This document shows positions 1 through 64,000 of a stretch of DNA of 64,000 nucleotides, piece by piece; position 1 is the first letter of the stretch; each line of letters opens with the position of its first letter. The notes beneath the pieces were generated by a model. It did not search any database. It saw nothing but the letters and a program-made list of their open reading frames with translations, and was not told the origin of the DNA. The translations under genes and the position numbers were made by a program. Source of the DNA: Haloarcula laminariae (lineage in GTDB: Archaea > Halobacteriota > Halobacteria > Halobacteriales > Haloarculaceae); NCBI RefSeq assembly GCF_025457605.1, contig NZ_JAMZFY010000001.1, forward strand, positions 1,612,001-1,676,000, in the 5' to 3' direction.

Positions 1-496
1 CTCCCCGCTCCCCGTCGTCGCCGGTATCGACGGCTACACGCTCGGGGGCGGGATGGAGCTGGCCACCGCCGCCGACATGCGTGTCGCCTCCGACAGCTCG
101 CAGTTCGGCCAGCCCGAACACGACCTCGGCCTGCTGCCGGGCTGGGGCGGCACCCAGCGGCTGGCCAACATCGTCGGCGAGGGCCGGGCCAAGGAGATAA
201 TCTTCACCGCCGAGCGCTACGACGTCGAGGAGATGGCCGACTACGGGTTCATCAACGAGGTCACCACGAGCGACGACCTGCTCGACAGCGCCATCGACCT
301 GGCTCGGGACCTCGCCGCCGGGCCGCCCATCGCGATGGACTTCACGAAGCGAGCGATGCACGCGGGCCGCGTCGACGAGGACGCCGGGCTGGAGATAGAG
401 TCACAGGCCTTCGGCCACCTGTTCGCGACGGAGGACCTCATGGAGGGGCTGACCGCGTTCGCCGAGGACCGCGACCCGGAGTTCGAGGGCAAATAA
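1..496 (+). CDS. Enoyl-CoA hydratase/isomerase (crotonase), 3' part
   Basis: The 5' end lies outside the window. The open frame runs in from base 2, so the internal ATG at 53 is not the start. The visible part has the crotonase oxyanion-hole segment (GYTLGGGMEL) and the following helix and strand with a C(D)-like AADMR stretch and GLLPGWGGTQRL. It ends in the usual DPEFEGK-like tail. Family role: hydration or isomerisation of enoyl-CoA thioesters in fatty or organic acid oxidation, cytoplasmic. The substrate cannot be read from the sequence. It resembles the complete crotonase at 18232-19023 more than MenB. Confidence 0.85.
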   Translation, partial: SPLPVVAGIDGYTLGGGMELATAADMRVASDSSQFGQPEHDLGLLPGWGGTQRLANIVGEGRAKEIIFTAERYDVEEMADYGFINEVTTSDDLLDSAIDLARDLAAGPPIAMDFTKRAMHAGRVDEDAGLEIESQAFGHLFATEDLMEGLTAFAEDRDPEFEGK

Positions 497-579
497 CGCC
501 CCGTCCCCCGCCTGACTCGTGTACGGCGCGGTCGCTGGGCCCGTGTCACCGCGCCACAGATGGTGGGGATTTCGATGGG

Positions 580-588
580 ATTAAATTG
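580..588 (+). promoter_or_regulatory. TATA-like box of tRNA-Glu(UUC)
   Basis: The AT-rich run ATTAAATTG lies about 27 nt before the 5' end of the tRNA at 612, the archaeal TATA spacing. Its flanks are GC rich. Confidence 0.5.
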
Positions 589-611
589 GTGTACCCGAAA
601 TCCGGAAGTAC

Positions 612-686
<75 letters not shown>

Positions 687-809
687 CATTACTGACGAAC
701 GAACCCGCGAGCGGCTGCTGAGCTTCTTTCGTTGCTTCGTCGGTCGTACGAACATGAGAACCAATGGCACAGCGGTAGCTATTTTCGGCGGCCGTGAGTC
801 CGTCGAGGT

Positions 810-1991
810 ATGCAAGCAGTCGTACTCGCCGCCGGCGAGGGGACGCGAATGCGTCCGCTGACAGAGAACACGCCGAAACCGATGCTCCCCGTCGCGGACC
901 GCCCGCTGGTCGCACACACCGCCGACACGGCCATCGCGGCCGGCGCGGAGGAACTCATTTTCGTCGTCGGCTACGAGGCCGACGCCGTCCGCGAGTACTT
1001 CGGCGACAGCTACGGCGGCGTCCCGGTCGAGTTCGCCGTCCAGGAGGAGCAACTGGGAACCGCCGACGCCGTCGACGCGGCGAGCGAGCACCTCGACGGT
1101 CCCTTCGCGGTGTTGAACGGCGACAACCTCTACGACGAGGCGAGCCTCTCGGCGCTCTTCGACGCGGCGCCCTCCATCGCGGCCTACTCGGTTCCGGACC
1201 CGTCGAACTACGGCGTCCTCTCGACCGACGGCGACCGGGTCACCGCCATCATCGAGAAGCCGGCGGACCCGCCGACCCAGCTCGCCAACGCCGGCGCGTA
1301 CGTCTTCCCGGCGGAGGCCCGCGAGTGGCTCGACGTCGAACTGAGCGAACGCGGCGAGCGCGAGATAACCGACGTCGTCACGCAGGTCATCGAGGCCTAC
1401 GACGTGACCGCCGTCGAGGTGGACCGCTGGCTCGACGTGGGCCGGCCCTGGGAGCTGCTGGAAGCCAACGAGTGGAAAGTCGGCGAACTGGAGCGCCGCC
1501 TCGACGGCGACGTGCGGGGCGACGCCGACCTGCGCGGCGATGTCGTCGTCGAGGAGGGCGCCGTAGTCGAGCCCGGCGTGGTCATCGAGGGGCCGGCGCT
1601 GGTTCGCTCGGGCGCGACCGTCGGCCCGAACGCCTACGTCCGCGGCGCGACGGTGCTGGGCGAAGATACGCACGTCGGGCACGGCGTCGAAGTGAAAAAC
1701 ACCGTCGTGATGGCCGACTCGAACGTCCCGCACGTCTCCTACGTCGGCGACAGCGTGCTGGGTACCGACGTGAACCTCGGCGCGAGCACGCAGGTCGCGA
1801 ACCTCCGCCACGACGGCGAGCCGGTGAAGCTGACCGTCAAGGGCGACCGCGTCTCGACGGGGCGTCGGAAGTTCGGCATCGTCGCCGGCGACGGGGTCCG
1901 GACGGCTATCAACACCAGCCTGAACGCCGGCGTCGTCCTCTCGGCCGGGGCGACGACGACGCCAGGCGAGACCGTGACCAGGGACCGGTAG
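810..1991 (+). CDS. GlmU-like bifunctional sugar-1-phosphate nucleotidyltransferase/acyltransferase
   Basis: The protein has 393 aa. The N-terminal nucleotidyltransferase domain (about 1-230) starts with the nucleotide-binding loop LAAGEGTRMRP and has TPKPMLPV next. The C-terminal left-handed beta-helix domain (about 250-385) is built of hexapeptide repeats (VVIEGPALVRSGATVGPNA). This architecture matches archaeal GlmU-type enzymes that make UDP-GlcNAc, or glucose-1-phosphate thymidylyl/uridylyltransferases, for glycan and S-layer glycosylation precursors. The exact sugar is not decidable here. The start is the first ATG after the spacer that follows the tRNA; the protein begins MQAVVLAAG as family members do. 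Confidence 0.88.
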   Translation: MQAVVLAAGEGTRMRPLTENTPKPMLPVADRPLVAHTADTAIAAGAEELIFVVGYEADAVREYFGDSYGGVPVEFAVQEEQLGTADAVDAASEHLDGPFAVLNGDNLYDEASLSALFDAAPSIAAYSVPDPSNYGVLSTDGDRVTAIIEKPADPPTQLANAGAYVFPAEAREWLDVELSERGEREITDVVTQVIEAYDVTAVEVDRWLDVGRPWELLEANEWKVGELERRLDGDVRGDADLRGDVVVEEGAVVEPGVVIEGPALVRSGATVGPNAYVRGATVLGEDTHVGHGVEVKNTVVMADSNVPHVSYVGDSVLGTDVNLGASTQVANLRHDGEPVKLTVKGDRVSTGRRKFGIVAGDGVRTAINTSLNAGVVLSAGATTTPGETVTRDR

Positions 1992-2025
1992 CGGCGACGG
2001 CGGCCTCTCGGTGGCGAGTATGTGA

Positions 2026-2034
2026 GATTAAGTA
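2026..2034 (+). promoter_or_regulatory. TATA-like box before the small Zn protein
   Basis: GATTAAGTA lies 25-33 nt upstream of the ATG at 2059. This implies a transcript with a very short leader. Confidence 0.5.
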
Positions 2035-2058
2035 GGGTGACGACAACGCTTCGGTAAG

Positions 2059-2244
2059 ATGGTAGACCCGACATCGGACCACCACGAAGATATCGACGAG
2101 GAGGACGCCCCGAACTGTGCGGTGTGTGACACCGTCATCGCCAACGAGGTGACACACCGCGTGATAACGTGGGTAGACGACGACAGCGTCGAAACGGCCC
2201 ATTTCTGTGACGAGGACTGTCGCGAGTCGTGGGACGGTGCCTGA
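2059..2244 (+). CDS. Small haloarchaeal zinc-binding protein
   Basis: A 61-aa acidic protein with two cysteine pairs: CAVC (about residues 20-23) and CDEDC (about 50-54), with a His before the second pair. This looks like a single TRASH/treble-clef type zinc site. It belongs to a group of short haloarchaeal proteins of unknown function (likely DUF7576). It has its own TATA-like box and stands alone between glmU and a convergent DUF21 gene. No specific function can be assigned. Confidence 0.75.
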   Translation: MVDPTSDHHEDIDEEDAPNCAVCDTVIANEVTHRVITWVDDDSVETAHFCDEDCRESWDGA

Positions 2245-2330
2245 CGCCGGCTCGCTCTTTCTCTCTTCTATCACGGCCGAGCCGGCGCGGACGAGTCCAG
2301 GGCGGTCTCCCGTCCGAACTGCGACCAGCG

Positions 2331-2843
2331 TTACTCGACTTCGTCGTAGGCCCGCTCGATGGACTGCTGGCCGCCGATCCTGTCCGACAGAGTCCTGGTG
2401 AGCAGGTCGAAGACTGCCACGACGGGATACAGCAGGATGCTCACGTACCGCAGCGGCCGCACGACGGTCAGCGCGAACGTCTGTGCGTGACCCAGCCCGT
2501 ACGACTTGGGGATTATCTCTCCGGCTATCAGGATAACCGTACTGGCGAGGACGGTCGTGGCCAGGACGGCCAGCCCCGGGTCCAGTCGGTCGACCAGCAG
2601 CGCCGTCAGCAGGCTCGAAAGCGTGATGTTGACGACGTTGTTCCCGACCAGTAGCGTGACCAGGAGCCTGTGGGGGTCGTCGAGCACGTCGGCGAGGGCG
2701 GCCGCACGTCCGTCGGTCGCCGCCGTCTCGGTCACCCACTCCCGCGAGAGTGAGAACAGTGCCGTTTCGCTGCTGGAGAAGAAGGCGCTACAGGCAAGTA
2801 GTGCGCCGATACCGACGAGCGTCGGCAGAAGTGGAACAGCCAT
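2331..2843 (-). CDS. DUF21 (CNNM-type) membrane protein without CBS domains
   Basis: A 170-aa protein starting MAVPLLPT. It contains the DUF21/CNNM transmembrane domain: an N-terminal helix, the FFSSSETALFSLS motif (about 22-34), and further helices around LLVGNNVVN and the GEIIPKSYGL motif (about 108-117). CNNM/CorC proteins are implicated in Mg2+ or cobalt efflux and normally carry a CBS pair and a CorC_HlyC domain after DUF21. Here the gene stops after the membrane part, at AYDEVE. The ATG at 2843 was preferred over the longer frame to 2981, which runs into the tRNA. Confidence 0.8.
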   Translation of the reverse strand: MAVPLLPTLVGIGALLACSAFFSSSETALFSLSREWVTETAATDGRAAALADVLDDPHRLLVTLLVGNNVVNITLSSLLTALLVDRLDPGLAVLATTVLASTVILIAGEIIPKSYGLGHAQTFALTVVRPLRYVSILLYPVVAVFDLLTRTLSDRIGGQQSIERAYDEVE

Positions 2844-2948
2844 ACGCGACCCTCGGCGGGGAGGGTGAAAGAACCGGCTCTTCGGTGTCGCACACAGCGA
2901 TGAACCGCTGGCCGACAGCGGGGGCTCGCCGATTTGTCGTCGGAGAAA

Positions 2949-3023
2949 TGCTCCGGCAGGGATTCGAACCCTGGTCATCACCGTGAGAGGGTGATATGAT
3001 TGGCCGGACTACACCACCAGAGC
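2949..3023 (-). tRNA. tRNA-Glu (anticodon CUC)
   Basis: Read on the minus strand, the acceptor GCTCTGG pairs with CCGGAGC (one G-U pair) and the discriminator is A. The anticodon stem TCACC/GGTGA holds the loop CTCTCAC, giving CTC. The T-arm is GGTTCGAATCC. The D-arm is identical to that of the UUC isoacceptor 2.3 kb away. No intron. Confidence 0.96.
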
Positions 3024-3050
3024 GTACACTGAGACGAAGGGAGGAGTGAC

Positions 3051-3058
3051 GTTTAACG
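3051..3058 (-). promoter_or_regulatory. TATA-like box of tRNA-Glu(CUC)
   Basis: CGTTAAAC on the minus strand is centred about 31 nt upstream of the tRNA 5' end at 3023. Confidence 0.45.
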
Positions 3059-3090
3059 ATTCCGTTTCGGAACCGCCCTGTGTGGGTTTC

Positions 3091-4200
3091 TCATTCCTCG
3101 TCGAAGGGAGAGCCGGCCGCGTCGGGCTCCTCGCCGGCGAGGCTGATTATGTTTTCCCGCCCTACCCGGAGTTTGCTTATGTCGCCGTCCTCCTCCATAT
3201 CCGAGAGGAGCATACTGACCTTGGACTTGGACCACTCGGTCGTCTCGACGATGTCGACCTGCTTCATTCGCCCCCCGTTCTCCTCCAGCAGTTTGACGAT
3301 ACGGTCGTCGTCGTCGAGCAGCTCCGTCTCCTCGACGGCGGTACCTGGCGCCGTGTCGGCCGGCGGCGCCGTCGCGGTCCCCCCGTCGCCGTCGTCGTCG
3401 CCCAGGACCGCGGCCGCGGCGCCGGACCGCCAGGCCGCGGCGGCGACCGCACCCAGCGCGACGACGGCGAGCACGAGAGCCAGTTGCCACATGCTCTCGC
3501 CAGCGGCCGTCGCGGCGGTCGTGGCGTTAGGGGTCGCCGTGGCCCCGCTGTCGGGCGGACCCAACTCGACGTACGGCCGGCTATCGGAGAATGACTGCTC
3601 GCCGGCGTACGTTACCGACCGGCTCTCGGCCAGGGAGTCCGGCGAGCTCAGGGAGTCGGGGGCGGGCTCGGCGGCGGTGAACTCCATTGATGTCTCGTGT
3701 TCGAACACCATCCGCTGCCCGTCGCCCAGGTAGAACCCGTCGTCGAACACGTCGCTTATCACCACGCGCCGGTCGTACACCTGTGAGAAGTTCGTCCACA
3801 GGAACGACATCCGAACCGACCCGCGCTCCTGGCCCGGCTCGACGCCGGCCGACCGCTCGAAGTTCCGGGCGTCCATCTGTCGGCCGGTCTTGTTCGTCCC
3901 GGTTCGAGTGAGCGCCTCGGCGTCGTCGACGAAGTTCCGGTAGAGCGCCGTCTCGTTGTCCTCGAAGTTCTCGGCGTACGCCCGGAACTGCTCGGTCTCG
4001 TTTACCGTCTCCAGGGGCTGGTAGTGTTCTATCGTCCAGGTGGCCGACCCGTTCTCGTAGAGCATGACCCGGAACGTCGTCGTGTCGAACCGGTCGGGCG
4101 TCTGCAGCCGGTCGGCGCTGGAGGCGGCCACCGCCGGCGAGGCGGCGAGGCTCGCAACCACCAGCACCGCGGCGAGAGTGGCGACGACCGCGCGTGACAT
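3091..4200 (-). CDS. Membrane-anchored winged-helix regulator-like protein
   Basis: A 369-aa protein with four visible parts. A Sec-type signal peptide (about 1-25) ends in ASPAVAA. An extracytoplasmic domain follows (about 30-215). One transmembrane helix spans about 240-262. An acidic linker leads to a C-terminal cytoplasmic winged-helix domain (about 295-350: EENGGRMKQVDIVETTEWSK). Haloarchaeal proteins with this layout (DUF7345/DUF7343 types) are thought to be one-component membrane transcription regulators. Ligand and target are unknown. It has its own promoter just upstream of the start and is oriented away from the transporter. Confidence 0.8.
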   Translation of the reverse strand: MSRAVVATLAAVLVVASLAASPAVAASSADRLQTPDRFDTTTFRVMLYENGSATWTIEHYQPLETVNETEQFRAYAENFEDNETALYRNFVDDAEALTRTGTNKTGRQMDARNFERSAGVEPGQERGSVRMSFLWTNFSQVYDRRVVISDVFDDGFYLGDGQRMVFEHETSMEFTAAEPAPDSLSSPDSLAESRSVTYAGEQSFSDSRPYVELGPPDSGATATPNATTAATAAGESMWQLALVLAVVALGAVAAAAWRSGAAAAVLGDDDGDGGTATAPPADTAPGTAVEETELLDDDDRIVKLLEENGGRMKQVDIVETTEWSKSKVSMLLSDMEEDGDISKLRVGRENIISLAGEEPDAAGSPFDEE

Positions 4201-4223
4201 CTATATCGTAAGACCCGAGGACA

Positions 4224-4233
4224 GCATAAAAGC
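4224..4233 (-). promoter_or_regulatory. TATA-like box for the membrane winged-helix gene
   Basis: GCTTTTATGC on the minus strand lies 24-33 nt before the ATG at 4200, so a near-leaderless transcript is expected. Confidence 0.5.
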
Positions 4234-4249
4234 ACTGTGAATGGGTCAC

Positions 4250-4462
4250 CTAGTCGTCAGCTATTCCGACGGCGTCTGCCAGTTTCTCGATTAGGCACCG
4301 GACCGGTCCGTCGGTCGGCCCGTCGTCGAGCCGGGTTCGACAGGCGGCCCCGGGTGCGACTATACGTGTCCCGTCACTCGACAGTATCCGGTCGAATTCA
4401 CCCCGTACACACCGGCTCAGTAGCCCGTTCGTGACCGTGTGAAAACACGAAACACCGGAGCC
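4250..4462 (-). pseudogene. Remnant of an Fe-S/FAD oxidoreductase C-terminus (CCG-type Cys-rich domain)
   Basis: A 70-codon minus-strand frame lies between a TAA at 4463-4465 and a TAG at 4250-4252. It contains no ATG, GTG or TTG. Its translation still looks like a protein tail: GEFDRILSSDGTRIVAPGAACRTRL, split by a short acidic insert from VRCLIEKLADAVG. The G-x-x-CR-x-x-L pattern followed by a short helix recalls the end of Cys-rich domains in GlpC, D-lactate or glycolate dehydrogenase type (Fe-S) oxidoreductases. Rare codons (ATA, CTA, GTA) fit decay. It accounts for most of the otherwise gene-free 4201-4497 gap. The family assignment is tentative. Confidence 0.4.
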
Positions 4463-4470
4463 TTATTTAT
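4461..4470 (+). promoter_or_regulatory. Promoter of livHMGF
   Basis: CCTTATTTAT lies 28-37 nt upstream of the livH ATG at 4498, with a purine-rich BRE-like stretch in front. A near-leaderless transcript is expected. Confidence 0.6.
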
Positions 4471-4497
4471 GGTCTAGCGTTGAATCACGCGTAACCA

Positions 4498-5613
4498 ATG
4501 GGGCTTATGGAGACAATACCTAGCAGGCGACAGCTTCCGGCCGTGCTGTCGAGTGGCAGCGCCGTCGCCGCCGTACTCGTGTATCTGACCGTGGACTTGA
4601 TTGTCAAGCTGACGGGCACGACAGTGTTGATGTTCGATTTACACGTCCTCGGCGGCTCGCTCCCGGTCGGCTCGCTCCTCTCGATGGTGGTCGACGGGTT
4701 GCTCGTCGGGCTGGCCGTCGGACTGGCCGGCATCGGCCTGTCGATGACCTACAGCATTCTCGACTTCGCGAACTTCGCCCACGGCGACACCGTCACCGTC
4801 GGGGCCTTTCTCGGGTGGGTCGCTGCGTACGTCGTCGCCGGCTTCGGCAGTGGCGCGGCGCTTTCCGACCTGTTCCTGTTCGATACGGGCCAGCAACTCA
4901 GCGTCGTTTCGGCGTTCGCCCCGGTGCTCGTCGGTCTCGTCGTCGCCGGCGCCGGCACCGTCGGCGTCGTCCTCCTCGTCGACCGCCTCACCTACCGGCC
5001 GATGCGCGGGTCGGACAACATCTCACTGCTCATCGCCTCCATCGGGGTCGCGCTCGCCCTCCGCTATCTCGTCGCCTTCGTCTTCGGGGCCCAGACCAGC
5101 GGGGTCGCCTCCAGCGGCGCCCGGTTCCAGGTCGTCTCCGGCTTGTCCGTCACGGACAACGAGATCGCCCTGCTGGTCGTCAGCGTGGCGCTGATGCTCG
5201 GGGTCCACCTGTTGCTCCAGCGGACCAAACTCGGCAAGGCGATGCGGGCGATGGCGGACAACGAAGACCTCGCGCGCGTGACCGGGATTCCGGCCGAGCG
5301 GGTCGTCCGGCTCACCTGGATTCTCGGTGGCGCGCTGGCCGGCATCGGGGGGTACCTACTCGTCCTCGAAAGCGGCACCATCTCCTTTAACTTCGGCTGG
5401 ATTCTCCTCCTGCTCATCTTCGCGGCGGTCATCGTCGGCGGCATCGGGTCCATCTACGGCGCGATGGCCGGCGGCGTCCTCATCGGGCTGGTCGACAGCC
5501 TGGCGCTCATCTGGCTCCCGTCGGGACTGAGCCGCGCGGCCGCGTTCGCCGTCCTCATCGCCGTGTTGTTGCTGCGGCCGTCCGGTCTGTTCAGCGGGGT
5601 GAGTACGGCGTGA
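4498..5613 (+). CDS. livH: Branched-chain amino acid type ABC transporter permease LivH
   Basis: A 371-aa membrane protein with about nine hydrophobic segments. It carries the LivH signatures: GLSMTYSILDFANFAHGD near the N-terminus and the EAA-like loop RAMADNEDLARVTGIPAERV (about 250-270). It ends in LLRPSGLF. It is the first gene of a tightly packed livH-M-G-F operon. Its stop overlaps the GTG start of livM by four bases. With LivM it forms the transmembrane channel for import of branched-chain amino acids or related amides and acids. The long N-terminus before the first conserved helix is typical of haloarchaeal members. Confidence 0.92.
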   Translation: MGLMETIPSRRQLPAVLSSGSAVAAVLVYLTVDLIVKLTGTTVLMFDLHVLGGSLPVGSLLSMVVDGLLVGLAVGLAGIGLSMTYSILDFANFAHGDTVTVGAFLGWVAAYVVAGFGSGAALSDLFLFDTGQQLSVVSAFAPVLVGLVVAGAGTVGVVLLVDRLTYRPMRGSDNISLLIASIGVALALRYLVAFVFGAQTSGVASSGARFQVVSGLSVTDNEIALLVVSVALMLGVHLLLQRTKLGKAMRAMADNEDLARVTGIPAERVVRLTWILGGALAGIGGYLLVLESGTISFNFGWILLLLIFAAVIVGGIGSIYGAMAGGVLIGLVDSLALIWLPSGLSRAAAFAVLIAVLLLRPSGLFSGVSTA

Positions 5614-6884
5614 GCGCCGCCACCGACGTGCGCGAGAGGCTTGCCGGCCTCCCCGACTACGCGATGGTCGGCCTGTTCATCGTCGCCATCTGGCTGCTGT
5701 TGATTCTGTTCGCGGCGGTAGTCGGCGGCCAGCAGGCGACGAACCTCGCGGCCGGATTCGTCGGCAGCGTGACCGTCCTCATCGGCGCCTTCGCCCTGCT
5801 GACGCTGGCGTTGAACCTCCAGTGGGGGTACACCGGGCTGTTCAACATCGGCGTCGCGGGGTTCATGGCCGTGGGCGCGTACACGACGGCGATACTGACC
5901 GCTCCGCCCGACCCCGCTGCCGGGGCCGTCGCTGGCTTCGGGTTGCCCCTCTGGGTCGGCCTCCTGGGCGGGATGGTGATGGCCGCCATCGTCGGCGCGC
6001 TGGCCGCCCTTCCCGCTCTCAGACTGCGAGCGGACTACCTCGCCATCGTCACTGTCGCACTCTCGGAGATAATCCGGCTGTTCGTCAACTGGAACGGCGT
6101 CGAACGGGTGGTCCTCGGCGGCGTCGAGTTCGGGACCGGGGGCGCGACCGGCATCTCGTTCAAGTCCCCCTCCGGCGTCGTCGAGGGCGTCATCAACGGC
6201 CCCGGCGCGCCCCTCGTCGCGGCCGCCGAGGGCGTCGGCATCTCGGGGTCGAACCTCGTCAACTTCGCCTACGGGCTCGTCCTCCTCGCGCTCGTCGTCG
6301 CGAGCTACTGGGTGCTCTCCCGACTCGTCGACTCCCCCTTCGGCCGCGTGCTGAAGGCCATCCGCGAGGACGAGCAGGTGACACAGTCCCTCGGGAAGGA
6401 CACCCGCCTGTTCAAGATAAAGGCGTTCATGATCGGCTGTGCGCTGATGGGGCTGGCCGGCGCGCTGTTCCGCGGAAGCGCGGGCTACATCAGCCCGGCG
6501 CAGTTCCGGCCCGGCATCACGTTCTACGTCTTCGCCGCGCTCATCATCGGCGGCGCGGGCTCGAACACGGGCAGCATCCTCGGGGCCGCGACGTTCTCGG
6601 CGCTGCTGTTCTACCTGCCCGCGCGCCTCGGTGAGTTCTTCCCGCAACTGGGCGGCCAGTCACCCGGCAACATCGTCGACGCCGTCGCCGCGCTCGGCGT
6701 ACTCGATGCGGGTCCGCTGGTGGCCTACGTCATCGCGAATATCAGCACGCTCCGCTTTGTCCTCATCGGCGTCGTCCTCATCTACATCATCCAGCGTCGG
6801 CCGCTTGGGTTGCTCGGCCATCGGAGCGAACCGGCGGCGAGCGTCGACCTGACGCGGCCCTCCGGCGGTGGTGACGATGAGTGA
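5610..6884 (+). CDS. livM: Branched-chain amino acid type ABC transporter permease LivM
   Basis: A 424-aa multi-spanning permease beginning with GTG (MSAATDVRERL) and overlapping livH. Diagnostic stretches are TLALNLQWGYTGLFNIG, DYLAIVTVALSEIIR and the EAA loop DSPFGRVLKAIREDEQ (about 242-257), then a final helix ending IIQRRPLGLLG. It is the second subunit of the Liv membrane channel. Its stop overlaps the livG start, so the operon is translationally coupled. Length is normal for archaeal LivM. Confidence 0.92.
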   Translation: MSAATDVRERLAGLPDYAMVGLFIVAIWLLLILFAAVVGGQQATNLAAGFVGSVTVLIGAFALLTLALNLQWGYTGLFNIGVAGFMAVGAYTTAILTAPPDPAAGAVAGFGLPLWVGLLGGMVMAAIVGALAALPALRLRADYLAIVTVALSEIIRLFVNWNGVERVVLGGVEFGTGGATGISFKSPSGVVEGVINGPGAPLVAAAEGVGISGSNLVNFAYGLVLLALVVASYWVLSRLVDSPFGRVLKAIREDEQVTQSLGKDTRLFKIKAFMIGCALMGLAGALFRGSAGYISPAQFRPGITFYVFAALIIGGAGSNTGSILGAATFSALLFYLPARLGEFFPQLGGQSPGNIVDAVAALGVLDAGPLVAYVIANISTLRFVLIGVVLIYIIQRRPLGLLGHRSEPAASVDLTRPSGGGDDE

Positions 6885-7704
6885 GCCCGAAGCGGTCGAC
6901 GCGCCGGCGACCGCCACGACGAGCGACGCCATCGACGCGCCGCTGCTCGAAGTCGACGGGCTCCGCAAGGAGTTCGGCGGCGTCACCGCCGTCGACGGGA
7001 CCTCCTTCCGCGTCGCGCCCGGCTCCCTGACCGGCCTCATCGGGCCCAACGGCGCCGGCAAGTCGACGACGTTCAACTGCATCACCGGCATCCACGAGCC
7101 CACCGGCGGCACCGTGCGCTTCGACGGGCAGGACGTGACTGGGCTTCCCCCGTACACGCTCGCCCGACAGGGGCTCGTCCGGACGTTCCAGATCGCCCGG
7201 GAGCTCTCGGAGATGACCGTCCTGGAGAACGTCATGCTCGCCCCGCCGGACCAGCGGGGTGAATCGGCCGTCCAGGCTGTCCTCCCGGGGCTCCGCGAGC
7301 GGGTACAGGAAGCGGAGCGGGACGTGGTCGAAGACGCCTGGGAGACGCTCGACTTCTTCGAGATTGACCACCTCGCCCACGAGGACGCCGGTTCGCTGTC
7401 GGGCGGTCAGCGGAAACTCCTGGAGATGGCCCGCGTGCTGTCGACGGACCCCGAGATGGTCCTGCTCGACGAACCGCTCGCCGGGGTGAACCCGACGCTG
7501 GAGGAGAAGCTGCTCGACCGCATCGACCGGCTCCGCCGGGACGGGCTGACCTTCCTGCTCGTCGAACACGATATGGACGTCATCATGGAACACTGCGAAC
7601 ACATCATCGTCATGCATCAGGGACAGGTCCTCGCGGAGGGGGACGCGGACACCATCCAGTCCGACGAGCGCGTTCTCGAAGCCTATCTCGGAGGTGACGT
7701 ATGA
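6877..7704 (+). CDS. livG: Branched-chain amino acid type ABC transporter ATPase LivG
   Basis: A 275-aa ATPase. Walker A is GPNGAGKST, the Q-loop follows in VRTFQIAREL, the signature is LSGGQRKLLEMARVL, Walker B is MVLLDEPLAG and the switch His is in VEHD. The ATG at 6877 (MSEPEAV) was chosen over the in-frame GTGs at 6868 and 6871 because it overlaps the livM stop as elsewhere in this operon. It acts on the cytoplasmic face with LivF. It has a 20-residue Ala/Thr/Asp-rich N-terminal extension. Confidence 0.93.
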   Translation: MSEPEAVDAPATATTSDAIDAPLLEVDGLRKEFGGVTAVDGTSFRVAPGSLTGLIGPNGAGKSTTFNCITGIHEPTGGTVRFDGQDVTGLPPYTLARQGLVRTFQIARELSEMTVLENVMLAPPDQRGESAVQAVLPGLRERVQEAERDVVEDAWETLDFFEIDHLAHEDAGSLSGGQRKLLEMARVLSTDPEMVLLDEPLAGVNPTLEEKLLDRIDRLRRDGLTFLLVEHDMDVIMEHCEHIIVMHQGQVLAEGDADTIQSDERVLEAYLGGDV

Positions 7705-8456
7705 GCCAGCAGGCCAGCCGGTCGGCGGACGTGACGCTTACCGACCCCGACGAGAGCCTGCTGGCGGTCCGCGACCTGGACGCCGGTTACGGGGACCTGC
7801 AGGTCCTCGACGGCGTCGACATGGACATCGGTTCGGGGGAGTACGTCGTCATCGTCGGGCCGAACGGCGCGGGGAAGTCGACCGTGATGAAGTCGGTCTT
7901 CGGCCTGACGACGCACATGGGCGGCTCGGTCACCTTCGACGGCCGGGATATCAGCCAGCAACGCCCCGACCAGATAATCCACGAGGGCATCGGTTACGTC
8001 CCCCAGAGCGACAACGTCTTCGGCAAGCTCACGGTCCGGGAGAACCTGGAGATGGGCGCCTACATCCTCGACGAGGTGCCCGAAAAACGAATCGACGCCG
8101 TCTACGACCGGTTCCCCATCCTCGAAGAGCGCGCCACCCAGAAGGCCGGGACGCTCTCGGGCGGCCAACAGCAGATGCTCGCGATGGGACGGGCGCTCAT
8201 GCTCGATCCGGAGCTTCTGTTGCTCGACGAGCCCTCGGCGGGCCTGGCACCGGACCTCGTCGTCGAGATGTTCGACCGCATCGACGGCATCAACGACGAC
8301 GGCACGGCCATCATGATGGTCGAGCAGAACGCCAAGGAGGCCCTGCGCCGGTGTGACCGCGGCTACGTCCTCGTCCAGGGCCAGAACCGGTATCAGGACA
8401 CCGGCGAGACGCTGTTGGCCGACGAGGACGTCCGCCAGGAGTTCCTCGGCGGGTGA
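7701..8456 (+). CDS. livF: Branched-chain amino acid type ABC transporter ATPase LivF
   Basis: A 251-aa ATPase with Walker A GPNGAGKST, signature LSGGQQQMLAMGRAL, Walker B LLLLDEPSAG and the H-loop replaced by Gln (MMVEQNA), which is usual for LivF. It overlaps livG by ATGA. It is the last gene of the operon. Only 44 bp separate it from the converging substrate-binding protein gene, so the five genes together supply a full importer. Confidence 0.93.
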   Translation: MSQQASRSADVTLTDPDESLLAVRDLDAGYGDLQVLDGVDMDIGSGEYVVIVGPNGAGKSTVMKSVFGLTTHMGGSVTFDGRDISQQRPDQIIHEGIGYVPQSDNVFGKLTVRENLEMGAYILDEVPEKRIDAVYDRFPILEERATQKAGTLSGGQQQMLAMGRALMLDPELLLLDEPSAGLAPDLVVEMFDRIDGINDDGTAIMMVEQNAKEALRRCDRGYVLVQGQNRYQDTGETLLADEDVRQEFLGG

Positions 8457-8500
8457 GGTGTCGTCCGTCAAAAGAATCGTCGGTACCGCCGACAGCGTGC

Positions 8501-9796
8501 CTACTGGTTCAGCGCGCTGTTTATCTGTGAGGTGTAGGAGGACTGCTGGGACTCAAAGCCCACCTGCTGGAGGACGGTCCCGCCGGACTCCTCGAACGCG
8601 CTGACGAAGCTCTCCTGGAGTGCCTGGCCGTAGCTGTTGTTGAGATACAGCGTCGACGCCGTCGAGGCCCCGAGGTCCTCGTTGGATATCTGTGACAGCA
8701 CCCGTCCCTGTAGGGCGTCGCTGGGCGGCGTGCGGAAGACGAAGTCGTCGTCCTCCAGCCCGGTGATCGTCGGCGAGGTCGAGGCCGGCGAACAGGCCAC
8801 GACCTCGTTGTCCACGAGGACGTTCCGTGCGACCTGAATCGTCGCTTCGGACCCCGCGGCGCCGGTGATAGAGGGGTAGCCGGCGCTTACGAGCGAGTTG
8901 GCCGCGTTGACAGCCGCCTCGGCCGTCGACTGGGTGTCCCCGGTCTGCGTGTCGATGGTCTGGTCGATGCTGTCTTCGAGCTGTCTGGCGGGCAGGAGGG
9001 CCGCGTCCCGAATCGCCTGCCCCAGCGAACCGAGGTCGCCGGTCTCCGGCTGTAGGACGCCGAGTCGGACCGTTCGGTCGGCCCCGCTCCCGCTGCCGGC
9101 CGGCTCGGGCTGTGGCACGTCGCCGGAGCCGCCGAAGTCGATGCTGCTCTGGGTCTCGTAGCCGTCCTGATTGAACCCGAACACCTGATACTGAGCGGAC
9201 GTGATATCGCCCGCGTCGTCGAAGTCGACGCTGCTCGAGGCCCCCGCGTACTCGATGTTCTCGCCCGCGGCGGCCGCCTCGGCGGCTTCCGGGAGTTCGG
9301 ACGGCGTGTACGTCGTCCCGCCCGGGTTCGCGACCACGCGCATGTGGTCCCGAATCGAGGCCCCGTCGTTCTCGCCGGCCATGAGATTCGCCAGAATCTG
9401 GACGGCGGAGGCGTCGTACGCCTGTGAGGTGAACACCCCCGCGTTGTCGTAGTCGAACTCGTCGGTAAACAGCGACTCGAAGAAGTCGACGCCCGGCCCG
9501 GACGCCGACGGCGCCGAGCCCTGGACGTTGGACATGTCGTTGCCGACATTACCCGGCAGTCCGTTGTCCTGTAGCCCGTCGGTGACGAGGATATCGACGG
9601 TGTCGTCGCCGTAGTCGGCGTAGTAGTCCTTGAATAACTGGACGCCGCTCTGGGGATAGCCGACGACCATCAGGACGTCGGGCGTCTCGTTGCTGCCCTC
9701 TTCGTCGGCCTGCTCCGTGGAACAGCCGGCGAGCCCCGCGAGGCTGGCGGCGCCGGCAATCTTCAAGAACGACCGTCTATTGGTGTCATTTACCAT
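8501..9796 (-). CDS. LivK-like ABC substrate-binding lipoprotein, circularly permuted
   Basis: A 431-aa intact protein. A Tat motif (NRRSF) and lipobox LAGC (Cys25) mark a membrane-anchored exported lipoprotein. The body is in the wrong order for the family. Residues 38-222 are what is normally the second half of LivJ/LivK (PDVLMVVGYPQSG... GNDMSN, QAYDASAV, ASSSVDFDDAGD). A Gly/Ser/Pro linker spans 222-241. Residues 242-431 are the normal first half (VRLGVLQPETGDLGSLG... ACSPASTSPTIT, LYLNNSYGQAL, SYTSQINSALNQ-stop). In ordinary homologues the helix ending in SAL leads directly into PDxLMVxGYP. Here those two edges are the C-terminus and the start of the mature domain. Ligand-loop motifs from both halves are kept, so binding may survive. 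Confidence 0.9.
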   Translation of the reverse strand: MVNDTNRRSFLKIAGAASLAGLAGCSTEQADEEGSNETPDVLMVVGYPQSGVQLFKDYYADYGDDTVDILVTDGLQDNGLPGNVGNDMSNVQGSAPSASGPGVDFFESLFTDEFDYDNAGVFTSQAYDASAVQILANLMAGENDGASIRDHMRVVANPGGTTYTPSELPEAAEAAAAGENIEYAGASSSVDFDDAGDITSAQYQVFGFNQDGYETQSSIDFGGSGDVPQPEPAGSGSGADRTVRLGVLQPETGDLGSLGQAIRDAALLPARQLEDSIDQTIDTQTGDTQSTAEAAVNAANSLVSAGYPSITGAAGSEATIQVARNVLVDNEVVACSPASTSPTITGLEDDDFVFRTPPSDALQGRVLSQISNEDLGASTASTLYLNNSYGQALQESFVSAFEESGGTVLQQVGFESQQSSYTSQINSALNQ

Positions 9797-9820
9797 GCTG
9801 ATAGCCGCTTAACGCTCATA

Positions 9821-9830
9821 CATAAAATAG
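9821..9830 (-). promoter_or_regulatory. Promoter of the permuted livK-like gene
   Basis: CTATTTTATG on the minus strand lies 25-34 nt before the ATG at 9796. The gene therefore has its own promoter, separate from livHMGF. Confidence 0.6.
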
Positions 9831-9889
9831 GTTGCCCGTAACTCACCCACCGAGCGGGGATTTCCAGTCACTGCGCGGACAGCTGTGGC

Positions 9890-10633
9890 TTACGGGGCGA
9901 GTCGGTTCTTCCGGTTTTTCATCTCGCGCTCGTAGTGGTCGAAAGTGATGGGACACCAGTCGGCGGCGATGTCGAGGAGGTCCTCGGTCAGCCCGCGGAT
10001 CTCCCACTGGGCGTCGGCGGCGGCCCGCATGTCGGCGACGTGCATCAACATCCGCGCGTTCATCGACATCACCATGTTCACTTTCGTCCCGATGGGCAGG
10101 ACGAAGCGAGCGTCCTCGGGCGGCATACCCAGGTCAAGGAGCTTCTGGTAGGACTCGACCGACTCCTCGATGGTATCCCTGAAAGTCTCGGCCCGCTCCT
10201 CGACGGTCTCCTCGTCGACCTGGCCGCTCTGCTGGTTGCGACCCACCCAGTCCGGGTCCGTCGCCGACGGCGGGATGACGACCATCTCCCCCTCCCGGAC
10301 GTCGGCCGGGTCGACGTCGTCGAAGGCGACGTAGCGCATCGACTGCACGTCGAAGGAGACGTGACGGTGGCGGGTGATCTGTGCCATACACGACCGCGAG
10401 ACCCCCTCGACGGCGAACGTTATCTGTGGGTGCTCGAATGGACCGAAGTGGCCGTGGTCCAGCAGGTGACCGATAAGGGTCTCTTTCTTCTCGGTCAGCG
10501 TGTCGCCCTCGACGTCCTCCATCGTCGCCTCGAAGGACTGGCCGCCGACGAACTCGTCGCTGTAGTCGTTCCGTGCCCCCTTACAGATGAGTTCCTCCGG
10601 GTCCTCGGTGGCTTCCAGCAGCGTGACTTCCAT
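9890..10633 (-). CDS. thyX: FAD-dependent thymidylate synthase ThyX
   Basis: A 247-aa protein with the ThyX motif RHRHVSFDVQSMRY at residues 88-101 (R-H-R-x2-S-x4-S-x-R). The upstream FEHPQITFAVEG is also typical of the family. ThyX makes dTMP from dUMP using methylene-THF and reduced FAD, replacing ThyA. The C-terminal half carries NMVMSMNARMLMHVADMR, which contributes dUMP contacts. It has its own TATA-like box and is separated from the RAD55-like gene by 50 bp. Confidence 0.95.
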   Translation of the reverse strand: MEVTLLEATEDPEELICKGARNDYSDEFVGGQSFEATMEDVEGDTLTEKKETLIGHLLDHGHFGPFEHPQITFAVEGVSRSCMAQITRHRHVSFDVQSMRYVAFDDVDPADVREGEMVVIPPSATDPDWVGRNQQSGQVDEETVEERAETFRDTIEESVESYQKLLDLGMPPEDARFVLPIGTKVNMVMSMNARMLMHVADMRAAADAQWEIRGLTEDLLDIAADWCPITFDHYEREMKNRKNRLAP

Positions 10634-10656
10634 ACGGGGTGGGAACGCCGGAGGGT

Positions 10657-10665
10657 CAAAAATAC
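10657..10665 (-). promoter_or_regulatory. TATA-like box of thyX
   Basis: GTATTTTTG on the minus strand lies 24-32 nt before the start codon at 10633. Confidence 0.45.
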
Positions 10666-10683
10666 TCCCCTTACCGGTGCCGG

Positions 10684-11343
10684 TTATATCTTCTTCCAGT
10701 CGGTCGGCTCGTTGGCCAGTCCCAGCACGCGGACCTGACGGCCGCCGCCGTCGGCTTCGCGGATGTCGATGAGGCCGTCGAAGGCCTGCTTTATCACCTG
10801 GATGGTCTGCTGGTCGTGGGCGCCCGAGTCGATGGTGAACACGCCGATGTAGCCTGCGGCGTCCAGCCGGGACGAGAGGACGTGACAGAACTTGAAGACG
10901 GTCTTCTTGTCGGTGTAGGTCAGCATCGTCGACAGGGAGACCAGCGCCAGGCGGCCCCGCTCGCGCCCTGAGTCGTGGAGTCCTTCGAGCGCTTTCGTGA
11001 TGCCGATACCGATGCCGGTCAGGTCCCCCGGCGAGGAGACCTGGTGGACGGAGACGCCGTCGATGACTTCGGGGTCGGACCCGCCCTCGCCGCGGCAGTC
11101 GATGACCCCGAGCTGGGCGCCCTGGAGCTCCGGGACGCGGTCGCGAAACTCGTCGACGACGCTCGACGCCTTATCGCCGGTTGTGACGACCACGGCACCG
11201 TCGCCATCCCTGGCGCCGTCGGCCAGGATGTCGTAGGCGAGGCTCTCTTTCCCGGTCATCGCGGGCCCCGAGACGAGGATACTGGACCCCGGTCGTACCT
11301 CGGCCAGCGCGTCGAAATCGAGAACGGATGATAGATCGTACAT
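10684..11343 (-). CDS. RAD55/KaiC-like P-loop protein with degenerate ATPase motifs
   Basis: A 219-aa RecA-fold protein of the haloarchaeal family found next to HalX regulators. The P-loop is GPAMTGKES: the Lys is kept but the usual Ser/Thr right after it is Glu. The Walker B strand reads ALVSLSTML with no acidic residue, so ATP hydrolysis is doubtful. The ATG at 11343 was chosen over the in-frame GTG at 11352 because a strong purine-rich GGGGGTGA element sits just before it. It is co-transcribed with the HalX regulator 13 bp upstream and probably has a signalling role. The partner is unknown. Confidence 0.75.
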   Translation of the reverse strand: MYDLSSVLDFDALAEVRPGSSILVSGPAMTGKESLAYDILADGARDGDGAVVVTTGDKASSVVDEFRDRVPELQGAQLGVIDCRGEGGSDPEVIDGVSVHQVSSPGDLTGIGIGITKALEGLHDSGRERGRLALVSLSTMLTYTDKKTVFKFCHVLSSRLDAAGYIGVFTIDSGAHDQQTIQVIKQAFDGLIDIREADGGGRQVRVLGLANEPTDWKKI

Positions 11344-11356
11344 ATCTTTCACCCCC

Positions 11357-11941
11357 TCATTCCTCTTCGTTGTCGCTCAGTCCGCGCAGTGTCGCGATGA
11401 AGTCGTCGTCGTCTTCGACCCCCCCGAGCGCGTCGTCGAGCCCCTCGCGCATCTCGACTATCTCCTCGGTGAGTTTCTCGTACTGGTCGCTCTCGGCCAG
11501 CTCCGCGCTGGATTTCGTCGCCTCCAGCGTGGCCTGTTTCTCCACGAGCGCGTAGTACTCCTGCAGCAGCGAGTCGTACTCCGACCGCTCCAGCAGGTTC
11601 GTCACCGTGTCGTGGAGCTGCTCGCTGCGAATCGGCTTCGAGAGGTAGGCGTCAAAGCCCATCTCCAAGATGTCGAAGTCCGGTTCGACGGCGGTGACCA
11701 TCGCCACCCGACAGCCCAGGTCGCGTTCGCGAATCTCCCTGAGTACTTCGTCGCCCGACAGCCCGGGCATCATCCGGTCCAGCAGGACCACGTCGACGGT
11801 CTCGTCAAGTAATTCGAGGCCTTCGTCCCCGTTTTGCCCCATCCGGACCTCGTAATCACCCTGTAGCCACAGCTTGTACGTCTCCGCGACGTCCGGTTCA
11901 TCCTCCACAATAAGTACGACAGGTGGGTCCGACTCAGACAT
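11357..11941 (-). CDS. HalX-domain response regulator
   Basis: A 194-aa protein. The receiver domain (about 8-120) has the acidic pair E13-D14, phospho-acceptor D55 in LLDRMMPG, T83 and K102 (SKPI). A C-terminal HalX helical domain follows (about 125-190, coiled-coil-like, acidic). HalX proteins are haloarchaea-specific outputs of two-component systems. The mode of action is unresolved and may be protein-protein contact. It is the first gene of the operon with the RAD55-like protein. A histidine kinase lies 0.8 kb away on the opposite strand and is a possible but unproven partner. Confidence 0.9.
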   Translation of the reverse strand: MSESDPPVVLIVEDEPDVAETYKLWLQGDYEVRMGQNGDEGLELLDETVDVVLLDRMMPGLSGDEVLREIRERDLGCRVAMVTAVEPDFDILEMGFDAYLSKPIRSEQLHDTVTNLLERSEYDSLLQEYYALVEKQATLEATKSSAELAESDQYEKLTEEIVEMREGLDDALGGVEDDDDFIATLRGLSDNEEE

Positions 11942-12092
11942 GCTATTCCTTATTGGGGGATTTCTGTATCCTCCTACATAGCCCTGTGGGTGTTCCGCCG
12001 TGCGATATGATTAATGAGACAGGACTGCCCTCCCGGGCCGCTCCATCGGACCGGAGCGACACCGACATGGGCGCGCCCGGCGAACCCCGGAT

Positions 12093-12668
12093 ATGATTCG
12101 GAACCTCGCGCGTCACACCGACGCGTTCACCAGCAACGTCTTCCTGGTCACCGGCGAGCGCCGCGCCCTCGTCGACGTCGGCAACGAGTTCGACGTCGTG
12201 GCCGCCGCCCGGGAACACGTCGACGACCTCGACGCCGTCGTCCTCACCCACACGCACTACGACCACGTCGAGAACCTGCCGGCCGTCGTCGAGGCGTTCG
12301 ACGTCGACGTGTGGGGGTACGATACGACACACGACGGCATCGACCACGCGCTCGGCGACGGCGACACCGTCGGGCTGGGCGACCACGAGTACACCGCCTT
12401 CCACACGCCGGGGCACAAGGACGACCACCTCTGTCTGTTCTCGGCGGACGCGAGCGTGCTGTTCGCGGGCGACCTGGTGTTCGCCAACGGGAGTTTCGGC
12501 CGGACCGACCTGGAGGAGGGCGACCGCGACCGACTGGTCGAGAGCATCGACCGCCTGCTCGACACCGTACCGGAGGACCTCCGGGCGATGCACACCGGAC
12601 ACGGGCCGAGCGTGGAGGACCAGCCGTACCACGACATCGAACTCGCCTGGCAGGCGGCCCGGTTCTGA
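12093..12668 (+). CDS. MBL-fold metallo-hydrolase (glyoxalase II-like)
   Basis: A 191-aa protein with the metal-binding motif THTHYDHVEN (about 55-64), then HTPGHKDDH (about 109-117), GDLVF with the bridging Asp (about 128) and the last His in HTGHG. These ligate a dinuclear metal centre. Substrate prediction is not possible; haloarchaeal members are often annotated as hydroxyacylglutathione hydrolase-like although the cells lack glutathione. A histidine kinase gene begins 41 bp downstream and may be co-transcribed. Confidence 0.88.
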   Translation: MIRNLARHTDAFTSNVFLVTGERRALVDVGNEFDVVAAAREHVDDLDAVVLTHTHYDHVENLPAVVEAFDVDVWGYDTTHDGIDHALGDGDTVGLGDHEYTAFHTPGHKDDHLCLFSADASVLFAGDLVFANGSFGRTDLEEGDRDRLVESIDRLLDTVPEDLRAMHTGHGPSVEDQPYHDIELAWQAARF

Positions 12669-12709
12669 GAGTCACCAACACCTTTGGTGGTCCGCGCAAA
12701 TCACCGCAT

Positions 12710-14182
12710 GTGAATCGAGACGGCCCGTCGGACGCGTTCCACACGGCGATACTCGACCGCATCTCCGACGGCGTCGTCGCGCTGGACAGCGACCTGCGAC
12801 TGCGATATCTCAACGACCGGGCGGCGACCTTGCTGGACGTCGACGGCGAGGCGCCCCTGGGGAGCGACGCTCTCGATTTGCTCCCCGAGGAGACGGCGGC
12901 GGAACTGGCCCCGCTGCTCGAACGCGCCGTCGAGACCGGGACCGAGCAGTCAAAGGAGTGGGTCGGTCCGGACGGGAGCTGGCTCGTTCGGCTCTACCCG
13001 GGCGACGAGGGGATGACCGTCGTCGTCACTGAGACGACCGACCGCCGCCACCACGAGGCGACCCTGGGGCGGCTCCACGAGGCGACCCGTCAGATGTTGC
13101 TGGCGGAGACGGCGGAGCGGGTCGCGGAGGTCGCCAGCCGCGCGGCGGTGGAGATTCTCGGATTCCCGATAAACGCCGTCCACTACTACGACGAGGAGGC
13201 CGGCGCGCTGGTTCCCGTCACGCAGTCCCCGGCGTGTTCCGACCTCCTGGGCGAACCGCCCGAACTGGACCGCGGGCTGGCGTGGGAGAGCTACCAGTCG
13301 GGGGAGGTCGGTGTCTACCAGGACGTGCGAGCCGAGGACGCCGTCTTCGACACGGGGACGCCGTTCCGGAGCGAACTGCTCGTCCCGCTGGGCGAGCACG
13401 GCGTGTTCATCGTCGCCGCCCGGGGCGTCGACCAGTTCACCGACACCGACGTGGCGCTGGCGAAACTCCTCGGGGCGAACATGACGGTGGCCCTAGACCA
13501 GGTGACCAGCGAGCGCCAGCTCGCCCAGCAGCGTGACAACCTCGAACTGCTCACGCGGATGATGAGCCACGACATCCGCAACGACCTCCAGGTGGTCGGC
13601 GCTGTGGCCGAGATGCTCCGAGACCACGCCGACGGCGCCCAGCAGGAGTACGTCGAGAAGATACGCCGGAACACGGCCGCCGCCGTGGAGCTGACGACCA
13701 GCGCACAGGAGCTGGTCGAGGCGATGCTGCGAACGGAGACCGACCCCTCTCCGGTCGGGCTCCGGGAGACGCTGGGGGCCCAGGTCGATAGGGTCTCCGA
13801 GACCCAGACGAACGTAACCGTCACCGTCGACGGCGAGATACCGGACGTGACCGTGCTGGCCGACGAGATGCTGGAGTCGGTGTTCCGAAACGTCCTCAAG
13901 AACGCCGTCCAGCACAACCACGAGGCGGACCCGACGGTGACCGTCTCCGCCGAGACCGACGCGTCGACCGTTCGGGTCCGCGTCGCCGACAACGGCCCCG
14001 GCGTGCCCGACGAGCAGAAGGAGTGTATCTTCGGGCGCGGCGAGCGCGGCATGTCGAGCGAGGGGACCGGCATCGGCCTGTATCTCGTCCAGACGCTCGT
14101 CGACCAGTACGGCGGCCGCGTCTGGGTGGAGGACAACGACCCCACCGGGGCCGTCTTCGTCATCGAACTCCCGCGGGAGTAA
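12710..14182 (+). CDS. PAS-GAF sensor histidine kinase
   Basis: A soluble 490-aa kinase starting at GTG (MNRDGPSDAF). It has an N-terminal PAS domain (about 12-110), a GAF domain (about 125-265), an H-box with the phospho-acceptor His287 (MMSHDIRND), an N-box with FRNVLKNAVQH and complete G1 (DNGPGVP) and G2 (GTGIGLYLV) boxes, so it should be catalytically competent. No transmembrane segments are seen, so it senses a cytoplasmic cue. The start is inferred because the longer upstream frame is the antisense-like shadow of the MBL gene. Confidence 0.88.
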   Translation: MNRDGPSDAFHTAILDRISDGVVALDSDLRLRYLNDRAATLLDVDGEAPLGSDALDLLPEETAAELAPLLERAVETGTEQSKEWVGPDGSWLVRLYPGDEGMTVVVTETTDRRHHEATLGRLHEATRQMLLAETAERVAEVASRAAVEILGFPINAVHYYDEEAGALVPVTQSPACSDLLGEPPELDRGLAWESYQSGEVGVYQDVRAEDAVFDTGTPFRSELLVPLGEHGVFIVAARGVDQFTDTDVALAKLLGANMTVALDQVTSERQLAQQRDNLELLTRMMSHDIRNDLQVVGAVAEMLRDHADGAQQEYVEKIRRNTAAAVELTTSAQELVEAMLRTETDPSPVGLRETLGAQVDRVSETQTNVTVTVDGEIPDVTVLADEMLESVFRNVLKNAVQHNHEADPTVTVSAETDASTVRVRVADNGPGVPDEQKECIFGRGERGMSSEGTGIGLYLVQTLVDQYGGRVWVEDNDPTGAVFVIELPRE

Positions 14183-14213
14183 CGACTTTGGGCCGGCGCG
14201 CCCTCCGCCCTGT

Positions 14214-14654
14214 ATGCCACTGCCAATCGACCCCGAGGCGCTCGAATCGGGCGATATCGGCGAGAAGCGCGCCACGCTGGAGATGGACCACGAGGCCGCC
14301 GTCGAACACGTCCGAACCACCTTCACCGAGGCCGGTTTCGGCGTCCCGGTGGAGTTCTCGCCCTCGGAGCTGCTCAACGAGAAAGTCGACGCCGACCGCG
14401 ACCCCTACTACGTCCTCGGCGCCTGTAACCCCCGGATGGCCGACCGCGCGCTCGACGCGACGGACGGGCGAATCGGCGCGCTCTTCCCCTGTAACGTCGT
14501 CGTCTGGCAGGAAGCGCCGGGCGTCCAGACGGTGTATCACGTCAGCATCATGCGGGCCGCCAGACTGCTCGGGATGGCGCCCGACGACGAGGTGATGGCC
14601 GACATCGTCGCGGACACCGGCGAGCTGGTCGAGGAAGCCTTCGGGAACCTCTAG
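14214..14654 (+). CDS. DUF302 family protein
   Basis: A 146-aa protein that fits DUF302 throughout: EHVRTTFTEAGFGVP near residue 30, YYVLGACNPRMADRAL (about 64-79) and LFPCNVVVWQE (about 88-98). DUF302 forms a small alpha/beta fold of unknown activity, widespread in archaea and bacteria. Its stop shares a CTAG tetramer with the stop of the convergent P-loop gene. Confidence 0.85.
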   Translation: MPLPIDPEALESGDIGEKRATLEMDHEAAVEHVRTTFTEAGFGVPVEFSPSELLNEKVDADRDPYYVLGACNPRMADRALDATDGRIGALFPCNVVVWQEAPGVQTVYHVSIMRAARLLGMAPDDEVMADIVADTGELVEEAFGNL

Positions 14655-15469
14655 TCGAACGCCGTCGCCAGCAGCGCGTCGTAGGCGTGGTCGTACGCGT
14701 CCGCGACGGCCGCCGGGTCCTTGCGCGTCTCGCTGTCGAGGGCCGGGAGCCGAACCGCCCCCGAGCGGTCGATGAGGTCGACGACGTTCTCGACCCGCTC
14801 CTCCAGCTGGCCCGCCTCGGGACCGCCGGTCGCTATCTCGCAGGCCTTCGCGTAGCGTCGCCCGTCGTAGAAGCGCGCTCTGCCCGGTTCGACGACGGCG
14901 ACGGCGTCGGGTTCGAACCCGTCCAGCGGGCGGGCGATGTCGCCGTAGGACTCGACGACCGCGCGGTCCGCCGCCGCTATCTCCTCGCCGAGGTCGGCGA
15001 GCGCCTCGGCGTGCATCACGCCCATGAGGTCGTTGAAATCGGGCAGGGACGTGACCCGCGGAGCGGCGTCGAGCGGGAGCCGCTCTATGGCCGAGTCGGG
15101 GGTGTCGACGGTGCCGTTGACGACGAACTCGCCGACGCCCTCCGCCGCCCCGACGCGGTCGACGACGAACTGTCTGGCCGCCTGGCCGAGCAGCCCCTTC
15201 GAGGGGCCGGGCGAGGGGTGCCAGAGCCGGTGGATGGCGTTGATAGCCTCCGGCTCGACGTCGCCCGGCGAGGCGGCGGCCAGCCGGCGGGCGTCCTTGC
15301 CGTAGAGTCGCCCCTGTTCGGTCGCCACCTCGTAGTCGTCGTGGTCGAACCAGTAGTTGTTGCCGGCCCGGGGCTTGAACCCCCGTGCGCCGGTGTGTGC
15401 GAGCAGGCCCACCGAGAAGGTGGTCTTCCCGGCGTCGACCCGGTCGCCGCCGGCCACGAGCAGCTTCAT
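14651..15469 (-). CDS. P-loop NTPase of unknown role (haloarchaeal)
   Basis: A 272-aa protein starting MKLLVAGGDRVDAGKTTFSVGLL. The N-terminal loop GGDRVDAGKTT is a Walker A of the SIMIBI type, like those of dethiobiotin synthetase or MobB, so ATP or GTP binding is likely. No clear Walker B or partner domain is recognised. It is conserved as an unnamed ATPase in haloarchaea. It overlaps the upstream DUF5827-like gene by ATGA and shares stop-codon bases with DUF302. The ATG at 15469 was chosen because it gives the P-loop directly at the N-terminus. Confidence 0.72.
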   Translation of the reverse strand: MKLLVAGGDRVDAGKTTFSVGLLAHTGARGFKPRAGNNYWFDHDDYEVATEQGRLYGKDARRLAAASPGDVEPEAINAIHRLWHPSPGPSKGLLGQAARQFVVDRVGAAEGVGEFVVNGTVDTPDSAIERLPLDAAPRVTSLPDFNDLMGVMHAEALADLGEEIAAADRAVVESYGDIARPLDGFEPDAVAVVEPGRARFYDGRRYAKACEIATGGPEAGQLEERVENVVDLIDRSGAVRLPALDSETRKDPAAVADAYDHAYDALLATAFD

Positions 15470-15735
15470 GTCTCGGCGAGCCCGTAGAGACCGACGACCT
15501 CGTCGTCGTCCGGCTCGGCAAAGACCAGATCGTCCTGGTTGTAAATCATCCACGGGATGGCCCAGTCGATGAACACAGACTCGTTGAAGTCGGACAGCTC
15601 GGCGTCGACCGGTAGCCCCTGGAGCAGCCGCGCCAGCTCCGGAATCGTGTACAGCATGTCGTCGTCCAGTACGTCCTCGGGTTCGTAGAGGTCGAAAGAA
15701 CGGACGTCGTCGAACTCGGTCTTCGGGACAGGCAT
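15466..15735 (-). CDS. Conserved haloarchaeal protein (DUF5827-like)
   Basis: An 89-aa very acidic protein with a Trp/Ile-rich centre (FIDWAIPWMIYNQDDLVF). No signal peptide or membrane helix is evident. It is the first gene of a two-gene operon with the P-loop protein, with a 4-bp overlap, so the two probably work together. I recognise it only as a haloarchaeal conserved family of unknown function. Confidence 0.72.
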   Translation of the reverse strand: MPVPKTEFDDVRSFDLYEPEDVLDDDMLYTIPELARLLQGLPVDAELSDFNESVFIDWAIPWMIYNQDDLVFAEPDDDEVVGLYGLAET

Positions 15736-15880
15736 GGCCGCCGGTACGCCGACCGCGGGTGTAAAGCTCTCGAAGTCACCGCCGGCTCAGGGACGGGTGG
15801 AACTGACGATGCGCCGGGCGAGACCGGCCAGCGCAGCCGCTGCCGGCGGTCGCGTCGCGAATAAAAATGCGGTTCGGGAG

Positions 15881-16492
15881 TTACTCGACGTGGCTGACTG
15901 CGGTCTGGTACTGCTCGGCGACCTCGTCCCAGTCGACGACCTCGAAGAAGGCGTCGATGAAGTCGCCGCGGGCCGGACCGTAGTCGTAGTAGTACGAGTG
16001 CTCCCAGACGTCGAGGGCCAGAATCGGGTGCGAGCCCCAGAGAGCGCCCTGGTCGTGCTTGTCGACCGCGACGTTGCGCAGCTGCTTCGCAACCGGGTCG
16101 TACACGAGCAGCGCCCAGCCGCCGGCGGCCTTCGCGGCGGCCTCGAACTCGCCTTTCCAGCCTTCGTAGGAGCCGAAGTCCTCCTCGATGCGGGCGGCGA
16201 GTTCACCCTCGGGCTCGCCGCCGCCGTTGGGTGCCATGTTGTCCCAGAACAGCGTGTGGAGATAGTGTCCACTGCCGTTGTGGGTGACGTTCCCCAGAGC
16301 GCCGGCGGAGGAGCCGAACTCCCCCGACTCGCGGTTCTCGGCCAGCGTCTCCTCGGCCGACTGAAGCCCGTTTACGTACCCCTGATGGTGGGTGTCGTGG
16401 TGCCAGGTGAGCACCTGTTCGGAGATGTGGGGTTCGAGGGCGTCGTAGTCGTACGGGAGCGGTGGTAGTTCAGGTTCTGAGTGTTCGGACAT
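15881..16492 (-). CDS. sod: Superoxide dismutase (Mn/Fe type)
   Basis: A 203-aa protein of the Mn/Fe SOD family. The metal ligands can be placed: the first His of HHDTHHQGYV (His31), His79 before the LFW motif, and the Asp and His of DVWEHSYYYDY near the C-terminus. It dismutates superoxide in the cytoplasm. Gly-Gly at WALL-flanking positions and the DVWEHSYY motif fit the Mn type usual in haloarchaea. A strong TTTAAA promoter lies 40 bp upstream. Confidence 0.95.
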   Translation of the reverse strand: MSEHSEPELPPLPYDYDALEPHISEQVLTWHHDTHHQGYVNGLQSAEETLAENRESGEFGSSAGALGNVTHNGSGHYLHTLFWDNMAPNGGGEPEGELAARIEEDFGSYEGWKGEFEAAAKAAGGWALLVYDPVAKQLRNVAVDKHDQGALWGSHPILALDVWEHSYYYDYGPARGDFIDAFFEVVDWDEVAEQYQTAVSHVE

Positions 16493-16530
16493 ATGAAATC
16501 ACCTACACGGTAACAGTCGGGCGGATGACT

Positions 16531-16540
16531 TTTAAACGTT
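16531..16540 (-). promoter_or_regulatory. TATA box of sod
   Basis: The minus strand reads AACGTTTAAA with flanking AAG, about 40 bp upstream of the sod ATG. This implies a 10-15 nt leader. Confidence 0.6.
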
Positions 16541-16716
16541 TAGAAGACGTATGATACCAATGCACATGCGGTGCTGGCCGGCGAGCGGACTCCTTGCGAC
16601 GCTTCTCGGGGTAACCCGTGCGGTCGGACGCCGCCCCGCGATTACCGGTTCGGTGTCCGCCGACTCCGCTCGGGCCGCGTGTCGCTCGACGGGTCGCTGC
16701 GCTCCCCGTTCCGCTT

Positions 16717-16756
16717 CGAGGGGTGACTCACTCGCTACGCTCACGAATCACCCCTG
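16717..16756. repeat. Inverted repeat at the photolyase stop codon
   Basis: AGGGGTGACTC and GAATCACCCCT form a near-perfect 11-bp inverted repeat with one mismatch, separated by about 15 nt of CTCGCTACGC-like sequence. It spans the last codons and stop of the photolyase gene. It could form a 3' hairpin that ends or stabilises the transcript. CGCTACGCTC-type words are common in haloarchaeal DNA, so chance is possible. Confidence 0.4.
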
Positions 16757-18147
16757 GCGGCCTCGAACATCTCGATTGCCGCCTCCCGCCGCTCGCTGTG
16801 GTCCACGATGGGGTCCGGATACTCCGGCGCGGCCGAGCGCCGCTGGGTCAGCGAGGCCTCGTGCCACCCGTGGATTATCTCCGCGCCGGCGTCCCGGAGT
16901 TCGGGGACGTAGCGTTTGATGTACTCGGCGTCGGGGTCGTAGCGTTCCCCCTGTGTCATCGGGTTGAAGACACGGAAGTAGGGCTGGGCGTCGGTCCCCG
17001 TCGAGGCGGCCCACTGCCAGCCGCCGTTGTCGTTTGCGGTGTCGTGGTCGACCAGCCGCTCGCGGAACCAGTCGTACCCCTCCCGCCAGTCGATGTGGAG
17101 GTCCTTCGTCAGGAACGAGGCGACTATCATCCGCACGCGGTTGTGCATGAACGCCTCCTCGCGGAGCTGACGCATCCCGGCGTCGACGATTGGATACCCG
17201 GTCTCGCCGTCCTTCCAGGCCTGCAGGGCCTCGGGGTCGTCGTTCCACTGAATCGGGCGCTCGTAGGACTTGTAGTTCGCCGTGACCACGTTCGGGTTCG
17301 CAAAGAGGACCTGCGTGTAGAACTCCCGCCAGGCCAGCTGGGACTGGAACTCGGCGACCGACTCGTCGCGCTCGCTGCCGGGCTCGACGGCACTCCGCGC
17401 CTCGGCGGTCCCCGCGTACACCTCGCGGATGCCGATAGTCCCGAACTTCAGGTGGGGCGACAGATGCGAGGTGTTGTCGTCGTGGGGGTAGTCCCGCCGG
17501 TCGTCGTACCGGTAGACCCCGTCGTCGAGGAACGCGTCGAGCAGCTCGCGGGCCGGCTCGGTGCCCGCGGGCGGCACGTCGGCCTCGGGCTCGTCGAACC
17601 CCAGCTCGGAGAGCGTCGGGAGGTCGGTGTCGTCCTCGAACTCGACGAGCGCGTCGCCCGCCGGCGGGTCGTAGGGCTCGTCCTTCTCCCGGTCCTGCCA
17701 CTTCCGGCCGAAGTAGGTGAAGACGCTGTAGGGGTCGCCGTCGTTGGTCGTAATCTCCCCGGGCTCGTGACAGACCGCGTCCTGGACGGCTTCGCGTGCC
17801 ACGTCTGCGTCGTCCAGCGCCCGGCGGACCGCGGCGTCGCGCTCGCGGGCCAACCCGGAGTAGTCCTTGCCCCACGTCACGCGGTCGGCGCCGTAGTCGG
17901 TCGCCAGGTCGGGCAGCACCTCCCGCGGGTCCCCGCTGGCGACGAGGAGGTCGCTGTCGCGCTCGCGGTACCACTCGCGGAGGCGTGCGAGCGCGTCTAG
18001 CATGAACGCGACCCGGGGCGGGCCTGCGTGGGCGAGTACCTCGTCGTCGAAGACGAACACCGGAAGGACGGGGTCGTCGGCGCTGGCGCGGGCCAGTCCC
18101 GCGTTGTCCGCCGCCCGGAGGTCCCGCCGGTGCCAGTGCAGATACAT
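16741..18147 (-). CDS. phr: Deoxyribodipyrimidine photolyase (class I CPD type)
   Basis: A 468-aa protein. The N-terminal alpha/beta antenna domain starts at MYLHWHRRDLRAADN. The C-terminal FAD domain has HLKFGTIGIREV, QLAWREFYTQ, YKSYERPIQWNDD, GYPIVDAGMRQL, MHNRVRMIVASFLTKDL and GGWQWAASTGTDAQPYFRVFNP, all typical photolyase signatures. It repairs UV pyrimidine dimers using near-UV/blue light. The ATG at 18147 was chosen because the family starts just before the strand L-H-W-H-R-R-D-L; the longer upstream frame overlaps a divergent crotonase promoter. Confidence 0.94.
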   Translation of the reverse strand: MYLHWHRRDLRAADNAGLARASADDPVLPVFVFDDEVLAHAGPPRVAFMLDALARLREWYRERDSDLLVASGDPREVLPDLATDYGADRVTWGKDYSGLARERDAAVRRALDDADVAREAVQDAVCHEPGEITTNDGDPYSVFTYFGRKWQDREKDEPYDPPAGDALVEFEDDTDLPTLSELGFDEPEADVPPAGTEPARELLDAFLDDGVYRYDDRRDYPHDDNTSHLSPHLKFGTIGIREVYAGTAEARSAVEPGSERDESVAEFQSQLAWREFYTQVLFANPNVVTANYKSYERPIQWNDDPEALQAWKDGETGYPIVDAGMRQLREEAFMHNRVRMIVASFLTKDLHIDWREGYDWFRERLVDHDTANDNGGWQWAASTGTDAQPYFRVFNPMTQGERYDPDAEYIKRYVPELRDAGAEIIHGWHEASLTQRRSAAPEYPDPIVDHSERREAAIEMFEAARGDS

Positions 18148-18231
18148 ACCGGTGTTCTGGAACTCGGCACCCAAAAAGGCGTACCCAACGCCGACAGCAA
18201 CGTTTTGGTCACGGGGGCAAACCTCGGTGGT

Positions 18232-19023
18232 ATGACCGACGACGCGGTACTGCTGACCGTCGAGGACGGCGTCGCGACTGTCACGCTCAACAGGCCCGAT
18301 GAACGCAACGCCCTGGCGGAACCGACGGCCACACGGCTCGTCGAGCGGTTCGACGCCGTCGACGACAGCGACGCCCGCTGTGTCGTGCTCCGCGGGGCCG
18401 GGTCGGCGTTCTGTGCCGGCGGCGACGTGGCCGCGCTGGTCGACGGCGTCGACAGCGAGCGGTCGGCCACCGAGCGGGCCCGGACCGCCGAGACCATCAA
18501 CGACGCCGTCGCGGCGGTCCACGGCTGCCGGCTGCCGGTGGTCGCGGCGGTCGACGGGCCGGCGTTCGGGGCCGGCGCGGGGCTGGCTCTGGCCTGTGAT
18601 ATCCAGCTGGCCAGCCCCGACGCGAAAATCGGCTTCGGGTCCCGGCGGCTCGGGCTCGGCGTCGACGCGGGCGTCTCCTACTTCCTGCCCCGCATCGTCG
18701 GCCCGAACAAGGCCAAGGAGCTGGTCTTTACCGGCGAACTGCTCGACGCCGACAGCGCCCGCGAGTTGGGCGTCTTCACGCGGCTGTTCGAGCGCGACGC
18801 CTTCGAAGCGGGCGTCGAGAACCTCGTGGCAACCATCGCCGACGGGCCGACCGTCGCGCTCTCACAGGCCAAGCGGCTCATCGACCGCGGCACCGCCTCG
18901 ACGTTCGAGGCGGCCCTGGAGCGGGAGGCGAGCGCCCACGGGCTGGCCGCTACCACCGACGACCACGCGGAGGGGACGACGGCGTTCCTCGAACAGCGCG
19001 ACCCGGAGTTCTCGGGGCGCTAG
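18232..19023 (+). CDS. Enoyl-CoA hydratase/isomerase family protein
   Basis: A 263-aa crotonase. The first oxyanion-hole segment is GSAFCAGGDVAAL (about 60-72) and the second is DGPAFGAGAGLALACD. The acidic position following, GFGSRRLGLGVDAGVSY, resembles hydratases that have one catalytic Glu replaced. The substrate is not predictable. It is divergent from photolyase with an 84-bp shared promoter region. It is a paralogue of the partial crotonase at the start of the window. Confidence 0.85.
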   Translation: MTDDAVLLTVEDGVATVTLNRPDERNALAEPTATRLVERFDAVDDSDARCVVLRGAGSAFCAGGDVAALVDGVDSERSATERARTAETINDAVAAVHGCRLPVVAAVDGPAFGAGAGLALACDIQLASPDAKIGFGSRRLGLGVDAGVSYFLPRIVGPNKAKELVFTGELLDADSARELGVFTRLFERDAFEAGVENLVATIADGPTVALSQAKRLIDRGTASTFEAALEREASAHGLAATTDDHAEGTTAFLEQRDPEFSGR

Positions 19024-19064
19024 CGTCGCCACTGGGGAGTCGTGCGACAGAAGAAGTCGACCGG

Positions 19065-19346
19065 CTACAGTTTGCTCTCGGCGTCCTCTGCCAGTTCCTT
19101 CATCCGCTTGCCGACCCGGCCGGCGTCGGAGAACTCGTCTTCGCTCATCGCCGTCGCCAGCGCGTTCCCGAGGACGAAGACCGCGTGTTTGTGTTCGCTC
19201 TTCGATTTGTGGACGTCGGACGGCCGCACGTCGAGTTCGCCGTAGGGGTCGAACAGCCCGGGGTCGACGGTGTCCATCTCGTCACGGAAGAACTCCATGA
19301 TGGTCACCATCTGTTCGTGTAATTCGAGCAATTCGTCTTTGTGCAT
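19065..19346 (-). CDS. UPF0058 family protein
   Basis: A 93-aa all-helical protein with the family start MHKDELLELHEQMVTIMEFF and a C-terminal helix VGKRMKELAEDAESKL. UPF0058 is a small, strictly archaeal family of unknown function, probably an oligomer by its helical pattern. A TATA-like box precedes it. Confidence 0.88.
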   Translation of the reverse strand: MHKDELLELHEQMVTIMEFFRDEMDTVDPGLFDPYGELDVRPSDVHKSKSEHKHAVFVLGNALATAMSEDEFSDAGRVGKRMKELAEDAESKL

Positions 19347-19372
19347 TGTTGTACCAGTAATTCGGTCGAACC

Positions 19373-19380
19373 CGTATAAG
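19373..19380 (-). promoter_or_regulatory. TATA-like box of the UPF0058 gene
   Basis: CTTATACG on the minus strand lies 27-34 nt upstream of the ATG at 19346. Confidence 0.5.
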
Positions 19381-19477
19381 AATTGCCCGAGACGGTGTAC
19401 CAGAGTGACACGTCGGGGCGATGCTCGCGGCTACACCGCTCACGGCTTGGGGGATGGCACGCCGTTCGCTGCCACGT

Positions 19478-19696
19478 TCAGAACACGTACTCGTCGTCGT
19501 GGCCCATCATGCCGTCCTCTTCTTCGAAACCCGGTTCTTCGTCTTCGTCCGTCGGTCCGGAGGTCTTGTACGCCTTCAGACCGGTCGCCAGGAGGTCCTC
19601 GATGGCCTCCTCACGATTGAGGAACTCGCCCTGCTCGACCAGCTGAGCGATCTGCATTTCGAGGTGCTCAGGGATGTTGATCTCTACCTTTGGCAT
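19478..19696 (-). CDS. Small CopG/RHH-like haloarchaeal protein
   Basis: A 72-aa protein starting MPKVEINIPEHLEMQIAQLV. A beta strand followed by two helices (about 2-45: QGEFLNREEAIEDLLATGL) fits a ribbon-helix-helix DNA-binding fold. An acidic tail (DEDEEPGFEEED) follows. It probably belongs to the DUF7120 family. No toxin partner is adjacent, so a simple regulator is likelier than an antitoxin. The ATG at 19696 has a TTTAAAT promoter 25-38 nt before it. Confidence 0.8.
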   Translation of the reverse strand: MPKVEINIPEHLEMQIAQLVEQGEFLNREEAIEDLLATGLKAYKTSGPTDEDEEPGFEEEDGMMGHDDEYVF

Positions 19697-19720
19697 CGCA
19701 ACGTTGGCACCTTTGAGCAA

Positions 19721-19734
19721 GGTACATTTAAACC
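19721..19734 (-). promoter_or_regulatory. Promoter of the CopG/RHH-like gene
   Basis: The minus strand reads GGTTTAAATGTACC, a good archaeal TATA box in a partly symmetric context, 25-38 nt before the start. Confidence 0.6.
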
Positions 19735-19908
19735 TGGCGGGGGTAGGCAGCGGCCGTTTACACGGTAGATTCGCCCTGTCCGGTCCGAGCGAACGGAAGG
19801 TCGTGACTACTCCGGTATCGCGCCCTCTTCGCCGGTCACCATCGCCCGGTATCGCCACAGGTGAGGGTATAGTCAGGCTCAAAGGGGACCACTCCTAAGG
19901 GGGACGTG

Positions 19909-21249
19909 ATGGAACCACTGCGTGGTGAGCACTCGACGGTCGGTGAGACGGCGGTCGTCACACGCGGGTGCCGGCTCGGTCCGGGCGCGGTCCGGACCGT
20001 GCTGGAGACCGACAGACGACCACGCTTTGGCTGGGCGACGCCGACGGAATCTATCGCCGCCGCGGGTGCCGCCGCGACCGTCACCGGCGGGGGACCGTCG
20101 CGGTTCGACGACGTGCGAGCGGCGACCGAGGCCCTGTTCGACAGCTGCGAGACGCCGTCCGGCGGCCTCCCGAGCGTCGCCCGACCGCGGCTGTTCGGCG
20201 GGTTCGCCTTCCACCACGGGGACCACGACGGCGAGGGGTCGCCCTGGGCCGATTTCCCCGGGGCCGCCTTCTTTCTGCCCGAAGTACAGGTGACCGAACG
20301 CGACGGTGACCGCTGGCTCACGACCGCGGCGGCCGGCGAGGACGCGGCCGACCGCGCCGAGGCCCTGCTCACCACCTGGAAAGAGCGGCTGGCCGACGAG
20401 CCGGCGACGGAGGTCGGCCGGGGACCCGGCATCGCCTCCCGCGAGCGCACCCCCTCACAGGCGGCCTGGCGCGACCAGGTGGCCCGGGCGATTTCGAGCG
20501 TCGAGGAGGGTCGCCTCCGGAAGGTCGTCCTCGCACAGGCGCTTCGGGTCCACCTCCGGTCGGACCTCTCCGTGCCGGACGTGTTCGCCCGGCTGGCCGA
20601 GACGTATCCGGACTGCTATCGCTTCCTGTTCTCCCCGGCGGACCGCGCCACGTTCTACGGCGCGACGCCCGAGCGGCTGGTGTCGCTGCGGGGCCGCACG
20701 GTCCGGACGGAGGCCCTGGCCGGCTCGACCGGCCGCGGCGACACGCCGGCCGAGGACGAGTGGCTCGCCGCCGAGCTGCTGGACAGCACCAAGGACATCC
20801 ACGAACACGAACTCGTCGCGGAGGCCATCCGCGACCAGCTCGACCCCTACGCCGCGTCGGTCCGCATCGGCGACCGGACCGTTCGGCGGCTGGCGACGGT
20901 CCAGCACCTGCGGACCTCGATAACGGCCGAACTCGCCGACGACGAGCACGTCCTCTCGCTCGTGGACGCGCTCCACCCCACGCCCGCAGTCGGTGGCCTG
21001 CCGCCCGACGAGGCCCTCCGGACGATTCGCGAGACGGAGGCGTTCGACCGCGGCTGGTACGCGGCGCCCATCGGCTGGGTGGACGCCGCCGGCAACGGCA
21101 CCTTCGCTGTCGGCCTCCGCTCGGCGGTCGCTACCGAGCGGACGGCGACGCTGTTCGCCGGGGCCGGTATCGTCGCCGACAGCGACCCGGACCGCGAGTG
21201 GGACGAAGTGCAACTGAAGTACCGGCCGATGCTCGACGAACTCGAATGA
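19909..21249 (+). CDS. menF: Isochorismate synthase MenF
   Basis: A 446-aa chorismate-utilising enzyme. The C-terminal catalytic domain (about 185-445) carries RKVVLAQALRV with the general-base Lys205, YGATPERLVSL, TEALAGSTGRG, STKDIHEHELVAEAI, VQHLRTSI, HPTPAVGGLP and AGAGIVADSDPDREWDE. It converts chorismate to isochorismate, the first step of menaquinone synthesis. Its stop overlaps menD by ATGA. The ATG at 19909 was preferred to the adjacent GTG at 19906; a purine-rich AAGGGGGA lies just upstream. Confidence 0.93.
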   Translation: MEPLRGEHSTVGETAVVTRGCRLGPGAVRTVLETDRRPRFGWATPTESIAAAGAAATVTGGGPSRFDDVRAATEALFDSCETPSGGLPSVARPRLFGGFAFHHGDHDGEGSPWADFPGAAFFLPEVQVTERDGDRWLTTAAAGEDAADRAEALLTTWKERLADEPATEVGRGPGIASRERTPSQAAWRDQVARAISSVEEGRLRKVVLAQALRVHLRSDLSVPDVFARLAETYPDCYRFLFSPADRATFYGATPERLVSLRGRTVRTEALAGSTGRGDTPAEDEWLAAELLDSTKDIHEHELVAEAIRDQLDPYAASVRIGDRTVRRLATVQHLRTSITAELADDEHVLSLVDALHPTPAVGGLPPDEALRTIRETEAFDRGWYAAPIGWVDAAGNGTFAVGLRSAVATERTATLFAGAGIVADSDPDREWDEVQLKYRPMLDELE

Positions 21250-23009
21250 GCCACCCGAACGTCAACACCCTCTGGGCCGAGACGCTGGTCGAGGAACTGG
21301 TCGCCGGCGGCGTCGAGGCGGTCTGTGTCTCGCCGGGCAGTCGCTCGACGCCGCTCACCGTCGCCTGTGCCCAACACCCCGACCTCCGGGTGTACTCCCA
21401 CCTCGACGAGCGCTCGTCGGCCTTCTTCGCGCTCGGCCGGGCCAAGCGAACCGGCCGGCCCACGCCGCTTGTCTGTACCTCCGGGACCGCGGCGGCGAAC
21501 TTCCACCCGGCGGTCATCGAGGCCAGCCAGTCCGGCGTCCCCATGCTCGTCCTGACCGCGGACCGCCCACCCGAACTCACCGACAGCGGCGCGAACCAGA
21601 CCATCGACCAGGAGAAGCTGTACGGCGACGCCGTCCGCTGGTACCGGGACATGCCGGAACCGGAGGCCGAACCGCGCAAGGTCCGGATGCTGCGAACGAC
21701 CGCTGCGCGGGCGCTCTCGAACACGACCGGCGCCGACCCCGGCCCGGTCCACCTCAACTGCCGGTTCCGCAAGCCCCTGGAGCCGACGCCGGTCCCCGAC
21801 GACCGCCCCGGGGGCGTGCCCGAAAACTGGGCCGAGGGCGACCGACTCGCCGCCGAGGGCCGCGACGGCCCGTTCGTCAGGACCGCTCAGGGCGTCGGCG
21901 AACTCGACGACGCCGCCCTGTCGCGGGTCGTGTCGGCCGTCGAAGCCGCCGACGGCGGACTCGTCGTCGCGGGACCGGCCGACGGCGGACTCGGGCCAGA
22001 AGCGCTCGGCGCGCTGGCCGAGGCGACTGGATTCCCCGTCCTCGCGGACCCGCTCTCGTCGCTCCGCTTCGGTCCCCACGTGGACAGTATCCCCGTGTTC
22101 GGCGGCTATGACGCCTACCTCGGGACCGACGCCGTCGGCGACTGGCCCGACCCCGAGGTCGTGCTCCGCTTCGGGGCCTCGCCGACCTCGAAGCCGCTGC
22201 GCCACTACCTCCGGGACGCCGCCCCGCGGCAGTTCGTCGTGGACCCGGCCGGCGGGTGGACGGAGGCGACCTTTACCGCGAGCGACCTCCTTGTCGCCGA
22301 CCCCGACGGGACGGCCGAGGCCGTCGCCGAGCGGGTGAGCGAGGCCGGCGACCCGGCGTGGGCCGACCGGTTCCGGCACGCGGAGCGGACCCACTGGGAG
22401 ACGGTCTCGGCTGCCCTCGACGGCGACTACTGGGAGGGCGGCGCGCTGGCCGACGTGGCCCGGCTGGCGCCCGACCCGGCGACGCTGTTCGTCTCCAACA
22501 GCATGCCCGTCCGTGACCTCGACCGGTTCGGTCGGCCGCGGACGGCGGACATCGCGGTGCTTGGCAACCGCGGCGCCAGCGGTATCGACGGTATCACCTC
22601 GACGGCGCTCGGCGCCGGCAGCGCCACCGACGACCCGCTCGTGCTGGTCACCGGCGACCTGGCCTACTACCACGACATGAACGGGCTGCTCGCGCTCGCC
22701 CGCTGCGATGTGGACGCCACCATCGTCCTCGTGGACAACGACGGCGGCGGCATCTTCCACATGCTCCCCATCGAGGGCCACGACACCTTCGAGGACCAGT
22801 TCAGGACGCCCCACGGGCTCGACTTCGAGCCGACTGGCGATATCTACGACCTCGATTTCGAGCGGATTGCGGACCGCGAGGCGTTCATCGACGCCTTCGA
22901 AAGCTCCGTGGGGAGTGACGGTACGCAGGTCCTCTCGCTCGGGTTCGACGCCGACGCGAGCCACGAGCGGCGGGGACGGCTCCAGCGGCGCCTCGCCGAG
23001 TCGCTCTAG
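21246..23009 (+). CDS. menD: MenD (SEPHCHC synthase)
   Basis: A 587-aa thiamine diphosphate enzyme. The N-terminal PYR domain has VCVSPGSRSTPLT and HLDERSSAFFALG, with a catalytic-type Glu. The C-terminal PP domain has TGDLAYYHDMNGLLAL and VDNDGGGIFHMLP, the cofactor-binding GDx..NDGG motif. It adds 2-oxoglutarate-derived succinic semialdehyde to isochorismate. It is coupled to menF. Its TAG stop shares a CTAG with the convergent J-domain gene. Confidence 0.94.
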   Translation: MSHPNVNTLWAETLVEELVAGGVEAVCVSPGSRSTPLTVACAQHPDLRVYSHLDERSSAFFALGRAKRTGRPTPLVCTSGTAAANFHPAVIEASQSGVPMLVLTADRPPELTDSGANQTIDQEKLYGDAVRWYRDMPEPEAEPRKVRMLRTTAARALSNTTGADPGPVHLNCRFRKPLEPTPVPDDRPGGVPENWAEGDRLAAEGRDGPFVRTAQGVGELDDAALSRVVSAVEAADGGLVVAGPADGGLGPEALGALAEATGFPVLADPLSSLRFGPHVDSIPVFGGYDAYLGTDAVGDWPDPEVVLRFGASPTSKPLRHYLRDAAPRQFVVDPAGGWTEATFTASDLLVADPDGTAEAVAERVSEAGDPAWADRFRHAERTHWETVSAALDGDYWEGGALADVARLAPDPATLFVSNSMPVRDLDRFGRPRTADIAVLGNRGASGIDGITSTALGAGSATDDPLVLVTGDLAYYHDMNGLLALARCDVDATIVLVDNDGGGIFHMLPIEGHDTFEDQFRTPHGLDFEPTGDIYDLDFERIADREAFIDAFESSVGSDGTQVLSLGFDADASHERRGRLQRRLAESL

Positions 23010-23905
23010 TACCGCAGCGCCGACGCCGTCAGGACCGAGAACCCGAAGGGGAGTACCGTGGCACACAGTATCACGAGCCCGAGCGCCGAGAGGGGCGCGA
23101 TGCCGAAGACGAGCAGCCCCACGACGCTGATGGCGCTCCAGCCGCCAAACAGCGGGAGCGCGACGCGGGGCATCGACTGGAGGTAAATTATCAACAACAG
23201 CGTACACGCGGTCAGGACGAGGTTGACGAGCGGCGGGAACGCCGGGAGGAGCGCCGAGAACAGCAACACCGGGTAGAGCGCGAAGGAGATGCCGAGCAGC
23301 GTGAGTTCGCGCCCGGTCGGCAGCGAAGGCCCGTAGCTCCGATTCGCGGCGACGTTCTCGCGCACGCTGTAGGTGTTGCCCGTCGCCGTCGCGCTCGTCG
23401 GGTCGGCGGTCCCCGCTCGGCGACTGCCCGGTGACGCCGTATCGTCGGCCGTGCTTGTCGCCGCCTCGTCCCTCCGGGTTCGCTCGCCCGCCTGCTGGCG
23501 TCGCTGGCGGGCCTCCCGCGTCCGCCGACGCTCCTCGCGGACTCGCTCGCGCGCTCGCCGTTCCCGCTGTGCGCGGTTTCGGGTCTCATTCCCGGCCGCG
23601 TCCGTCCCGGTGGTGCCGCTCCGCCCGTCGGTGTCCGCCTGACTCGTCTCGGACGCCCCGTCGCTCGCCGACGGCGTTCCGTCCCCGACGTAGGCCTCGT
23701 GGCCCAGCCGGTCGTAGCGGGCGCGTTCGTCCTCGTCGACGAGCACGTCCCGGGCCTCGATGAGCTGCTGCGTGGCCGCCCCCGCGTCCTCGTCGTCGCT
23801 CACGTCGGGATGGGTCTGCTTGAGACGCTCCCGGTAGGCCGCCTCTATCTCGTCGGTCGTCGCGTCCTCGGCGACGCCGAGCACGTCGTAGAACGTCTCA
23901 GTCAT
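23006..23905 (-). CDS. Membrane-anchored J-domain protein
   Basis: A 299-aa protein. The N-terminal J domain (about 1-65) has the HPD motif at about 32-34 (KQTHPDVSD) and RYDRLGHEAYV. A long Ser/Thr/Arg-rich low-complexity linker follows (about 75-195), with ERRARERVREERR runs. The last 100 residues are very hydrophobic with three or four membrane helices. It lacks the G/F and zinc domains of DnaJ, so it is a type C J protein, presumably recruiting DnaK to the membrane. Confidence 0.85.
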   Translation of the reverse strand: MTETFYDVLGVAEDATTDEIEAAYRERLKQTHPDVSDDEDAGAATQQLIEARDVLVDEDERARYDRLGHEAYVGDGTPSASDGASETSQADTDGRSGTTGTDAAGNETRNRAQRERRARERVREERRRTREARQRRQQAGERTRRDEAATSTADDTASPGSRRAGTADPTSATATGNTYSVRENVAANRSYGPSLPTGRELTLLGISFALYPVLLFSALLPAFPPLVNLVLTACTLLLIIYLQSMPRVALPLFGGWSAISVVGLLVFGIAPLSALGLVILCATVLPFGFSVLTASALRY

Positions 23906-23940
23906 GACGGACTACTGTTGTACGTAGTCGGCGGTATCCC

Positions 23941-23950
23941 GATATAAAAC
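23941..23950 (-). promoter_or_regulatory. TATA box of the J-domain gene
   Basis: GTTTTATATC on the minus strand lies 36-45 nt upstream of the ATG at 23905. Confidence 0.55.
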
Positions 23951-24019
23951 CTCCCGGCCGGTTCCCGGCGAGTGCGCCTCTCAGTCCGGTTGCCGGCCGT
24001 CCGACAGGGGTGCCACGCG

Positions 24020-24184
24020 TCAGCGCCACAGCAGCAGGAACACCAGGAAGACGACCCAGACACCCGCAGCGAGGAGCAATCCGAGCAGTAGCTGCTGGAT
24101 AATCAGAAAACTGTACAGCAGTATCACCACCGAGAGTACCGCCGGTCCGATGGCGAGCGTCAAGCTATCCGGTTTGGAGGGCAT
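24020..24184 (-). CDS. Small two-helix membrane protein
   Basis: A 54-aa protein starting MPSKPDSLTLAIGPAV. It has two hydrophobic helices: about residues 10-30 and 32-52, the latter ending FLVFLLLWR. It shows haloarchaeal codon usage and a clean ATG and TGA. It lies between the J-domain gene and menB, 83 bp before the divergent menB start. No family is recognised. Confidence 0.6.
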   Translation of the reverse strand: MPSKPDSLTLAIGPAVLSVVILLYSFLIIQQLLLGLLLAAGVWVVFLVFLLLWR

Positions 24185-24267
24185 ACGTGGCAACTGTCAG
24201 AAGCGATAACCAAAACCGTTCCGGGCCTACCGGGACGCTTTTTCCCTCGTCAGCCCCCAACGCAGGT

Positions 24268-25230
24268 ATGGTCTCTGAGATTTTCGACCCCGACCGCTGG
24301 GAACCGATAGAGCGGTTCGACTTCGCCGACATCACCTACCACCGCTCGACGGAGACGGGCGCGGTCCGCATCGCCATCGACCGCCCGGAGAAACGCAACG
24401 CCTTCCGGCCCGAGACGGTCGACGAACTGTCGGAGGCGCTGGACCACGCCAAGCGGCTCACCGACGTTGGCTGTGTCCTGCTGACGGGGAACGGCCCCTC
24501 CGAGAAGGACGGCGGCTGGGCGTTCTGCTCGGGGGGCGACCAGAGCATCAGGGGCGAGAGCGGGTACGAATACGAGGCGGATGGAGATAGCGAGTCGCGA
24601 AGCGACTCGAACAGCCGAGCGGGGAGCGACGCGACCCGCGAGGCAGCCGTCGGCGACGAGGACGCCCCCGAGAACGTCGGCCGGCTCCACATCCTGGAGG
24701 TCCAGCGCCAGATTCGCCACATCCCCAAACCCGTCGTCGCCGTCGTCCCAGGGTGGGCCGTCGGCGGCGGCCACTCGCTGCACGTGGTCTGTGACCTCAC
24801 CGTCGCCAGCGAGGACCACGCGAAGTTCCTCCAGACCGACCCCGACGTGGGCAGCTTCGACGGCGGCTTCGGCTCGGCGTATCTCGCCCGGCAGGTCGGC
24901 CAGAAGAAGGCCCGCGAGGTGTTCTTCCTCGGGAAGACCTACGACGCCGAGGAGGCCGCCGACATGGGGATGGTCAACGACGTGGTCCCCCACGACGAGC
25001 TGGAGGCGACCGCTATCGAGTGGGCCGAGCGGATGAACGAGAAGTCGCCGACGGCGATGCGGATGCTGAAGTACGCCTTCAACCTCGATTCGGACGGGAT
25101 GGTCGGCCAGCAGGTCTTCGCCGGCGAAGCGACCCGGCTGGCGTACATGACCGACGAGGCCCAGGAGGGGCGGGACGCATTCAACGAGGGCCGAGCGCCC
25201 GACTTCGACGACGTGCCCTGGCACTACTGA
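24268..25230 (+). CDS. menB: 1,4-Dihydroxy-2-naphthoyl-CoA synthase MenB
   Basis: A 320-aa crotonase-fold enzyme that cyclises o-succinylbenzoyl-CoA. MenB marks are FCSGGDQSIRG, the bicarbonate/Asp region GWAVGGGHSLHVVCDLT, DVGSFDGGFGSAYLAR with QKKAREVFFL, and the C-terminal YMTDEAQEGRDAFNEGR, PDFDD. Residues about 103-136 form a Ser/Asp/Arg-rich insertion not found in bacterial MenB; it contains a perfect DNA palindrome (see the repeat at 24591). The start at 24268 was chosen over an upstream in-frame codon by family N-terminus. Confidence 0.94.
   Translation: MVSEIFDPDRWEPIERFDFADITYHRSTETGAVRIAIDRPEKRNAFRPETVDELSEALDHAKRLTDVGCVLLTGNGPSEKDGGWAFCSGGDQSIRGESGYEYEADGDSESRSDSNSRAGSDATREAAVGDEDAPENVGRLHILEVQRQIRHIPKPVVAVVPGWAVGGGHSLHVVCDLTVASEDHAKFLQTDPDVGSFDGGFGSAYLARQVGQKKAREVFFLGKTYDAEEAADMGMVNDVVPHDELEATAIEWAERMNEKSPTAMRMLKYAFNLDSDGMVGQQVFAGEATRLAYMTDEAQEGRDAFNEGRAPDFDDVPWHY
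24591..24609. repeat. Perfect palindrome inside menB
   Basis: CGAGTCGC and GCGACTCG form an 8-bp perfect stem around a GAA loop. It lies in the DNA coding for the extra surface loop of MenB. It is in frame and does not interrupt the gene. Confidence 0.7.
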
Positions 25231-25248
25231 GACGCCGACTGCGGCCGG

Positions 25249-26859
25249 TCAGCCTTCGCCGACCATCCGGTCTTCCTCGTCCCACTCGCGCTGGCGCAGT
25301 TCGTACTTCTGGATCTTTCCGGTGGCCGTCGTCGGGAGCGACTCGACGAACTCGACCTCGCTGACGGCTTTGTAGGTCGCCAGGTGTTCCCGGGTGAACG
25401 AGACCAGTTCGTCCCCGTCGGTCCCCGGCTCCTCGGGGTCGCCGGAGGCCGGGACGACGAAGGCCTTTGGCGTTTCGCCCCACTGGCTGCTGGGGGCCGG
25501 GACGACCGCGACCTCGGCGACTTCGTCGTGTTCGTACAGGGTGTCCTCCAGTTCGATGCTGGAGATGTTCTCCCCGCCGGAGATGATGATGTCCTTCTCG
25601 CGGTCCTGAATCGCGAGCATGCCCTTCTCGTTGACGACGGCGAGGTCGCTGGTGTGGAACCACCCCTCGCGCTTTTCGTTGAACGCTTTCTCCGTCACCT
25701 CGGGCTTCTCCCAGTAGCCTTCCATGACCTGGTTGCCACGGACGAGGATTTCGCCGATGGTCTCGTCGTCCCACGGGACCTCGTTGCCATCGTCGTCGAC
25801 GACTGCGATTTCGGTCCCCAGCGGCGCGATGCCCTGCCGCTTTTTGAGCGCGAAACGCTCGTCGCTGTCCTCGTCGATCAGGCGACGGGTCGCGGAGGTG
25901 CCGATGAGCGGGCCCGTCTCGGTCGCACCGTAGAGCTGGCGGAAGTGCCAGCCGAACGTTTCTTCGACGGTTCGGATGATGCTCTCCGGCGGCGCGGCGC
26001 CGGCGGCGGTGACTCGCATCGGGTTGTCGCCCTCGGTGGGGACGTCGTTTTCCTCGTAGTACTCGTCGAGCATGTTGAGCACCGTCGGCGCACAGCAGAG
26101 AAACGAGACGTCTTCCTGGACGATCTGCCGGAAGATATCTTCGGCGTCGACGCCGCGGGTACAGACGTGTTTCGAGCCCATGCCCGTGATGGCGTAGATG
26201 TGGCCCCAGCCGTTGACGTGGAACATCGGCAGCGTCCACAGATAGTTGTCGTCGTCGGTAATCTCGTGGTGAATCGTCACGAGCTGGGCGTGCAGCGACT
26301 CGGTGCGGTGGGTCCGCATGACTCCCTTCGGGTCGCCGGTCGTCCCGGAGGTGTAGTTGATCGTGATGACGTCGTCCTCGTCCATCTCGGGTCGCTCGAA
26401 GGTCCCGTCGGCCTCGACGAGTTCGTCGAAGTCCTCCCAGTCGCCCTCGACTTCGCTGGCGTCGTTCGTAACGAAGACCTCCGTCGGCACCTCGTCGCGG
26501 ACGGCCTCTATCTTCTCGGCGTACTCGTAGTCTGCGTAGATGGCGTCCACGCCGGCGTCTTCGAGGATGTACTCGAAGTCGTCCGGGACGAGACGGTAGT
26601 TCAGCGGCGTGTGGACCGCTCCGAGTTCCATGATGCCGTAGGCCGCTTCGAGGTGGTAATGCGTGTTCGGGTCGAGGACGGCGACGCGGTCGCCCTTCTC
26701 GATGCCCCGGTCCGAAAGCGCCGCGGCGAACCCGTCGACGCGAGCGCCCAGCTCGTCGTACGTGTACCGTTCGCCGGTCGTCGCGACGACCGCCTCCTCG
26801 TCGCCGTAGTGTCGCCGCGCCCGGTCGAGGAAGTCCGTCACCAGAAGTGGCTTCTTCAT
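25249..26859 (-). CDS. Acyl-CoA synthetase (AMP-forming, medium/long-chain type)
   Basis: A 536-aa ANL-superfamily ligase. The P-loop-like motif is INYTSGTTGDPKGVMRTH (about 178-195), then PMFHVNGWGHIY, QLYGATETGPL (A5-type), the hinge-region DREKDIIISGGENIS, and the terminal catalytic Lys in TATGKIQKYELRQ. It activates fatty or aryl acids with ATP to acyl-CoA. It is convergent with menB (19 bp apart), which suggests only positional, not functional, association with menaquinone synthesis; MenE is encoded separately. It has a strong own promoter. Confidence 0.9.
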   Translation of the reverse strand: MKKPLLVTDFLDRARRHYGDEEAVVATTGERYTYDELGARVDGFAAALSDRGIEKGDRVAVLDPNTHYHLEAAYGIMELGAVHTPLNYRLVPDDFEYILEDAGVDAIYADYEYAEKIEAVRDEVPTEVFVTNDASEVEGDWEDFDELVEADGTFERPEMDEDDVITINYTSGTTGDPKGVMRTHRTESLHAQLVTIHHEITDDDNYLWTLPMFHVNGWGHIYAITGMGSKHVCTRGVDAEDIFRQIVQEDVSFLCCAPTVLNMLDEYYEENDVPTEGDNPMRVTAAGAAPPESIIRTVEETFGWHFRQLYGATETGPLIGTSATRRLIDEDSDERFALKKRQGIAPLGTEIAVVDDDGNEVPWDDETIGEILVRGNQVMEGYWEKPEVTEKAFNEKREGWFHTSDLAVVNEKGMLAIQDREKDIIISGGENISSIELEDTLYEHDEVAEVAVVPAPSSQWGETPKAFVVPASGDPEEPGTDGDELVSFTREHLATYKAVSEVEFVESLPTTATGKIQKYELRQREWDEEDRMVGEG

Positions 26860-26882
26860 CGTGTGACCAGTACGATTAATAG

Positions 26883-26892
26883 TTATATATAA
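26883..26892 (-). promoter_or_regulatory. TATA box of the acyl-CoA synthetase gene
   Basis: The minus strand carries a TTATATATAA run, 24-33 nt before the ATG at 26859. It is the strongest TATA box in the window. Confidence 0.65.
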
Positions 26893-26967
26893 TCTTTGTA
26901 TTAATCTGCCATGTCGCCGCCCGCCCCGGATATCGAGGGGCGCCCGGCTCCCCGACGACCGGGCCCA

Positions 26968-28770
26968 TCAGGTCCGGGTCGTCGTCCCGGGCGGTACGTC
27001 CGCGAGCGGGAGCGTCAGTTTGACGACCGTCCCCGGGTCGGTGTCCGCGATGTCGAACGTCCCGCCGCTGTTGACCGCCATCCAGCGGATGAACCACAGG
27101 CCAAGCCCGGTGGTGTGCTGGAGGTCCGACTCGGTACCCTCGTTGAGCGCGGCCAGTTCGACCTCCGAGAGCCCCTCGCCGTCGTGGCTGACACGGACGA
27201 CTGCGCGGTCGTCGTCGGCCGCCATCGACACCGTGACCTCGACGGTGTCGCCGGCCTCCGCGGCCCGCTCCAGGAGCTCGGTCATCGCCAGTTCGAACGA
27301 GTTGTGGGCGATTGCCCACAGCGAGTCCGGTACGTCGACGGAGAACGTGGCGTTCTCGAACTCCATTCGCGTCTCAGCGACGGCGCGGATGGTCCGGTCG
27401 GCGATATCGATGGGGCCCGTCAGCTCGTCGCCTCCCGGGTCGACGGTGTCGGTGAACTTCCGCGCCGTCTCGGCCAGTTCCAGCAGGTCCTCGCCGGCCT
27501 GTTCGATAGTCGACGCCGCGTCGGTGACTCGCTCGTCCTCGCTGTGCCACTGTATCTGTTCGGCCTGTGCCAGCATCACCAGCAGCTTGTTCCGGAGGTT
27601 GTGTCGCAGGACGCGGTCGAGCACCGAAATCCGGGACTCGCGCTCCCGGTCCTCGGTGATGTCCCGGCTCACGCAGACGACGCCCTCGAACGTCTCTGTC
27701 GGCAACACGCCCACCGTGGTCTGGAACCGCCGCGGGCGCCCGTCCGCGTTCTCGACGACGGTCCCGACGCTCATCTGGTCGGTATCCGAATCGGCCAGGT
27801 TGAGGGCCGCCGCACTGAGCACCTCGGCGTGGTCGGTCCCGAACACGGACGAGACGTGTGCCCCCAGTATCTCGTCTTCCGGCCGCTCGGCGAACTTCTC
27901 CGTCGCGTCGTTCAGCAAGGTGAAGTGGAGCCGCTCGTCGAGCGCGTAGATTGGGTCCCCGGCCGCGGTGACTATCTCCTCGTACCGCCGGAGCAGCCGA
28001 GTCCGCTCGACGCGTTCGGTGACGTCCTCCTGGAAGCCGACGAAGTGGGTCGCCGTGTCCCCCTCGCCGTACACGGGCGATATCTCGAGGTCGTTCCAGA
28101 ACAGCTCGCCGTTCTTCCGGTAGTTCCGCAGCAGCACGCTCACCGGCCGTTGCTCGTCGATAGCGCGCCGGACCTCCCGGACGGGCTCGGTCTCGGTCCC
28201 GGGGCCCTGCAGAAACCGGCAGTTCCGACCGAGCACTTCCGACCGGTCGTAGCCCGTTATCTCGAGGAAGGCGTCGTTGACGTACCGGAGCTCCTGGTCG
28301 CCCCCGGCGTCCGCGATGGAGATGCCCGCCTTCGCGTCGTCCATCGCCCGGGCGAACAGCGCCAGCTGCTCGGACTGGGTTCGGGACCTGAGCAGCGCCG
28401 AGACCCGGTGACGGAACACCCGCTTCGAGGTGGGGACCGAGAGCACGTCGTCGATGTTGTCCCAGTAGGGCTCTGCGGCCTGTTCCGAGTCGTTCGGACC
28501 CAACACAAGGAGGACCGGGAGCCGGACCGAGCCGAGTTCGGCGCGTCGCTCCGCGATACTGTCGGCTATCGACGGGAACGTGGTCGTATCGGCGACACAG
28601 AGGTCGAACTTCGGGAGCGGCTCCGTCCCGTCGGCGGTCCTGACATCGAGTTCCGTCTCGCGCAGCTGCTCGGCCAGCAGCTCCCGGTCGCGGGGATTCG
28701 CGATACACAGCAGGACGCGGGGAGACTTGTTGCGGAGAGGGCCCCCTCCCGGAAACGACGCGTCGATCAT
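26968..28770 (-). CDS. LOV-domain histidine kinase-like photoreceptor
   Basis: A 600-aa soluble protein. Residues about 15-130 form a receiver-like fold without the phospho-Asp pattern. A LOV domain follows (about 140-255) with GRNCRFLQGP (adduct Cys184), flavin contacts Asn216 (NYRKNG), Asn226 (FWND) and Gln247 (VGFQED). A second PAS spans about 262-375. The H-box has His390 (LRHNLRNKL). In the HATPase domain the N-box reads ELLERAAEAG, with Arg502 where Asn binds Mg, while the G2 box (TTGLGLW) is intact. So light sensing looks functional but autokinase activity is doubtful. It overlaps the KaiC gene by one stop-start unit and is co-transcribed with it. Confidence 0.88.
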   Translation of the reverse strand: MIDASFPGGGPLRNKSPRVLLCIANPRDRELLAEQLRETELDVRTADGTEPLPKFDLCVADTTTFPSIADSIAERRAELGSVRLPVLLVLGPNDSEQAAEPYWDNIDDVLSVPTSKRVFRHRVSALLRSRTQSEQLALFARAMDDAKAGISIADAGGDQELRYVNDAFLEITGYDRSEVLGRNCRFLQGPGTETEPVREVRRAIDEQRPVSVLLRNYRKNGELFWNDLEISPVYGEGDTATHFVGFQEDVTERVERTRLLRRYEEIVTAAGDPIYALDERLHFTLLNDATEKFAERPEDEILGAHVSSVFGTDHAEVLSAAALNLADSDTDQMSVGTVVENADGRPRRFQTTVGVLPTETFEGVVCVSRDITEDRERESRISVLDRVLRHNLRNKLLVMLAQAEQIQWHSEDERVTDAASTIEQAGEDLLELAETARKFTDTVDPGGDELTGPIDIADRTIRAVAETRMEFENATFSVDVPDSLWAIAHNSFELAMTELLERAAEAGDTVEVTVSMAADDDRAVVRVSHDGEGLSEVELAALNEGTESDLQHTTGLGLWFIRWMAVNSGGTFDIADTDPGTVVKLTLPLADVPPGTTTRT

Positions 28771-30224
28771 CAGTCGGGTTGCCGTGTCGGCGTTCCCGTC
28801 AGCACCCCTCTGAGGTCCGAGAGCGCCTCCCCGATGTGGATGCCGTCGTCGGTGATACGGAACGCGCGCAGCGTCGACTCGAAGTCGCCGAACCGCTTTT
28901 TCAGCACGCCGATGGCCTTCCGTATCTCGCCGCCGACCTCGATGTAGCGGATGAACACCACGTTGTCAGCGAGATAGCTGACCCGGGAGTCCGAGGCCTG
29001 AAAGGTGCCCGTGACCGACGAGAGCTCGTCGGTCAGCGCCACGGTGACGCCCATGTTCCGGAGGTAGCGACAGAGCGCGTGCAGCTCCTGTCGGAGTTCG
29101 GTGTCCGGGTTCCCCAGCGCGAGCTGGTAGCCCGCCGTCCCGTCGAGGAGGACGAACTCGACGCCGCGCTCCTCGACGGCGAGCCGGACCTGATGGGCGA
29201 ACTCGTCCGCGGAGATGCTCAGCGGCTCGACCTCGTGTACCTCGAAGTGGCCCTCCTCGCGCAGCTCGCTGACGCCCATCCCGATGGCGTCCGACCGGTG
29301 GCTGAAACTGTGCTCGGACTCCTCGAACAGGTACGCCGCCACCTTCTCGCCCCGGCGGGCGCTCGCCCGGGCCAGCGCGGTCCCGGTCGTCGACTTGCCG
29401 ACCCCGCTCGGCCCGCTGAGGAGGGTGACGCTCCCCCGTTCGATACCGCCGCCGAGCAGGCCGTCGAGCGCGTCGATGTCGGTCGAGAGGGACTCGTACT
29501 CGAAGGGCCGGTCGTGGTCCTCCGGGACCAGGCTCGGGAACACGGAGATACCCCGGCCGCCGTCGATGCGGATGCCGTGGGCCCCGCTGTGAAAGCCCGA
29601 CCCGCGGAACTTCTCGACTTCGAGTTCGCGGCCCCGCTCGGTCCGCCGCATCGTTATCGAGCCGTCGGCGAGGTACTGTAGGTCCTCGTCGGACTGCTCA
29701 GCGGTCGACTGCGTGGTAAACAGCGTCGTTATCCCGCGCTCTTTCAGGTAGCTCATCAGCGACGCGGCGGTGCGCTTGAACTGGTACTCGTCGGGCGTGA
29801 GATGGCGCAGGAGCGTCAGGGGGTCGATGAACACCCGGTCGGGTTCGTGGTTCTCGATGGCGTCGCTGATTCGGGAGACGATGTCGCTCCCCTCCACTTC
29901 GCTCGGGCCGAACACCGTGTAGTTGCCGTCGTCCATGAACTGCGTCGCGGAGGGGCTCATGTCCTCGATGACGACGTCGTCGAGGTCGAACCCCAGGGCC
30001 GCCGCGTTCGTCGCGATATCCTTCGCCGTCTCCTCGAACGCGAAGTACAGGGCCGTCTCGCCGGCCGCCGCGCCGGCGCTCAGAAAGTGATAGCCCACTA
30101 TCGTCTTGCCGGTTCCCGAGTCGCCCCGGATGGTGTAGCTCCGCTCGTCGATGAACCCGCCCTGAAGAATCGCGTCCAGCCCGGCGAGACCCGAGGAGAT
30201 ACGGGTACTTTCTCGCGAACTCAT
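28770..30224 (-). CDS. Double-domain KaiC-like RecA-superfamily ATPase
   Basis: A 484-aa protein with two KaiC domains. The first has Walker A GDSGTGKT (34-41), the catalytic Glu pair in FAFEET and Walker B VFIDPL. The second has GPSGVGKS (271-278), YLFEES and VLLDGT. Both sites therefore look active. The C-terminal KaiC tail with the Ser/Thr phosphorylation sites was not identified. Haloarchaeal KaiC homologues (Cir proteins) are known to show light-cycle-dependent expression. This one is upstream in an operon with the LOV protein. Confidence 0.88.
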   Translation of the reverse strand: MSSRESTRISSGLAGLDAILQGGFIDERSYTIRGDSGTGKTIVGYHFLSAGAAAGETALYFAFEETAKDIATNAAALGFDLDDVVIEDMSPSATQFMDDGNYTVFGPSEVEGSDIVSRISDAIENHEPDRVFIDPLTLLRHLTPDEYQFKRTAASLMSYLKERGITTLFTTQSTAEQSDEDLQYLADGSITMRRTERGRELEVEKFRGSGFHSGAHGIRIDGGRGISVFPSLVPEDHDRPFEYESLSTDIDALDGLLGGGIERGSVTLLSGPSGVGKSTTGTALARASARRGEKVAAYLFEESEHSFSHRSDAIGMGVSELREEGHFEVHEVEPLSISADEFAHQVRLAVEERGVEFVLLDGTAGYQLALGNPDTELRQELHALCRYLRNMGVTVALTDELSSVTGTFQASDSRVSYLADNVVFIRYIEVGGEIRKAIGVLKKRFGDFESTLRAFRITDDGIHIGEALSDLRGVLTGTPTRQPD

Positions 30225-30260
30225 ACCGTCCCTTTCGGAGGATACGGGAAAAGTGTAATC

Positions 30261-30270
30261 ATTATATCAC
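30261..30270 (-). promoter_or_regulatory. Promoter of the KaiC-LOV operon
   Basis: GTGATATAAT on the minus strand lies 37-46 nt before the ATG at 30224. Confidence 0.5.
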
Positions 30271-30360
30271 TGCCTTTCCCGGCGAATTTATCCCCGGGAC
30301 TACGGAACCTCCCCGGGGCGAACCGTAGTCGCTTTGTGGCGAGGACCCCAAATCCGCGCA

Positions 30361-31320
30361 ATGAGTACCGCGACGCCGGACATCTCGAAACGCAAGGCGT
30401 GGCTCATGGCCGCGAGGCCACAGACGCTCCCCGCCGGCGCCGCGCCGGTGGTCGTCGGCGCCGGGCTCGCCGTCCACGCGGACGTCTTCGAACCGCTCGT
30501 GGCGCTCGCGGCGCTGGTCGGGGCCTTGCTCATACAGGTCGGAACGAACTTCGCGAACGACTACTACGACGCGGTCAAGGGCGCCGACACGGACGAACGC
30601 GAGGGGTTCACCCGCGTGACGGCCGGGGGGCTCATCGAGCCCGCGTCGGTCAAGCGGGCGATGGTCCTGACCTACGCGCTCGCCGTCGCCGTCGGCGTCG
30701 CGCTGGTGGCTATCGGCGGCGTCCCCATCGTCGTCGTCGGCCTCTCGGGCATCGCCGCGGGCGTCCTCTACACCGGAGGGCCGTTCCCCTACGGCTACCG
30801 CGGCCTGGGTGACCTCTTCGTCTTCGTCTACTTCGGGCTGGTCGCCGTCACCGGCACCTACTACGTCCAGGCCGTGGCGAGCATGCCCGCCGTCGGTGCG
30901 TTCCCGACGACGCTCCCCGCCGGGTCGGTCCCGGTCGACGCCGTGGTCGCCAGCCTCCCGGCCGCGGGGCTCTCGACGGCCATCCTCGTCGTCAACAACG
31001 TCCGGGACCGCGAGACGGACATGGCCGCGGGCAAGAAGACCCTCGTCGTGTATCTGGGCTACGGACCGAGCCGCGTGCAATACCTCGTCCTCGTCGGCAT
31101 GGCCTACGTGGTTCCGGTCCTGTTCGCGCTGGACCCGCGCTACGGCCTGCCGGCGCTGGCGCCGCTGCTGACGCTCCCCCTCGCTGTGGGGACGAGCAGG
31201 ACCGTCCTCACCCGGACCGACGGCGAGGCGCTGAACCCCGCCCTCGAACGGGTCGGCCAGACGCTCTTTGCCCACTCACTGCTCTTTGCCGCGGGGCTGG
31301 CGCTCCCGACACTGCTATGA
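30361..31320 (+). CDS. menA: 1,4-Dihydroxy-2-naphthoate polyprenyltransferase MenA
   Basis: A 319-aa UbiA-family membrane enzyme with eight or nine helices. The prenyl-diphosphate binding motifs are [16 protein letters not shown] (first DxxxD type) and [16 protein letters not shown] (second). [18 protein letters not shown] is typical of MenA. It attaches the isoprenoid tail to dihydroxynaphthoate at the membrane. Its stop overlaps menC by ATGA. The ATG at 30361 follows a 136-bp gap from the divergent KaiC gene. Confidence 0.93.
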
Positions 31321-32360
31321 ACACCGCGCCGTTCTCGCTCCCCCTTTCGAGCCCGCTCGCGACGGCTAGCGGGACCATCGAGGCCCGTGAGGGGGTCGTC
31401 GTCCGCTACGACCACCGCGGCGAGACCGGCGTCGGCGAGGCGACGCCGCTGCCCGGCTGGACCGAATCGCTGAGCGACTGCCAGGCCGCGCTCGACACCG
31501 CCGCGGACGCCGACCGCCGGGGCGGCCACACCGCCGCGATGCTGGAACTCGCGGCCGACAGCGTCCCCGCGGCGCGCCACGGCTTCGCGACGGCGCTGCT
31601 CGACGCCGACGCGCGGGCCGACGACGTCCCGCTCTACCGGTGGTTCGACGCCGACCGTCGCTGTGAGAGCGTCCCGGTCAACGCCACTGTGGGCGACAGC
31701 GACCCCGACGCGACCGCCGAGGCGGTCGCCCGGGCGGTCGGGAGCGGCTTCGACTGCTGCAAGCTGAAAGTCGGCGCCCGCTCGGTCGACGAGGATATCG
31801 AGCGGCTCCGCGCCGTCCGCGAGCGCGTCGGCGACGTGGCGCTACGGGCGGACGCCAACGGCGCGTGGACCCGCGACCAGGCGGCCCGGGCGTTCGAGGC
31901 CTTCGCCGACCTCGGCGTCGACTACGTCGAACAGCCGCTCCCGGCCGACGACCTGGCCGGTCACGCCGACCTGCGGGGCGGTCCGGTCGGCGTCGCGCTG
32001 GACGAGTCCCTCATCGACGCGCGGGCGGATGCGGTGCTCTCGGCGGACGCCGCCGACGTGCTGATACTGAAACCGATGGTGGTCGGCGGGCCGGGCAACG
32101 CCCACACGCTCGCGCTTCGGGCCCGCGACCGGGGCGTAGAGCCGGTGGTGACGACCACCGTCGACGGCGTCGTCGCCCGGCTGGCGGCGCTGCACGTCGC
32201 CGCCGCGGTCCCCGATATCGGCGCCTGCGGGCTGGCGACGGGCGACCGGCTGGCGCGGGACCTCGCGCCGGACCCTGCGACGGTGACTGACGGCGAGATG
32301 ACCGTCCCCCAGGGGGACGGACTCGGTATCGACCCCTCGGAGGTGACGCCGGATGCGTGA
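31317..32360 (+). CDS. menC: o-Succinylbenzoate synthase MenC
   Basis: A 347-aa enolase-superfamily enzyme. The KxK catalytic motif is CKLKVG (about 142-147) and metal ligands follow in RADANGAW, YVEQPL and ALDESL. It dehydrates SHCHC to o-succinylbenzoate. It sits between menA and menE with overlaps on both sides (the menE ATG is eight bases inside the end), so this is a tight menA-C-E operon. It is longer than bacterial MenC because of the N-terminal capping domain. Confidence 0.92.
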   Translation: MNTAPFSLPLSSPLATASGTIEAREGVVVRYDHRGETGVGEATPLPGWTESLSDCQAALDTAADADRRGGHTAAMLELAADSVPAARHGFATALLDADARADDVPLYRWFDADRRCESVPVNATVGDSDPDATAEAVARAVGSGFDCCKLKVGARSVDEDIERLRAVRERVGDVALRADANGAWTRDQAARAFEAFADLGVDYVEQPLPADDLAGHADLRGGPVGVALDESLIDARADAVLSADAADVLILKPMVVGGPGNAHTLALRARDRGVEPVVTTTVDGVVARLAALHVAAAVPDIGACGLATGDRLARDLAPDPATVTDGEMTVPQGDGLGIDPSEVTPDA

Positions 32361-33840
32361 GCCGGTCGAGTGGCCGACGCGGGACCCCCTCACCCACCGC
32401 GCGGCGACGACGCCCGAGCGGACCGCCGTCGTGGACGCAGACCGCGACACGGACCGGCGCTACCGCGAACTCGATGCCGCCGTCGACCGCGTCGCGGCGG
32501 CGTTCGACGCCCACACTCCGGGGGCGGGCGGCCGCGTCGCGGCGCTGGTCGACACCCGGCCCGCGGTCGCCGAGTTGCTGTACGGGGCGATGCGGACCGG
32601 ACGGACGTTCGCGCCGCTGAACGTCGACCTGGACGCCGACACGCTCCGGGACCAAGTCGACGCGCTCGGCGCCGACCTGCTGGTCTGTGAGCGCGATACC
32701 GAACCGCTGGCGACGGCGGTCGCCGACTGCCCCGTCGTCTCCGTCGACGAGCCCACAAGCGGGGCCGACGGGCCGCTGGCGGACGCGGTGCCGGCCCCGG
32801 ACGTGACGCCGGCCGAGCTATCGCGGGACGACACCGCGCTGATTCTGTTCACCTCCGGGACGACGAGCGACCCGAAGGGCGTCCGCCTCACGCTGGGGAA
32901 CCTCGTCGCGAGCGCGACGGCGTCGGCGTTCCGGCTGGGCGTCGTCCCCGGGGACCGGTGGCTGGTCTGTCTGCCGACCTACCACATGGGCGGGCTGGCA
33001 CCGTTCGTCCGCTGTGTGCTGTACGGCAGTACCGCCGTCGTCCAGCGGGAGTTCGACCCGGCGGCGACGGCCGAGGCGATGGCCGAGCGGAGCGTGACGG
33101 GCGTCTCGCTCGTCCCGACGATGTGCAAGCGGCTGCTCGATGCGGGCTGGGAACCGACCGACGCCCTCCGCTTTGTCCTGCTGGGCGGCGGGCCGGCGTC
33201 CGCCGACCTCGTCGACCGCTGTGAGCGGCGGGGCGTGCCGGTCTGCCCGACCTACGGGATGACCGAGACTTCCTCGCAGATTGCGACGGCGCTGCCCGGG
33301 ACGGCGTTCGCACACGGCGGGACCGTCGGCCAGCCGCTGGTCAACACGACCGTGACCGTCCTCGCAGACGGCGAGCCGGCCGAGCCGGGCCAGCGGGGCG
33401 AACTCGTCGTCTCGGGCCCGACGGTGACGCCGGGGTATCTGGACGACGGCGAGACCGCGGCGGCGTTCAGCGACCGGGGCTTTCACACCGGCGACCTAGG
33501 CTACCGCGACGGCGACGGGCACCTCTGGGTCGTCGGCCGCGCGGACGACCGAATCGTCACCGGCGGCGAGAACGTCGACGCGGGGGCGGTCGCCGCGGCG
33601 ATTCGGGACTGTCCCGGCGTCGAGGACGCTGCGGTGGTCGGCCTCCCCGACGAGGAGTGGGGCCAGCGAGTCGCCGCGCTGGTCGCCGGCGAGACCGACG
33701 CCGAGACCGTCCTGGACCACTGCCGGGCCGAACTCGCCCGCTACGAGGTTCCGAAGACGGTGCAGGTCGTCGACGTACTGCCGCGGACGCCGTCGGGGAC
33801 GGTCGACCGCGAGGCCGTCCGTCGGCGGTTGGCGGCGTAG
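32353..33840 (+). CDS. menE: o-Succinylbenzoate-CoA ligase MenE
   Basis: A 495-aa ANL ligase. Motifs in order: LILFTSGTTSDPKGVRLTL (about 156-174), PTYHMGGLAPFVRC, PTYGMTETSSQI, HTGDLGYRDGDGHLWVVGRADDRI and the catalytic Lys near DVLPRTPSGTVDREAV. In the latter the usual Lys is replaced by Val: the canonical P(R/K)TxxGKxxR reads PRTPSGTVDR here, so the adenylation half may differ. Placed after menC in operon, so MenE by context. Confidence 0.88.
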   Translation: MREPVEWPTRDPLTHRAATTPERTAVVDADRDTDRRYRELDAAVDRVAAAFDAHTPGAGGRVAALVDTRPAVAELLYGAMRTGRTFAPLNVDLDADTLRDQVDALGADLLVCERDTEPLATAVADCPVVSVDEPTSGADGPLADAVPAPDVTPAELSRDDTALILFTSGTTSDPKGVRLTLGNLVASATASAFRLGVVPGDRWLVCLPTYHMGGLAPFVRCVLYGSTAVVQREFDPAATAEAMAERSVTGVSLVPTMCKRLLDAGWEPTDALRFVLLGGGPASADLVDRCERRGVPVCPTYGMTETSSQIATALPGTAFAHGGTVGQPLVNTTVTVLADGEPAEPGQRGELVVSGPTVTPGYLDDGETAAAFSDRGFHTGDLGYRDGDGHLWVVGRADDRIVTGGENVDAGAVAAAIRDCPGVEDAAVVGLPDEEWGQRVAALVAGETDAETVLDHCRAELARYEVPKTVQVVDVLPRTPSGTVDREAVRRRLAA

Positions 33841-33882
33841 GGCGGGAAAGCCGTTTTCACCGCCGAGCGCCAACGAGCGCCC

Positions 33883-34620
33883 GTGTGTACCATCGTCCTC
33901 GCCTGGCAGGTGTTCGAAGACGCGCCGATAGCTCTCGCGGCCAACCGTGACGAACTGCTCGACCGCCCCTCGGAGCCCCCCGAGCGGCGCCAGTGGGGAC
34001 GCGAGGTCGTCGCGCCGGCCGACGCCGAGGCCGAGGGGACCTGGGTAGGGTACAACGAGGACGGGCTCCTGGTCGCGGTCACCAACCGCTGGACCGACGC
34101 CGACCTGGCCGGCGAGCGGTCCCGCGGGCTGCTCGTACGGGACTGCCTGAGCCACGAGTCGGCCGAGGACGCCGCCCGCGCCGTCGAGGGCGCGGTCCGG
34201 GAGGCCGAGTACGCCGGCTTCAACCTCCTGCTGGCCGACGAGAACGCCGCCGTCCTGCTCGAGTGGGACGGCCAGCTCGCCGTCAGGAACTTCCAGCCCG
34301 GCGTCCACGTGGTCGTCAACGTCGGCGCCGACGCCGACTACCGGATACCGCAGTCCCGGGCCGACGCCGGCGAGGGACAGGCCGAAAACGCCGACCGGTT
34401 GCGGGAGGTCATGCAGGTCGAACCCGGGGAGGGCGTCGACTCCTGGCTCGACCGGGCCGGCGGGACGATTTCCGACCACGAGTACGGCGTCTGCGTCCAC
34501 AGCGACGGCTTCGGTACCCGTTCGTCGTCGCTCATCGCCATCGGCGAGACCACTCGCTACGAGTTCGCCGACGGTCCGCCCTGCGAGACGGTATACCGGC
34601 CAGTCGAAGGCCAGATTTAA
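33883..34620 (+). CDS. NRDE (TANGO2-like) family protein
   Basis: A 245-aa protein with the family name motif AANRDE (about 18-23) and GTWVGYNEDG, TNR. The gene starts with GTG and Cys is residue 2. After Met removal an N-terminal Cys would be exposed, as in Ntn-hydrolases, to which this fold is related. Activity is unknown; homologues are linked to heme or lipid handling. It starts 42 bp after menE on the same strand but has a TTTT-containing TATA candidate of its own. Confidence 0.86.
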   Translation: MCTIVLAWQVFEDAPIALAANRDELLDRPSEPPERRQWGREVVAPADAEAEGTWVGYNEDGLLVAVTNRWTDADLAGERSRGLLVRDCLSHESAEDAARAVEGAVREAEYAGFNLLLADENAAVLLEWDGQLAVRNFQPGVHVVVNVGADADYRIPQSRADAGEGQAENADRLREVMQVEPGEGVDSWLDRAGGTISDHEYGVCVHSDGFGTRSSSLIAIGETTRYEFADGPPCETVYRPVEGQI

Positions 34621-34647
34621 GCGGTCGACCGGCGGACGTTGTACCAT

Positions 34648-34998
34648 ATGAGTTCGGCAGCGTCGGAGGCGGACCTCTCTGAGGACGAGCGTGCCGGATT
34701 GGAGCTCATCCGCGAGTCCGGCGGCATCCATCAGAGCGACTTCTGGAAGGAGCTCGACGTCTCCTCCCGGAAGGGCAGTCGTATCGTCGAGTCCCTCTTC
34801 GAGAAGGGGCTCATCCAGCGTGAGGACACCGTCTACGAGGGCCACAACACGTACTTCCTCACGCCCGCGGCGCGGGACCTGGACTTCTCCCTGCTGATGG
34901 CCGGCGACCAGCTCTCGCCGTTTATCGGCGACGAGGAGGTCGACCCACACGACGACACGTTCTCCCAGTGGGTCATGACGCTCGCGTACCAGGACTAA
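34648..34998 (+). CDS. Winged-helix (MarR/Lrp-like) DNA-binding protein
   Basis: A 116-aa protein. The central helix-turn-helix (about 15-65) reads ESGGIHQSDFWKELDVSSRKGSRIVESLFEKGLI, then a wing TVYEGHNTYFLT. The C-terminal helix (SQWVMTLAYQ) could mediate dimerisation. It belongs to a conserved haloarchaeal regulator-like family. A TATA candidate overlaps the stop of the NRDE gene just upstream. Targets unknown. Confidence 0.78.
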   Translation: MSSAASEADLSEDERAGLELIRESGGIHQSDFWKELDVSSRKGSRIVESLFEKGLIQREDTVYEGHNTYFLTPAARDLDFSLLMAGDQLSPFIGDEEVDPHDDTFSQWVMTLAYQD

Positions 34999-35107
34999 AC
35001 GGCGGTTTCTCCCGGCAGCGCCGCTTCGGGGTTCGAAATAGAGAACTCGGAGCGCCGTCACTCGGACGGTCGGCGCCGTAGTCCGGCCAACGTCACACCC
35101 GGCAGCG

Positions 35108-35527
35108 TCAGTCTTCGAGCGCGTCGGCGATACGGTCCAGCGTGCGCCGCACGTCGTGGACCTCGTCGCGGAGCTTGCGCATTTCGCGGGTCAGCTCCTC
35201 GTTGTCGCTGCCCCCTTCCTGTGCCTGCCCGGGCGCGCCGCCGGGACCGCCCGGACCGCCGCCCATCCCGCCGGGGCCGCCACCGCCGCCCATCATGCCG
35301 CCCATCATCTGTGCGAAGGGGTTGCCGCCGCCGCCCATCCCGCCGGGGCCGCCGCCGCCGCCCATCATCTCTTCCATGCGCTCTTCGCGGCTCATCCCCT
35401 CGCCCTCACCCTCGCCTTCCTCCGCGCGCTTCTGTCGGATCTCCTCGACGCGCTCGCGGAAGGACTTCTCCTCGTCGTCGGTCGATTCGGCCGCCTCGTC
35501 GTCTGTCTCGGGCTCGTCGTCTGCCAT
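35108..35527 (-). CDS. Gly/Met-rich low-complexity haloarchaeal protein
   Basis: A 139-aa protein. An acidic, Glu-rich N-terminal part (about 1-55) with SFRERVEEIRQKRAEEG precedes a repeated region (about 53-100) built from MMGGGGGPGGMGGG units. A short helical tail (about 108-139: NEELTREMRKLRDEVHDVRRTL) with heptad spacing suggests a coiled coil. Such a Gly-Met linker flanked by helices recalls the C-termini of chaperonins, but no functional domain is present. Function unknown. Confidence 0.7.
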   Translation of the reverse strand: MADDEPETDDEAAESTDDEEKSFRERVEEIRQKRAEEGEGEGEGMSREERMEEMMGGGGGPGGMGGGGNPFAQMMGGMMGGGGGPGGMGGGPGGPGGAPGQAQEGGSDNEELTREMRKLRDEVHDVRRTLDRIADALED

Positions 35528-35769
35528 GGATTCCGGTTCGGTTGGCCGGCGGAAAAGGGTTGTCGTGTCAGGCCAAGCGTGGGACGAGCGGACCCCTCAC
35601 CGGTCGGGCTCCACGTCGGTCACGCCGTGACGGGTGGGGTGAGGTCGAGCTGGTCGACGACCGCGTCGATGTCACTCTGTTCCGGTAAATCGTCCGCTGT
35701 CGTCGCGTCGTTCGTCCGTTAGGTGCCCATGAGGTTGGGGTGGTGTCTGGGTCTCGGCGAGTCTCGGAC

Positions 35770-36240
35770 TCACTGGAACGTCGATTCGTCTATATCGTGG
35801 GAGGAGAAGTCGTAGTCGTCGACCTCTTCGGCGAAGTAGTCGCTGTAGTTCTGGTCCTGCTCGCCGCCGGCGATGTGGGAGTCGAGCCAGTTGCGGGCGA
35901 ACTCCAGTACCTCCATCGTGATGTACTCCCCCTCCTCGTGTTTCTTCCGGAGTTCGGTCACCTTCTGGGCGAACTCCTCGTGCATCTCCTGGTGGCCGAA
36001 GAAACACTCCGAACAGTCGTCCGCGTACCCACACCCCTCCATGAACTCCTCTTCGTCGGTGAAGTGGTACTCGGTGTACCGCTCCAGTTCACGCAGCGTG
36101 TCGCCGAGTTCCTCCTCCGCGCGGCCCTCTCTCATCGCATCGTGGAGCTCGTTCAACACCGCGAACAGCCGCTTGTGTTGGTCGTCGTATCTGTCGATAC
36201 CCGTGCTGTAGCGCCGTTCGTCCCATTCGATTAGCGCCAT
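35770..36240 (-). CDS. Bacteriohemerythrin-like O2-binding protein
   Basis: A 156-aa protein with hemerythrin fold. The di-iron ligands are visible: His in IDRYDDQHKRLFAVLNELHDAM (about 23, 33), ERYTEYHFTDEEEFM with His and Glu (about 58-63), and HQEMHEEF (about 83-88). A C-terminal His in NWLDSHI is present. It probably binds or senses O2 non-covalently in the cytoplasm. A Cys-pair insertion (GCGYADDCSECFF) between helices 2 and 3 is unusual. Own TATA box. Confidence 0.85.
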   Translation of the reverse strand: MALIEWDERRYSTGIDRYDDQHKRLFAVLNELHDAMREGRAEEELGDTLRELERYTEYHFTDEEEFMEGCGYADDCSECFFGHQEMHEEFAQKVTELRKKHEEGEYITMEVLEFARNWLDSHIAGGEQDQNYSDYFAEEVDDYDFSSHDIDESTFQ

Positions 36241-36260
36241 CAAATCAGAATTGTCAGTAT

Positions 36261-36270
36261 CATATTAAAG
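36261..36270 (-). promoter_or_regulatory. TATA box of the hemerythrin gene
   Basis: CTTTAATATG on the minus strand lies 21-30 nt before the start codon at 36240. Confidence 0.55.
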
Positions 36271-36378
36271 CCAGGCGGGAGATTTCTCAGTAGGTGGGAA
36301 CGTCCCGCTCTGTCCGATTTCCGCGGGTCGGTCGAAGCCAGCCCGGCGATACTCTCACCAGTGAACGGCCACCCAAAC

Positions 36379-37170
36379 TCAGCCGAACGCGCCGAGACTC
36401 GACTGCAGGTCGCGGTCGGAGGGCCCCTTGTCGAGTTCGCACCCGACCAGGTCACGCAGGTCGACGGCGTAGACGCTACCGACGTTCTCCAAGACGGCGA
36501 CACGGCCCTTCGTCCCGCGTACAGTCCCGGTCGCCAGCGTCTCGGCGATGGGACGGTCGGCCAATTCCAGCCCGTAGTCGAACTCGTAGGTCTCGAGCGG
36601 GTCGTACTCGGAACACAGCCGGTCCCAGAACGGTCCCGCGACCGACTCGGCGAACCCGGCTATCTTGGTCGGCACGCGGACCCGGTCGCCCAGGTCGGCG
36701 GCGATGTCGGCCTCGACCTGCCGAGCGATGCGGCCGTCGGCGACGGTCCTGAGGTGGGCGGCCCGGTCGGCCCCCTGCTCCCGGAGCCGGGTCTCCAGGC
36801 GCCACGAGCGGGTGACGCCCACCTTCACGATATCGGGCGCGAACGCCGCCAAGTAGACGGCGTGTTCCTCGTCGCAGGCCTCGATGGGTTTCCCGCAGTC
36901 GCCGGTACAGCGCGCACAGGGCCACCGGCTCGTGTGTTCGGCGCAGTAGGGCGCGTCGGCGGCGTCACAGCGGTGGTGGACCATCGACTCATCTGCCCGA
37001 CTGTCGTCGTCCGGGACACCGCTCTCGACGGCGCCGGCACAGTGGCGCTCGCCGAGCCGGTAGGAGAGCTCCGTCCCCGGGTCCAGCCGCTCGACGGTGA
37101 CTCCGCCGTCCTCGGCCAGCAACAGGGCGGCGTGGTCCTCGACACGGGCGCGGTAGCCGACGACTTGCAC
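36379..37170 (-). CDS. DUF2797 family protein
   Basis: A 263-aa protein starting at GTG (MQVVGYRARVEDHAALL). It has a Cys/His-rich zinc-like cluster (about 78-110: HRC, YCAEHTS, PCARCTGDC). The central DUF2797 core contains VYLAAFAPDIVKVGVTRSWRLETRLREQGAD, resembling a GIY-YIG-like fold region. Function unknown; it is found in haloarchaea and actinobacteria. The start was chosen over a TTG 27 bp upstream. Divergent from the PEBP gene with 74 bp between. Confidence 0.8.
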   Translation of the reverse strand: MQVVGYRARVEDHAALLLAEDGGVTVERLDPGTELSYRLGERHCAGAVESGVPDDDSRADESMVHHRCDAADAPYCAEHTSRWPCARCTGDCGKPIEACDEEHAVYLAAFAPDIVKVGVTRSWRLETRLREQGADRAAHLRTVADGRIARQVEADIAADLGDRVRVPTKIAGFAESVAGPFWDRLCSEYDPLETYEFDYGLELADRPIAETLATGTVRGTKGRVAVLENVGSVYAVDLRDLVGCELDKGPSDRDLQSSLGAFG

Positions 37171-37244
37171 GCCCCGGCGTTGGCGGCGGACGGGCAAATG
37201 GCTACCGGGACGGGGCTTTTGGTCGTGGCGTGAGAAGGCACCCC

Positions 37245-37700
37245 ATGGCCGACCTCGAACTGTCGAGCCCGGCGTTCGACGACGGCGAGCGAATCCCCGC
37301 CGAGTACGGCTACACCGAGGAAAACACCAGTCCGCCCCTGGAGATACGCGACGTGCCGCCGACGGCCGAGTCGCTCCTGCTCGTGGTCGACGACCCCGAC
37401 GCGAAGGAACCGGCCGGGAAGGTGTGGAACCACTGGCTCTGCTGGTCGATTTCGCCCGATACCGAGTCGATTCCGGCCGGGTCGACGCCGAGCGGTGCCG
37501 TGGAGGGACAGAACGACTACGGCGAGACCGGGTGGGGCGGACCGAACCCCCCGGACCGCGAACACACCTATCGGTTCCTGCTGTACGCGCTGGATACGGG
37601 CGTCGACCTCCCGCCGGACGCGACCAAGGACGACCTCTACGACGCGGCCAGCGGGCACATGGTCGGCAAGGCGGAACTGACAGGGACCTATCCGGCCTGA
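37245..37700 (+). CDS. PEBP family protein (YbhB/YbcL)
   Basis: A 151-aa phosphatidylethanolamine-binding-protein family member with LLVVDDPDA (about 49-57), WNHWLCWSI, GQNDYGETGWGGPNPPDREHTYRF and LLYALDT. The D-x-D and GP-x-P...H-x-Y-x-F residues form the ligand pocket. Bacterial and archaeal members bind anionic groups; the physiological ligand is unknown. The start at 37245 gives the standard MADLEL N-terminus. Confidence 0.9.
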   Translation: MADLELSSPAFDDGERIPAEYGYTEENTSPPLEIRDVPPTAESLLLVVDDPDAKEPAGKVWNHWLCWSISPDTESIPAGSTPSGAVEGQNDYGETGWGGPNPPDREHTYRFLLYALDTGVDLPPDATKDDLYDAASGHMVGKAELTGTYPA

Positions 37701-37707
37701 CCGACGC

Positions 37708-38025
37708 TCAGAAGAGGTTGAAAAGCGCCGCGATGCCGCCGATGACGAACAGCATCGGGAGCGCCGACTGGGACCCCAGGAGGAGTGCGACGATTCCGAC
37801 ACCGCTCAGCGCGATGGCCCCGGTCCGCTTGTAGTCGGGGACGCCGTCCCTGACTGCGGGCGTCGCCGCGCCGCCGAGATAGAGCGAGAAGGCCCCGAAG
37901 AGCAACCCCTGGACGTCGTCGCCCAGGTAGAACACCACCATCGTCAGCACGCCGGAGATAACCGCGCCGAGCCCGAAGAGGAGCCGCTCGGTGTCGACGG
38001 CCGAGAGCCGCGAGGCTACGTTCAT
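37708..38025 (-). CDS. Small four-helix membrane protein
   Basis: A 105-aa protein with four hydrophobic segments: LLFGLGAVISGVLTMVVF, LLFGAFSLYLGGAA, AIALSGVGIVALLLG and ALPMLFVIGGIAALFNLF. The N-terminal start (MNVASRLSAVDTERL) is clear. It is conserved in haloarchaea without a known role. It is convergent with PEBP (7 bp apart). Confidence 0.7.
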   Translation of the reverse strand: MNVASRLSAVDTERLLFGLGAVISGVLTMVVFYLGDDVQGLLFGAFSLYLGGAATPAVRDGVPDYKRTGAIALSGVGIVALLLGSQSALPMLFVIGGIAALFNLF

Positions 38026-38116
38026 ACCCAGGTCTCCGCGACGGCGGGTATAATAGCCACCGGTCACGGGCGGTCTCGAGCGTGGCGCGATGCCGCCGCG
38101 GGGCCTTGCCCGTCCC

Positions 38117-39043
38117 TCAGAGCTCGTCGATGAGTTCGCGTGCCGACTGCCGGACCGCGTCGTCGCTGGACTGGGTCGGCTCCCACCCCAGGCCGGCCAA
38201 CTTCTCGATGGACAGCCGCATCCGGGGCACGTCGCCGGTCCAGCCGCGGTCGCCGCCGGTGTGTTCGTACGCCGGCTCGACGCCCATCTCGTCGGCGACG
38301 ATGTCGGCGATGCGGTCGACGGAGGTCGTCGTCCTGGTCCCGAGGTTGAAGACGTTGTGGTCGCCGTCGGCGTGTTCGACCGCATAGACCATCGCATCGA
38401 TGCACTCCGAGACGTGCATGTAGGACTTCTCCTGGCGGCCGTCGCCCAGAATCGTCAGCGTCTCGGGGTCCTCGCGGAGCTTCTCGACGAAGTCCGGGAT
38501 GACCGCGCCGCGCAGTCGCGGGCCGACAATGTTGGCAAAGCGGAACACCCACGACTGGAGGTCGTGGCTGTGGGCGTAGGTCGAAATCAGCGACTCCTCG
38601 GCCAGCTTGGTCGCGCCGTAGACGCTGATGGGTTCCAGCGGCGCGTAGTCCTCCGGTGTCGGCCGCGGGGCCTCGCCGTACACCGTCGAGGAGGACGTGA
38701 ACACGAGCCTGTCCACGCCGACCGCGTCCATCCGTTCGAGGACGTTGTACGTTATCTCGCTGTTGTCGTCGAACTGCCGCCGGGGCGTGTCCGTGTCGAC
38801 GAGCTTCGAGGCGGCCAGGTGGACGACGAGGTCCGTCTCCGCGGTGATGGCGTCGGCCACGACCGCCTCGTCGGTGAGGTCGCCGGCCAGGAACTCGGCG
38901 TCGCCGTGGACCCACTCGCGCCTGCCGTTCGAGCCGTCGTCGACGACCAGCACGTCGTTGTCGGCTCCCAGGCGGTCGACCAGGTGCGAGCCGATGAAGC
39001 CGGCGCCCCCGGTGACGACGATTCGCTTGTCCTGTAGGTTCAT
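38117..39043 (-). CDS. NAD-dependent sugar epimerase/dehydratase (GalE-like)
   Basis: A 308-aa short-chain dehydrogenase. The NAD loop TGGAGFIGSHL (about 11-21), DLTDEAVV, SSSTVYG with the catalytic Ser/Thr, and YGATKLAEES with Tyr and Lys are visible. C-terminal NLGTRTTTSVDRIADIV and RGWTGDVPRMRLSIEKLAGLGWEP are typical of UDP-glucose 4-epimerase type enzymes. It probably epimerises nucleotide sugars for protein glycosylation. The exact substrate is undetermined. Confidence 0.9.
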   Translation of the reverse strand: MNLQDKRIVVTGGAGFIGSHLVDRLGADNDVLVVDDGSNGRREWVHGDAEFLAGDLTDEAVVADAITAETDLVVHLAASKLVDTDTPRRQFDDNSEITYNVLERMDAVGVDRLVFTSSSTVYGEAPRPTPEDYAPLEPISVYGATKLAEESLISTYAHSHDLQSWVFRFANIVGPRLRGAVIPDFVEKLREDPETLTILGDGRQEKSYMHVSECIDAMVYAVEHADGDHNVFNLGTRTTTSVDRIADIVADEMGVEPAYEHTGGDRGWTGDVPRMRLSIEKLAGLGWEPTQSSDDAVRQSARELIDEL

Positions 39044-39097
39044 AGCGTCACTGCGACACCGCGCTCAAATAGCGTTGCGATACGGGGATGACAGTGA

Positions 39098-39107
39098 GGT
39101 TAAGTAC
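39098..39107 (+). promoter_or_regulatory. TATA box of the DsbA-like gene
   Basis: GGTTAAGTAC lies 22-31 nt upstream of the ATG at 39129, giving a near-leaderless transcript. Confidence 0.6.
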
Positions 39108-39128
39108 CGTCACCGGCCAGCGTAGGGT

Positions 39129-39800
39129 ATGCAACGGTTCAGCCGCCGGACGTTCATCGCGGGGAGCGTCGCACTGGCGACAGGGAGTGCGGGCTGTCTC
39201 TCGGGCGGGGACGACTCGACCCCGACGCCGGGCATCGGGACGATAGCCGAGTCGACCACGCCGGACACGGAGGGGGCCCTCCCCTCGCCGGTCGCCGGCG
39301 ACCCCGAGGCCGACGTGACCGTCGCCGCCTACGAGGACTACGCCTGCCCGCACTGTGCGACCTACTCGCTCGACGTGTTTCCCCAGCTGGCGAGTGAGTA
39401 CCTCGAACCGGGGCGAATCCGCTACGAGTTCCACGACTTCCCGATTCCGGTCGACGAGACGGTCTCGTGGCAGGCCGCAAGCGCCGCCCGCGCGGTCCAG
39501 GTCGAGGCCGGCTCGCAGGCGTACTTCGAGTACAGCGAGTCGCTCTTTGGCGACCAGTCGAACCTCGGCCCCGACCGGTACGCCTCACTGGCCGAGGAGG
39601 TCGACGTCGACGGCGAGACCGTCCGACAGGCCGCGACGGAGGAGCGATACAGCGAGACCGTCACCGCGGACAAGCAGGGCGGCCTGGACAGCGGGGTCTC
39701 CGGGACGCCGACCGTCTTCGTCAACGGGAGCCAGGTCGAGTGGCAGGAAATCGCCTACGAGCCCCTGAAAGACGCCATCGAATCGGCGATGGGCGAATGA
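39129..39800 (+). CDS. DsbA-family thiol oxidoreductase, Tat lipoprotein
   Basis: A 223-aa protein. A Tat motif (SRRTF) and lipobox ending in Cys23 (SAGC) mark an exported lipid-anchored protein. A Thr/Pro-rich spacer precedes the thioredoxin-fold domain with the active site CPHC (73-76) and the cis-Pro in SGTPTVFVNG. It acts in disulfide formation or repair outside the cell. It overlaps trm56 by ATGA, though the functional link is unclear. Confidence 0.92.
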   Translation: MQRFSRRTFIAGSVALATGSAGCLSGGDDSTPTPGIGTIAESTTPDTEGALPSPVAGDPEADVTVAAYEDYACPHCATYSLDVFPQLASEYLEPGRIRYEFHDFPIPVDETVSWQAASAARAVQVEAGSQAYFEYSESLFGDQSNLGPDRYASLAEEVDVDGETVRQAATEERYSETVTADKQGGLDSGVSGTPTVFVNGSQVEWQEIAYEPLKDAIESAMGE

Positions 39801-40351
39801 ACTCCGCACAGGACGTGACGGTCCTCCGGTTGGGACACCGGCCCGGGCGGGACGAGCGCATCACTACCCACGTCGGCCTGACCGCGCGGGCGCTCGGGGC
39901 CGACCGCATCGTGTTCGCCGGCGCGGCCGCCAGTCGCGCCGACACCGTCGTCGACATCACGGACCGGTTTGGCGGCCCCTTCGACGTGGAGACGACCGAC
40001 GAACCCAAGCGCCGCATCCGCGAGTTCGATGGCACCGTGGTCCACCTGACGATGTACGGCGAACCGATTCAGGACGTGGAGGGCGACATCGGCGAGGCTC
40101 ACCAGTCCGAGCCGCTCCTCGTCGTCGTCGGGGCCGAGAAGGTCCCCTTCGAGGTGTACGAACGGGCCGACTACAACGTCGGCGTGACGAACCAGCCCCA
40201 CTCCGAAATCGCCTCGCTCGCGGTCTTCCTCGACAGACTGTACGGGGGCCGTGAGCTCGACCGCGAGTGGGACGACCCGGAGCAGGTCGTCATCCCGATG
40301 GCGACGGGCAAGAAAGTCGTCGACCCGGAGGAGGTCGAGGATGGGGACTGA
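39797..40351 (+). CDS. trm56: tRNA (cytidine-56-2'-O)-methyltransferase Trm56
   Basis: A 184-aa protein matching aTrm56 from end to end: VLRLGHRPGRDERITTHVGL at the N-terminus, VHLTMYGEPIQD, LVVVGAEKVPFEVYE (SPOUT-type knot SAM region) and NVGVTNQPHSEIASLAVFLDRL. It 2'-O-methylates C56 in the T-loop of archaeal tRNAs. It overlaps the upstream DsbA-like gene. Confidence 0.93.
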   Translation: MNSAQDVTVLRLGHRPGRDERITTHVGLTARALGADRIVFAGAAASRADTVVDITDRFGGPFDVETTDEPKRRIREFDGTVVHLTMYGEPIQDVEGDIGEAHQSEPLLVVVGAEKVPFEVYERADYNVGVTNQPHSEIASLAVFLDRLYGGRELDREWDDPEQVVIPMATGKKVVDPEEVEDGD

Positions 40352-40379
40352 CCCCGCCCGTCACTCGCCGGGTCGGTAG

Positions 40380-40568
40380 ATGTCGTTTCTCGATTTTCTA
40401 GCCTCGTCCCGACTCGTGCCGGTGTTGGGAACGGTCTATCTGGTCTACCTGGCGAGCCAGCCGCCGCCGGCCCGGTGGGTCGGACTGGCCTGTCTGGCCG
40501 TCGTCGCGCCCCTGGCCGCCGGCTGGCTGGTCGGTCGGTTCGCCGGCGTCGGGCCGTGGGCGGAGTAG
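40380..40568 (+). CDS. Small two-helix membrane protein
   Basis: A 62-aa protein with two hydrophobic stretches (VPVLGTVYLVYLA and WVGLACLAVVAPLAAGWLVG) and a short polar loop. It lies 28 bp after trm56 on the same strand. Clean ATG and TAG, haloarchaeal codon use. No family recognised. Confidence 0.55.
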   Translation: MSFLDFLASSRLVPVLGTVYLVYLASQPPPARWVGLACLAVVAPLAAGWLVGRFAGVGPWAE

Positions 40569-40652
40569 CGCAGCGGGGCCACGAGCGGGGCCGACGGTGA
40601 GCACACCCGAGGAGTCGCGAGCCAGGGGGTGTCGGTTCCGCGAACGACCCGG

Positions 40653-40662
40653 AGGTTTTAAC
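40653..40662 (+). promoter_or_regulatory. TATA box of tfe
   Basis: AGGTTTTAAC lies 26-35 nt before the tfe ATG at 40688. Confidence 0.6.
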
Positions 40663-40687
40663 CCCGTGACTCACCGATATCATCGTA

Positions 40688-41212
40688 ATGGCTTTTGAGG
40701 ATCTGCTGGAGGACCCCGTCATACAGAAGTACCTCCACGAGCTGGTCGGACCGAAAGGGATGCCGGTCGCCGCCGCGCCGCCGGACGGCGAAGTGACCGA
40801 CGAGGAGCTGGCCGAGGAACTGGGCCTCGAACTGAACGACGTTCGCCGCGCGCTCTTTATTCTCTACGAGAACGACCTGGCGGCGTACCGCCGGCTCAGG
40901 GACGAGGACTCGGGGTGGCTCACCTACCTCTGGACGTTCCAGTACGACGAGATTCCCGAGCAGCTGGAGGAGGAGATGTACCGGCTTCTGGAGGGGTTAG
41001 AGGAGCGGCGCGAGTACGAGCGCAACAACGAGTTCTACCTCTGTGAACACTGTGGCATCCGCTTCGAGTTCGGCGAGGCCATGGAGTTCGGCTTCGAGTG
41101 CCCCGAGTGTGGCAACCAGGTCGAGACGATGGAGAACACCCGTCTCGTGACCGCCATGGAGGAGCGTATCGACCAACTGCGCTCGGAACTGAACGTGGAA
41201 GCTGAGGCCTGA
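40688..41212 (+). CDS. tfe: Transcription factor E (TFE alpha)
   Basis: A 174-aa protein. A winged-helix domain (about 1-85; VTDEELAEELGLELNDVRRALFILYEN) is followed by a helical linker and a zinc ribbon with two CxxC pairs (CEHC and CPEC, about 118-141). TFE binds RNA polymerase and helps promoter opening with TBP and TFB. It leads a conserved haloarchaeal gene set (tfe-DUF2110-DUF5803) and its stop shares a base with the next ATG. Confidence 0.95.
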   Translation: MAFEDLLEDPVIQKYLHELVGPKGMPVAAAPPDGEVTDEELAEELGLELNDVRRALFILYENDLAAYRRLRDEDSGWLTYLWTFQYDEIPEQLEEEMYRLLEGLEERREYERNNEFYLCEHCGIRFEFGEAMEFGFECPECGNQVETMENTRLVTAMEERIDQLRSELNVEAEA

Positions 41213-41886
41213 TGGTCGTCCTTGGTGCGAAAGTGTACGTGACGGGCGACGCCCGGGAGCGTGCACTCGACGGCCTGCGCGGGCTCGTGACCGACCGCTT
41301 TGGCGACCTCGACGTCGAGTTCGAAATCGGCCACCGCGAGGACGACTTCCCCGTAGTGACCGTCGAAGGTCCCGACGCCGTCGTCGCGCGGAACGTCCTC
41401 CGTGAGGAGTTCGGCGAGGTCGTGCCCAGCCACGAGGCCGGCGAGACCTACGTCGGCACCCTCGACTCCTGGGACGACGACGGGTTCGTCCTTGACGCCG
41501 GCCCCGCCGGCGACGTGCGGATTCCGGCCGAGAACCTCGACCTCGGGCAGGGGACGCCCGAACAGATACGCAAGCGGTTCGGGCTGGTGCAGCATCTCCC
41601 GCTTCGCTTCGTCGCCGGCCCCGAGCCCCGGCTGGCGGACGAGGAAGTCGACCGGCTGTACGGGTGGACGCGGGGCGAGAACGACCGCGTCAACACCAAC
41701 AGCGCGACCCGCTCGGAGGTGCGGGCGACGGTCAACAAGTCCGGCCACGCCCAGGACATCGTCACCGTCGAGCGGCTCGGTCTGCTGGAGATGAGCATCA
41801 TCTGCAACCCGGACACCGACGGCCCGGGGCTGCTCGCCGACATCGGTCGGTTCATGCCGTCGGAACTACTCGCCGTCGTCCCCTGA
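41212..41886 (+). CDS. DUF2110 family protein
   Basis: A 224-aa protein of the archaeal DUF2110 family, commonly encoded right after tfe. The middle part (about 85-150) has an S1/OB-like stretch (YVGTLDSWDDDGFVLDAG) and a basic helix (TPEQIRKRFGLVQHLPL). This suggests RNA or nucleic acid binding. Translationally coupled with tfe by an overlapping stop/start. Function unproven. Confidence 0.85.
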   Translation: MVVLGAKVYVTGDARERALDGLRGLVTDRFGDLDVEFEIGHREDDFPVVTVEGPDAVVARNVLREEFGEVVPSHEAGETYVGTLDSWDDDGFVLDAGPAGDVRIPAENLDLGQGTPEQIRKRFGLVQHLPLRFVAGPEPRLADEEVDRLYGWTRGENDRVNTNSATRSEVRATVNKSGHAQDIVTVERLGLLEMSIICNPDTDGPGLLADIGRFMPSELLAVVP

Positions 41887-41889
41887 CTC

Positions 41890-42678
41890 ATGCACCGTCG
41901 CCATCTCGCTCTGTTGGCCGTGCTCGCGCTGGTCGCTCTGGCCGGCTGTACCGGCATTTTCGGACCCGAGGAGGTCGACGAGCAACAGCTGAACCAGAAC
42001 GCGAGCTACGACTGGGAGACGGAGACGAACGCCTCGATAACGCTGAATCGCAGCTCCTACCGTGCCGTGTACGACATCCCGGACAACTCCTCGTTTACCA
42101 TCTACAACCGGGACGACCTCGGCCGCGAGGAGAGCGTCCCGGTCAGCGCGCTGCGCTTTCGCTTCGACAACGGGACCGTCATCAGCGCCGCGAACTCCTC
42201 GCTGACGGCCCGCCAGACCGGTAGCTCGACCGTCATCGAGCTCCCCGACAACAGCAGCGGCCAGGTCGCCTACAGCGCGCCGCGCCAGGGCAAGTCCTTC
42301 GCGACGCCGGTGTACACCAGCGGCTACACCTACGAGGTGACGCTTCCGCCGGGTCGCCGGGTCGGCATCCCGCTGCTCTCGCAGGTGACGCCCGGCAACT
42401 ACGAGACCGACACGAACGCGACGACCGACCGGATGACCGTCACCTGGGACGAGCCGGTCGACTCGCAGTCGATACGGGTGCGGTTCTACCTGGAGCGTGA
42501 CCTCTACATCTTCGGCGGGCTCGCGGCTATCGCCACCGTCGTCGGCGTGGTCGGAACGCTGTACTACTGGCGCCAGCTCCAGGCGGTGCGACGCCGGCGA
42601 CAGGAGGCCGGCATCGACCTCGAAGAGGAGTACGAGGACGATTTCGACGACGACGGCCCGCCGCCGGGAATGCGCTGA
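41890..42678 (+). CDS. DUF5803 membrane-anchored lipoprotein
   Basis: A 262-aa protein. A Sec-type lipoprotein signal with LAGC (Cys20) starts the exported domain (about 21-195, rich in Asn/Ser/Thr with several N-x-S/T sites such as NASI, NRSS, NSSF). One transmembrane helix (about 198-218) is followed by a basic then acidic cytoplasmic tail. It therefore has both a lipid and a helix anchor. It follows DUF2110 by 3 bp. Confidence 0.82.
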   Translation: MHRRHLALLAVLALVALAGCTGIFGPEEVDEQQLNQNASYDWETETNASITLNRSSYRAVYDIPDNSSFTIYNRDDLGREESVPVSALRFRFDNGTVISAANSSLTARQTGSSTVIELPDNSSGQVAYSAPRQGKSFATPVYTSGYTYEVTLPPGRRVGIPLLSQVTPGNYETDTNATTDRMTVTWDEPVDSQSIRVRFYLERDLYIFGGLAAIATVVGVVGTLYYWRQLQAVRRRRQEAGIDLEEEYEDDFDDDGPPPGMR

Positions 42679-42731
42679 CAGCCGCTGTCGGTCACCGACG
42701 TATTATGTAATCTCGCGTAGTAGTTTCGCCC

Positions 42732-43196
42732 ATGCCGACGGAGACATACGGGCAGTGGATGGGGACGCCGATGGACGAGCGCGACATCGACCGGCTGCTG
42801 ACCGACACCGGCTGGGGCGTCCTCTCGCTGGCCCAGGGCGACGAACCGTACAGCATCCCCGTCTCGTTCGGGTACGACGGCGGTGACGTCTTTCTCGCGC
42901 TCATCCAGGACAGCCCGGAAAACACCAAGTTCGAGTTCGTCGAGGACGGGAAGCGGGCGCGCCTGCTCGTGACCGACGTCGACGGCCGCTTCGACTGGCA
43001 GTCCATCGGTGTAACGGGCACCGTGCGGGCGCTGGCCCGGGAGAGCGGTGACTGGGACCACGCCGTCGAGACGCTCGACGACAACGCCTGGTTCTCGACG
43101 GACTTCCAACGGGCCGACGGTATCGACGAGATAACGGTCTGGCGTCTGGCGGTCGACGAGGTGCGGGGGCTGGAAGTGCGAGAGGACGAGAACTGA
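42732..43196 (+). CDS. Pyridoxamine 5'-phosphate oxidase-like flavin-binding protein
   Basis: A 154-aa split-barrel protein. The fold signature GVLSLAQGDEPYSIPVSFGYDGGDVFLAL spans about 29-57. FMN or F420 binding is expected. Haloarchaeal members of this group are annotated as PPOX-class proteins without known substrate. Monocistronic. Confidence 0.83.
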   Translation: MPTETYGQWMGTPMDERDIDRLLTDTGWGVLSLAQGDEPYSIPVSFGYDGGDVFLALIQDSPENTKFEFVEDGKRARLLVTDVDGRFDWQSIGVTGTVRALARESGDWDHAVETLDDNAWFSTDFQRADGIDEITVWRLAVDEVRGLEVREDEN

Positions 43197-43294
43197 AACC
43201 GGCGGCTGTCTGTTCGGAAAAGCGTTCCCGGCGGCACAGTGTTCCAGTTTGGTACGGCCATCAGGGCGAGATAGCCGCCACTGGAATCCTATGA

Positions 43295-43726
<432 letters not shown>

Positions 43727-43833
43727 CCGGTACCAACGGCTCCGATACGCACTAGCTCGCAGGGCTACGCGTTCCGACCGAACAGAACGGCACTCCGGCC
43801 CTTTTCGAAACTACGAGCCCGACCGCAGTCCCG

Positions 43834-44322
43834 TCACAACAGCGCGACGCCGAGTACGGCGAGCAGTATCGAGCCGGTCAGCAGCGCCTGGGCGACGCTC
43901 GAAGCCAGCATGCCGGCGGTCGTGACCAGCGCCGCTTTGGCCCCCTTTCGGGCGTCCTGCTGGCGGTAGAACTCGACGAGGAACACGGTCGCGGCGACGC
44001 CGAGAATCATGACGAGCGGCCCGGTGAAGAAAAACAGCACCAGCCCGACCACGCCAGCGAGCAGCGCCGTCGCGTTCGAGGCCCCGCCGGCCCGGGCGCT
44101 GAGTGCGCCGCCGGCGAAGTCGACGACCCACGTCAGGACGCCGATGAGGACGAGCGCCGCGAGGAGGCCGGCCCCGGGCTCGCCGGTGGCGTACCAGTAG
44201 GTGAAGACGCCGGCGAGCGAGAGCAACGCGCCGGGGACCTGCGGGACGAGGCTACCGACGACGCCGGCGACGAGCAACAGGAAAGCGAGGACCACAAGCG
44301 CCGTATCGAGAGTGAGGAACAT
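43834..44322 (-). CDS. DUF456 membrane protein
   Basis: A 162-aa protein with five hydrophobic helices and the DUF456 features VGSLVPQVPGALLSLAG near the N-terminus and the GGALSARAGGASNATALLAGVVGLVLFF repeat-like region. This resembles glycine-zipper small membrane proteins. Function unknown. It follows tmcA on the same strand by 7 bp and may be co-transcribed. Confidence 0.85.
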   Translation of the reverse strand: MFLTLDTALVVLAFLLLVAGVVGSLVPQVPGALLSLAGVFTYWYATGEPGAGLLAALVLIGVLTWVVDFAGGALSARAGGASNATALLAGVVGLVLFFFTGPLVMILGVAATVFLVEFYRQQDARKGAKAALVTTAGMLASSVAQALLTGSILLAVLGVALL

Positions 44323-44329
44323 CGCGTGT

Positions 44330-46558
44330 CTACGACGGTTCGCCGTAGAGGCTGGTCAACGTTTCGACGCATCCGGCGAGGGCCTGCTTGCACTCGCGCT
44401 CGGAGACGAAGCCCATCTCCCGCGTGACTGCCGGCCAGGGGCGGGCCTGTAACACCTTCCGGACGAGCAGGCGCTCCTCGCGGGTCGATAGCGCCGACGG
44501 GTCGGCGGGCGCCACGAGGTGTCGGAGCGCGAGCCGTCGGAACGGGGCCGGGTTCGTATCGAGGATTGACGCGCCGCTGGGGACGCCCGCGACGAGGCGC
44601 CACTCCCAGGCGGAGAGGTCGGCGCTGGGCTCGGCGTCGGCGGCCCCGAGCGCGGCCCGGACCACGTCGGGGTCGGCGTCGGCCAGCGCGTCGGTCAGCG
44701 TGGCGCCGATGCGGTCACAGAACCACCCGGCGTGGCGGGTCGCGAGTTCGCGGCCGGCGTCGCTACAGGGGTCGAGCATGACCGCCGAGTACTCCCCGCT
44801 GCGGTCGTTTCGCGAGGTCGAGAGGTGACACGTCCGGTAGCCGTTTTCCCGCCAGAAGTCGAGGAGCTCGGGGGTGGCGCCAAACCCCACGCCCAGCCAG
44901 TCCACGCTGTCGGCGAACTCCCGGCGGACCTCGGTCAGCAACCGCGAGCCCAGCCCCCGCGAGCGGACGGCGCCGTGCGTGGCGATGCGGAGGACGCGCC
45001 GGCCGACGGGAACGCCGGCGTCCCCGTCCCGGAGCTGTGTGGTCAGCACGTCGGGGACCATGTTCCCCCGGACCCGCCCGCCCTCGTACATCCGCTCGCG
45101 CGTCTCGGCGGACAGCCCGCCCTCACGAGCCAGCAGCGCCACGGCGACGACGTGTCCCCGGTGGGTCAGCGCCCGCACGGTCAGGTTCGGCGCGTCCAGC
45201 AGCCGCGCGAGGTCGGTCGGCTCCGTCCGGTAGTGGGCCAGCACGAGCAGCCCGAATACCTCCCGGAGCAGGTGTTCGTCGGCGAGTAGCTCCGCGGACG
45301 TGAGCCCCCGGTACGTGACCGTCTCCGGCGTCGCGTCGGTGACCAGCGGCTCGACCGGCGGTCGGGCGTCTAGCAGCAGGGCGCGGAACGCCCACACCTC
45401 CACGGGGTCGGCGTCGGCGTACCGGATTGGCGCGGTCATCGACAGCTCTGTCACGGCGTGGTCACAGTCGTCGAGCCGGTCGCGGAACCGGACCGAAAAG
45501 CCCCGTCCGGCGCCCTCGTAGCCGTGGACGGTCGTGGTAAAGCCCACCGACGGCGCCGAGAGCAGCGCTTCGAGCCGTCGGACGGGCAGGGCCGCGGCCT
45601 CGTCGACGAGGACGACGTCCGGGTCGTCGGGCAGGTCGACCGCGCTGGCCGGCGGCTCGTAGCGGATGCGGCCATCGCCGGCCTCGCCCGTTCCCGCGAC
45701 CGTCAGCCGGTGTGGGGAGTCCGCACGGTCCCGCTCGACTGTACCACCGAGCGTCTCCAACAGCCCCGCGGCCCGGGTGAAAAGCTCCCCCGCGCTCCGG
45801 TACTGCGGGGCGGTCACCAGCACGTCCAGCCCCTCCCGGGCGAGGTTCGCCGCGGCCAGCCCCGCGGCGCTTGACTTGCCCCGGCCGCGGTCGGCCTCCA
45901 CGACAACGGCGTGGCCCGGCGAGGCGAGCGATTCGAGCGCGCGGACGGCGTCTCGCTGGTCGGCGCTGCGACAGGCCTCGTAGGTCGCGACTGGGAAGGC
46001 GTGGTCGGCAGGGGGGTCGGGCACCGACCGCGGGCGATGTGGCGGCGGGTCGGTCAGGCCAGATTTCTCGACGGTGTCGCTCTCGCCGACGGCGACGACG
46101 GCGACGCCGCGGTGGGCGCGGACGGTCTCGACCAGCCGACGGCGGAAGTGTCCGGTCACGGCCGAGCGGTCGAAGGGGGGCACTGCGAGCGAGGCGTCGA
46201 ACTCGTCCCGGCGGTCGGGCCACTCGTCGAGCGGCGGCGTCAACAGGAGTACCAGACCGCCCCCCGCGACGGCGCCCACGGCGGTTCCGAGGGCGTTGGG
46301 CCTGAGCTCGCGGTGGGCGTCGACGACGACGGCCGACTGCGTCCGACCCAGCAACTCGGCGGCGCGGCGCTGCTCGTGGCGCTCGCAACCGAGCACCGCT
46401 TCGGGGCCCAGGACCGTGGTGTCGTCGACCGGGATGTCGGTGGCGCCGAGCGCCGCTGCCGCCCGGTCCCGGGTCGCGTCCGGGTCGCCGGCCAGGACGA
46501 GCACCCGACGCTCGTCGGCTCGCTCCGCCTCGGCGCGCAACGCCCGGGCCAGTTCCAT
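44330..46558 (-). CDS. tmcA: tRNA(Met) cytidine acetyltransferase TmcA
   Basis: A 742-aa multidomain protein. The N-terminal DUF1726 region is followed by a helicase-like ATPase domain (Walker A EADRGRGKSS, about 225-234; Walker B VVLVDEAAALP). The GNAT domain has GRRVLRIATHGAVRSRGLGSRLL and the C-terminal tRNA-binding part follows. It makes ac4C in tRNA and in archaeal rRNA. The start is the ATG at 46558 (MELARALRAEA), as a longer frame has no family-like N-terminus. Length fits archaeal TmcA. Confidence 0.94.
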   Translation of the reverse strand: MELARALRAEAERADERRVLVLAGDPDATRDRAAAALGATDIPVDDTTVLGPEAVLGCERHEQRRAAELLGRTQSAVVVDAHRELRPNALGTAVGAVAGGGLVLLLTPPLDEWPDRRDEFDASLAVPPFDRSAVTGHFRRRLVETVRAHRGVAVVAVGESDTVEKSGLTDPPPHRPRSVPDPPADHAFPVATYEACRSADQRDAVRALESLASPGHAVVVEADRGRGKSSAAGLAAANLAREGLDVLVTAPQYRSAGELFTRAAGLLETLGGTVERDRADSPHRLTVAGTGEAGDGRIRYEPPASAVDLPDDPDVVLVDEAAALPVRRLEALLSAPSVGFTTTVHGYEGAGRGFSVRFRDRLDDCDHAVTELSMTAPIRYADADPVEVWAFRALLLDARPPVEPLVTDATPETVTYRGLTSAELLADEHLLREVFGLLVLAHYRTEPTDLARLLDAPNLTVRALTHRGHVVAVALLAREGGLSAETRERMYEGGRVRGNMVPDVLTTQLRDGDAGVPVGRRVLRIATHGAVRSRGLGSRLLTEVRREFADSVDWLGVGFGATPELLDFWRENGYRTCHLSTSRNDRSGEYSAVMLDPCSDAGRELATRHAGWFCDRIGATLTDALADADPDVVRAALGAADAEPSADLSAWEWRLVAGVPSGASILDTNPAPFRRLALRHLVAPADPSALSTREERLLVRKVLQARPWPAVTREMGFVSERECKQALAGCVETLTSLYGEPS

Positions 46559-46754
46559 ACCGGTTCTGGATCCCGGGAGCGTATTGAACTGACGGAACCG
46601 ACGAACGGCGCGCCGGGCCGTTTGGGGGATGGGGAGCCCGGTCGAGCCCACAGCCCGACGGATTCCCCGCTCTCAGTGGCGGATACAGCCCGGATACCGA
46701 CCGGTAACAGCCGGGTCGCTAGGGTTTTACCCCGCGGCATCGAAACTCCGCGCA

Positions 46755-47195
46755 ATGCCACAGGTCGTGGTCCCGGTCCGCTATCCGCTGACGAAAGACT
46801 CCAGACGGACGCTGGCCGAGGCGATCAAGATAGCCGAGGAGGAAGACGCCGACCTCACGGTCCTCCACGTCAACCTCTATCAGAACAGCACGCGCGTGTC
46901 GCGGGCGGCGCTGAAACGGGCCGTCGAGGAGCAGTTCGGACACGTCCCTCGGAGCCGGTATATCGTCAGGTCGGGGATGCTCGTCGAGGAGACCATCCTC
47001 GACGAGGTCGCGGCGAACGAGGCCGACGTGGTCGTCATCGGCACGAAACAGGCCAGCCGCTGGCGGAAGATGATACGTCGCCTCGTCGACGACCCCGACA
47101 TCGAGCGGTTCCTCCGCGAGGAGCTCGACTGTGACATCGTCACCGTCAGCCCCACCGGGGCGCCGCGTCACTCGCCGTCCGCGTCGGAGGACTGA
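46755..47195 (+). CDS. UspA-type universal stress protein
   Basis: A 146-aa single-domain USP: VVVPVRYPLTKDSRRTLAEAI at the N-terminus, LTVLHVN, and VVIGTKQASRWRKMIRRLV. The ATP-binding pattern GxxGx9GS/T is not present (IGTKQASRW), so it probably does not bind ATP. Its 3' end overlaps the convergent mscS by 28 bp. A TTTTACC TATA candidate lies about 25 bp upstream. Confidence 0.86.
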   Translation: MPQVVVPVRYPLTKDSRRTLAEAIKIAEEEDADLTVLHVNLYQNSTRVSRAALKRAVEEQFGHVPRSRYIVRSGMLVEETILDEVAANEADVVVIGTKQASRWRKMIRRLVDDPDIERFLREELDCDIVTVSPTGAPRHSPSASED

Positions 47196-48199
47196 GGCCC
47201 GTCCGGGTCGAACCGCGCGTCCGTCTCCACCGCCGGCTGGTCGGCCATCGAGACCGACATCGCGCCGCTGGTCTCGTCGAAGTGCAGGTGTGAGTGCGGG
47301 TAGGCGAACTCCACGTCGGCGTCCTCGACCAGGCCGGCGAGATTGGTCTGGACCTTCGAGCGAGCCGCGAGCAGTTTGTACGGTTCAGTCACCCAGTAGC
47401 GCAGCGTCAGCAGGACCCCGTGGTCGCCGTACTCGTTGATGTAGGCCGTCGGCGCCGCGGGGTAGCGGGCCGCGCCGACGCGGATGTCCGGGCCGCCGCC
47501 GATGACGTTGTCGACCTGCCGGGCCGCCCGCTCTATGAGCTTCCGGGCCTCGTCGATGTCGCTCTCGTAGGTGACCAGCACGTCCAGCGAGAGCCGCGTC
47601 CGGGGGTCCTCGGCGGAGTAGTTGATGACGTCCCGGTCCCGCATCGTCCCGTTCGGGATGACCAGAAACGAGTTGTCGAGGGTGAATATCTTGGTGTGTC
47701 GCAGCGTGATGTCCTCGACGAAGCCGCGCTGGTCACGGTCGGCCAACTCCACCATGTCGCCGATCTCGTAGGGCTGGTCGGCGAGCAGGAAGACCCCGGA
47801 GATGAAGCTCCCGACGATGGGGGCGACGACGACACCGACCACCGCGGAGAAGACGGCGACCGATATCCCGATGTCTCGGATTTGGAGCCCCCAGACGCCC
47901 ATAATCGAGAGGAGGGCGAGCAGGTAGACCGCGACGCGGATGCCCCGAAGCGCCGTCCGGGTGAGACTCGGCCGGCGGAACCACTGGGCGATGCGCCGAC
48001 CGAACAGCCGGACGACGAGCCGTGAGATGCCCCACGCAAGCGCGAGGATGATGGCGGTGGTGACCACCCGGGCGAGCCACGGGTCGATAGTGAACGGGAG
48101 CCACGAGACGAGCGTCTGGGTCAGGTCCGACGGCTGTCCGGTCCCGGCCGATGTCGTGGTCTGCAGAGGCCCCAACAGCAAGACGTGACCGGGATGCAT
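47168..48199 (-). CDS. Small-conductance mechanosensitive channel (MscS family)
   Basis: A 343-aa membrane protein. Three or four N-terminal helices lead into the pore helix and the MscS beta domain (FSAVVGVVVAPIVGSFISG, then YEIGDMVELADRDQRGFVEDITLRHTKI, about 145-190). It releases osmolytes on hypo-osmotic shock, relevant for a halophile. The C-terminal tail is acidic. Convergent with UspA. Confidence 0.92.
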   Translation of the reverse strand: MHPGHVLLLGPLQTTTSAGTGQPSDLTQTLVSWLPFTIDPWLARVVTTAIILALAWGISRLVVRLFGRRIAQWFRRPSLTRTALRGIRVAVYLLALLSIMGVWGLQIRDIGISVAVFSAVVGVVVAPIVGSFISGVFLLADQPYEIGDMVELADRDQRGFVEDITLRHTKIFTLDNSFLVIPNGTMRDRDVINYSAEDPRTRLSLDVLVTYESDIDEARKLIERAARQVDNVIGGGPDIRVGAARYPAAPTAYINEYGDHGVLLTLRYWVTEPYKLLAARSKVQTNLAGLVEDADVEFAYPHSHLHFDETSGAMSVSMADQPAVETDARFDPDGPQSSDADGE

Positions 48200-48276
48200 G
48201 GAACACAGTGGTGGGCACGGCGAGAAAAGCGTTCCCCCTCGAAAAAGGCAAACGGTGGGCCCTCCAACATCGGTCC

Positions 48277-49023
48277 GTGCCCACTACCGACAGTCAGACA
48301 CCGCAGTTCGAGGTGACCGACGACACCGTCGACGTCGATACGCTCGTCGTCGGCTTCACCGAGTACGGCCTGGCCGGTCTCACGGCCGTGGACTATCTCA
48401 CAGACCAACTGGAGATGCGACAGGCGGGCCACCTCGTGGCCGCTGGCCCGCCCAGCATCACGCCCTTCGAGGGGGGCGTCCCGCGCCACCACACGCGGCT
48501 CCACGTCGACGAGGAGCGCTCGCTGGGCGTGGTGGTCGGCGAGCGAATGGTGCCCGTCGACGGGGCGGCCGGGGTCGCGGACGCCCTCGCCGGACTCGCC
48601 GACCGATTGGCCCCCGAGAGTATCACCGTCCTCACCGGCGTCCCGGTCGCCCACGGCCCCGACGACCACGTCCCCTTCTACATCGCGACCGAGGACTACC
48701 GCGACCGCTTCCTCGCCGACACCGACATCCGGCCGATGGGGAACGGCTTCCTCGACGGCGTCCCGGCCGAACTGGTGGCGGGCGGCATCGGCGACGACGA
48801 GCGACCCGTCGGGGTGTTCACGACGCCGGCCCACCCCCAGGCGCCGGACGCGGCTGCGGCGATTCGCCTGCTCGAAGCGCTGACCGAGGCCCACGAGTTC
48901 GACGTGGACACGGGGCCGCTGGAGACGTTCGCCGCCACCGTCGAGGCACAGTACCGTGCCCTGGCCGAACGCATCGAAGCGGCGGACGAACGGACCATGC
49001 CGGACGACCGAATGTACATGTGA
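48277..49023 (+). CDS. PAC2 family protein
   Basis: A 248-aa protein starting with GTG (MPTTDSQTPQFEV). Features are GFTEYGLAGLTAVDYLTDQLEM, SITPFEGGVPRHHTRL and a C-terminal helical tail (EAQYRALAERIEAAD). PAC2 proteins resemble eukaryotic proteasome assembly chaperone 2; in archaea the role is unproven. The region after it (49024-49137) is AT rich with a hairpin. Confidence 0.86.
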   Translation: MPTTDSQTPQFEVTDDTVDVDTLVVGFTEYGLAGLTAVDYLTDQLEMRQAGHLVAAGPPSITPFEGGVPRHHTRLHVDEERSLGVVVGERMVPVDGAAGVADALAGLADRLAPESITVLTGVPVAHGPDDHVPFYIATEDYRDRFLADTDIRPMGNGFLDGVPAELVAGGIGDDERPVGVFTTPAHPQAPDAAAAIRLLEALTEAHEFDVDTGPLETFAATVEAQYRALAERIEAADERTMPDDRMYM

Positions 49024-49057
49024 GTGTGGTTATCACTCGAAATATATCGATTATTAT

Positions 49058-49070
49058 CCCACGATGTGGG
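49058..49070. terminator. Hairpin after the PAC2 gene
   Basis: CCCAC-GAT-GTGGG forms a perfect 5-bp stem with a 3-nt loop, 35 bp after the PAC2 stop in an AT-rich stretch. It may act as a transcription end or be the trace of a small inserted element. Confidence 0.35.
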
Positions 49071-49103
49071 GATTCTACGTGAATAATTAAACAGACTGCC
49101 AAC

Positions 49104-49112
49104 ACTTATTTG
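49104..49112 (+). promoter_or_regulatory. TATA box of the zinc-ribbon gene
   Basis: ACTTATTTG lies 26-34 nt before the ATG at 49138. Confidence 0.5.
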
Positions 49113-49137
49113 ACTGTTCGGCCCCTCCGAGTAAACG

Positions 49138-49335
49138 ATGACTTCCACCGTCCCCGCGAACGCGACCGCCACCGCACCGCCCCCGGAGAGCCGCCAGAAG
49201 ACGATGCTGTTCTGCCCGTCCTGTGGTCACGAGAGCTCGGTCACCGGCGACTGGAACGTAGAGCAGACCGACGACGGACACGCTTACCGGTGTCCCTGGT
49301 GTCACACGGTAATCAGCAGCCGCCCCGGGAACTAA
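49138..49335 (+). CDS. Small zinc-ribbon protein
   Basis: A 65-aa protein. A low-complexity Thr/Ala/Pro N-terminus (1-22) precedes a zinc ribbon with CPSC (about 26-29) and CPWC (about 52-55). Haloarchaea-specific family, unknown function. Its TAA stop overlaps the TAG of the convergent eIF2B-like gene. Confidence 0.78.
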   Translation: MTSTVPANATATAPPPESRQKTMLFCPSCGHESSVTGDWNVEQTDDGHAYRCPWCHTVISSRPGN

Positions 49336-50186
49336 CTCACTTTGCGGATCTCTTTGTCGGTGATAATCGAGTCCAGTAGCGACAGCGGCGTCGCGTCGTA
49401 GGCCGGGTTCCCGACGGTGAACTCGTCGGCCGGTTCGCGATGGACCTCCGAGGGGGAGCGGACGTCGTTCTCGAAGGCGAAGGCGCCGTCGACGAACTTC
49501 GAGTCGCCGCCGATGGCTGTCATGGGAACGTCCTCACGGGCGGCCGTCGCCGCCAGCGGATACGTGCCGATGCGGTTGTACAGCGTCTCGTCGACGATAC
49601 AGTCGATGCCGACGACCACCCGGTCGGCCTCGGGGAGATAGTGGCCCGAGGCCGCATCGACCAGCAGCGTCACCTCGACCTCGTCCATGGCGCCGAGCTT
49701 CCGCGCCATCTTCCGGCCCAGATACCGCGGCCGGGACTCGGAGACGTACACCTCGAAGGACGCGCCGTCGTCGACCGCCGCCTCGATGGCCGCGAGCACC
49801 GTCGTGGAGAAGTCGTGGGTGAAGAGGACGTCTTCGTCGGCGAGCTCTTCCGCCGCCCGCTGGGCGGCGCGGTCCTTGGCGGCCTCCACGTCGCTGACCA
49901 CGCGGTCGATGGCCTCGACGGTCAGCCCCTTGGCCGTCGAGACGTCCTCGGGGTCGGCGTCGGTGACGGTGTCGATTATCTCCTGTTGGGTGGTGTGCAA
50001 CGACGCGTGGGACCGGTTGGCCCGCCGCAGCGCGCGGCTGTTTCGCTCCAGCGTCCGGACGTACTCCTCGACGGTCGGGAACTCGCGGTCGGTCAGTTCC
50101 CGCAGCGCCGTCGCTGCCTTGACCGCGACGACAGAGGAGCTGTGGGTCTGCATCTCCTCTATCTCCGCGACTGTCTCGTCGATCAT
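49332..50186 (-). CDS. eIF2B-like protein (ribose-1,5-bisphosphate isomerase family)
   Basis: A 284-aa protein with an N-terminal helical domain (about 1-105) and a Rossmann-like C-terminal domain. Family marks are SESRPRYLGRKMA (about 149-161), VDAASGHYL and VVVGIDCIVDETLYNRIGT with the catalytic-type Asp195. The Cys of true ribose-1,5-bisphosphate isomerases (THCHS in the Thermococcus enzyme) is replaced: the motif reads FTHDFSTT with Asp125. So R15P isomerase activity is doubtful and a regulatory or other sugar-phosphate role is possible. Next upstream are PfkB and aldolase genes on the same strand. Confidence 0.82.
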   Translation of the reverse strand: MIDETVAEIEEMQTHSSSVVAVKAATALRELTDREFPTVEEYVRTLERNSRALRRANRSHASLHTTQQEIIDTVTDADPEDVSTAKGLTVEAIDRVVSDVEAAKDRAAQRAAEELADEDVLFTHDFSTTVLAAIEAAVDDGASFEVYVSESRPRYLGRKMARKLGAMDEVEVTLLVDAASGHYLPEADRVVVGIDCIVDETLYNRIGTYPLAATAAREDVPMTAIGGDSKFVDGAFAFENDVRSPSEVHREPADEFTVGNPAYDATPLSLLDSIITDKEIRKVS

Positions 50187-50324
50187 ACCGGAGATGGCAC
50201 CTGCGTGGATATGTGTTTTCCCCTCGCCCGCTAGCAGTCCGCGGCCGTTGTGCGCCCGGGAACACCGACGCCGTCGAGACGGGCGGTCGGGAAGTCCCGC
50301 CGAGTCAGTCGAGCACTCGGCGAC

Positions 50325-51434
50325 TCAGAACTTCGCCATGTAGTCGTCGACGAACGAGCGAACCTCGTCGAGCGACGGCTGGTCGGCGGTGCGGACGAAG
50401 TGGCCGGCGACGGCGTTGCCGACGACGACCGCGGCCGCGGGGTCGAGCCCCGAGATGCGGGCCAGCGCGAGGCCGGCGTTGAAGTGGTCGCCGGAGCTCG
50501 TGGTCATCTCCGGTTCGTCGACCGCCGGGACCGAGACGCGCTCGGTGCCGTCAGCGGTGACGACGACCGAGTGGTCGATGCCGTGGCCGACGAACCACGT
50601 CGGTTCGAGCGCGTCGAAGACTGCCTCGGCGGCGGCCGCGAACTCGCGGTCGGCCTCGCCGGCGTAGGCGTCGGCCAGCACGTCCGTCTCGGCGCGGTTG
50701 GCCGAGACGACGACGTCCGTCACGTCCGTCAGTTCGCCGATGGCCGCGCGTCCCGAGCGCAGTCGGTCGGCGTCGAGCTTCCGGACGTCGCCGGGGTCGA
50801 CGAGCACCGTCTCGGGCGGGGCGTCGATGTCCGCCCAGCGGTCCCGGAGACCGGTCAGCACGGTCGGGATTCTGGGCGTCTCGGACCAGTACCCCACGCC
50901 CAGCAGCGCGGCGCCGTCGAGGCGGTCGACGAGCCGGTCGTGACCGAAGCGGTCGTCGAGGCCGTCCCAGTCGAGCGCCATCGTGTCGCCGATTTCGGTC
51001 AGCATCAGCTTCCCGTCGTCGAACTCGACGGCGTCGGTGACGCCGGGCTCGCCCAGCGTGACGAGGTCGTAGTCGCCGAACTCCCGCTCGAACGTCTCGC
51101 GGACCGGGTCGCCGTACATCCCGACGAGCGTCGGCGAGAAGTCCCAGGTGCCGAAGGCGCGCGCCAGGTGGCAGGTGTGGCCCCCCGTTCGGCGGCCGTC
51201 TTCGAGCCACTCGTAGGAGAGCGAGCTTCCGGCCTCGACCGACCGGTCGAGGCGGTCGCGAAAGTCCGCGAGCCGTGGCAGCCGCTCGTAGCTCGTCGGG
51301 TCGGTGCGGTCGGCGACGACCTCGCGGACGCGGTCGAGGTAGCCGTCGAAACCGAACACGACGCGACGGGGGCCGATGTCGTCGGGAAGCTGCTCGCTGG
51401 CGGTGTCGGCGGCTCGCCGTGTCCCGCCCTCCAT
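50325..51434 (-). CDS. PfkB-family carbohydrate kinase
   Basis: A 369-aa ribokinase-fold protein. The C-terminal anion-hole motif reads TTSSGDHFNAGLALARISG, with the catalytic Asp (about 329). VVSANRAETDVL (about 236-247) resembles the PfkB N-x-x-E motif. The substrate is not evident: phosphofructokinase or ribose-1-phosphate kinase are both possible. It starts at the base after the aldolase stop, so the two are one operon. It has a 20-residue N-terminal extension. Confidence 0.85.
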   Translation of the reverse strand: MEGGTRRAADTASEQLPDDIGPRRVVFGFDGYLDRVREVVADRTDPTSYERLPRLADFRDRLDRSVEAGSSLSYEWLEDGRRTGGHTCHLARAFGTWDFSPTLVGMYGDPVRETFEREFGDYDLVTLGEPGVTDAVEFDDGKLMLTEIGDTMALDWDGLDDRFGHDRLVDRLDGAALLGVGYWSETPRIPTVLTGLRDRWADIDAPPETVLVDPGDVRKLDADRLRSGRAAIGELTDVTDVVVSANRAETDVLADAYAGEADREFAAAAEAVFDALEPTWFVGHGIDHSVVVTADGTERVSVPAVDEPEMTTSSGDHFNAGLALARISGLDPAAAVVVGNAVAGHFVRTADQPSLDEVRSFVDDYMAKF

Positions 51435-52217
51435 CTACAGCACGTCGTCGGCGCTCGCGCCCTCGAAGACGACCTCTTCGAGCATGTCGAGCATCTCGTA
51501 GGGGTTCTCGCGCTGCCAGACGTTGCGGCCGACGGCCAGGCCGGCGACGCCGACGTCCATGCACTCCTCGACGAGTTCGAGGAACTCGCGGTCTGAGGAC
51601 TTCGACCCGCCCGACAGGAGGACGCGGTTGTCGGCGGCGGAGCGGACGGCGTAGTCCATCGCCTCCTTGCTGCGGGGGTATTTCACCTTCGTGAAGTCGG
51701 CGCCAAGTTCGAGGCCGAGCCGGGCCGCGTAGGCGATAATCTCCTCGCTGCGGTGTTCCTTGACCGCCTGGCCGCGCGGGTACGACCACATGGCGATGGG
51801 GAGGTCGTGTTCGCGGGCGGACTCCTGGACCGGGCGGAAGTCCTCGAACATCTCCGGCTCCTTGTTGACGCCGGGGTAGATGGTGTAGCCGATGGCGTCG
51901 ACGTCGAGTTCGGCGGCGTAGTCGACGGTCCAGTTGTGCGCGGAGTAGGGGTCGCCCATCCAGAGGTCGGAGCCGCCGTTGAGCTTCGCCAGCAGATTCA
52001 CGTCGTCCTTGTAGCTCGGATAGTACGTCTCGGTCAGCCCCTTCCCCACTGCGAGGGCCGTGACGGCGTCGTGGGTCGCCATCTCGAAGATCTGGTTCGG
52101 GTCGAGCCGCTCCTCAACGCCCGAGAACTGTTTCGGTCCGTGCTCCATCCCGTGGTCGTGTGCCAGCACAAGCGTCTTGTCGTTGCGAACGAGCGGTGAG
52201 TCTCCGAGGGGTCGCAT
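51435..52217 (-). CDS. Class I aldolase, archaeal FbaA/DhnA family
   Basis: A 260-aa TIM-barrel aldolase. LVLAHDHGMEHGP at the N-terminus and the Schiff-base Lys177 in ADFTKVKYP fit the archaeal class I fructose-bisphosphate aldolase family. VLLSGGSKSSDREFLELV and GLAVGRNVWQ bind phosphate. In halophilic archaea related aldolases may also cleave ribulose-1-phosphate in nucleoside breakdown. It is the first gene of the aldolase-kinase operon, with its own TATA box. Confidence 0.9.
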   Translation of the reverse strand: MRPLGDSPLVRNDKTLVLAHDHGMEHGPKQFSGVEERLDPNQIFEMATHDAVTALAVGKGLTETYYPSYKDDVNLLAKLNGGSDLWMGDPYSAHNWTVDYAAELDVDAIGYTIYPGVNKEPEMFEDFRPVQESAREHDLPIAMWSYPRGQAVKEHRSEEIIAYAARLGLELGADFTKVKYPRSKEAMDYAVRSAADNRVLLSGGSKSSDREFLELVEECMDVGVAGLAVGRNVWQRENPYEMLDMLEEVVFEGASADDVL

Positions 52218-52236
52218 GGGTGTGAACTACCGAGAA

Positions 52237-52248
52237 GGTACATTAACC
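52237..52248 (-). promoter_or_regulatory. Promoter of the aldolase-PfkB operon
   Basis: The minus strand reads GGTTAATGTACC, 20-31 nt before the aldolase ATG at 52217. It resembles the box before the CopG/RHH-like gene. Confidence 0.55.
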
Positions 52249-52316
52249 GATTTCGGTTCTGCGTTTTCGCTCCCGTTCGTGTTCGTTTCTGCCCGGCCCA
52301 CCGGCGTTATGTGGCT

Positions 52317-52335
52317 GGGGGGCGAACGTCCCCCC
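52317..52335. repeat. GC hairpin abutting a start codon
   Basis: GGGGGG (52317-52322) and CCCCCC (52330-52335) flank CGAACGT. The last C is directly followed by the ATG of the 49-aa protein. It could be an operator or a translation-controlling hairpin. Confidence 0.5.
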
Positions 52336-52485
52336 ATGCCGACAGTAGAACTCGACGAGGAGACGGTGCGGCGCCTCGACGGCCTCCGACAGGAAGACGA
52401 GTCCTACGACCAACTCGTCACCGAACTCATCAACATCTACGAGGCCGAGGAGCTGACGCTGTTCCACGGCGGCGACGAGTACTGA
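52336..52485 (+). CDS. Short conserved haloarchaeal protein (DUF7557-like)
   Basis: A 49-aa protein starting MPTVELDEETVRRLDGLRQ. The strand plus two-helix pattern (DESYDQLVTELINIYEAEEL) resembles a VapB/RHH-type antitoxin half, but no toxin gene is adjacent. Highly conserved across haloarchaea by my recollection. The start is directly preceded by a GC hairpin. Confidence 0.75.
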   Translation: MPTVELDEETVRRLDGLRQEDESYDQLVTELINIYEAEELTLFHGGDEY

Positions 52486-52530
52486 GCGGCCGAAACAGGC
52501 AGACGTCGGCGCCCGACCTGGGCAGGCGTC

Positions 52531-52974
52531 TCAGCCGTCGGCCTGTTCGCAGACGCTCCCCCAGCGCCCGTTCGCCTGTAGCTCCTCCTGTAACTCGTCG
52601 GCGTAGGCCTGTGCGAGCTGTTCGGCTTCCTCGGTGCGGTCGCCGTCGCCGCTCCCGCCGCCGAGTCCCAGCGCCGACTTCACGCCGTCGAGCAGGCCGC
52701 CGGAGCCGCCGTCGTCGCTCGGGCCGGAACCGCCCATCGGCCCGCCCTGGTCGACCTTGTCGAGCTCCGGCATTATCGACGGGAGCTTCGACGTGTCTGC
52801 GACGAGCGTGGCCGTTTCGGGGTCCTCGGGCCCCTCGATATCGAACTCGACGGCCGTCATCACGAGGCCCCACTGCTGGCTGGAAAAGGACGAGGCCTCG
52901 ACTCGGTCGGTGAACTGCTTGTCGACTGTCATTCGTTCGCCGGCGATGCGGCCGGTCCAATCGTCGTCGGTCAT
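52531..52974 (-). CDS. DUF5799 family protein
   Basis: A 147-aa protein. The N-terminal two thirds (about 1-85; WTGRIAGERMTVDKQFTDRVEASSFSSQQWGLVMTAVEFDI) is the conserved part. A Gly/Asp/Ser-rich linker follows, then a C-terminal helix. No catalytic motif is seen. Haloarchaea-restricted. The ATG at 52974 (MTDDDWTG) was chosen because the upstream extension looks random. Confidence 0.78.
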   Translation of the reverse strand: MTDDDWTGRIAGERMTVDKQFTDRVEASSFSSQQWGLVMTAVEFDIEGPEDPETATLVADTSKLPSIMPELDKVDQGGPMGGSGPSDDGGSGGLLDGVKSALGLGGGSGDGDRTEEAEQLAQAYADELQEELQANGRWGSVCEQADG

Positions 52975-53074
52975 ACCGGTGTATCGAGGGCCGCACGGAT
53001 GAGCGTTTCCGACCGGCCATGATATACGGGCCCATGTCGCCGGCCACATGGCCGACCAGCGCCGTCGGGACGGC

Positions 53075-53470
53075 CTAGACGCCGGACTCGATGTCGATGT
53101 CGGCGTGGAGCTCCTCGGTCAGCGCGGAGTGGACGTGACAGATGTCCTCCGCGAGTTCGACGATGTCCTGTTCCTCGTCGCCCAGCGACTCCTCGACCGA
53201 CACCTCGAAGGCGATGCTCTCCAGGTCGTCGTCCTCGTCGAGGTCGGCGGCGACCTCGACTTCGACCTCGCCGATGTCGTCGTAGTTGTACTTCCCCGCG
53301 GCGACGCGCAGCGCCGGGATGTAACAGGAGGCGTAGTCGGCCGCCAGGACCTCGTTGGGCGAGGGGCCGTCCTCCGAGAGGGCGTCGACGATGAGTTCCC
53401 ACTCGCCGTTGATGACGCTCTCGACTGTGTACCCTTCCTCGCACGTGCTCTCGACTTCGATGTCTGCCAT
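53075..53470 (-). CDS. OsmC family peroxiredoxin-like protein
   Basis: A 131-aa protein with the two OsmC cysteines: ASCYIPALRVA (about Cys49) and EDICHVHSAL (about Cys112). These form the peroxidase pair that reduces organic hydroperoxides. Acidic surface. Divergent from the dehydrogenase at 53558 with an 87-bp gap. Confidence 0.87.
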   Translation of the reverse strand: MADIEVESTCEEGYTVESVINGEWELIVDALSEDGPSPNEVLAADYASCYIPALRVAAGKYNYDDIGEVEVEVAADLDEDDDLESIAFEVSVEESLGDEEQDIVELAEDICHVHSALTEELHADIDIESGV

Positions 53471-53557
53471 TGCGTTCGGCCACTCTCACGCCACCGGCAA
53501 AACAGTGCCCGATACGGTCTCGGGAGTTTCAAACCCCAGCCGGCCGAAGGCGGGCAC

Positions 53558-54448
53558 ATGCCGACAGTCGGATTCATCGGACTCGGCGCGATGGGTGCAC
53601 CGATGGCGTGGAACCTCGACGAGGCGGGCTTCGACCTCGTCGTCTACAACCGGACGACAGACCGCGAACAGCCCTTCGCGGAGGCGGGCGTCTCGGTCGC
53701 CGACTCGCCCAAACACCTCACCGAGCGGGCCGACGTGGTCTGTTGCATCGTCAGCGACGGCGACGCCGTGGCCGAACTGCTCGAACGCGACCGCGGGGTC
53801 CTGGCGGGCCTCGACGAGGACACCGTCGTGGTCCAGATGAGCACCATCGGCTACGCGGAGACGATGGCAGCCGCCGACCTCGTCACCGAGGCCGGCGCGC
53901 GGTTCGTCGACGCGCCGGTCTCCGGGACCGTTGGGCCCGCGGAAGACGGGACGCTCGTCGGCCTGGCCGGCGGCGACGAGGGCACTGTCGAGGAGGTGCG
54001 GCCGATTCTGGAGGCGATGTGTGAGCCCGTGGTCCACTGCGGCGAGGTCGGCCAGGGGACGAACATGAAGCTGTTCATCAACCTCCTCCTGGGCGACGCG
54101 ATGGCCGCTTTCGCCGAGGCGCTCGTCTTCGGGCGGGCCAACGGGCTGGACGTCGAAGCGATGCGGACCGTCGTGGCAAACGGCGCGCTCGACTGCCCCC
54201 TCTTCGATATCAAGGGCGGGACCGTCGCCGACGGGGACTTCGCCCCGCGCTTCCCGGTCGACTACCAGTTCAAGGACCTCTCGCTGGCGCTGGACCGCGC
54301 GGGCGAGGTCGGTGCCCCGCTCTCGCAGACGGCGGCCGCCCGCGAGTCATTCAGCGCCGCCCGGGCCCGCGGCTACGGGAACGAGGACATGACAGCGGTG
54401 ATAAAACCGATGGAGGAGACGGCGGGCGTCGAGGCCCGCGAAGAGTAG
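53558..54448 (+). CDS. Beta-hydroxyacid dehydrogenase (3-hydroxyisobutyrate dehydrogenase family)
   Basis: A 296-aa NAD(P)-dependent enzyme. The N-terminal GFIGLGAMGAPMAWNL is the dinucleotide loop. DAPVSGTVGPAEDGTL is the substrate motif and GQGTNMKLFINLL carries the catalytic Lys (about 170). The tail FKDLSLALDRAGEVGAPLSQTAAARE fits the family. The substrate may be 3-hydroxyisobutyrate, glyoxylate/succinic semialdehyde or tartronate semialdehyde. Abuts the convergent UPF0173 gene. Confidence 0.9.
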   Translation: MPTVGFIGLGAMGAPMAWNLDEAGFDLVVYNRTTDREQPFAEAGVSVADSPKHLTERADVVCCIVSDGDAVAELLERDRGVLAGLDEDTVVVQMSTIGYAETMAAADLVTEAGARFVDAPVSGTVGPAEDGTLVGLAGGDEGTVEEVRPILEAMCEPVVHCGEVGQGTNMKLFINLLLGDAMAAFAEALVFGRANGLDVEAMRTVVANGALDCPLFDIKGGTVADGDFAPRFPVDYQFKDLSLALDRAGEVGAPLSQTAAARESFSAARARGYGNEDMTAVIKPMEETAGVEAREE

Positions 54449-55159
54449 TTACAGCTCGAACGTCTCGTCGCCCTCGAGGACGACCGGTTCGACGCCGCTC
54501 CCGGTCGCTTTCACCTCGCGGACGAAGTCGTCGGTGTCGATTTCGATGACCGGCATCGTGTCGTAGTGCATCGGGAAGGCGTAGTCGACGTCGAGCCAGT
54601 CGGCGGCGATGGCCGCCTGCATCGGTCCCATCGTGAAGTGGTCGCCGGCCGGCAGCGCCGCGGCGTCGGGTTCGAGATACGGCCCGATGACCTCGCGCAT
54701 CTCGGTCATCAGCCCGGTGTCGCCGGCGTGGTAGAACGCCGTCGACTCGGCGTCGCTGACCTGCGTGGGCTTGGTGTCCGAGACGACGTAGCCGGCGGGC
54801 ATCCCGCCGGTGGCGCCGTAGCTCGTCTCGATGCCGTTAGAGTGGTCCGACCGGTGCATCGTGACGAAGGCGTCGTCGAGTTCGACGGTGCCCCCGAGAT
54901 TCATCCCGATGGTATCCTGGACGCCGAAGTTGTCCTCGCAGTACTCGACGAGCTCCGGTGTCGCCACGACCGTCGTCCCCTTGTAGCGGTCCACGTCGCC
55001 GATGTGGTCGGCGTGGCCGTGGGTCAACAGGACGTAGTCGGGGTCCAGTTCCTCCGGGTCGGTGTCGGTCTTGGGGTTGCCGAAGAACGGGTCGATGAGG
55101 AGGTCCGTGTCGTCGACAGTGACGTGCCAGGTCGAGTGGCCGTACCAGGTTAGCTCCAT
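54449..55159 (-). CDS. UPF0173 metal-dependent hydrolase (MBL fold)
   Basis: A 236-aa beta-lactamase-fold protein with [23 protein letters not shown] (metal motif, about 43-54), ITMHRSDHS-like stretch, FYHAGDTGL and FPMHYDTMP. It matches UPF0173 (YtkL-like) hydrolases; substrate unknown. The ATG at 55159 is the standard N-terminus (MELTWYGHS). TATA-like box 28-38 nt upstream. Confidence 0.9.
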
Positions 55160-55186
55160 GATTCGCGACTCACTACTCGGCCCTGC

Positions 55187-55197
55187 CACTTAACGGC
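55187..55197 (-). promoter_or_regulatory. TATA-like box of the UPF0173 gene
   Basis: CCGTTAAGTGG on the minus strand lies 28-38 nt upstream of the ATG at 55159. Confidence 0.5.
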
Positions 55198-55223
55198 TGT
55201 ACCGACGCGGCTCCGGCGCGCGG

Positions 55224-55487
55224 TTAATCGAACATCCCGAGCGTCGTGGGTTTGCCCTGCGCGTACCGAATCCAGCGGCGCATGTGCCGGTTCAGCCCCC
55301 AGAAGAGCACCACGACCATCCCGACCATCGCCGCGAGAATCACGACCCCGAGCACCAGCGGCTCCTCTGTCGGCAGGCCGAACAGCCCGATTATCGTCGC
55401 GACGAGCGCCATCTCTACCGCGGTCCGGATACCCGGAAGGATGAACCCCGGTGACGGGAGCGAATCGCCGGACGTGTCCCCAGCCAT
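55224..55487 (-). CDS. Small two-helix membrane protein
   Basis: An 87-aa protein. A Gly/Ser/Pro-rich N-terminus is followed by two membrane helices (TAVEMALVATIIGLFGL and LVLGVVILAAMVGMVVVLFWGL) and a basic tail (NRHMRRWIRYAQG) that should lie in the cytoplasm. Haloarchaeal, function unknown. Confidence 0.68.
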   Translation of the reverse strand: MAGDTSGDSLPSPGFILPGIRTAVEMALVATIIGLFGLPTEEPLVLGVVILAAMVGMVVVLFWGLNRHMRRWIRYAQGKPTTLGMFD

Positions 55488-55538
55488 ACACGGGGTTCGG
55501 GAGGGCGCTACTTAGCGGTTGTTGCCGTGCCGGCCGTG

Positions 55539-55547
55539 CCTTTATTC
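55539..55547 (+). promoter_or_regulatory. TATA box of the HtrA-like gene
   Basis: CCTTTATTC lies 24-32 nt before the ATG at 55571. Confidence 0.5.
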
Positions 55548-55570
55548 CCCCGCTCACCGTACGGCGGGGT

Positions 55571-56686
55571 ATGAATTCCGACGCCCTGTCACGTCGGCGG
55601 TTGCTGGCCGCGGTCGGCGTCGGCGTGACCGGCACAGCGGGCTGTCAGTCGCTCCTGACCACCGCCGACCAGTCCAGCGACGACACGGCGGAGACGCCGC
55701 GGACCCCGACGGCCGAGGCGCCGACTGGGGGAGACGCCGGCGACGGCGGCGGCATCTACACCGACGTGTACGACGAGGTGGCGGACGCGGTGGTCTCGAT
55801 TCAGGTCTACTCGGGGAGCGGCCGGCCCGCGTCCGGCAGCGGCTTCCTCATCGACGGGCGCCACATCGTCACCAACGAACACGTCGTCAGCGCCGGCGAC
55901 ACCATCTACGTCCGGTACGCCGACACCGACTGGCGGGAGGTCTCCGTCGCCGGCACGGACGTCTACAGCGACCTCGCCGTCATCGACGCCGGCACGGTCC
56001 CGGATTCGACCGAGCCGCTGTCCTGGGTCGGCGCCCGGCCGCCTATCGGGACCCGCGTCGTCGCCATCGGCAACCCGTTCGGGCTCACGGGCTCGGTCTC
56101 GGAGGGCATCGTCAGCGGCGTCGACCGGGCGCTCCGCGGGGCGAACAACTTCTCCATCGCCGCCGGCATCCAGACCGACGCGGCGGTCAATCCCGGCAAC
56201 AGCGGCGGCCCGCTGGTCGACCTCGACGGCGACGTGCTCGGCGTCATCAACTCCGGCGGGGGCGACAACGTCGGCTTCGCCATCTCCGCACAGCTCGCCC
56301 AGCGGGTGATTCCGGCCCTCGTCGCCGACGGGTCCTACGACCACCCGTACATGGGCGTCGGGCTCTCGACGGTCTCGCCGCTCATCGCCGAGGCCAACGA
56401 CCTCCGGCGGGCCTCGGGCGTCTACATCAACTCCGTCGTCCAGGGTGGCCCCGCGGTCGGGGTGTTGCAGGGCAGCACTGGCACCGCGACGGTCAACGGC
56501 ACCGAGGTCGGCGTCGGCGGCGATGTCGTCCGCGCCCTCGACGACACCCCGACACCGACCCGGCAGGACCTGGCCACCTATCTCGCGCTGGAGACCAGTC
56601 CCGGCGATACGATGGCAGTGACGGTCCAGCGTGACGGGACCACCGAGACGGTCGAGCTCACCCTGGGTACACGGCCACCCCCCTGA
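55571..56686 (+). CDS. HtrA/DegP-type S1C serine protease, Tat lipoprotein
   Basis: A 371-aa protein. A Tat motif (SRRRLL) and Cys25 lipobox (TAGC) export and anchor it. A Thr/Asp-rich spacer (about 30-60) precedes the trypsin-like domain with His104 (TNEHVV), Asp134 (YSDLAVI) and Ser211 (GNSGGPL). A PDZ domain (about 265-368) ends the protein. Extracellular quality-control protease. The Tat route implies it folds before export, as is common in haloarchaea. Confidence 0.93.
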   Translation: MNSDALSRRRLLAAVGVGVTGTAGCQSLLTTADQSSDDTAETPRTPTAEAPTGGDAGDGGGIYTDVYDEVADAVVSIQVYSGSGRPASGSGFLIDGRHIVTNEHVVSAGDTIYVRYADTDWREVSVAGTDVYSDLAVIDAGTVPDSTEPLSWVGARPPIGTRVVAIGNPFGLTGSVSEGIVSGVDRALRGANNFSIAAGIQTDAAVNPGNSGGPLVDLDGDVLGVINSGGGDNVGFAISAQLAQRVIPALVADGSYDHPYMGVGLSTVSPLIAEANDLRRASGVYINSVVQGGPAVGVLQGSTGTATVNGTEVGVGGDVVRALDDTPTPTRQDLATYLALETSPGDTMAVTVQRDGTTETVELTLGTRPPP

Positions 56687-56691
56687 ACGGG

Positions 56692-57177
56692 TCAGTTGAG
56701 CGCGAGAAAGCGGTAGTTCAACACCGCGGCGAAGGCCACCCACAGCAGATAGGGCACCATCAACAGCCCCGCCGTCCGCTCGATGCGGCCGAACGCGACC
56801 GCGGTCGGCCCCGCCAGCGCGAGGAGACCGACAATGACGGCGAGCGCCAGCGCGAGGTTCTGGGCCCGGAAGAAGACCGGCGTCCAGGCGACGTTGAACG
56901 CCATCTGTGCGCCGAACAGACCGAGTGCGAGGCGACGGCCGGGGTGGTCCGTCCGCCAGACGAGATACAGCGCCACACCGAGCAGCGAGAACAGCACCGG
57001 CCAGACGACGCCGAACAGCCACGGCGGCGGGTAGATGGCGGGCTTTGCGAGCGATTGAAACCAGTCCGACCCGGGACCGCCGAGCGCGGCCGGCGCGCTC
57101 CCGACGAGGTTGACGAGGGCGACGGCGGCGAGGATGCCCGGGAGGTCGTCGCGAGCGAGTGACACGGCGGTCGTCAT
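56692..57177 (-). CDS. TspO/MBR family membrane protein
   Basis: A 161-aa protein with five membrane helices. Family marks are SLAKPAIYPPPWLFGVVWPVLFSLLGVALYLVW (about 42-75) and the helix-3/4 motif AFNVAWTPVFF. TspO binds tetrapyrroles and affects porphyrin degradation or sterol-like ligands. The start at 57177 (MTTAVSLARDD) is inferred. Convergent with HtrA, 5 bp apart. Confidence 0.9.
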   Translation of the reverse strand: MTTAVSLARDDLPGILAAVALVNLVGSAPAALGGPGSDWFQSLAKPAIYPPPWLFGVVWPVLFSLLGVALYLVWRTDHPGRRLALGLFGAQMAFNVAWTPVFFRAQNLALALAVIVGLLALAGPTAVAFGRIERTAGLLMVPYLLWVAFAAVLNYRFLALN

Positions 57178-57277
57178 ACCGTGGTGTTGCACCGCTCGTC
57201 GGGAATATCTATGCCTGTTACTCACAGCCGACGCGTGCAACCCTCCGGGCGACGGGAGAACTGTCCTCGCGGCGCGC

Positions 57278-58189
57278 TCACTCCAGCGGTTCGGCGGCGT
57301 CGCGCTCGACGAGCGGGTCGGCGTTGTCGGCCGGCAGCGTCACCACGTCGTCCGTCGAGAGGTCGTAGGAGCGCTGGTCGACGCCGAATATCTCGCCCAC
57401 GTCGTCGGTGATACGGACGGTCTTGCGGTCGAGGTGCTGGGACTCCGGCTCGGCCTCGTCCGCCGCGGGTCCCTGGTCGTCGTCGACTATCGAGTGGGCC
57501 TCCTCGGTCGGTCGGTCCGGCGACGCCGCGGCGCCGTCGGTCGGCTCGCTCGTCGGCGTTTCGTCCGTCGGGGCGTCGGCGGCCGACGGGTCGCGTTCCG
57601 AGGGCTCCGCGCCGGAGCCGTCGCCGCCGCCCATGATGTCTGCGGCGTCGACGGCCGGCTCGCCCCCCGCCGGCGACGGGTCCCCGGCGGACGGGTCGCC
57701 CGCGTCGGGTGTCGTCTCGGTCGGGGTCGAGCGTGTGGCTTCGTCCGACGCCGTCGTAGGTTCGTCCGCGGACGACCCGTCGCCGACCGCGCCCGCCGGC
57801 GACTCGCCGGCGATGACGTCGAGGACGTGCTGGCGGTTCCCCTCGATGGCCTCGACCATCGTCTCGAACAGCTCCCGCTCCTCCTGTGTGAGCCCGCCGT
57901 CCTCCGTCGGCATGTCGGCGGCCGCCAGCGACGCCATCTTGACTATCTTCCCGACTCGGCGCTCGTAGATGGCCTCGACGGTCTGTTCGGCCGTCTTGAT
58001 GTCGTCCGTGAGGCGGTTGACCTCCGGCGAGTCGAAGGGGTCGTCGGCACGCTCTGCGGCGCGGTCCCGCTCCTCCCGGAGCTGGGCGACGAACTGGCCG
58101 GCCTCCTCGTAAAACGTCGCGCGCAGCTGCTGGAGCTGGTCGGTCTGGCGCTCGCGGGACTGGACCGACTGGAGTTCGTCGAGTTTCAT
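57278..58189 (-). CDS. GINS complex subunit (Gins51-like)
   Basis: A 303-aa protein. The N-terminal helical A domain (about 1-130; LQQLRATFYEEAGQFVAQLREE...LTQEERELFETMVEAIEGN) and a small C-terminal B domain (about 255-300; DRKTVRITDDVGEIFGVDQRSYDLSTDDVVTLP) flank a 120-residue Asp/Ser/Thr/Pro linker. That is the archaeal GINS layout. GINS works with MCM and GAN/RecJ at replication forks. It overlaps priS by four bases, a common archaeal arrangement. Confidence 0.82.
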   Translation of the reverse strand: MKLDELQSVQSRERQTDQLQQLRATFYEEAGQFVAQLREERDRAAERADDPFDSPEVNRLTDDIKTAEQTVEAIYERRVGKIVKMASLAAADMPTEDGGLTQEERELFETMVEAIEGNRQHVLDVIAGESPAGAVGDGSSADEPTTASDEATRSTPTETTPDAGDPSAGDPSPAGGEPAVDAADIMGGGDGSGAEPSERDPSAADAPTDETPTSEPTDGAAASPDRPTEEAHSIVDDDQGPAADEAEPESQHLDRKTVRITDDVGEIFGVDQRSYDLSTDDVVTLPADNADPLVERDAAEPLE

Positions 58190-59379
58190 TCCTGTGCCTT
58201 CCGTGCGCGCCCGCGTGCCATGAGGAACACGCCGACGTGCTCTGGTACTGTCTGATGACCCGCCTCCACTGTAAAACTATCCCCGGCGTGTCGCTCGGTG
58301 TCCAGCTCGACCAGCCCGCCCTCCGTCACTTCCACGGCTATCTCGTGGCCGGTGAACGTCTCTGGCACGGCGTCGGACAGGGGGTCGAAATCGGCCAGCT
58401 CCCCCCGTTCCAGCCGCTTGACTTCGAGCCCGCTACCGCCGTGGAGCGACCCGGGCAGCCTGATGAGCCGGTTGGTGTCGGTCGTCACCGGCTCGTCTAT
58501 CGGCGCGTTGTCCGCGGCGACGACCTCCTGGGCGAGTGTCCGGGCGATCTGGTACACCGCCGAGTGGACGTCGATGTTGCCCGCTTCGAGGGCCTCGTAG
58601 TTCGTCCGGGCGGCGTTGAGCGCGGCCGTGGCCTTCCCCTCGCCGATGCGGTCGTACCGCTGGAGCGCCTCGACGGCGTCTTCCTCGTCCATCGCGAGCC
58701 ACTCGTCGAACTGGTCGAGGATATGCCGGTGGGCGCGCCCGCCCCAGCCGCCGTCGGTCGGCAGGGTCCGCTTGTCTGCCGGGCTGGAGCGGCCGGACGT
58801 GCCCGCAACCGTCTCGACCTCGACCAGCTCGTCGAACTCCAGGCCGATGCCCCGAACGTAGTCGACGATTTCGCGGCGGGCGTCCCGTTCCAGCCCGCGA
58901 ATCCGCTCGTCGCGGACGTGGACGTGGTATCCCCGGCCCCCAGAGAACACGACCGTCGTCTCCTCGAAGCCGAAGTCGTCGTCCAGGAAATCCAGCAGGC
59001 GCATCAGCGCCGCCTTGCACTTTTCGAGCATCTCCCCGTAGCTGTCCTCGCCCAGCACGACCGACGGGAGGTGGTCGGCGTCCAGGTCGAAGACCAGGTC
59101 CGAGTCCCGCCACCCCTTCTCGCCCATCGTCGAGGCGCTGGGGTCGTCGTAGCGCCCCGCCGAGAAGTAGACGTGGCGGGGCTTCTTGCGCGCCAGGAAG
59201 TCCTCGATATTGCCCAGGTCGAGCAGCGACCGGTGGCGGACCATCGTCTCACCGGGGCCCTCCGTCCACGGGATGAAGCCCCACTCGCGTTCGTTCGCGG
59301 CCGGCGGCGGCGTTATCGACGACCGTCGGTAGTGGTCACCGAAGCGACCGCGCAGGTACTCGCGGGTCCGCTCGTCCAT
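58186..59379 (-). CDS. priS: DNA primase catalytic subunit PriS
   Basis: A 397-aa archaeal-eukaryotic-type primase. The metal-binding DLDAD (D98, D100, D102), the VFSGGRGYHVHV motif (about 143-155) and the C-terminal DTNRLIRLPGSLHGGSGL are diagnostic. It makes RNA/DNA primers with PriL. It is the first gene of priS-ginS. The start gives the usual MDERTREYLRGRFGDHY. Confidence 0.95.
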   Translation of the reverse strand: MDERTREYLRGRFGDHYRRSSITPPPAANEREWGFIPWTEGPGETMVRHRSLLDLGNIEDFLARKKPRHVYFSAGRYDDPSASTMGEKGWRDSDLVFDLDADHLPSVVLGEDSYGEMLEKCKAALMRLLDFLDDDFGFEETTVVFSGGRGYHVHVRDERIRGLERDARREIVDYVRGIGLEFDELVEVETVAGTSGRSSPADKRTLPTDGGWGGRAHRHILDQFDEWLAMDEEDAVEALQRYDRIGEGKATAALNAARTNYEALEAGNIDVHSAVYQIARTLAQEVVAADNAPIDEPVTTDTNRLIRLPGSLHGGSGLEVKRLERGELADFDPLSDAVPETFTGHEIAVEVTEGGLVELDTERHAGDSFTVEAGHQTVPEHVGVFLMARGRARKAQE

Positions 59380-59498
59380 CGGACAGTCGTTGGACAGAGC
59401 GGTTCAAAAGGGTTCTCGTCTCGGGTCCGGCGACGGAGGGCCGTCGATGGGAGCGCGGACCGGTAGCGACCGTTCCGACCGCCGGAACACGGGGACAC

Positions 59499-59978
59499 CT
59501 ACCCCCGGAGGAACTGCGAGAGCTTCTCCGTAATCGAATCGTCGCCGAGCTTCAGATAGAAGGCGTCGCCGCCGTCCTCGTAGTAGTTGTCGATGCGCCG
59601 CCTGATCTCGAAGCCGATGTGCTGGTAGAAATGCAGTGCCTCCTCGTTCGTCGCGCGGGCGTGGCAGGTGACGGAGCCGTAGTCCTCGCTGACGCGGGCG
59701 ACGAGGCGCTTGCCGAACCCGTGGCCCCGATAGTCGGCGTCGACGGCGAGAAAGAGGATGTACCCGTCACGGCGGACAGCGGCAAAGCCCACGAGCGCGT
59801 CGGTCGCGCGGTCGATGTACAGGTAGACCGTCGAGCGCCGGTAGGCGCTTCGGAAGAAGCCGCGCCGCTGGCGGAGCACACCTTCGGACCGGCGAATGTC
59901 CTCCTTGAGCTGCCACGCTTCGTCGACGTAGTCGTCGCTGCCCCGGTCGACGACCCGTGTCTCGATATTGACGCTCAC
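59499..59978 (-). CDS. GNAT family N-acetyltransferase
   Basis: A 159-aa protein starting at GTG (MSVNIETRVV). The acetyl-CoA loop is VDADYRGHGFGKRLV (about 87-101, R-x-x-G-x-G/F). TNEEALHFYQHIGFEIRRRI is the typical motif B end. Target unknown; possibly protein N-terminal or small-molecule. The upstream extension was rejected as non-coding in style. Confidence 0.84.
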   Translation of the reverse strand: MSVNIETRVVDRGSDDYVDEAWQLKEDIRRSEGVLRQRRGFFRSAYRRSTVYLYIDRATDALVGFAAVRRDGYILFLAVDADYRGHGFGKRLVARVSEDYGSVTCHARATNEEALHFYQHIGFEIRRRIDNYYEDGGDAFYLKLGDDSITEKLSQFLRG

Positions 59979-60067
59979 TGGGGAGTAGGTATGACTGGCG
60001 TAACCATAATTCCACCGCCCGCTGTCTCGCCGAGGCGCTTTTGGCACTCCCTGTCGTCTACGCTCGC

Positions 60068-61003
60068 ATGGCAGACACGCGCGAGACGGACCACATCCCG
60101 ACGCCGTCGGTGAGGGCGACGGCGAGACAGGCCCTGGTGACCGGGGTCGCACTGACGATTCCGCTGTTCGTGACGCTGCTGGTCATCGGGTTCGTCGTGA
60201 ACGCCCTCTCGAACGTCCTCGACCCCGTCGTCACCTTCGCCTTCCAGCTGAGCGGCTCGCGGCTGGTGGCGTCCGAGACGCCGGCCGCCCTGGTCAAACT
60301 GGTCGCCGTGATCGTCCTCTTCGTCAGTGTCCTCTGTATCGGCTTCGTCGCGGAGCGACACCCCGGGACGGGTCGTATCGAGTCGGTGTTCGACGCCACG
60401 ATGGAGCGCATTCCGGGGGTGGGGTCTATCTACACCAGCTTCGACGAGATGAGTAAGATGCTCTTAGACAGCGATACGCAGAGCTTCCAGGAGGTCGTCC
60501 TGGTCGAACACCCCACGCCGGATTCCTACACCGTCGCCTTCGTCACTGCGAGCACGCCGGAGACGATCGAGCGGGCGACCGGCAACGACGAGATGGTGAC
60601 GCTGTTCATGCCGATGGCGCCGAACCCGGTGATGGGTGGCCACGTCGTCCACGTCCCGACGAGCAAGGTCTACGACGTGGACATGACCGTCGAGGAGGGG
60701 CTGCGCTCCATCGTCACCAGCGGTGTGGCCGTCGGCGAGACCGACGAGCACGCGGTTCTCGGTACCGACGCCCGAGGAACCGAGTTCAGCTACCCGCCCC
60801 AGAGCCAGTATCACCCCGACGCCGGGACACAGCCGACGCCGCCGAACGCCGGCCGCGACCGCGAGGCCGCATACAGCGACGACATCGACGCCCAGCACGC
60901 CGACACACCGGCGGCGGTCGCAAGACAGGGCGATGGGGACACTGTCGGCTCGGAGACGAGCACACCCGAAGATATCGAACCCGCCGAGGAGGAACAGGGT
61001 TAG
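60068..61003 (+). CDS. DUF502 membrane protein
   Basis: A 311-aa protein. Two N-terminal helices (about 25-48 and 78-98) precede the conserved cytosolic DUF502 domain with GVGSIYTSFDEMSKMLL, VEHPTPDSYTVAFVT and MVTLFMPMAPNPVMGGHVVHVP (about 110-210). A long acidic tail follows. Its plant homologue LCV2/COV is linked to membrane traffic; the archaeal role is unknown. Confidence 0.86.
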   Translation: MADTRETDHIPTPSVRATARQALVTGVALTIPLFVTLLVIGFVVNALSNVLDPVVTFAFQLSGSRLVASETPAALVKLVAVIVLFVSVLCIGFVAERHPGTGRIESVFDATMERIPGVGSIYTSFDEMSKMLLDSDTQSFQEVVLVEHPTPDSYTVAFVTASTPETIERATGNDEMVTLFMPMAPNPVMGGHVVHVPTSKVYDVDMTVEEGLRSIVTSGVAVGETDEHAVLGTDARGTEFSYPPQSQYHPDAGTQPTPPNAGRDREAAYSDDIDAQHADTPAAVARQGDGDTVGSETSTPEDIEPAEEEQG

Positions 61004-61043
61004 GTAGCTCCCTCCCCCAGTAGGGACGTATGAGTTTTAAGCC

Positions 61044-62120
61044 ATGATCGGGGTAGTAATTGCCGGCCTGGTCTCGCTCGTCGGGCGGCCGGTACGGGCC
61101 CACGTCGACTACGTGACGGACTCGGGGGCCGAGACGCTGGACCCCGTGGCCTTCACCACCGACGTGCTATCGGACCCGTTCAACGCGGGGGTGTTCCTCG
61201 TCAGCGGGCTCGCAGTCACCGTCGGTATCGCGGCCTACCTCTGGGTCAGGCCGACCGTCACCGACATCGTCGTCCTGCGGGAGAAACTGGCGAGCTACGC
61301 CGACCTGGTCCCGTGGATGCTCAGACTCGCTGTCGGCCTGCCGCTCATCGGCGCCGGCTTCGAGGGGTACCTGTTTGCCCCGACGGTCACCTTCAACCTC
61401 GGCGCGAACCCGTTGCTCAGGGTCCTCTTTATCGGTCTGGGCTTTGCCATTCTGTTCGGGCTGGCGACCCGCATCGCCGCGACGGTCGGGTTGGTGACCT
61501 ACGGCTGGGCGCTCGCGACCGAGCCCGGCGTGTTCCTCGCCGTCGAGTACGTCCCCATCTTCCTGGCGCTGTTCGTCCTCGGCGGCGGCCGCCCCAGCGC
61601 CGACGACATGCTACTGGAGGTCGCGAGCACCGACGGGAGCCTCTACGGCCGAATCGACCCGGTCCACCATCTCAAATCCTATCTGGACGAGCGGACCCGG
61701 CCGCTCCGGCCGTACGTGCCTGTGATACTCCGCGTCGGGATGGGGGTCTCCTTCATCTATCTAGGTCTCATCCAGAAGCTGGCCCAGCCAAGTAGCGGGC
61801 TGGCCGTCGTCGAAAAGTACAACCTCACCGCTGTGGTCCCCGTCGACCCGGGGCTGTGGGTCGTCGGCGCCGGCGTCACGGAGATAGCCGTCGGCGTTGC
61901 GCTCATCGCGGGCTTTTTCATCCGTGGCGCGGCCGCTACCTCGTTCGTCCTGTTCACGGTGACGCTGTTTGGCCTGCCGGACGACCCGGTGCTGGCCCAC
62001 GTCGCGCTGTTCGGGATGGCTTCGGCCGTGTTCACGCTCGGCGCCGGCCCGCTCTCTTTCGACCGCTGGTTCGGCCGCCCCGCGGTCGGGGAAGACGAGT
62101 CCGTCGTCCCGGCCGACTGA
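61044..62120 (+). CDS. DoxX family membrane protein
   Basis: A 358-aa membrane protein with eight or nine helices. DoxX-like segments recur twice: about 90-180 (WMLRLAVGLPLIGAGFEGYLF) and about 225-340 (VILRVGMGVSFIYLGLIQKLAQP). This looks like a duplicated four-helix unit. DoxX proteins accept electrons from thiosulfate or act in redox membrane complexes. Function here unknown. 40 bp after DUF502, probably the same operon. Confidence 0.82.
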   Translation: MIGVVIAGLVSLVGRPVRAHVDYVTDSGAETLDPVAFTTDVLSDPFNAGVFLVSGLAVTVGIAAYLWVRPTVTDIVVLREKLASYADLVPWMLRLAVGLPLIGAGFEGYLFAPTVTFNLGANPLLRVLFIGLGFAILFGLATRIAATVGLVTYGWALATEPGVFLAVEYVPIFLALFVLGGGRPSADDMLLEVASTDGSLYGRIDPVHHLKSYLDERTRPLRPYVPVILRVGMGVSFIYLGLIQKLAQPSSGLAVVEKYNLTAVVPVDPGLWVVGAGVTEIAVGVALIAGFFIRGAAATSFVLFTVTLFGLPDDPVLAHVALFGMASAVFTLGAGPLSFDRWFGRPAVGEDESVVPAD

Positions 62121-62126
62121 GACGGC

Positions 62127-62561
62127 TCAGGCGCCCGGCCACCGGTCGAGTTCCGTCCGGTTACCGCTCTCGTTGTAATACACGGTGACCGTGTCGGTGG
62201 ACCGCACGCGCCTGCCGTAGGCGTTGTCCTCGCCGATCTGGACGATATCCCCCTGTTCGACCGGTTCAGTCCGGTTCACGCCCGCTAGCTCTGACCAGTT
62301 CGCCTTCGCTTCTCCCCGGGGCCCCTCGAACTCGAGACGACCGGCCGGTATCGGGTCGCCCCGGCTGTGTGTCACCAGCAAGAGCCCGTTGTCCTCGGCG
62401 TAGTCGTAGGTGAAGTTCGCCTGCGGGGGCCCGCCCCCGCTGTCCTCGCCGACGACCAGGACGTTGATGCCGACCACCGCAGTCACGATGACCGTCATGC
62501 CCACGAGCAGCCCGATGCCGATAGATTCCGACATCGCGCGGTCTCCAGTACGCGGTCCCAT
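62127..62561 (-). CDS. Type IV pilin-like protein
   Basis: A 144-aa protein. The N-terminal GDRAMSESIGIGLLVGMTVIVTAVVG is a class III (pilin) signal, with positive charge before the hydrophobic helix. The ATG at 62561 was preferred over the ATG at 62534, since it keeps the Arg-containing leader. The rest is a small beta-rich extracellular domain with N-glycosylation-like sites (NFTY, NRTE, NESG). It is likely a minor pilin or pilin-like protein processed by PibD. Convergent with DoxX. Confidence 0.8.
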   Translation of the reverse strand: MGPRTGDRAMSESIGIGLLVGMTVIVTAVVGINVLVVGEDSGGGPPQANFTYDYAEDNGLLLVTHSRGDPIPAGRLEFEGPRGEAKANWSELAGVNRTEPVEQGDIVQIGEDNAYGRRVRSTDTVTVYYNESGNRTELDRWPGA

Positions 62562-62663
62562 CGGTACCCACTCGTATGTACACGACCATAAGGCTGTTCG
62601 GCCAGCTGTCGTTCAGCGCGAGCCGGTCAGACGGGCGCGTCGACGGCGTCGCCCGCCACCTCG

Positions 62664-63422
62664 TCACTCGCTTCTCGTGACGACTACGTCGGTGTCGGCG
62701 AACGCGTCGGCGAGTTCACCGGGGAGTGGCTCGTCGGTGACGAACAGGTCGATAGCCGCCGGCTCGGCGACGGTGACGAAGCTGCGCTCGCCGAACTTCG
62801 AGCTGTCGGCCACCAGCACGACGCGCCTGGCGTTGGCCACCATCGCCCGCTTGACTGCCGCCTCGTCCTCGTCCGGGGTCGACAGCCCCGTGTCGGCCGT
62901 GACGCCGTTGGTCCCGAGAAAGAGGATGTCGAAGTGGCGCTGGTCGAGGAAGGATTCGGCGGCCGGCCCGACGCAGGCGTGACTGCGCGACCGGACGGTC
63001 CCGCCGGTCAGCTTCACGTCGACGTCGGTGTCGGCAAGCTCCAGGGCGATTTCGGGCATGTTCGACACTCCGACGTAGCCGTCGTCCGGTGCGGCCCGCG
63101 CGACCTCCATCGTGGTCGTCCCGGCGTCGAAACACACGACGTGGCCGTCGCGTATCTCCTCGCTCGCCCGGGCCGCGATAGCCTCTTTGACTTCGAGTCG
63201 GTCGACCTCCCGCTTGTCGTAGGACCGCTCGCGGCCCACCGACGAGACGGGGACGGCGCCGCCGTGGGACCGCTCGATGCGGCCCTCCGCCTCCAGGTCC
63301 TGGAGGTCGCGGCGGATGGTCGCTTTCGAGAACTCGAGTTCCTCGGCCAGCGTCGCGACCGAACAGCCGTCCTGTTCGGTCACCAGTTGAACGATAGTGC
63401 GCTTGCGCTCGGCGGGGAGCAT
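62664..63422 (-). CDS. glpR: DeoR/GlpR-family transcription regulator
   Basis: A 252-aa protein. The N-terminal HTH (about 1-60; RKRTIVQLVTEQDGCSVATLAEELEFSKATIRRDLQDLE) and the C-terminal sugar-phosphate sensor domain (about 75-230; VVCFDAGTTTMEVAR, NMPEIALEL, LTGGTVRSRSHACVGP, DILFLGTNGV) are typical of DeoR proteins and of haloarchaeal GlpR. Haloarchaeal GlpR represses glucose/fructose catabolic genes including pfkB and kdgK. No sugar kinase is adjacent here. leuB lies upstream on the same strand, 88 bp away. Confidence 0.88.
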   Translation of the reverse strand: MLPAERKRTIVQLVTEQDGCSVATLAEELEFSKATIRRDLQDLEAEGRIERSHGGAVPVSSVGRERSYDKREVDRLEVKEAIAARASEEIRDGHVVCFDAGTTTMEVARAAPDDGYVGVSNMPEIALELADTDVDVKLTGGTVRSRSHACVGPAAESFLDQRHFDILFLGTNGVTADTGLSTPDEDEAAVKRAMVANARRVVLVADSSKFGERSFVTVAEPAAIDLFVTDEPLPGELADAFADTDVVVTRSE

Positions 63423-63510
63423 CTACGCCGGCTTGGACCGCGCCGGACTTAGCAGTTCCGTCCGGTTCTGCGTGTTTCTGCGCGATGTGCCGCGGCAAAG
63501 AGGTGGCCGG

Positions 63511-64000
63511 CTACAGTTCGTCCACGATAGCCTCAGTGACCGCCTCGGTTCCGGCGTCCCCGCCCAGGTCGGGCGTCTTCGGCCCGGATTCGAGCACGGA
63601 TTCGACGGCGGCCCGGACCTGGTCGCCCTCGTCGTCGTAGCCGAGGTGGTCGAGCAGCATGGCGGCCGAGAGCACCATCGCCGATGGGTTCGCGACGCCC
63701 TCGCCGGCGATGTCCGGAGCCGACCCGTGGACCGGCTCGAACAGGGCGTTGTCCTCGCCGACGTTGGCCGACGGCAGGAGTCCGAGCCCGCCGACGAGCC
63801 CGGCAGCGAGGTCCGAGAGCACGTCCCCGGCGAGGTTCGGGCAGATGATGACATCGTAGTTCTCCGGGGTCATCACGAGGTGCATCGCCAGCGCGTCCAT
63901 CAGCGCGGTGTCGTAGTCGGCGTCGCGGTCCTCGCCCACGGCGCTGGCCGTATCGAGGAAGAGCCCGTCCGTCTCGCGCATGACGTTTGCCTTGTGGGCG
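63511..64000 (-). CDS. leuB: 3-Isopropylmalate dehydrogenase LeuB, 3' part
   Basis: The 5' end is beyond the window; the frame is open to its edge ([14 protein letters not shown] at about 63958-63999). The visible C-terminal half has the metal-site region [16 protein letters not shown] (Asp near the catalytic site), [25 protein letters not shown] and [30 protein letters not shown], all typical of IPMDH. It oxidises 3-isopropylmalate in leucine synthesis. A close relation to isocitrate or homoisocitrate dehydrogenase cannot be wholly excluded. Confidence 0.88.

Follow-up and report, generated by a model that had tools for sequence, protein, structure and literature searches.

Haloarchaea capture amino acids for import with a protein on their surface, and in many of them the two halves of this protein have changed places. 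We describe such a protein from a window of 64,000 nucleotides of Haloarcula laminariae (the whole stretch of DNA that was analysed); it is a LivK-type lipoprotein whose chain is genuinely circularly permuted. We propose that it is a working partner of the LivHMGF transporter, made in place by duplication, and that the arrangement probably has at least three origins in the class Halobacteria. To this explanation as a whole we assign a probability of about 0.7.

The frame runs on the minus strand from 9796 to 8501, and the plus strand carries stops in the matching frame (Table 1). A preliminary description of the gene had claimed that the halves of LivK stand in reversed order within one uninterrupted frame of 431 residues, and this was borne out by the Pfam match, by separate searches with the two halves and by the rotation of the secondary structure. 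Positions 1–186 of the Pfam family Peripla_BP_6 (PF13458) match residues 242–428 only, and thus the start of the family sits at the end of the protein; the match to NCBIfam PRK15404 is likewise partial (positions 24–210). The E-values for Peripla_BP_6 and ANF_receptor are 4e-22 and 4e-15, with the first profile half only being matched, at the protein end. Searched separately, each half matches LivK homologues, as had been supposed, and the order is swapped with respect to the homologues from Halogranum, Chloroflexi and Aerophobetes; identity to the Halogranum homologue is 54–55% for each half. The sequence matches of the protein are LivK-type proteins together with class C receptors. Both halves are homologous to LivK, and the canonical linear order of the fold is absent. 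The gene is the sole close homologue of its kind in its own genome.

Table 1. Positions of the permuted livK gene, its parts and its neighbours in the window, and of a livK gene cut at a second site in another genome
Feature	Position	Strand	Basis
Permuted livK, 431 aa plus stop	8501..9796	minus	ORF, Pfam match, separate half searches
Tat-type lipoprotein signal with lipobox LAGC, residues 1-25 (RRSFLK..LAGLAGC)	9722..9796	minus	motif read directly
Post-lipobox spacer, residues 26-37	9686..9721	minus	
LivK half normally C-terminal, residues 38-222, first strand PDVLMVVGYP	9131..9685	minus	
Linker GSGDVPQPEPAGSGSGA, residues 223-239 (17 aa), old C-terminus to old N-terminus	9080..9130	minus	
LivK half normally N-terminal, residues 240-431, last helix ..INSALNQ	8504..9079	minus	
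livH permease	4498..5613	plus	conserved neighbour
livM permease	5610..6884	plus	conserved neighbour
livG ATPase	6868..7704	plus	conserved neighbour
livF ATPase, convergent with livK	7701..8456	plus	conserved neighbour
Second permutant livK (further cases L179-L182)	L142:6396-7754	minus	

The cut lies exactly between the helix ending SALxx and the strand xPDVLxVIGYP, in agreement with the earlier statement that the protein ends at the helix before the PDVLMVVGYP strand. In unpermuted relatives the N half and the C half are only 2–8 residues apart (mostly 3–4 in haloarchaea), and therefore the cut is clean, with next to no sequence missing. The lipobox Cys25 and the Gly/Ser/Pro linker were also found as first described. 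This linker begins directly after the ordinary C terminus (..TIDFG) and stops directly before the ordinary mature domain (DRTVRLGVLQP). The length of the post-lipobox tether does not differ between permuted and unpermuted proteins (median of 22 versus 23 residues).

Structural models agree with this picture. AlphaFold (AF2) models, built with a 16-row alignment, gave a pTM of 0.81 and a mean pLDDT of 77 for the permuted protein, and 0.86 and 83 for the unpermuted Halogranum orthologue; a confident single fold was thus obtained, in which the helices and strands are those of the Halogranum model in rotated order. In sequence-ordered Foldseek alignments to LivK (3td9), the permuted model is covered over only ~193 columns (TMq of 0.39) and the unpermuted model over its entire length (TMt of 0.87), as a permutation predicts. 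Searching with the C half alone, we found no solved relatives by phmmer; the same half does align once the profile of the unpermuted family is used. After re-ordering, the permuted protein has the same residues as E. coli LivK at S79, T102, Y150 and Y202, and Asp in place of E226. We chose these five positions as ligand contacts, presuming that they bind the amino acid zwitterion as in LIVBP structures. Since the ligand residues are kept, the permuted protein is most likely an amino acid binding protein, and we consider an amino acid role likely. In comparison with LivK/LivJ and the HAAT proteins (PDB 3td9, 4gnr, 2lbp; PF13458), it shares the family, the predicted fold of each half, the ligand residues and the liv neighbourhood, but differs in the order of the halves, the position of the anchor and the linker; the C53–C78 pair is also absent, C78 of the E. 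coli disulfide being substituted and a counterpart of C53 not being seen. We take the cut region to be lobe II of LivK. The order of the halves would then place the lipid anchor on lobe II and add a fourth crossover between the lobes.

On one point the picture given by the preliminary description changes: the gene does not stand alone, the arrangement being common in Halobacteria at the liv locus. We searched 391 Halobacteria genomes, 307 of which had a match at E <= 1e-30; by E-values and match ranges, on which these counts rest, the best match is permuted in ~168, has the usual order in ~138 and is a second permuted form in 1. The genes actually read amount, in the final set, to 67 permuted, 60 of the usual order and five with the second cut. 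Beyond the class, a search of the phylum yielded no permuted copies among the matches listed, those outside Halobacteria being broken up into matches to single halves, the pattern that the usual order gives, and the bacterial and archaeal outgroups are all unpermuted. The same swapped order occurs in separate assemblies of Haloarcula, Halomicroarcula, Halomicrococcus and others. With dozens of independent assemblies showing it, it is neither chance nor misassembly, the latter having been named at the outset as what might overturn the claim. Moreover, dN/dS among nine orthologues is 0.06–0.31, indicating purifying selection on the permuted protein. The reading as a decayed gene or a product of faulty assembly has nothing in its favour beyond the oddness of the order, and we give this reading next to no credence in view of the many assemblies, the purifying selection, the full frame with its signal peptide and the status of sole close homologue in the genome; misassembly and pseudogene were both ruled out on the first two of these grounds. 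The permuted protein is very likely in a working state. Within genera the permuted form is patchily distributed. One case is L201, which is permuted, while its genus mates L202–L204 are unpermuted at the same locus; the position of L201 varies between trees.

The cognate livHMGF genes adjoin the permuted gene in convergent orientation (4498–8456, plus strand). Across the set, livK and livF converge at a distance of no more than 4 kb in 54/58 permuted and 45/54 unpermuted cases. Unpermuted haloarchaeal LivK proteins (for example L011 of Halogranum, L116 and L131) occupy this same position convergent with livHMGF and show ~50–63% identity per half, differing in their ordinary order and in having no linker. 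With both orders found at one orthologous position, the change took place, or was exchanged, in situ. It could be supposed that the permuted protein has left transport for another role, such as that of a chemotaxis receptor. Other substrate-binding proteins double as receptors, and one tandem copy in two genomes is without a lipobox. We nevertheless judge this very improbable, since the permuted copy is the livK that adjoins livHMGF in those 54 of 58 cases, in the same place as the ordinary gene, and since the ligand residues are retained.

To count origins, the halves were put into one order before building LivK trees, and separate trees were built from concatenated LivHMGF. In both kinds of tree the permuted copies are split rather than forming one clade: there are three permuted groups, with different linkers and one cut site, separated by unpermuted orthologues. 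Clade A comprises Haloarcula, the genus of the window, and relatives including L079, L199 and L200; its unity is uncertain, because L079 shifts between trees. Clade B (L080–L082, L086, L087, L089, L093 and L176) is nested with the unpermuted L121, L131, L132, L138 and L148 in both kinds of tree, and clade C is large (L009 to L113 and others). In a first set, the AU test of all permuted LivK as one clade was borderline (p=0.058). In a second set, the pairwise mergers were rejected for LivK (A+B, p=0.001; A+C, p=0.025; B+C, p=0.028). Mergers were likewise rejected for LivHMGF (A+B, p=2e-4; A+C, p=2e-4; B+C, p=1e-6; all three, 3e-45), as was one permuted clade of the transporters, at 2e-71. All these values are weakened by the groups having been named only after the tree was seen. 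A single origin by old paralogy is not favoured by the AU tests. The linkers are clade-specific, with PQPEPxGSGS in the Haloarcula part of A, ATAxDPVGVD in B and PSADxxPGG in most of C. Some linkers of the A side and of clade C have the motif DSIPG in common (L079 and L214), and those two may therefore share an origin.

We prefer repeated gain to a single gain followed by reversals, though it is not proven. A single early haloarchaeal gain, with the ordinary order later reinstated in several lineages through another round of duplication and trimming, would account for the one cut site in all main groups and for the partial likeness of the A and C linkers, and the second permutants of clade C demonstrate that gapless restoration of the old junction is feasible. 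We consider this history unlikely, since it needs more steps (~6–7 losses versus ~4 gains in the first sampling, as read off the trees), all outgroups are unpermuted, and the unpermuted haloarchaeal proteins that we inspected have an outgroup-like gapless junction with no linker remnant there, and spacers of their own. The count of changes on the tree in the first sampling is four, a kind of count that cannot tell gain from loss.

The second permutants are cut ~40 residues into the N half, after beta1-alpha1, and were found in five genomes of two genera (G310, G750 and G754 in one; G759 and G760 in the other). They start before beta2 of the N half and continue through a gapless old junction into the C half, a clade-C linker and finally beta1-alpha1. 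In both trees they nest within clade C, beside permuted relatives, which indicates that a permuted gene was permuted again and the old junction restored. Seamless re-joining is thus possible, and this is the chief reason for still considering reversal. One such gene, initially classed by its tree position as a reversion (CONV_L142), is actually a differently cut permutant.

Alternatively, one permuted gene may have spread horizontally and recombined with resident livK genes, homogenising the halves and giving a false appearance of multiple origins. The patchiness within genera and the constancy of the cut throughout the main groups are in keeping with such transfer. Several observations make it quite doubtful: the same polyphyly appears in the transporter genes, which are not rearranged; identity between permuted and unpermuted proteins is at most 66% in the set compared, which is low for gene conversion, the top pair itself involving a second-cut permutant; and the linkers differ between clades, though overwriting would spare them. 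Returning to repeated gain, its fullest form would be that the liv locus is a hot spot, where livK underwent three or more permutations without changing its location, all at one helix–strand boundary and each bringing a new linker, and where a single lineage permuted it again at another site, the transporter partner staying the same throughout. We rate the chances of this fuller statement as even.

Duplication is the textbook way in which circular permutants come about in general. We infer that the ordinary livK was converted without leaving the liv locus, most likely through a tandem duplication that was later trimmed; this probably took place at least three times in Halobacteria at one and the same cut site, with a later shift of the cut in one lineage. 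The product would be the lipid-anchored binding protein of an amino acid importer, its translation starting in lobe II; a flexible linker would join the old C and N termini, the lobes and the ligand cleft would be rebuilt as in ordinary LivK, and the anchor would have moved to the other lobe, with one more crossover between the lobes. The preliminary description derived the gene from a single tandem duplication, which fares less well: the shape of the tree hints at several events, inspection of 111 loci revealed neither a tandem intermediate nor a remaining livK fragment apart from the second permutant, and the linker retains no lipobox Cys. Its companion idea, that the linker was the post-lipobox spacer of the second copy, is compatible with the Gly/Ser-rich composition. 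The C-terminal tails of L106, L107 and L108 (ALSGPEN, ALSGSEN and ALSGPDN) resemble the starts of their own C halves (GPEG, GPEG and GPDG); this likeness may be a small overlap left by duplication, and is suggestive only.

A naturally permuted Type I substrate-binding protein is already known. TpMglB-2 (Tp0684), for which the class "Type Ic / Cluster Bc" was proposed, binds glucose and belongs to an MglB family of spirochaetes and Gram-positives; its cut lies in the N lobe, after three strands, a fourth lobe crossover was reported, and the moved part is only ~13% identical to EcMglB (PMC4990184). Like permuted LivK, it is a circularly permuted, lipid-anchored Type I protein that adjoins its own ABC transporter. 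In contrast, the protein described here belongs to the LivK family and to archaea, its main cut lies in lobe II and not after the third N-lobe strand, its halves are ~50–60% identical to unpermuted orthologues, and it appears to have several origins. Permuted LivK thus has the principle in common with TpMglB-2, and differs in family, cut and host domain. We found nothing on permuted LivK, or on permuted archaeal or haloarchaeal binding proteins, in the open-access papers searched, which does not by itself prove novelty; the suggestion that no natural permuted LivK had been described stands to this extent, while a permuted Type I binding protein as such is not new.

A natural permutant is usually recognised only in retrospect, with no orthologue of ordinary order at its locus. 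In the present case, ordinary, permuted and re-permuted forms all occupy one orthologous locus across an archaeal class, many of them still 50–65% identical. If the swap was repeated in the same place, as the family tree suggests, it would be a rare natural record of rewiring without loss of the job. The system makes it possible to test directly by what route a permutation comes about, whether it can be undone, why the same cut recurs, and whether uptake changes when the membrane anchor sits on the other lobe. It also bears on automatic annotation, as ordered profiles catch no more than one half of this transport protein, which is common in haloarchaea.

Some individual loci depart from the general arrangement. 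Tandem pairs of permuted livK copies occur at L096:6380–9192 and L097:6799–9630, with one copy of each pair (L096_6380 and L097_8317) having a signal sequence without the lipobox Cys. The unpermuted livK genes of L124 and L130 encode Gly/Asn/Ser-rich C-terminal tails past the normal protein end. In G065, a permuted livK of clade-B type (L219:6567–9371) is interrupted by a transposase-like frame of 396 aa (7674–8861).

Follow-up and report, generated by a model that had tools for sequence, protein, structure and literature searches.

A double KaiC ATPase and a LOV pseudo-receiver protein form a conserved, putatively light-sensing gene pair in Haloarcula

Introduction

Can a KaiC ATPase receive blue light through a dedicated partner protein? 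The question is raised by a gene pair in a 64,000-nucleotide stretch of the Haloarcula laminariae genome (the window), which a preliminary description read as a light-input module for KaiC. For the Synechococcus clock, a passage of PMC5520375 reports an input path in which no photoreceptor has yet been detected; what pseudo-receivers do in archaea has, to the knowledge of the authors of PMC12632262, not been the subject of published work. Both questions, that of the clock photoreceptor and that of archaeal pseudo-receiver function, would become directly testable with a KaiC that has its own LOV partner, a pseudo-receiver (PsR) domain that tracks KaiC across genomes and a set of natural locus variants. 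Judged from its sequence, the pair appears to be genuine and conserved, a light-sensing version of a module that joins KaiC to a partner protein, for which we infer a mechanism below.

Results

In the host genome (3.69 Mb; window at C1:1612001-1676000), the pair stands between menaquinone genes, in the order menB, acyl-CoA ligase, LOV, KaiC, menA, menC-like and menE-like:

24187-25230, plus strand: menB, flanking menaquinone gene
25249-26859, minus strand: acyl-CoA ligase, between menB and the LOV gene
26968-28770, minus strand: gene for the PsR-LOV-PAS-DHp-degenerate CA protein (600 aa), its start codon overlapping the KaiC stop by 1 base
28770-30224, minus strand: double KaiC ATPase gene (484 aa), each half having its Walker A motif and catalytic Glu intact
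30361-33840, plus strand: menA, menC-like and menE-like cluster, divergent from KaiC
17677-18141, minus strand: photolyase, ~9 kb from the pair

The stop-start overlap that had been reported for the two genes is confirmed by the open reading frame calls, in which the KaiC stop and the LOV-protein start have one common base in the junction TGATG. The photolyase, also mentioned in the preliminary description, is present in the window but has no visible link to the pair, and we rejected a functional connection on account of the ~9 kb between them.

The KaiC protein is matched by PF06745 in two stretches (E 2.6e-68, Pfam), and the PDB entries closest to it are KaiC proteins (E 1.1e-57). Both halves carry the nucleotide-binding and catalytic residues that had been described as intact: G34..K40T41 and G271..K277S278 in the Walker A motifs, and the catalytic Glu65 and Glu301/302, invariant in 16/16 aligned sequences. 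The two motifs were placed by sequence alignment:

30102-30125, minus strand: first Walker A, GDSGTGKT, residues 34-41
29391-29414, minus strand: second Walker A, GPSGVGKS, residues 271-278

The partner protein is composed of the following parts:

28366-28722, minus strand: PsR domain, ~residues 17-135, predicted receiver fold with the beta-3 Asp61 kept
27985-28362, minus strand: LOV domain, ~residues 137-262, by domain search and residue alignment
28219-28221, minus strand: LOV adduct Cys184, by motif
27637-27978, minus strand: second PAS, ~residues 265-378, by domain search
27421-27636, minus strand: DHp (H-box) helices, His390 in RVLRHNLRNKL kept, by alignment
26995-27408, minus strand: degenerate HATPase (CA) domain, Arg502 for the N-box Asn and His529 for the G1 Asp, by domain search and alignment

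The LOV domain carries the adduct cysteine within GxNCRFLQ (Cys184) and the flavin-contact Asn/Asn/Gln (Asn216, Asn226 and Gln247), each exactly at the position named beforehand. The closest PDB structures of this part are LOV photoreceptors, and the NCBIfam YtvA family matches it below the family cut-off; from the conserved residues, a Cys184-flavin adduct is predicted to form under blue light. Among 91 loci examined, 26 PsR partners have an intact LOV domain, and Cys184, Arg185, Gln188, Asn216, Asn226 and Gln247 are kept in 26/26, with Asn at position 183 in 19 and Asp in 7. In comparison with the orthologous loci L045-L047, dN/dS along the window protein is lowest in the LOV part (0.15-0.22) and amounts to 0.44-0.55 in the CA domain, which is therefore relaxed but not free. 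The order is reversed against L048 (LOV 0.45, CA 0.27), a close relative in which Tyr replaces the LOV Cys and the KaiC pair is kept.

Across the family (57 genomes), we counted 92 LOV motifs and found 13 of them within 3.5 kb of a double KaiC as opposed to 0.25 expected from uniform placement; the closeness is well beyond chance under this rough null, whose Poisson value ignores relatedness. These motifs touch 12/46 double KaiCs. The KaiC tree (73 rows) requires no fewer than 10 changes of LOV state; loci without a KaiC or PsR match fell out of this tree, L068 (LOV in another frame) scored no LOV, and fragments or loci without a PsR partner were omitted (L050, L051, L092, L093, L105, L155, L158, L159 and L161). 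The other LOV protein of the host genome (L195, 635 aa) is not close to any KaiC.

For the N-terminal residues 17-135, a Pfam search gave no family at E<=0.1; at the same threshold PF00072 is matched by 0/11 PsR members, and 1/11 has a marginal match to an unrelated DUF. An AlphaFold2 model of the stand-alone domain (11 sequences) reached a pLDDT of 91.8, and its best structural matches are PDB receiver domains (VIA-align Z up to 16.8, rmsd 2.0 over 125 residues). In a profile alignment with PleD receivers, the acidic pair, the Thr/Ser and the Lys are replaced and only the beta-3 Asp is kept; a receiver fold with these replacements identifies the domain as a pseudo-receiver. The full-length model was of low confidence (pLDDT 69.5, ~50 in the PsR part) and was set aside, so that only the stand-alone model was used.

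A PsR profile built from 17 domains revealed a statistical link to KaiC. In the host genome the profile finds only 2 PsR places (E<=0.01), and each of the two double KaiCs of that genome is directly followed by one of them. Across the 57 genomes there are 57 PsR places at E<=1e-6 (three of them rows of the profile itself) and 46 double KaiC places; a double KaiC stands within 3 kb of 47/57 PsR places, the PsR being downstream of it on the same strand in 44 cases and divergent in 3, and 43/46 double KaiCs have a PsR. Of the 10 distant PsR places, 3 are beside KaiC fragments and 7 are not. KaiCs without a PsR also occur, some as tandem pairs (L158, L159). At 17/57 PsR places a LOV motif follows within 2 kb on the same strand. 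At least 21 related KaiC loci come from named genomes, bacteria included, and among the matches listed a PsR protein lies near KaiC in Anaerolineae, Hyella, Phormidesmis, Methylococcaceae, Halothiobacillus and Brevinematales loci.

What follows the PsR varies, both in sensors (PAS, LOV, GAF) and in outputs (histidine kinase; PAS-GGDEF-EAL in L100; GAF-GGDEF-EAL in L106; GAF-BAT-HTH_10 in L056). With loci carrying several PsR partners, and KaiCs that are nearly identical, left out (63 -> 47), the correlation of KaiC distances over the 47 pairs is numerically higher for PsR distances (r 0.75) than for kinase distances (r 0.47). Because the PsR is constant beside KaiC, the rest varies and the distances track, this association suggests that the PsR is the KaiC-facing part. 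The window pair is an instance of a wider KaiC and PsR module, LOV being one among several sensors used there. For this pair itself, light input to KaiC is nevertheless a fair reading, as the pair is kept in five orthologous loci of the genus (L045-L049) and LOV-bearing partners stand beside double KaiCs in other haloarchaeal families.

The description of the partner as a LOV-PAS-histidine-kinase-like protein holds for its LOV, PAS and H-box, but the kinase is probably inactive, and the N-terminal PsR and the degenerate ATP site had been overlooked. In histidine kinases, the N-box Asn and the G1 Asp serve ATP binding. The window protein has the H-box histidine of an active kinase (His390), whereas its N-box (ELLERAAE) has Arg502 in place of Asn and its G1 motif (SHDGEG) has His529 in place of Asp. 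Its HATPase domain is a weak Pfam match (38.5 bits) that ranks 46th among the 48 HATPase places of the host genome, of which 46/48 have the N-box Asn; L212 is the other place in that genome without it. Since key ATP-binding residues of the kinase are missing, the protein probably lacks autophosphorylation, making "LOV histidine kinase" a misleading label. The H-box His is kept across PsR partners, so phosphotransfer from another kinase is possible.

Among PsR partners, the N-box Asn is missing in 9/26 with LOV versus 1/52 without the motif, many of the 52 being near-identical species and the sole exception being L048, itself with a damaged LOV. The KaiC tree indicates about four N-box losses, all in LOV lineages; an independent-pairs test, with too few events, was not significant (median p 0.5), and the idea that LOV brings kinase loss is not established. 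L049 keeps both KaiC and an intact kinase.

These residues bear on a SasA-like role for the partner, in which KaiC would act upstream of the LOV protein, phosphoryl groups would pass to a response regulator and light would merely tune the flow. The retained H-box His, a kinase that is intact in most partners (51/51 of those without a LOV motif, L048 excepted) and GGDEF-EAL and HTH outputs that suggest information flow from KaiC to partner all agree with such a role, and passages of PMC3164672 read KaiC-kinase pairs in this way. The window protein, however, has neither the N-box Asn nor the G1 Asp; autophosphorylation in the window clade is therefore unlikely, and we consider an output kinase somewhat unlikely.

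The menaquinone surroundings of the pair offer another explanation. In L045-L049 the pair adjoins menA, menC and menE; menB is beside it in L048 and L049, and the examined stretches of L045-L047 reach only into the ligase or slightly past it. menA is found in 32/32 genomes of the genus, and 5 of 16 further menA regions of the genus have a LOV protein without an adjacent KaiC: L267 and L276 are orthologues of PsR-LOV-PAS-kinase type in which both N-box and G1 are intact, and L262, L263 and L277 are other LOV kinases. The genome of L267 (G029) has no double KaiC at E<=1e-60 anywhere. In a tree of 11 partners, L267 groups with L049 (99/99) and L276 falls next to the window clade (92/95), with the KaiC-bearing L151 outside, so that KaiC was probably lost twice. 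The pairing, although retained in L045-L049, is thus not obligatory, since L048 is without the LOV Cys and L267 and L276 are without KaiC at the locus; the same loci led us to reject strict KaiC-LOV co-dependence. One locus accordingly presents three natural variants, KaiC with a live kinase, KaiC with a probably dead kinase, and a live kinase with no KaiC; in this orthologue group, small in number, no member is without both KaiC and an intact kinase.

The LOV protein might therefore chiefly serve the menaquinone locus, with KaiC as an accessory that comes and goes. The KaiC-less LOV proteins in the men cluster of 5/16 genus regions, the position of the window pair and all five orthologous pairs inside that cluster, and a promoter region divergent with menA are consistent with such a role. 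Among 90 KaiC regions searched, however, menA is present only in L045-L049; PsR-KaiC pairs are thus generally without a men link, and we regard a chiefly menaquinone-related function as distinctly unlikely.

A true light-entrained timer or hourglass of KaiC and the LOV protein would draw on the homology to cyanobacterial KaiC and on Ser416, which occupies the S431 position of that protein and is invariant in 16/16 aligned sequences; passages of PMC3941300 also report that four Haloferax kaiC homologues follow light/dark. Against this, the S431/T432 phosphosite pair is incomplete in the alignment, with Tyr417 at the T432 position, and KaiB (PF07689) has no match in the host genome and exceeds the family cut-off in 0/60 genomes, with a positive Synechococcus control. 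Clock function of this KaiC is unsupported, and on these two grounds we rejected a circadian clock as the main reading; a timer is quite improbable. That the genes are neighbors without functional contact, as the absence of KaiC at L267 and L276 could suggest, is very improbable in view of PsR-KaiC adjacency across haloarchaeal families and in bacteria.

Discussion

We favor, at about an even chance, a two-protein signaling module in which the LOV protein is a light-gated, kinase-independent regulator of KaiC. The LOV protein would dock on the KaiC hexamer through its N-terminal PsR, blue light would produce the predicted Cys184-flavin adduct, and the resulting shape change would travel through the PAS and DHp helices. 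Contact with the LOV protein would then alter the ATPase or autokinase state of KaiC, with Ser416 as its likely phosphosite, and KaiC would in turn work on downstream targets, signaling thus running from the photoreceptor to the ATPase. The PsR-KaiC link, the conserved LOV residues, the N-box loss in the window clade and the lack of KaiB argue for this regulator; the KaiC-less L267 and L276, the intact kinase of L049, the missing Cys and reversed dN/dS of L048, the independent-pairs p of 0.5 and the retained H-box His argue against it.

A broader synthesis, which we put forward tentatively as a possibility that may well prove wrong, takes the PsR as a dedicated KaiC adaptor that, in archaea and bacteria alike, wires hexamers to sensors and outputs that can be exchanged. 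The photoreceptor of the window clade would drive KaiC by contact alone, its own kinase being dead, and every partner of the orthologue group would keep at least one of the two, an adjacent KaiC or a working kinase. Quinone redox state may be a further signal read by the PsR, because the genes lie inside a menaquinone cluster and cyanobacterial clock pseudo-receivers bind quinones.

A literature search of listings, abstracts and passages found no LOV-KaiC pair in print, and Makarova's 2017 account of KaiC hubs in archaea may already cover some of the link between PsR and KaiC. The N-terminus of SasA has a KaiB-like thioredoxin fold, whereas the N-terminal model of the window protein has a receiver-type fold and matches receivers. 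The pseudo-receivers of CikA and KaiA in the cyanobacterial clock regulate a KaiC system, as is proposed for the window PsR, and bind quinones; in passages of PMC12632262, the CikA domain binds KaiB and that of KaiA affects KaiA stimulation of KaiC. The window PsR differs in its N-terminal place within a sensor protein and in the absence of KaiB, the likeness found being that of the receiver fold.

Among haloarchaea, passages of PMC3941300 describe a gene named fixL as the neighbor of cirC, which is the sole double KaiC in Haloferax. The Haloferax volcanii arrangement resembles the window in having a double KaiC beside a sensor gene; those passages report light/dark-regulated transcripts, mention the neighbor only in passing and report neither LOV nor PsR. 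Archaeal LOV proteins from Lake Diamante share the REC/PAS/GAF/histidine-kinase type of architecture, and one haloarchaeal LOV domain photocycles in up to 3 M salt, as parts of PMC12202551 report; the main text of that paper has 0 mentions of KaiC, operon or genomic context.

The nearest parallel is in Ramlibacter. There and in relatives, according to passages of PMC3164672 (2011), kaiC (Rta_04330) precedes a histidine kinase (Rta_04340) with a proposed KaiC-binding N-terminal module; the two are co-transcribed, KaiB is absent and GGDEF/EAL neighbors were noted. Those passages describe neither a LOV domain nor a dead kinase, and they liken the N-terminal module to KaiB/SasA and to a receiver. 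A common origin of that module with the PsR does not emerge from profile comparison, in which RtaNt-type N-termini gave hhalign probabilities of 10% and 3%. To the KaiC-kinase pairs described in 2011, the window adds a LOV version, a probably dead kinase and the identification of the PsR.

Genomic setting and divergence of the KaiC–LOV pair

The double KaiC gene and the adjoining LOV gene are enclosed by a menaquinone biosynthesis cluster (menB, menA, menC-like and menE-like; 24187-33840), and in some other species of the genus the same spot in this cluster is occupied by a different LOV kinase. Between the LOV protein (26968-28770) and its counterpart in a close relative, which lacks the LOV cysteine (L048:4955-6748), the CA domains share 79% identity vs 51% for the pseudo-receiver (PsR) domains, a sequence pattern that may reflect intragenic recombination.

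KaiC and PsR proteins at other loci

A second double KaiC lies elsewhere in the same genome (L044, C1:1754500-1763500), adjoined by a PsR-PAS-histidine kinase that retains intact ATP-site motifs; this pair provides a natural paralogue control within the genome of the LOV protein itself. In other genomes, some KaiC-adjacent PsR proteins carry non-kinase outputs, namely a Bat-type HTH (L056) or GGDEF-EAL (L100, L106). Some haloarchaeal genomes hold two double KaiCs a few kilobases apart (L158, L159, L230, L231), with one PsR partner or none within the stretch examined.

Other light-related genes of the genome

Photolyase-family matches number three in the genome, including one in the window:

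17677-18141, minus strand, DNA photolyase domain

The sole other LOV motif of the genome belongs to a 635-aa multi-domain protein (L195:3539-5446), which has no KaiC nearby and, judged by eye, resembles Bat-type sensors.
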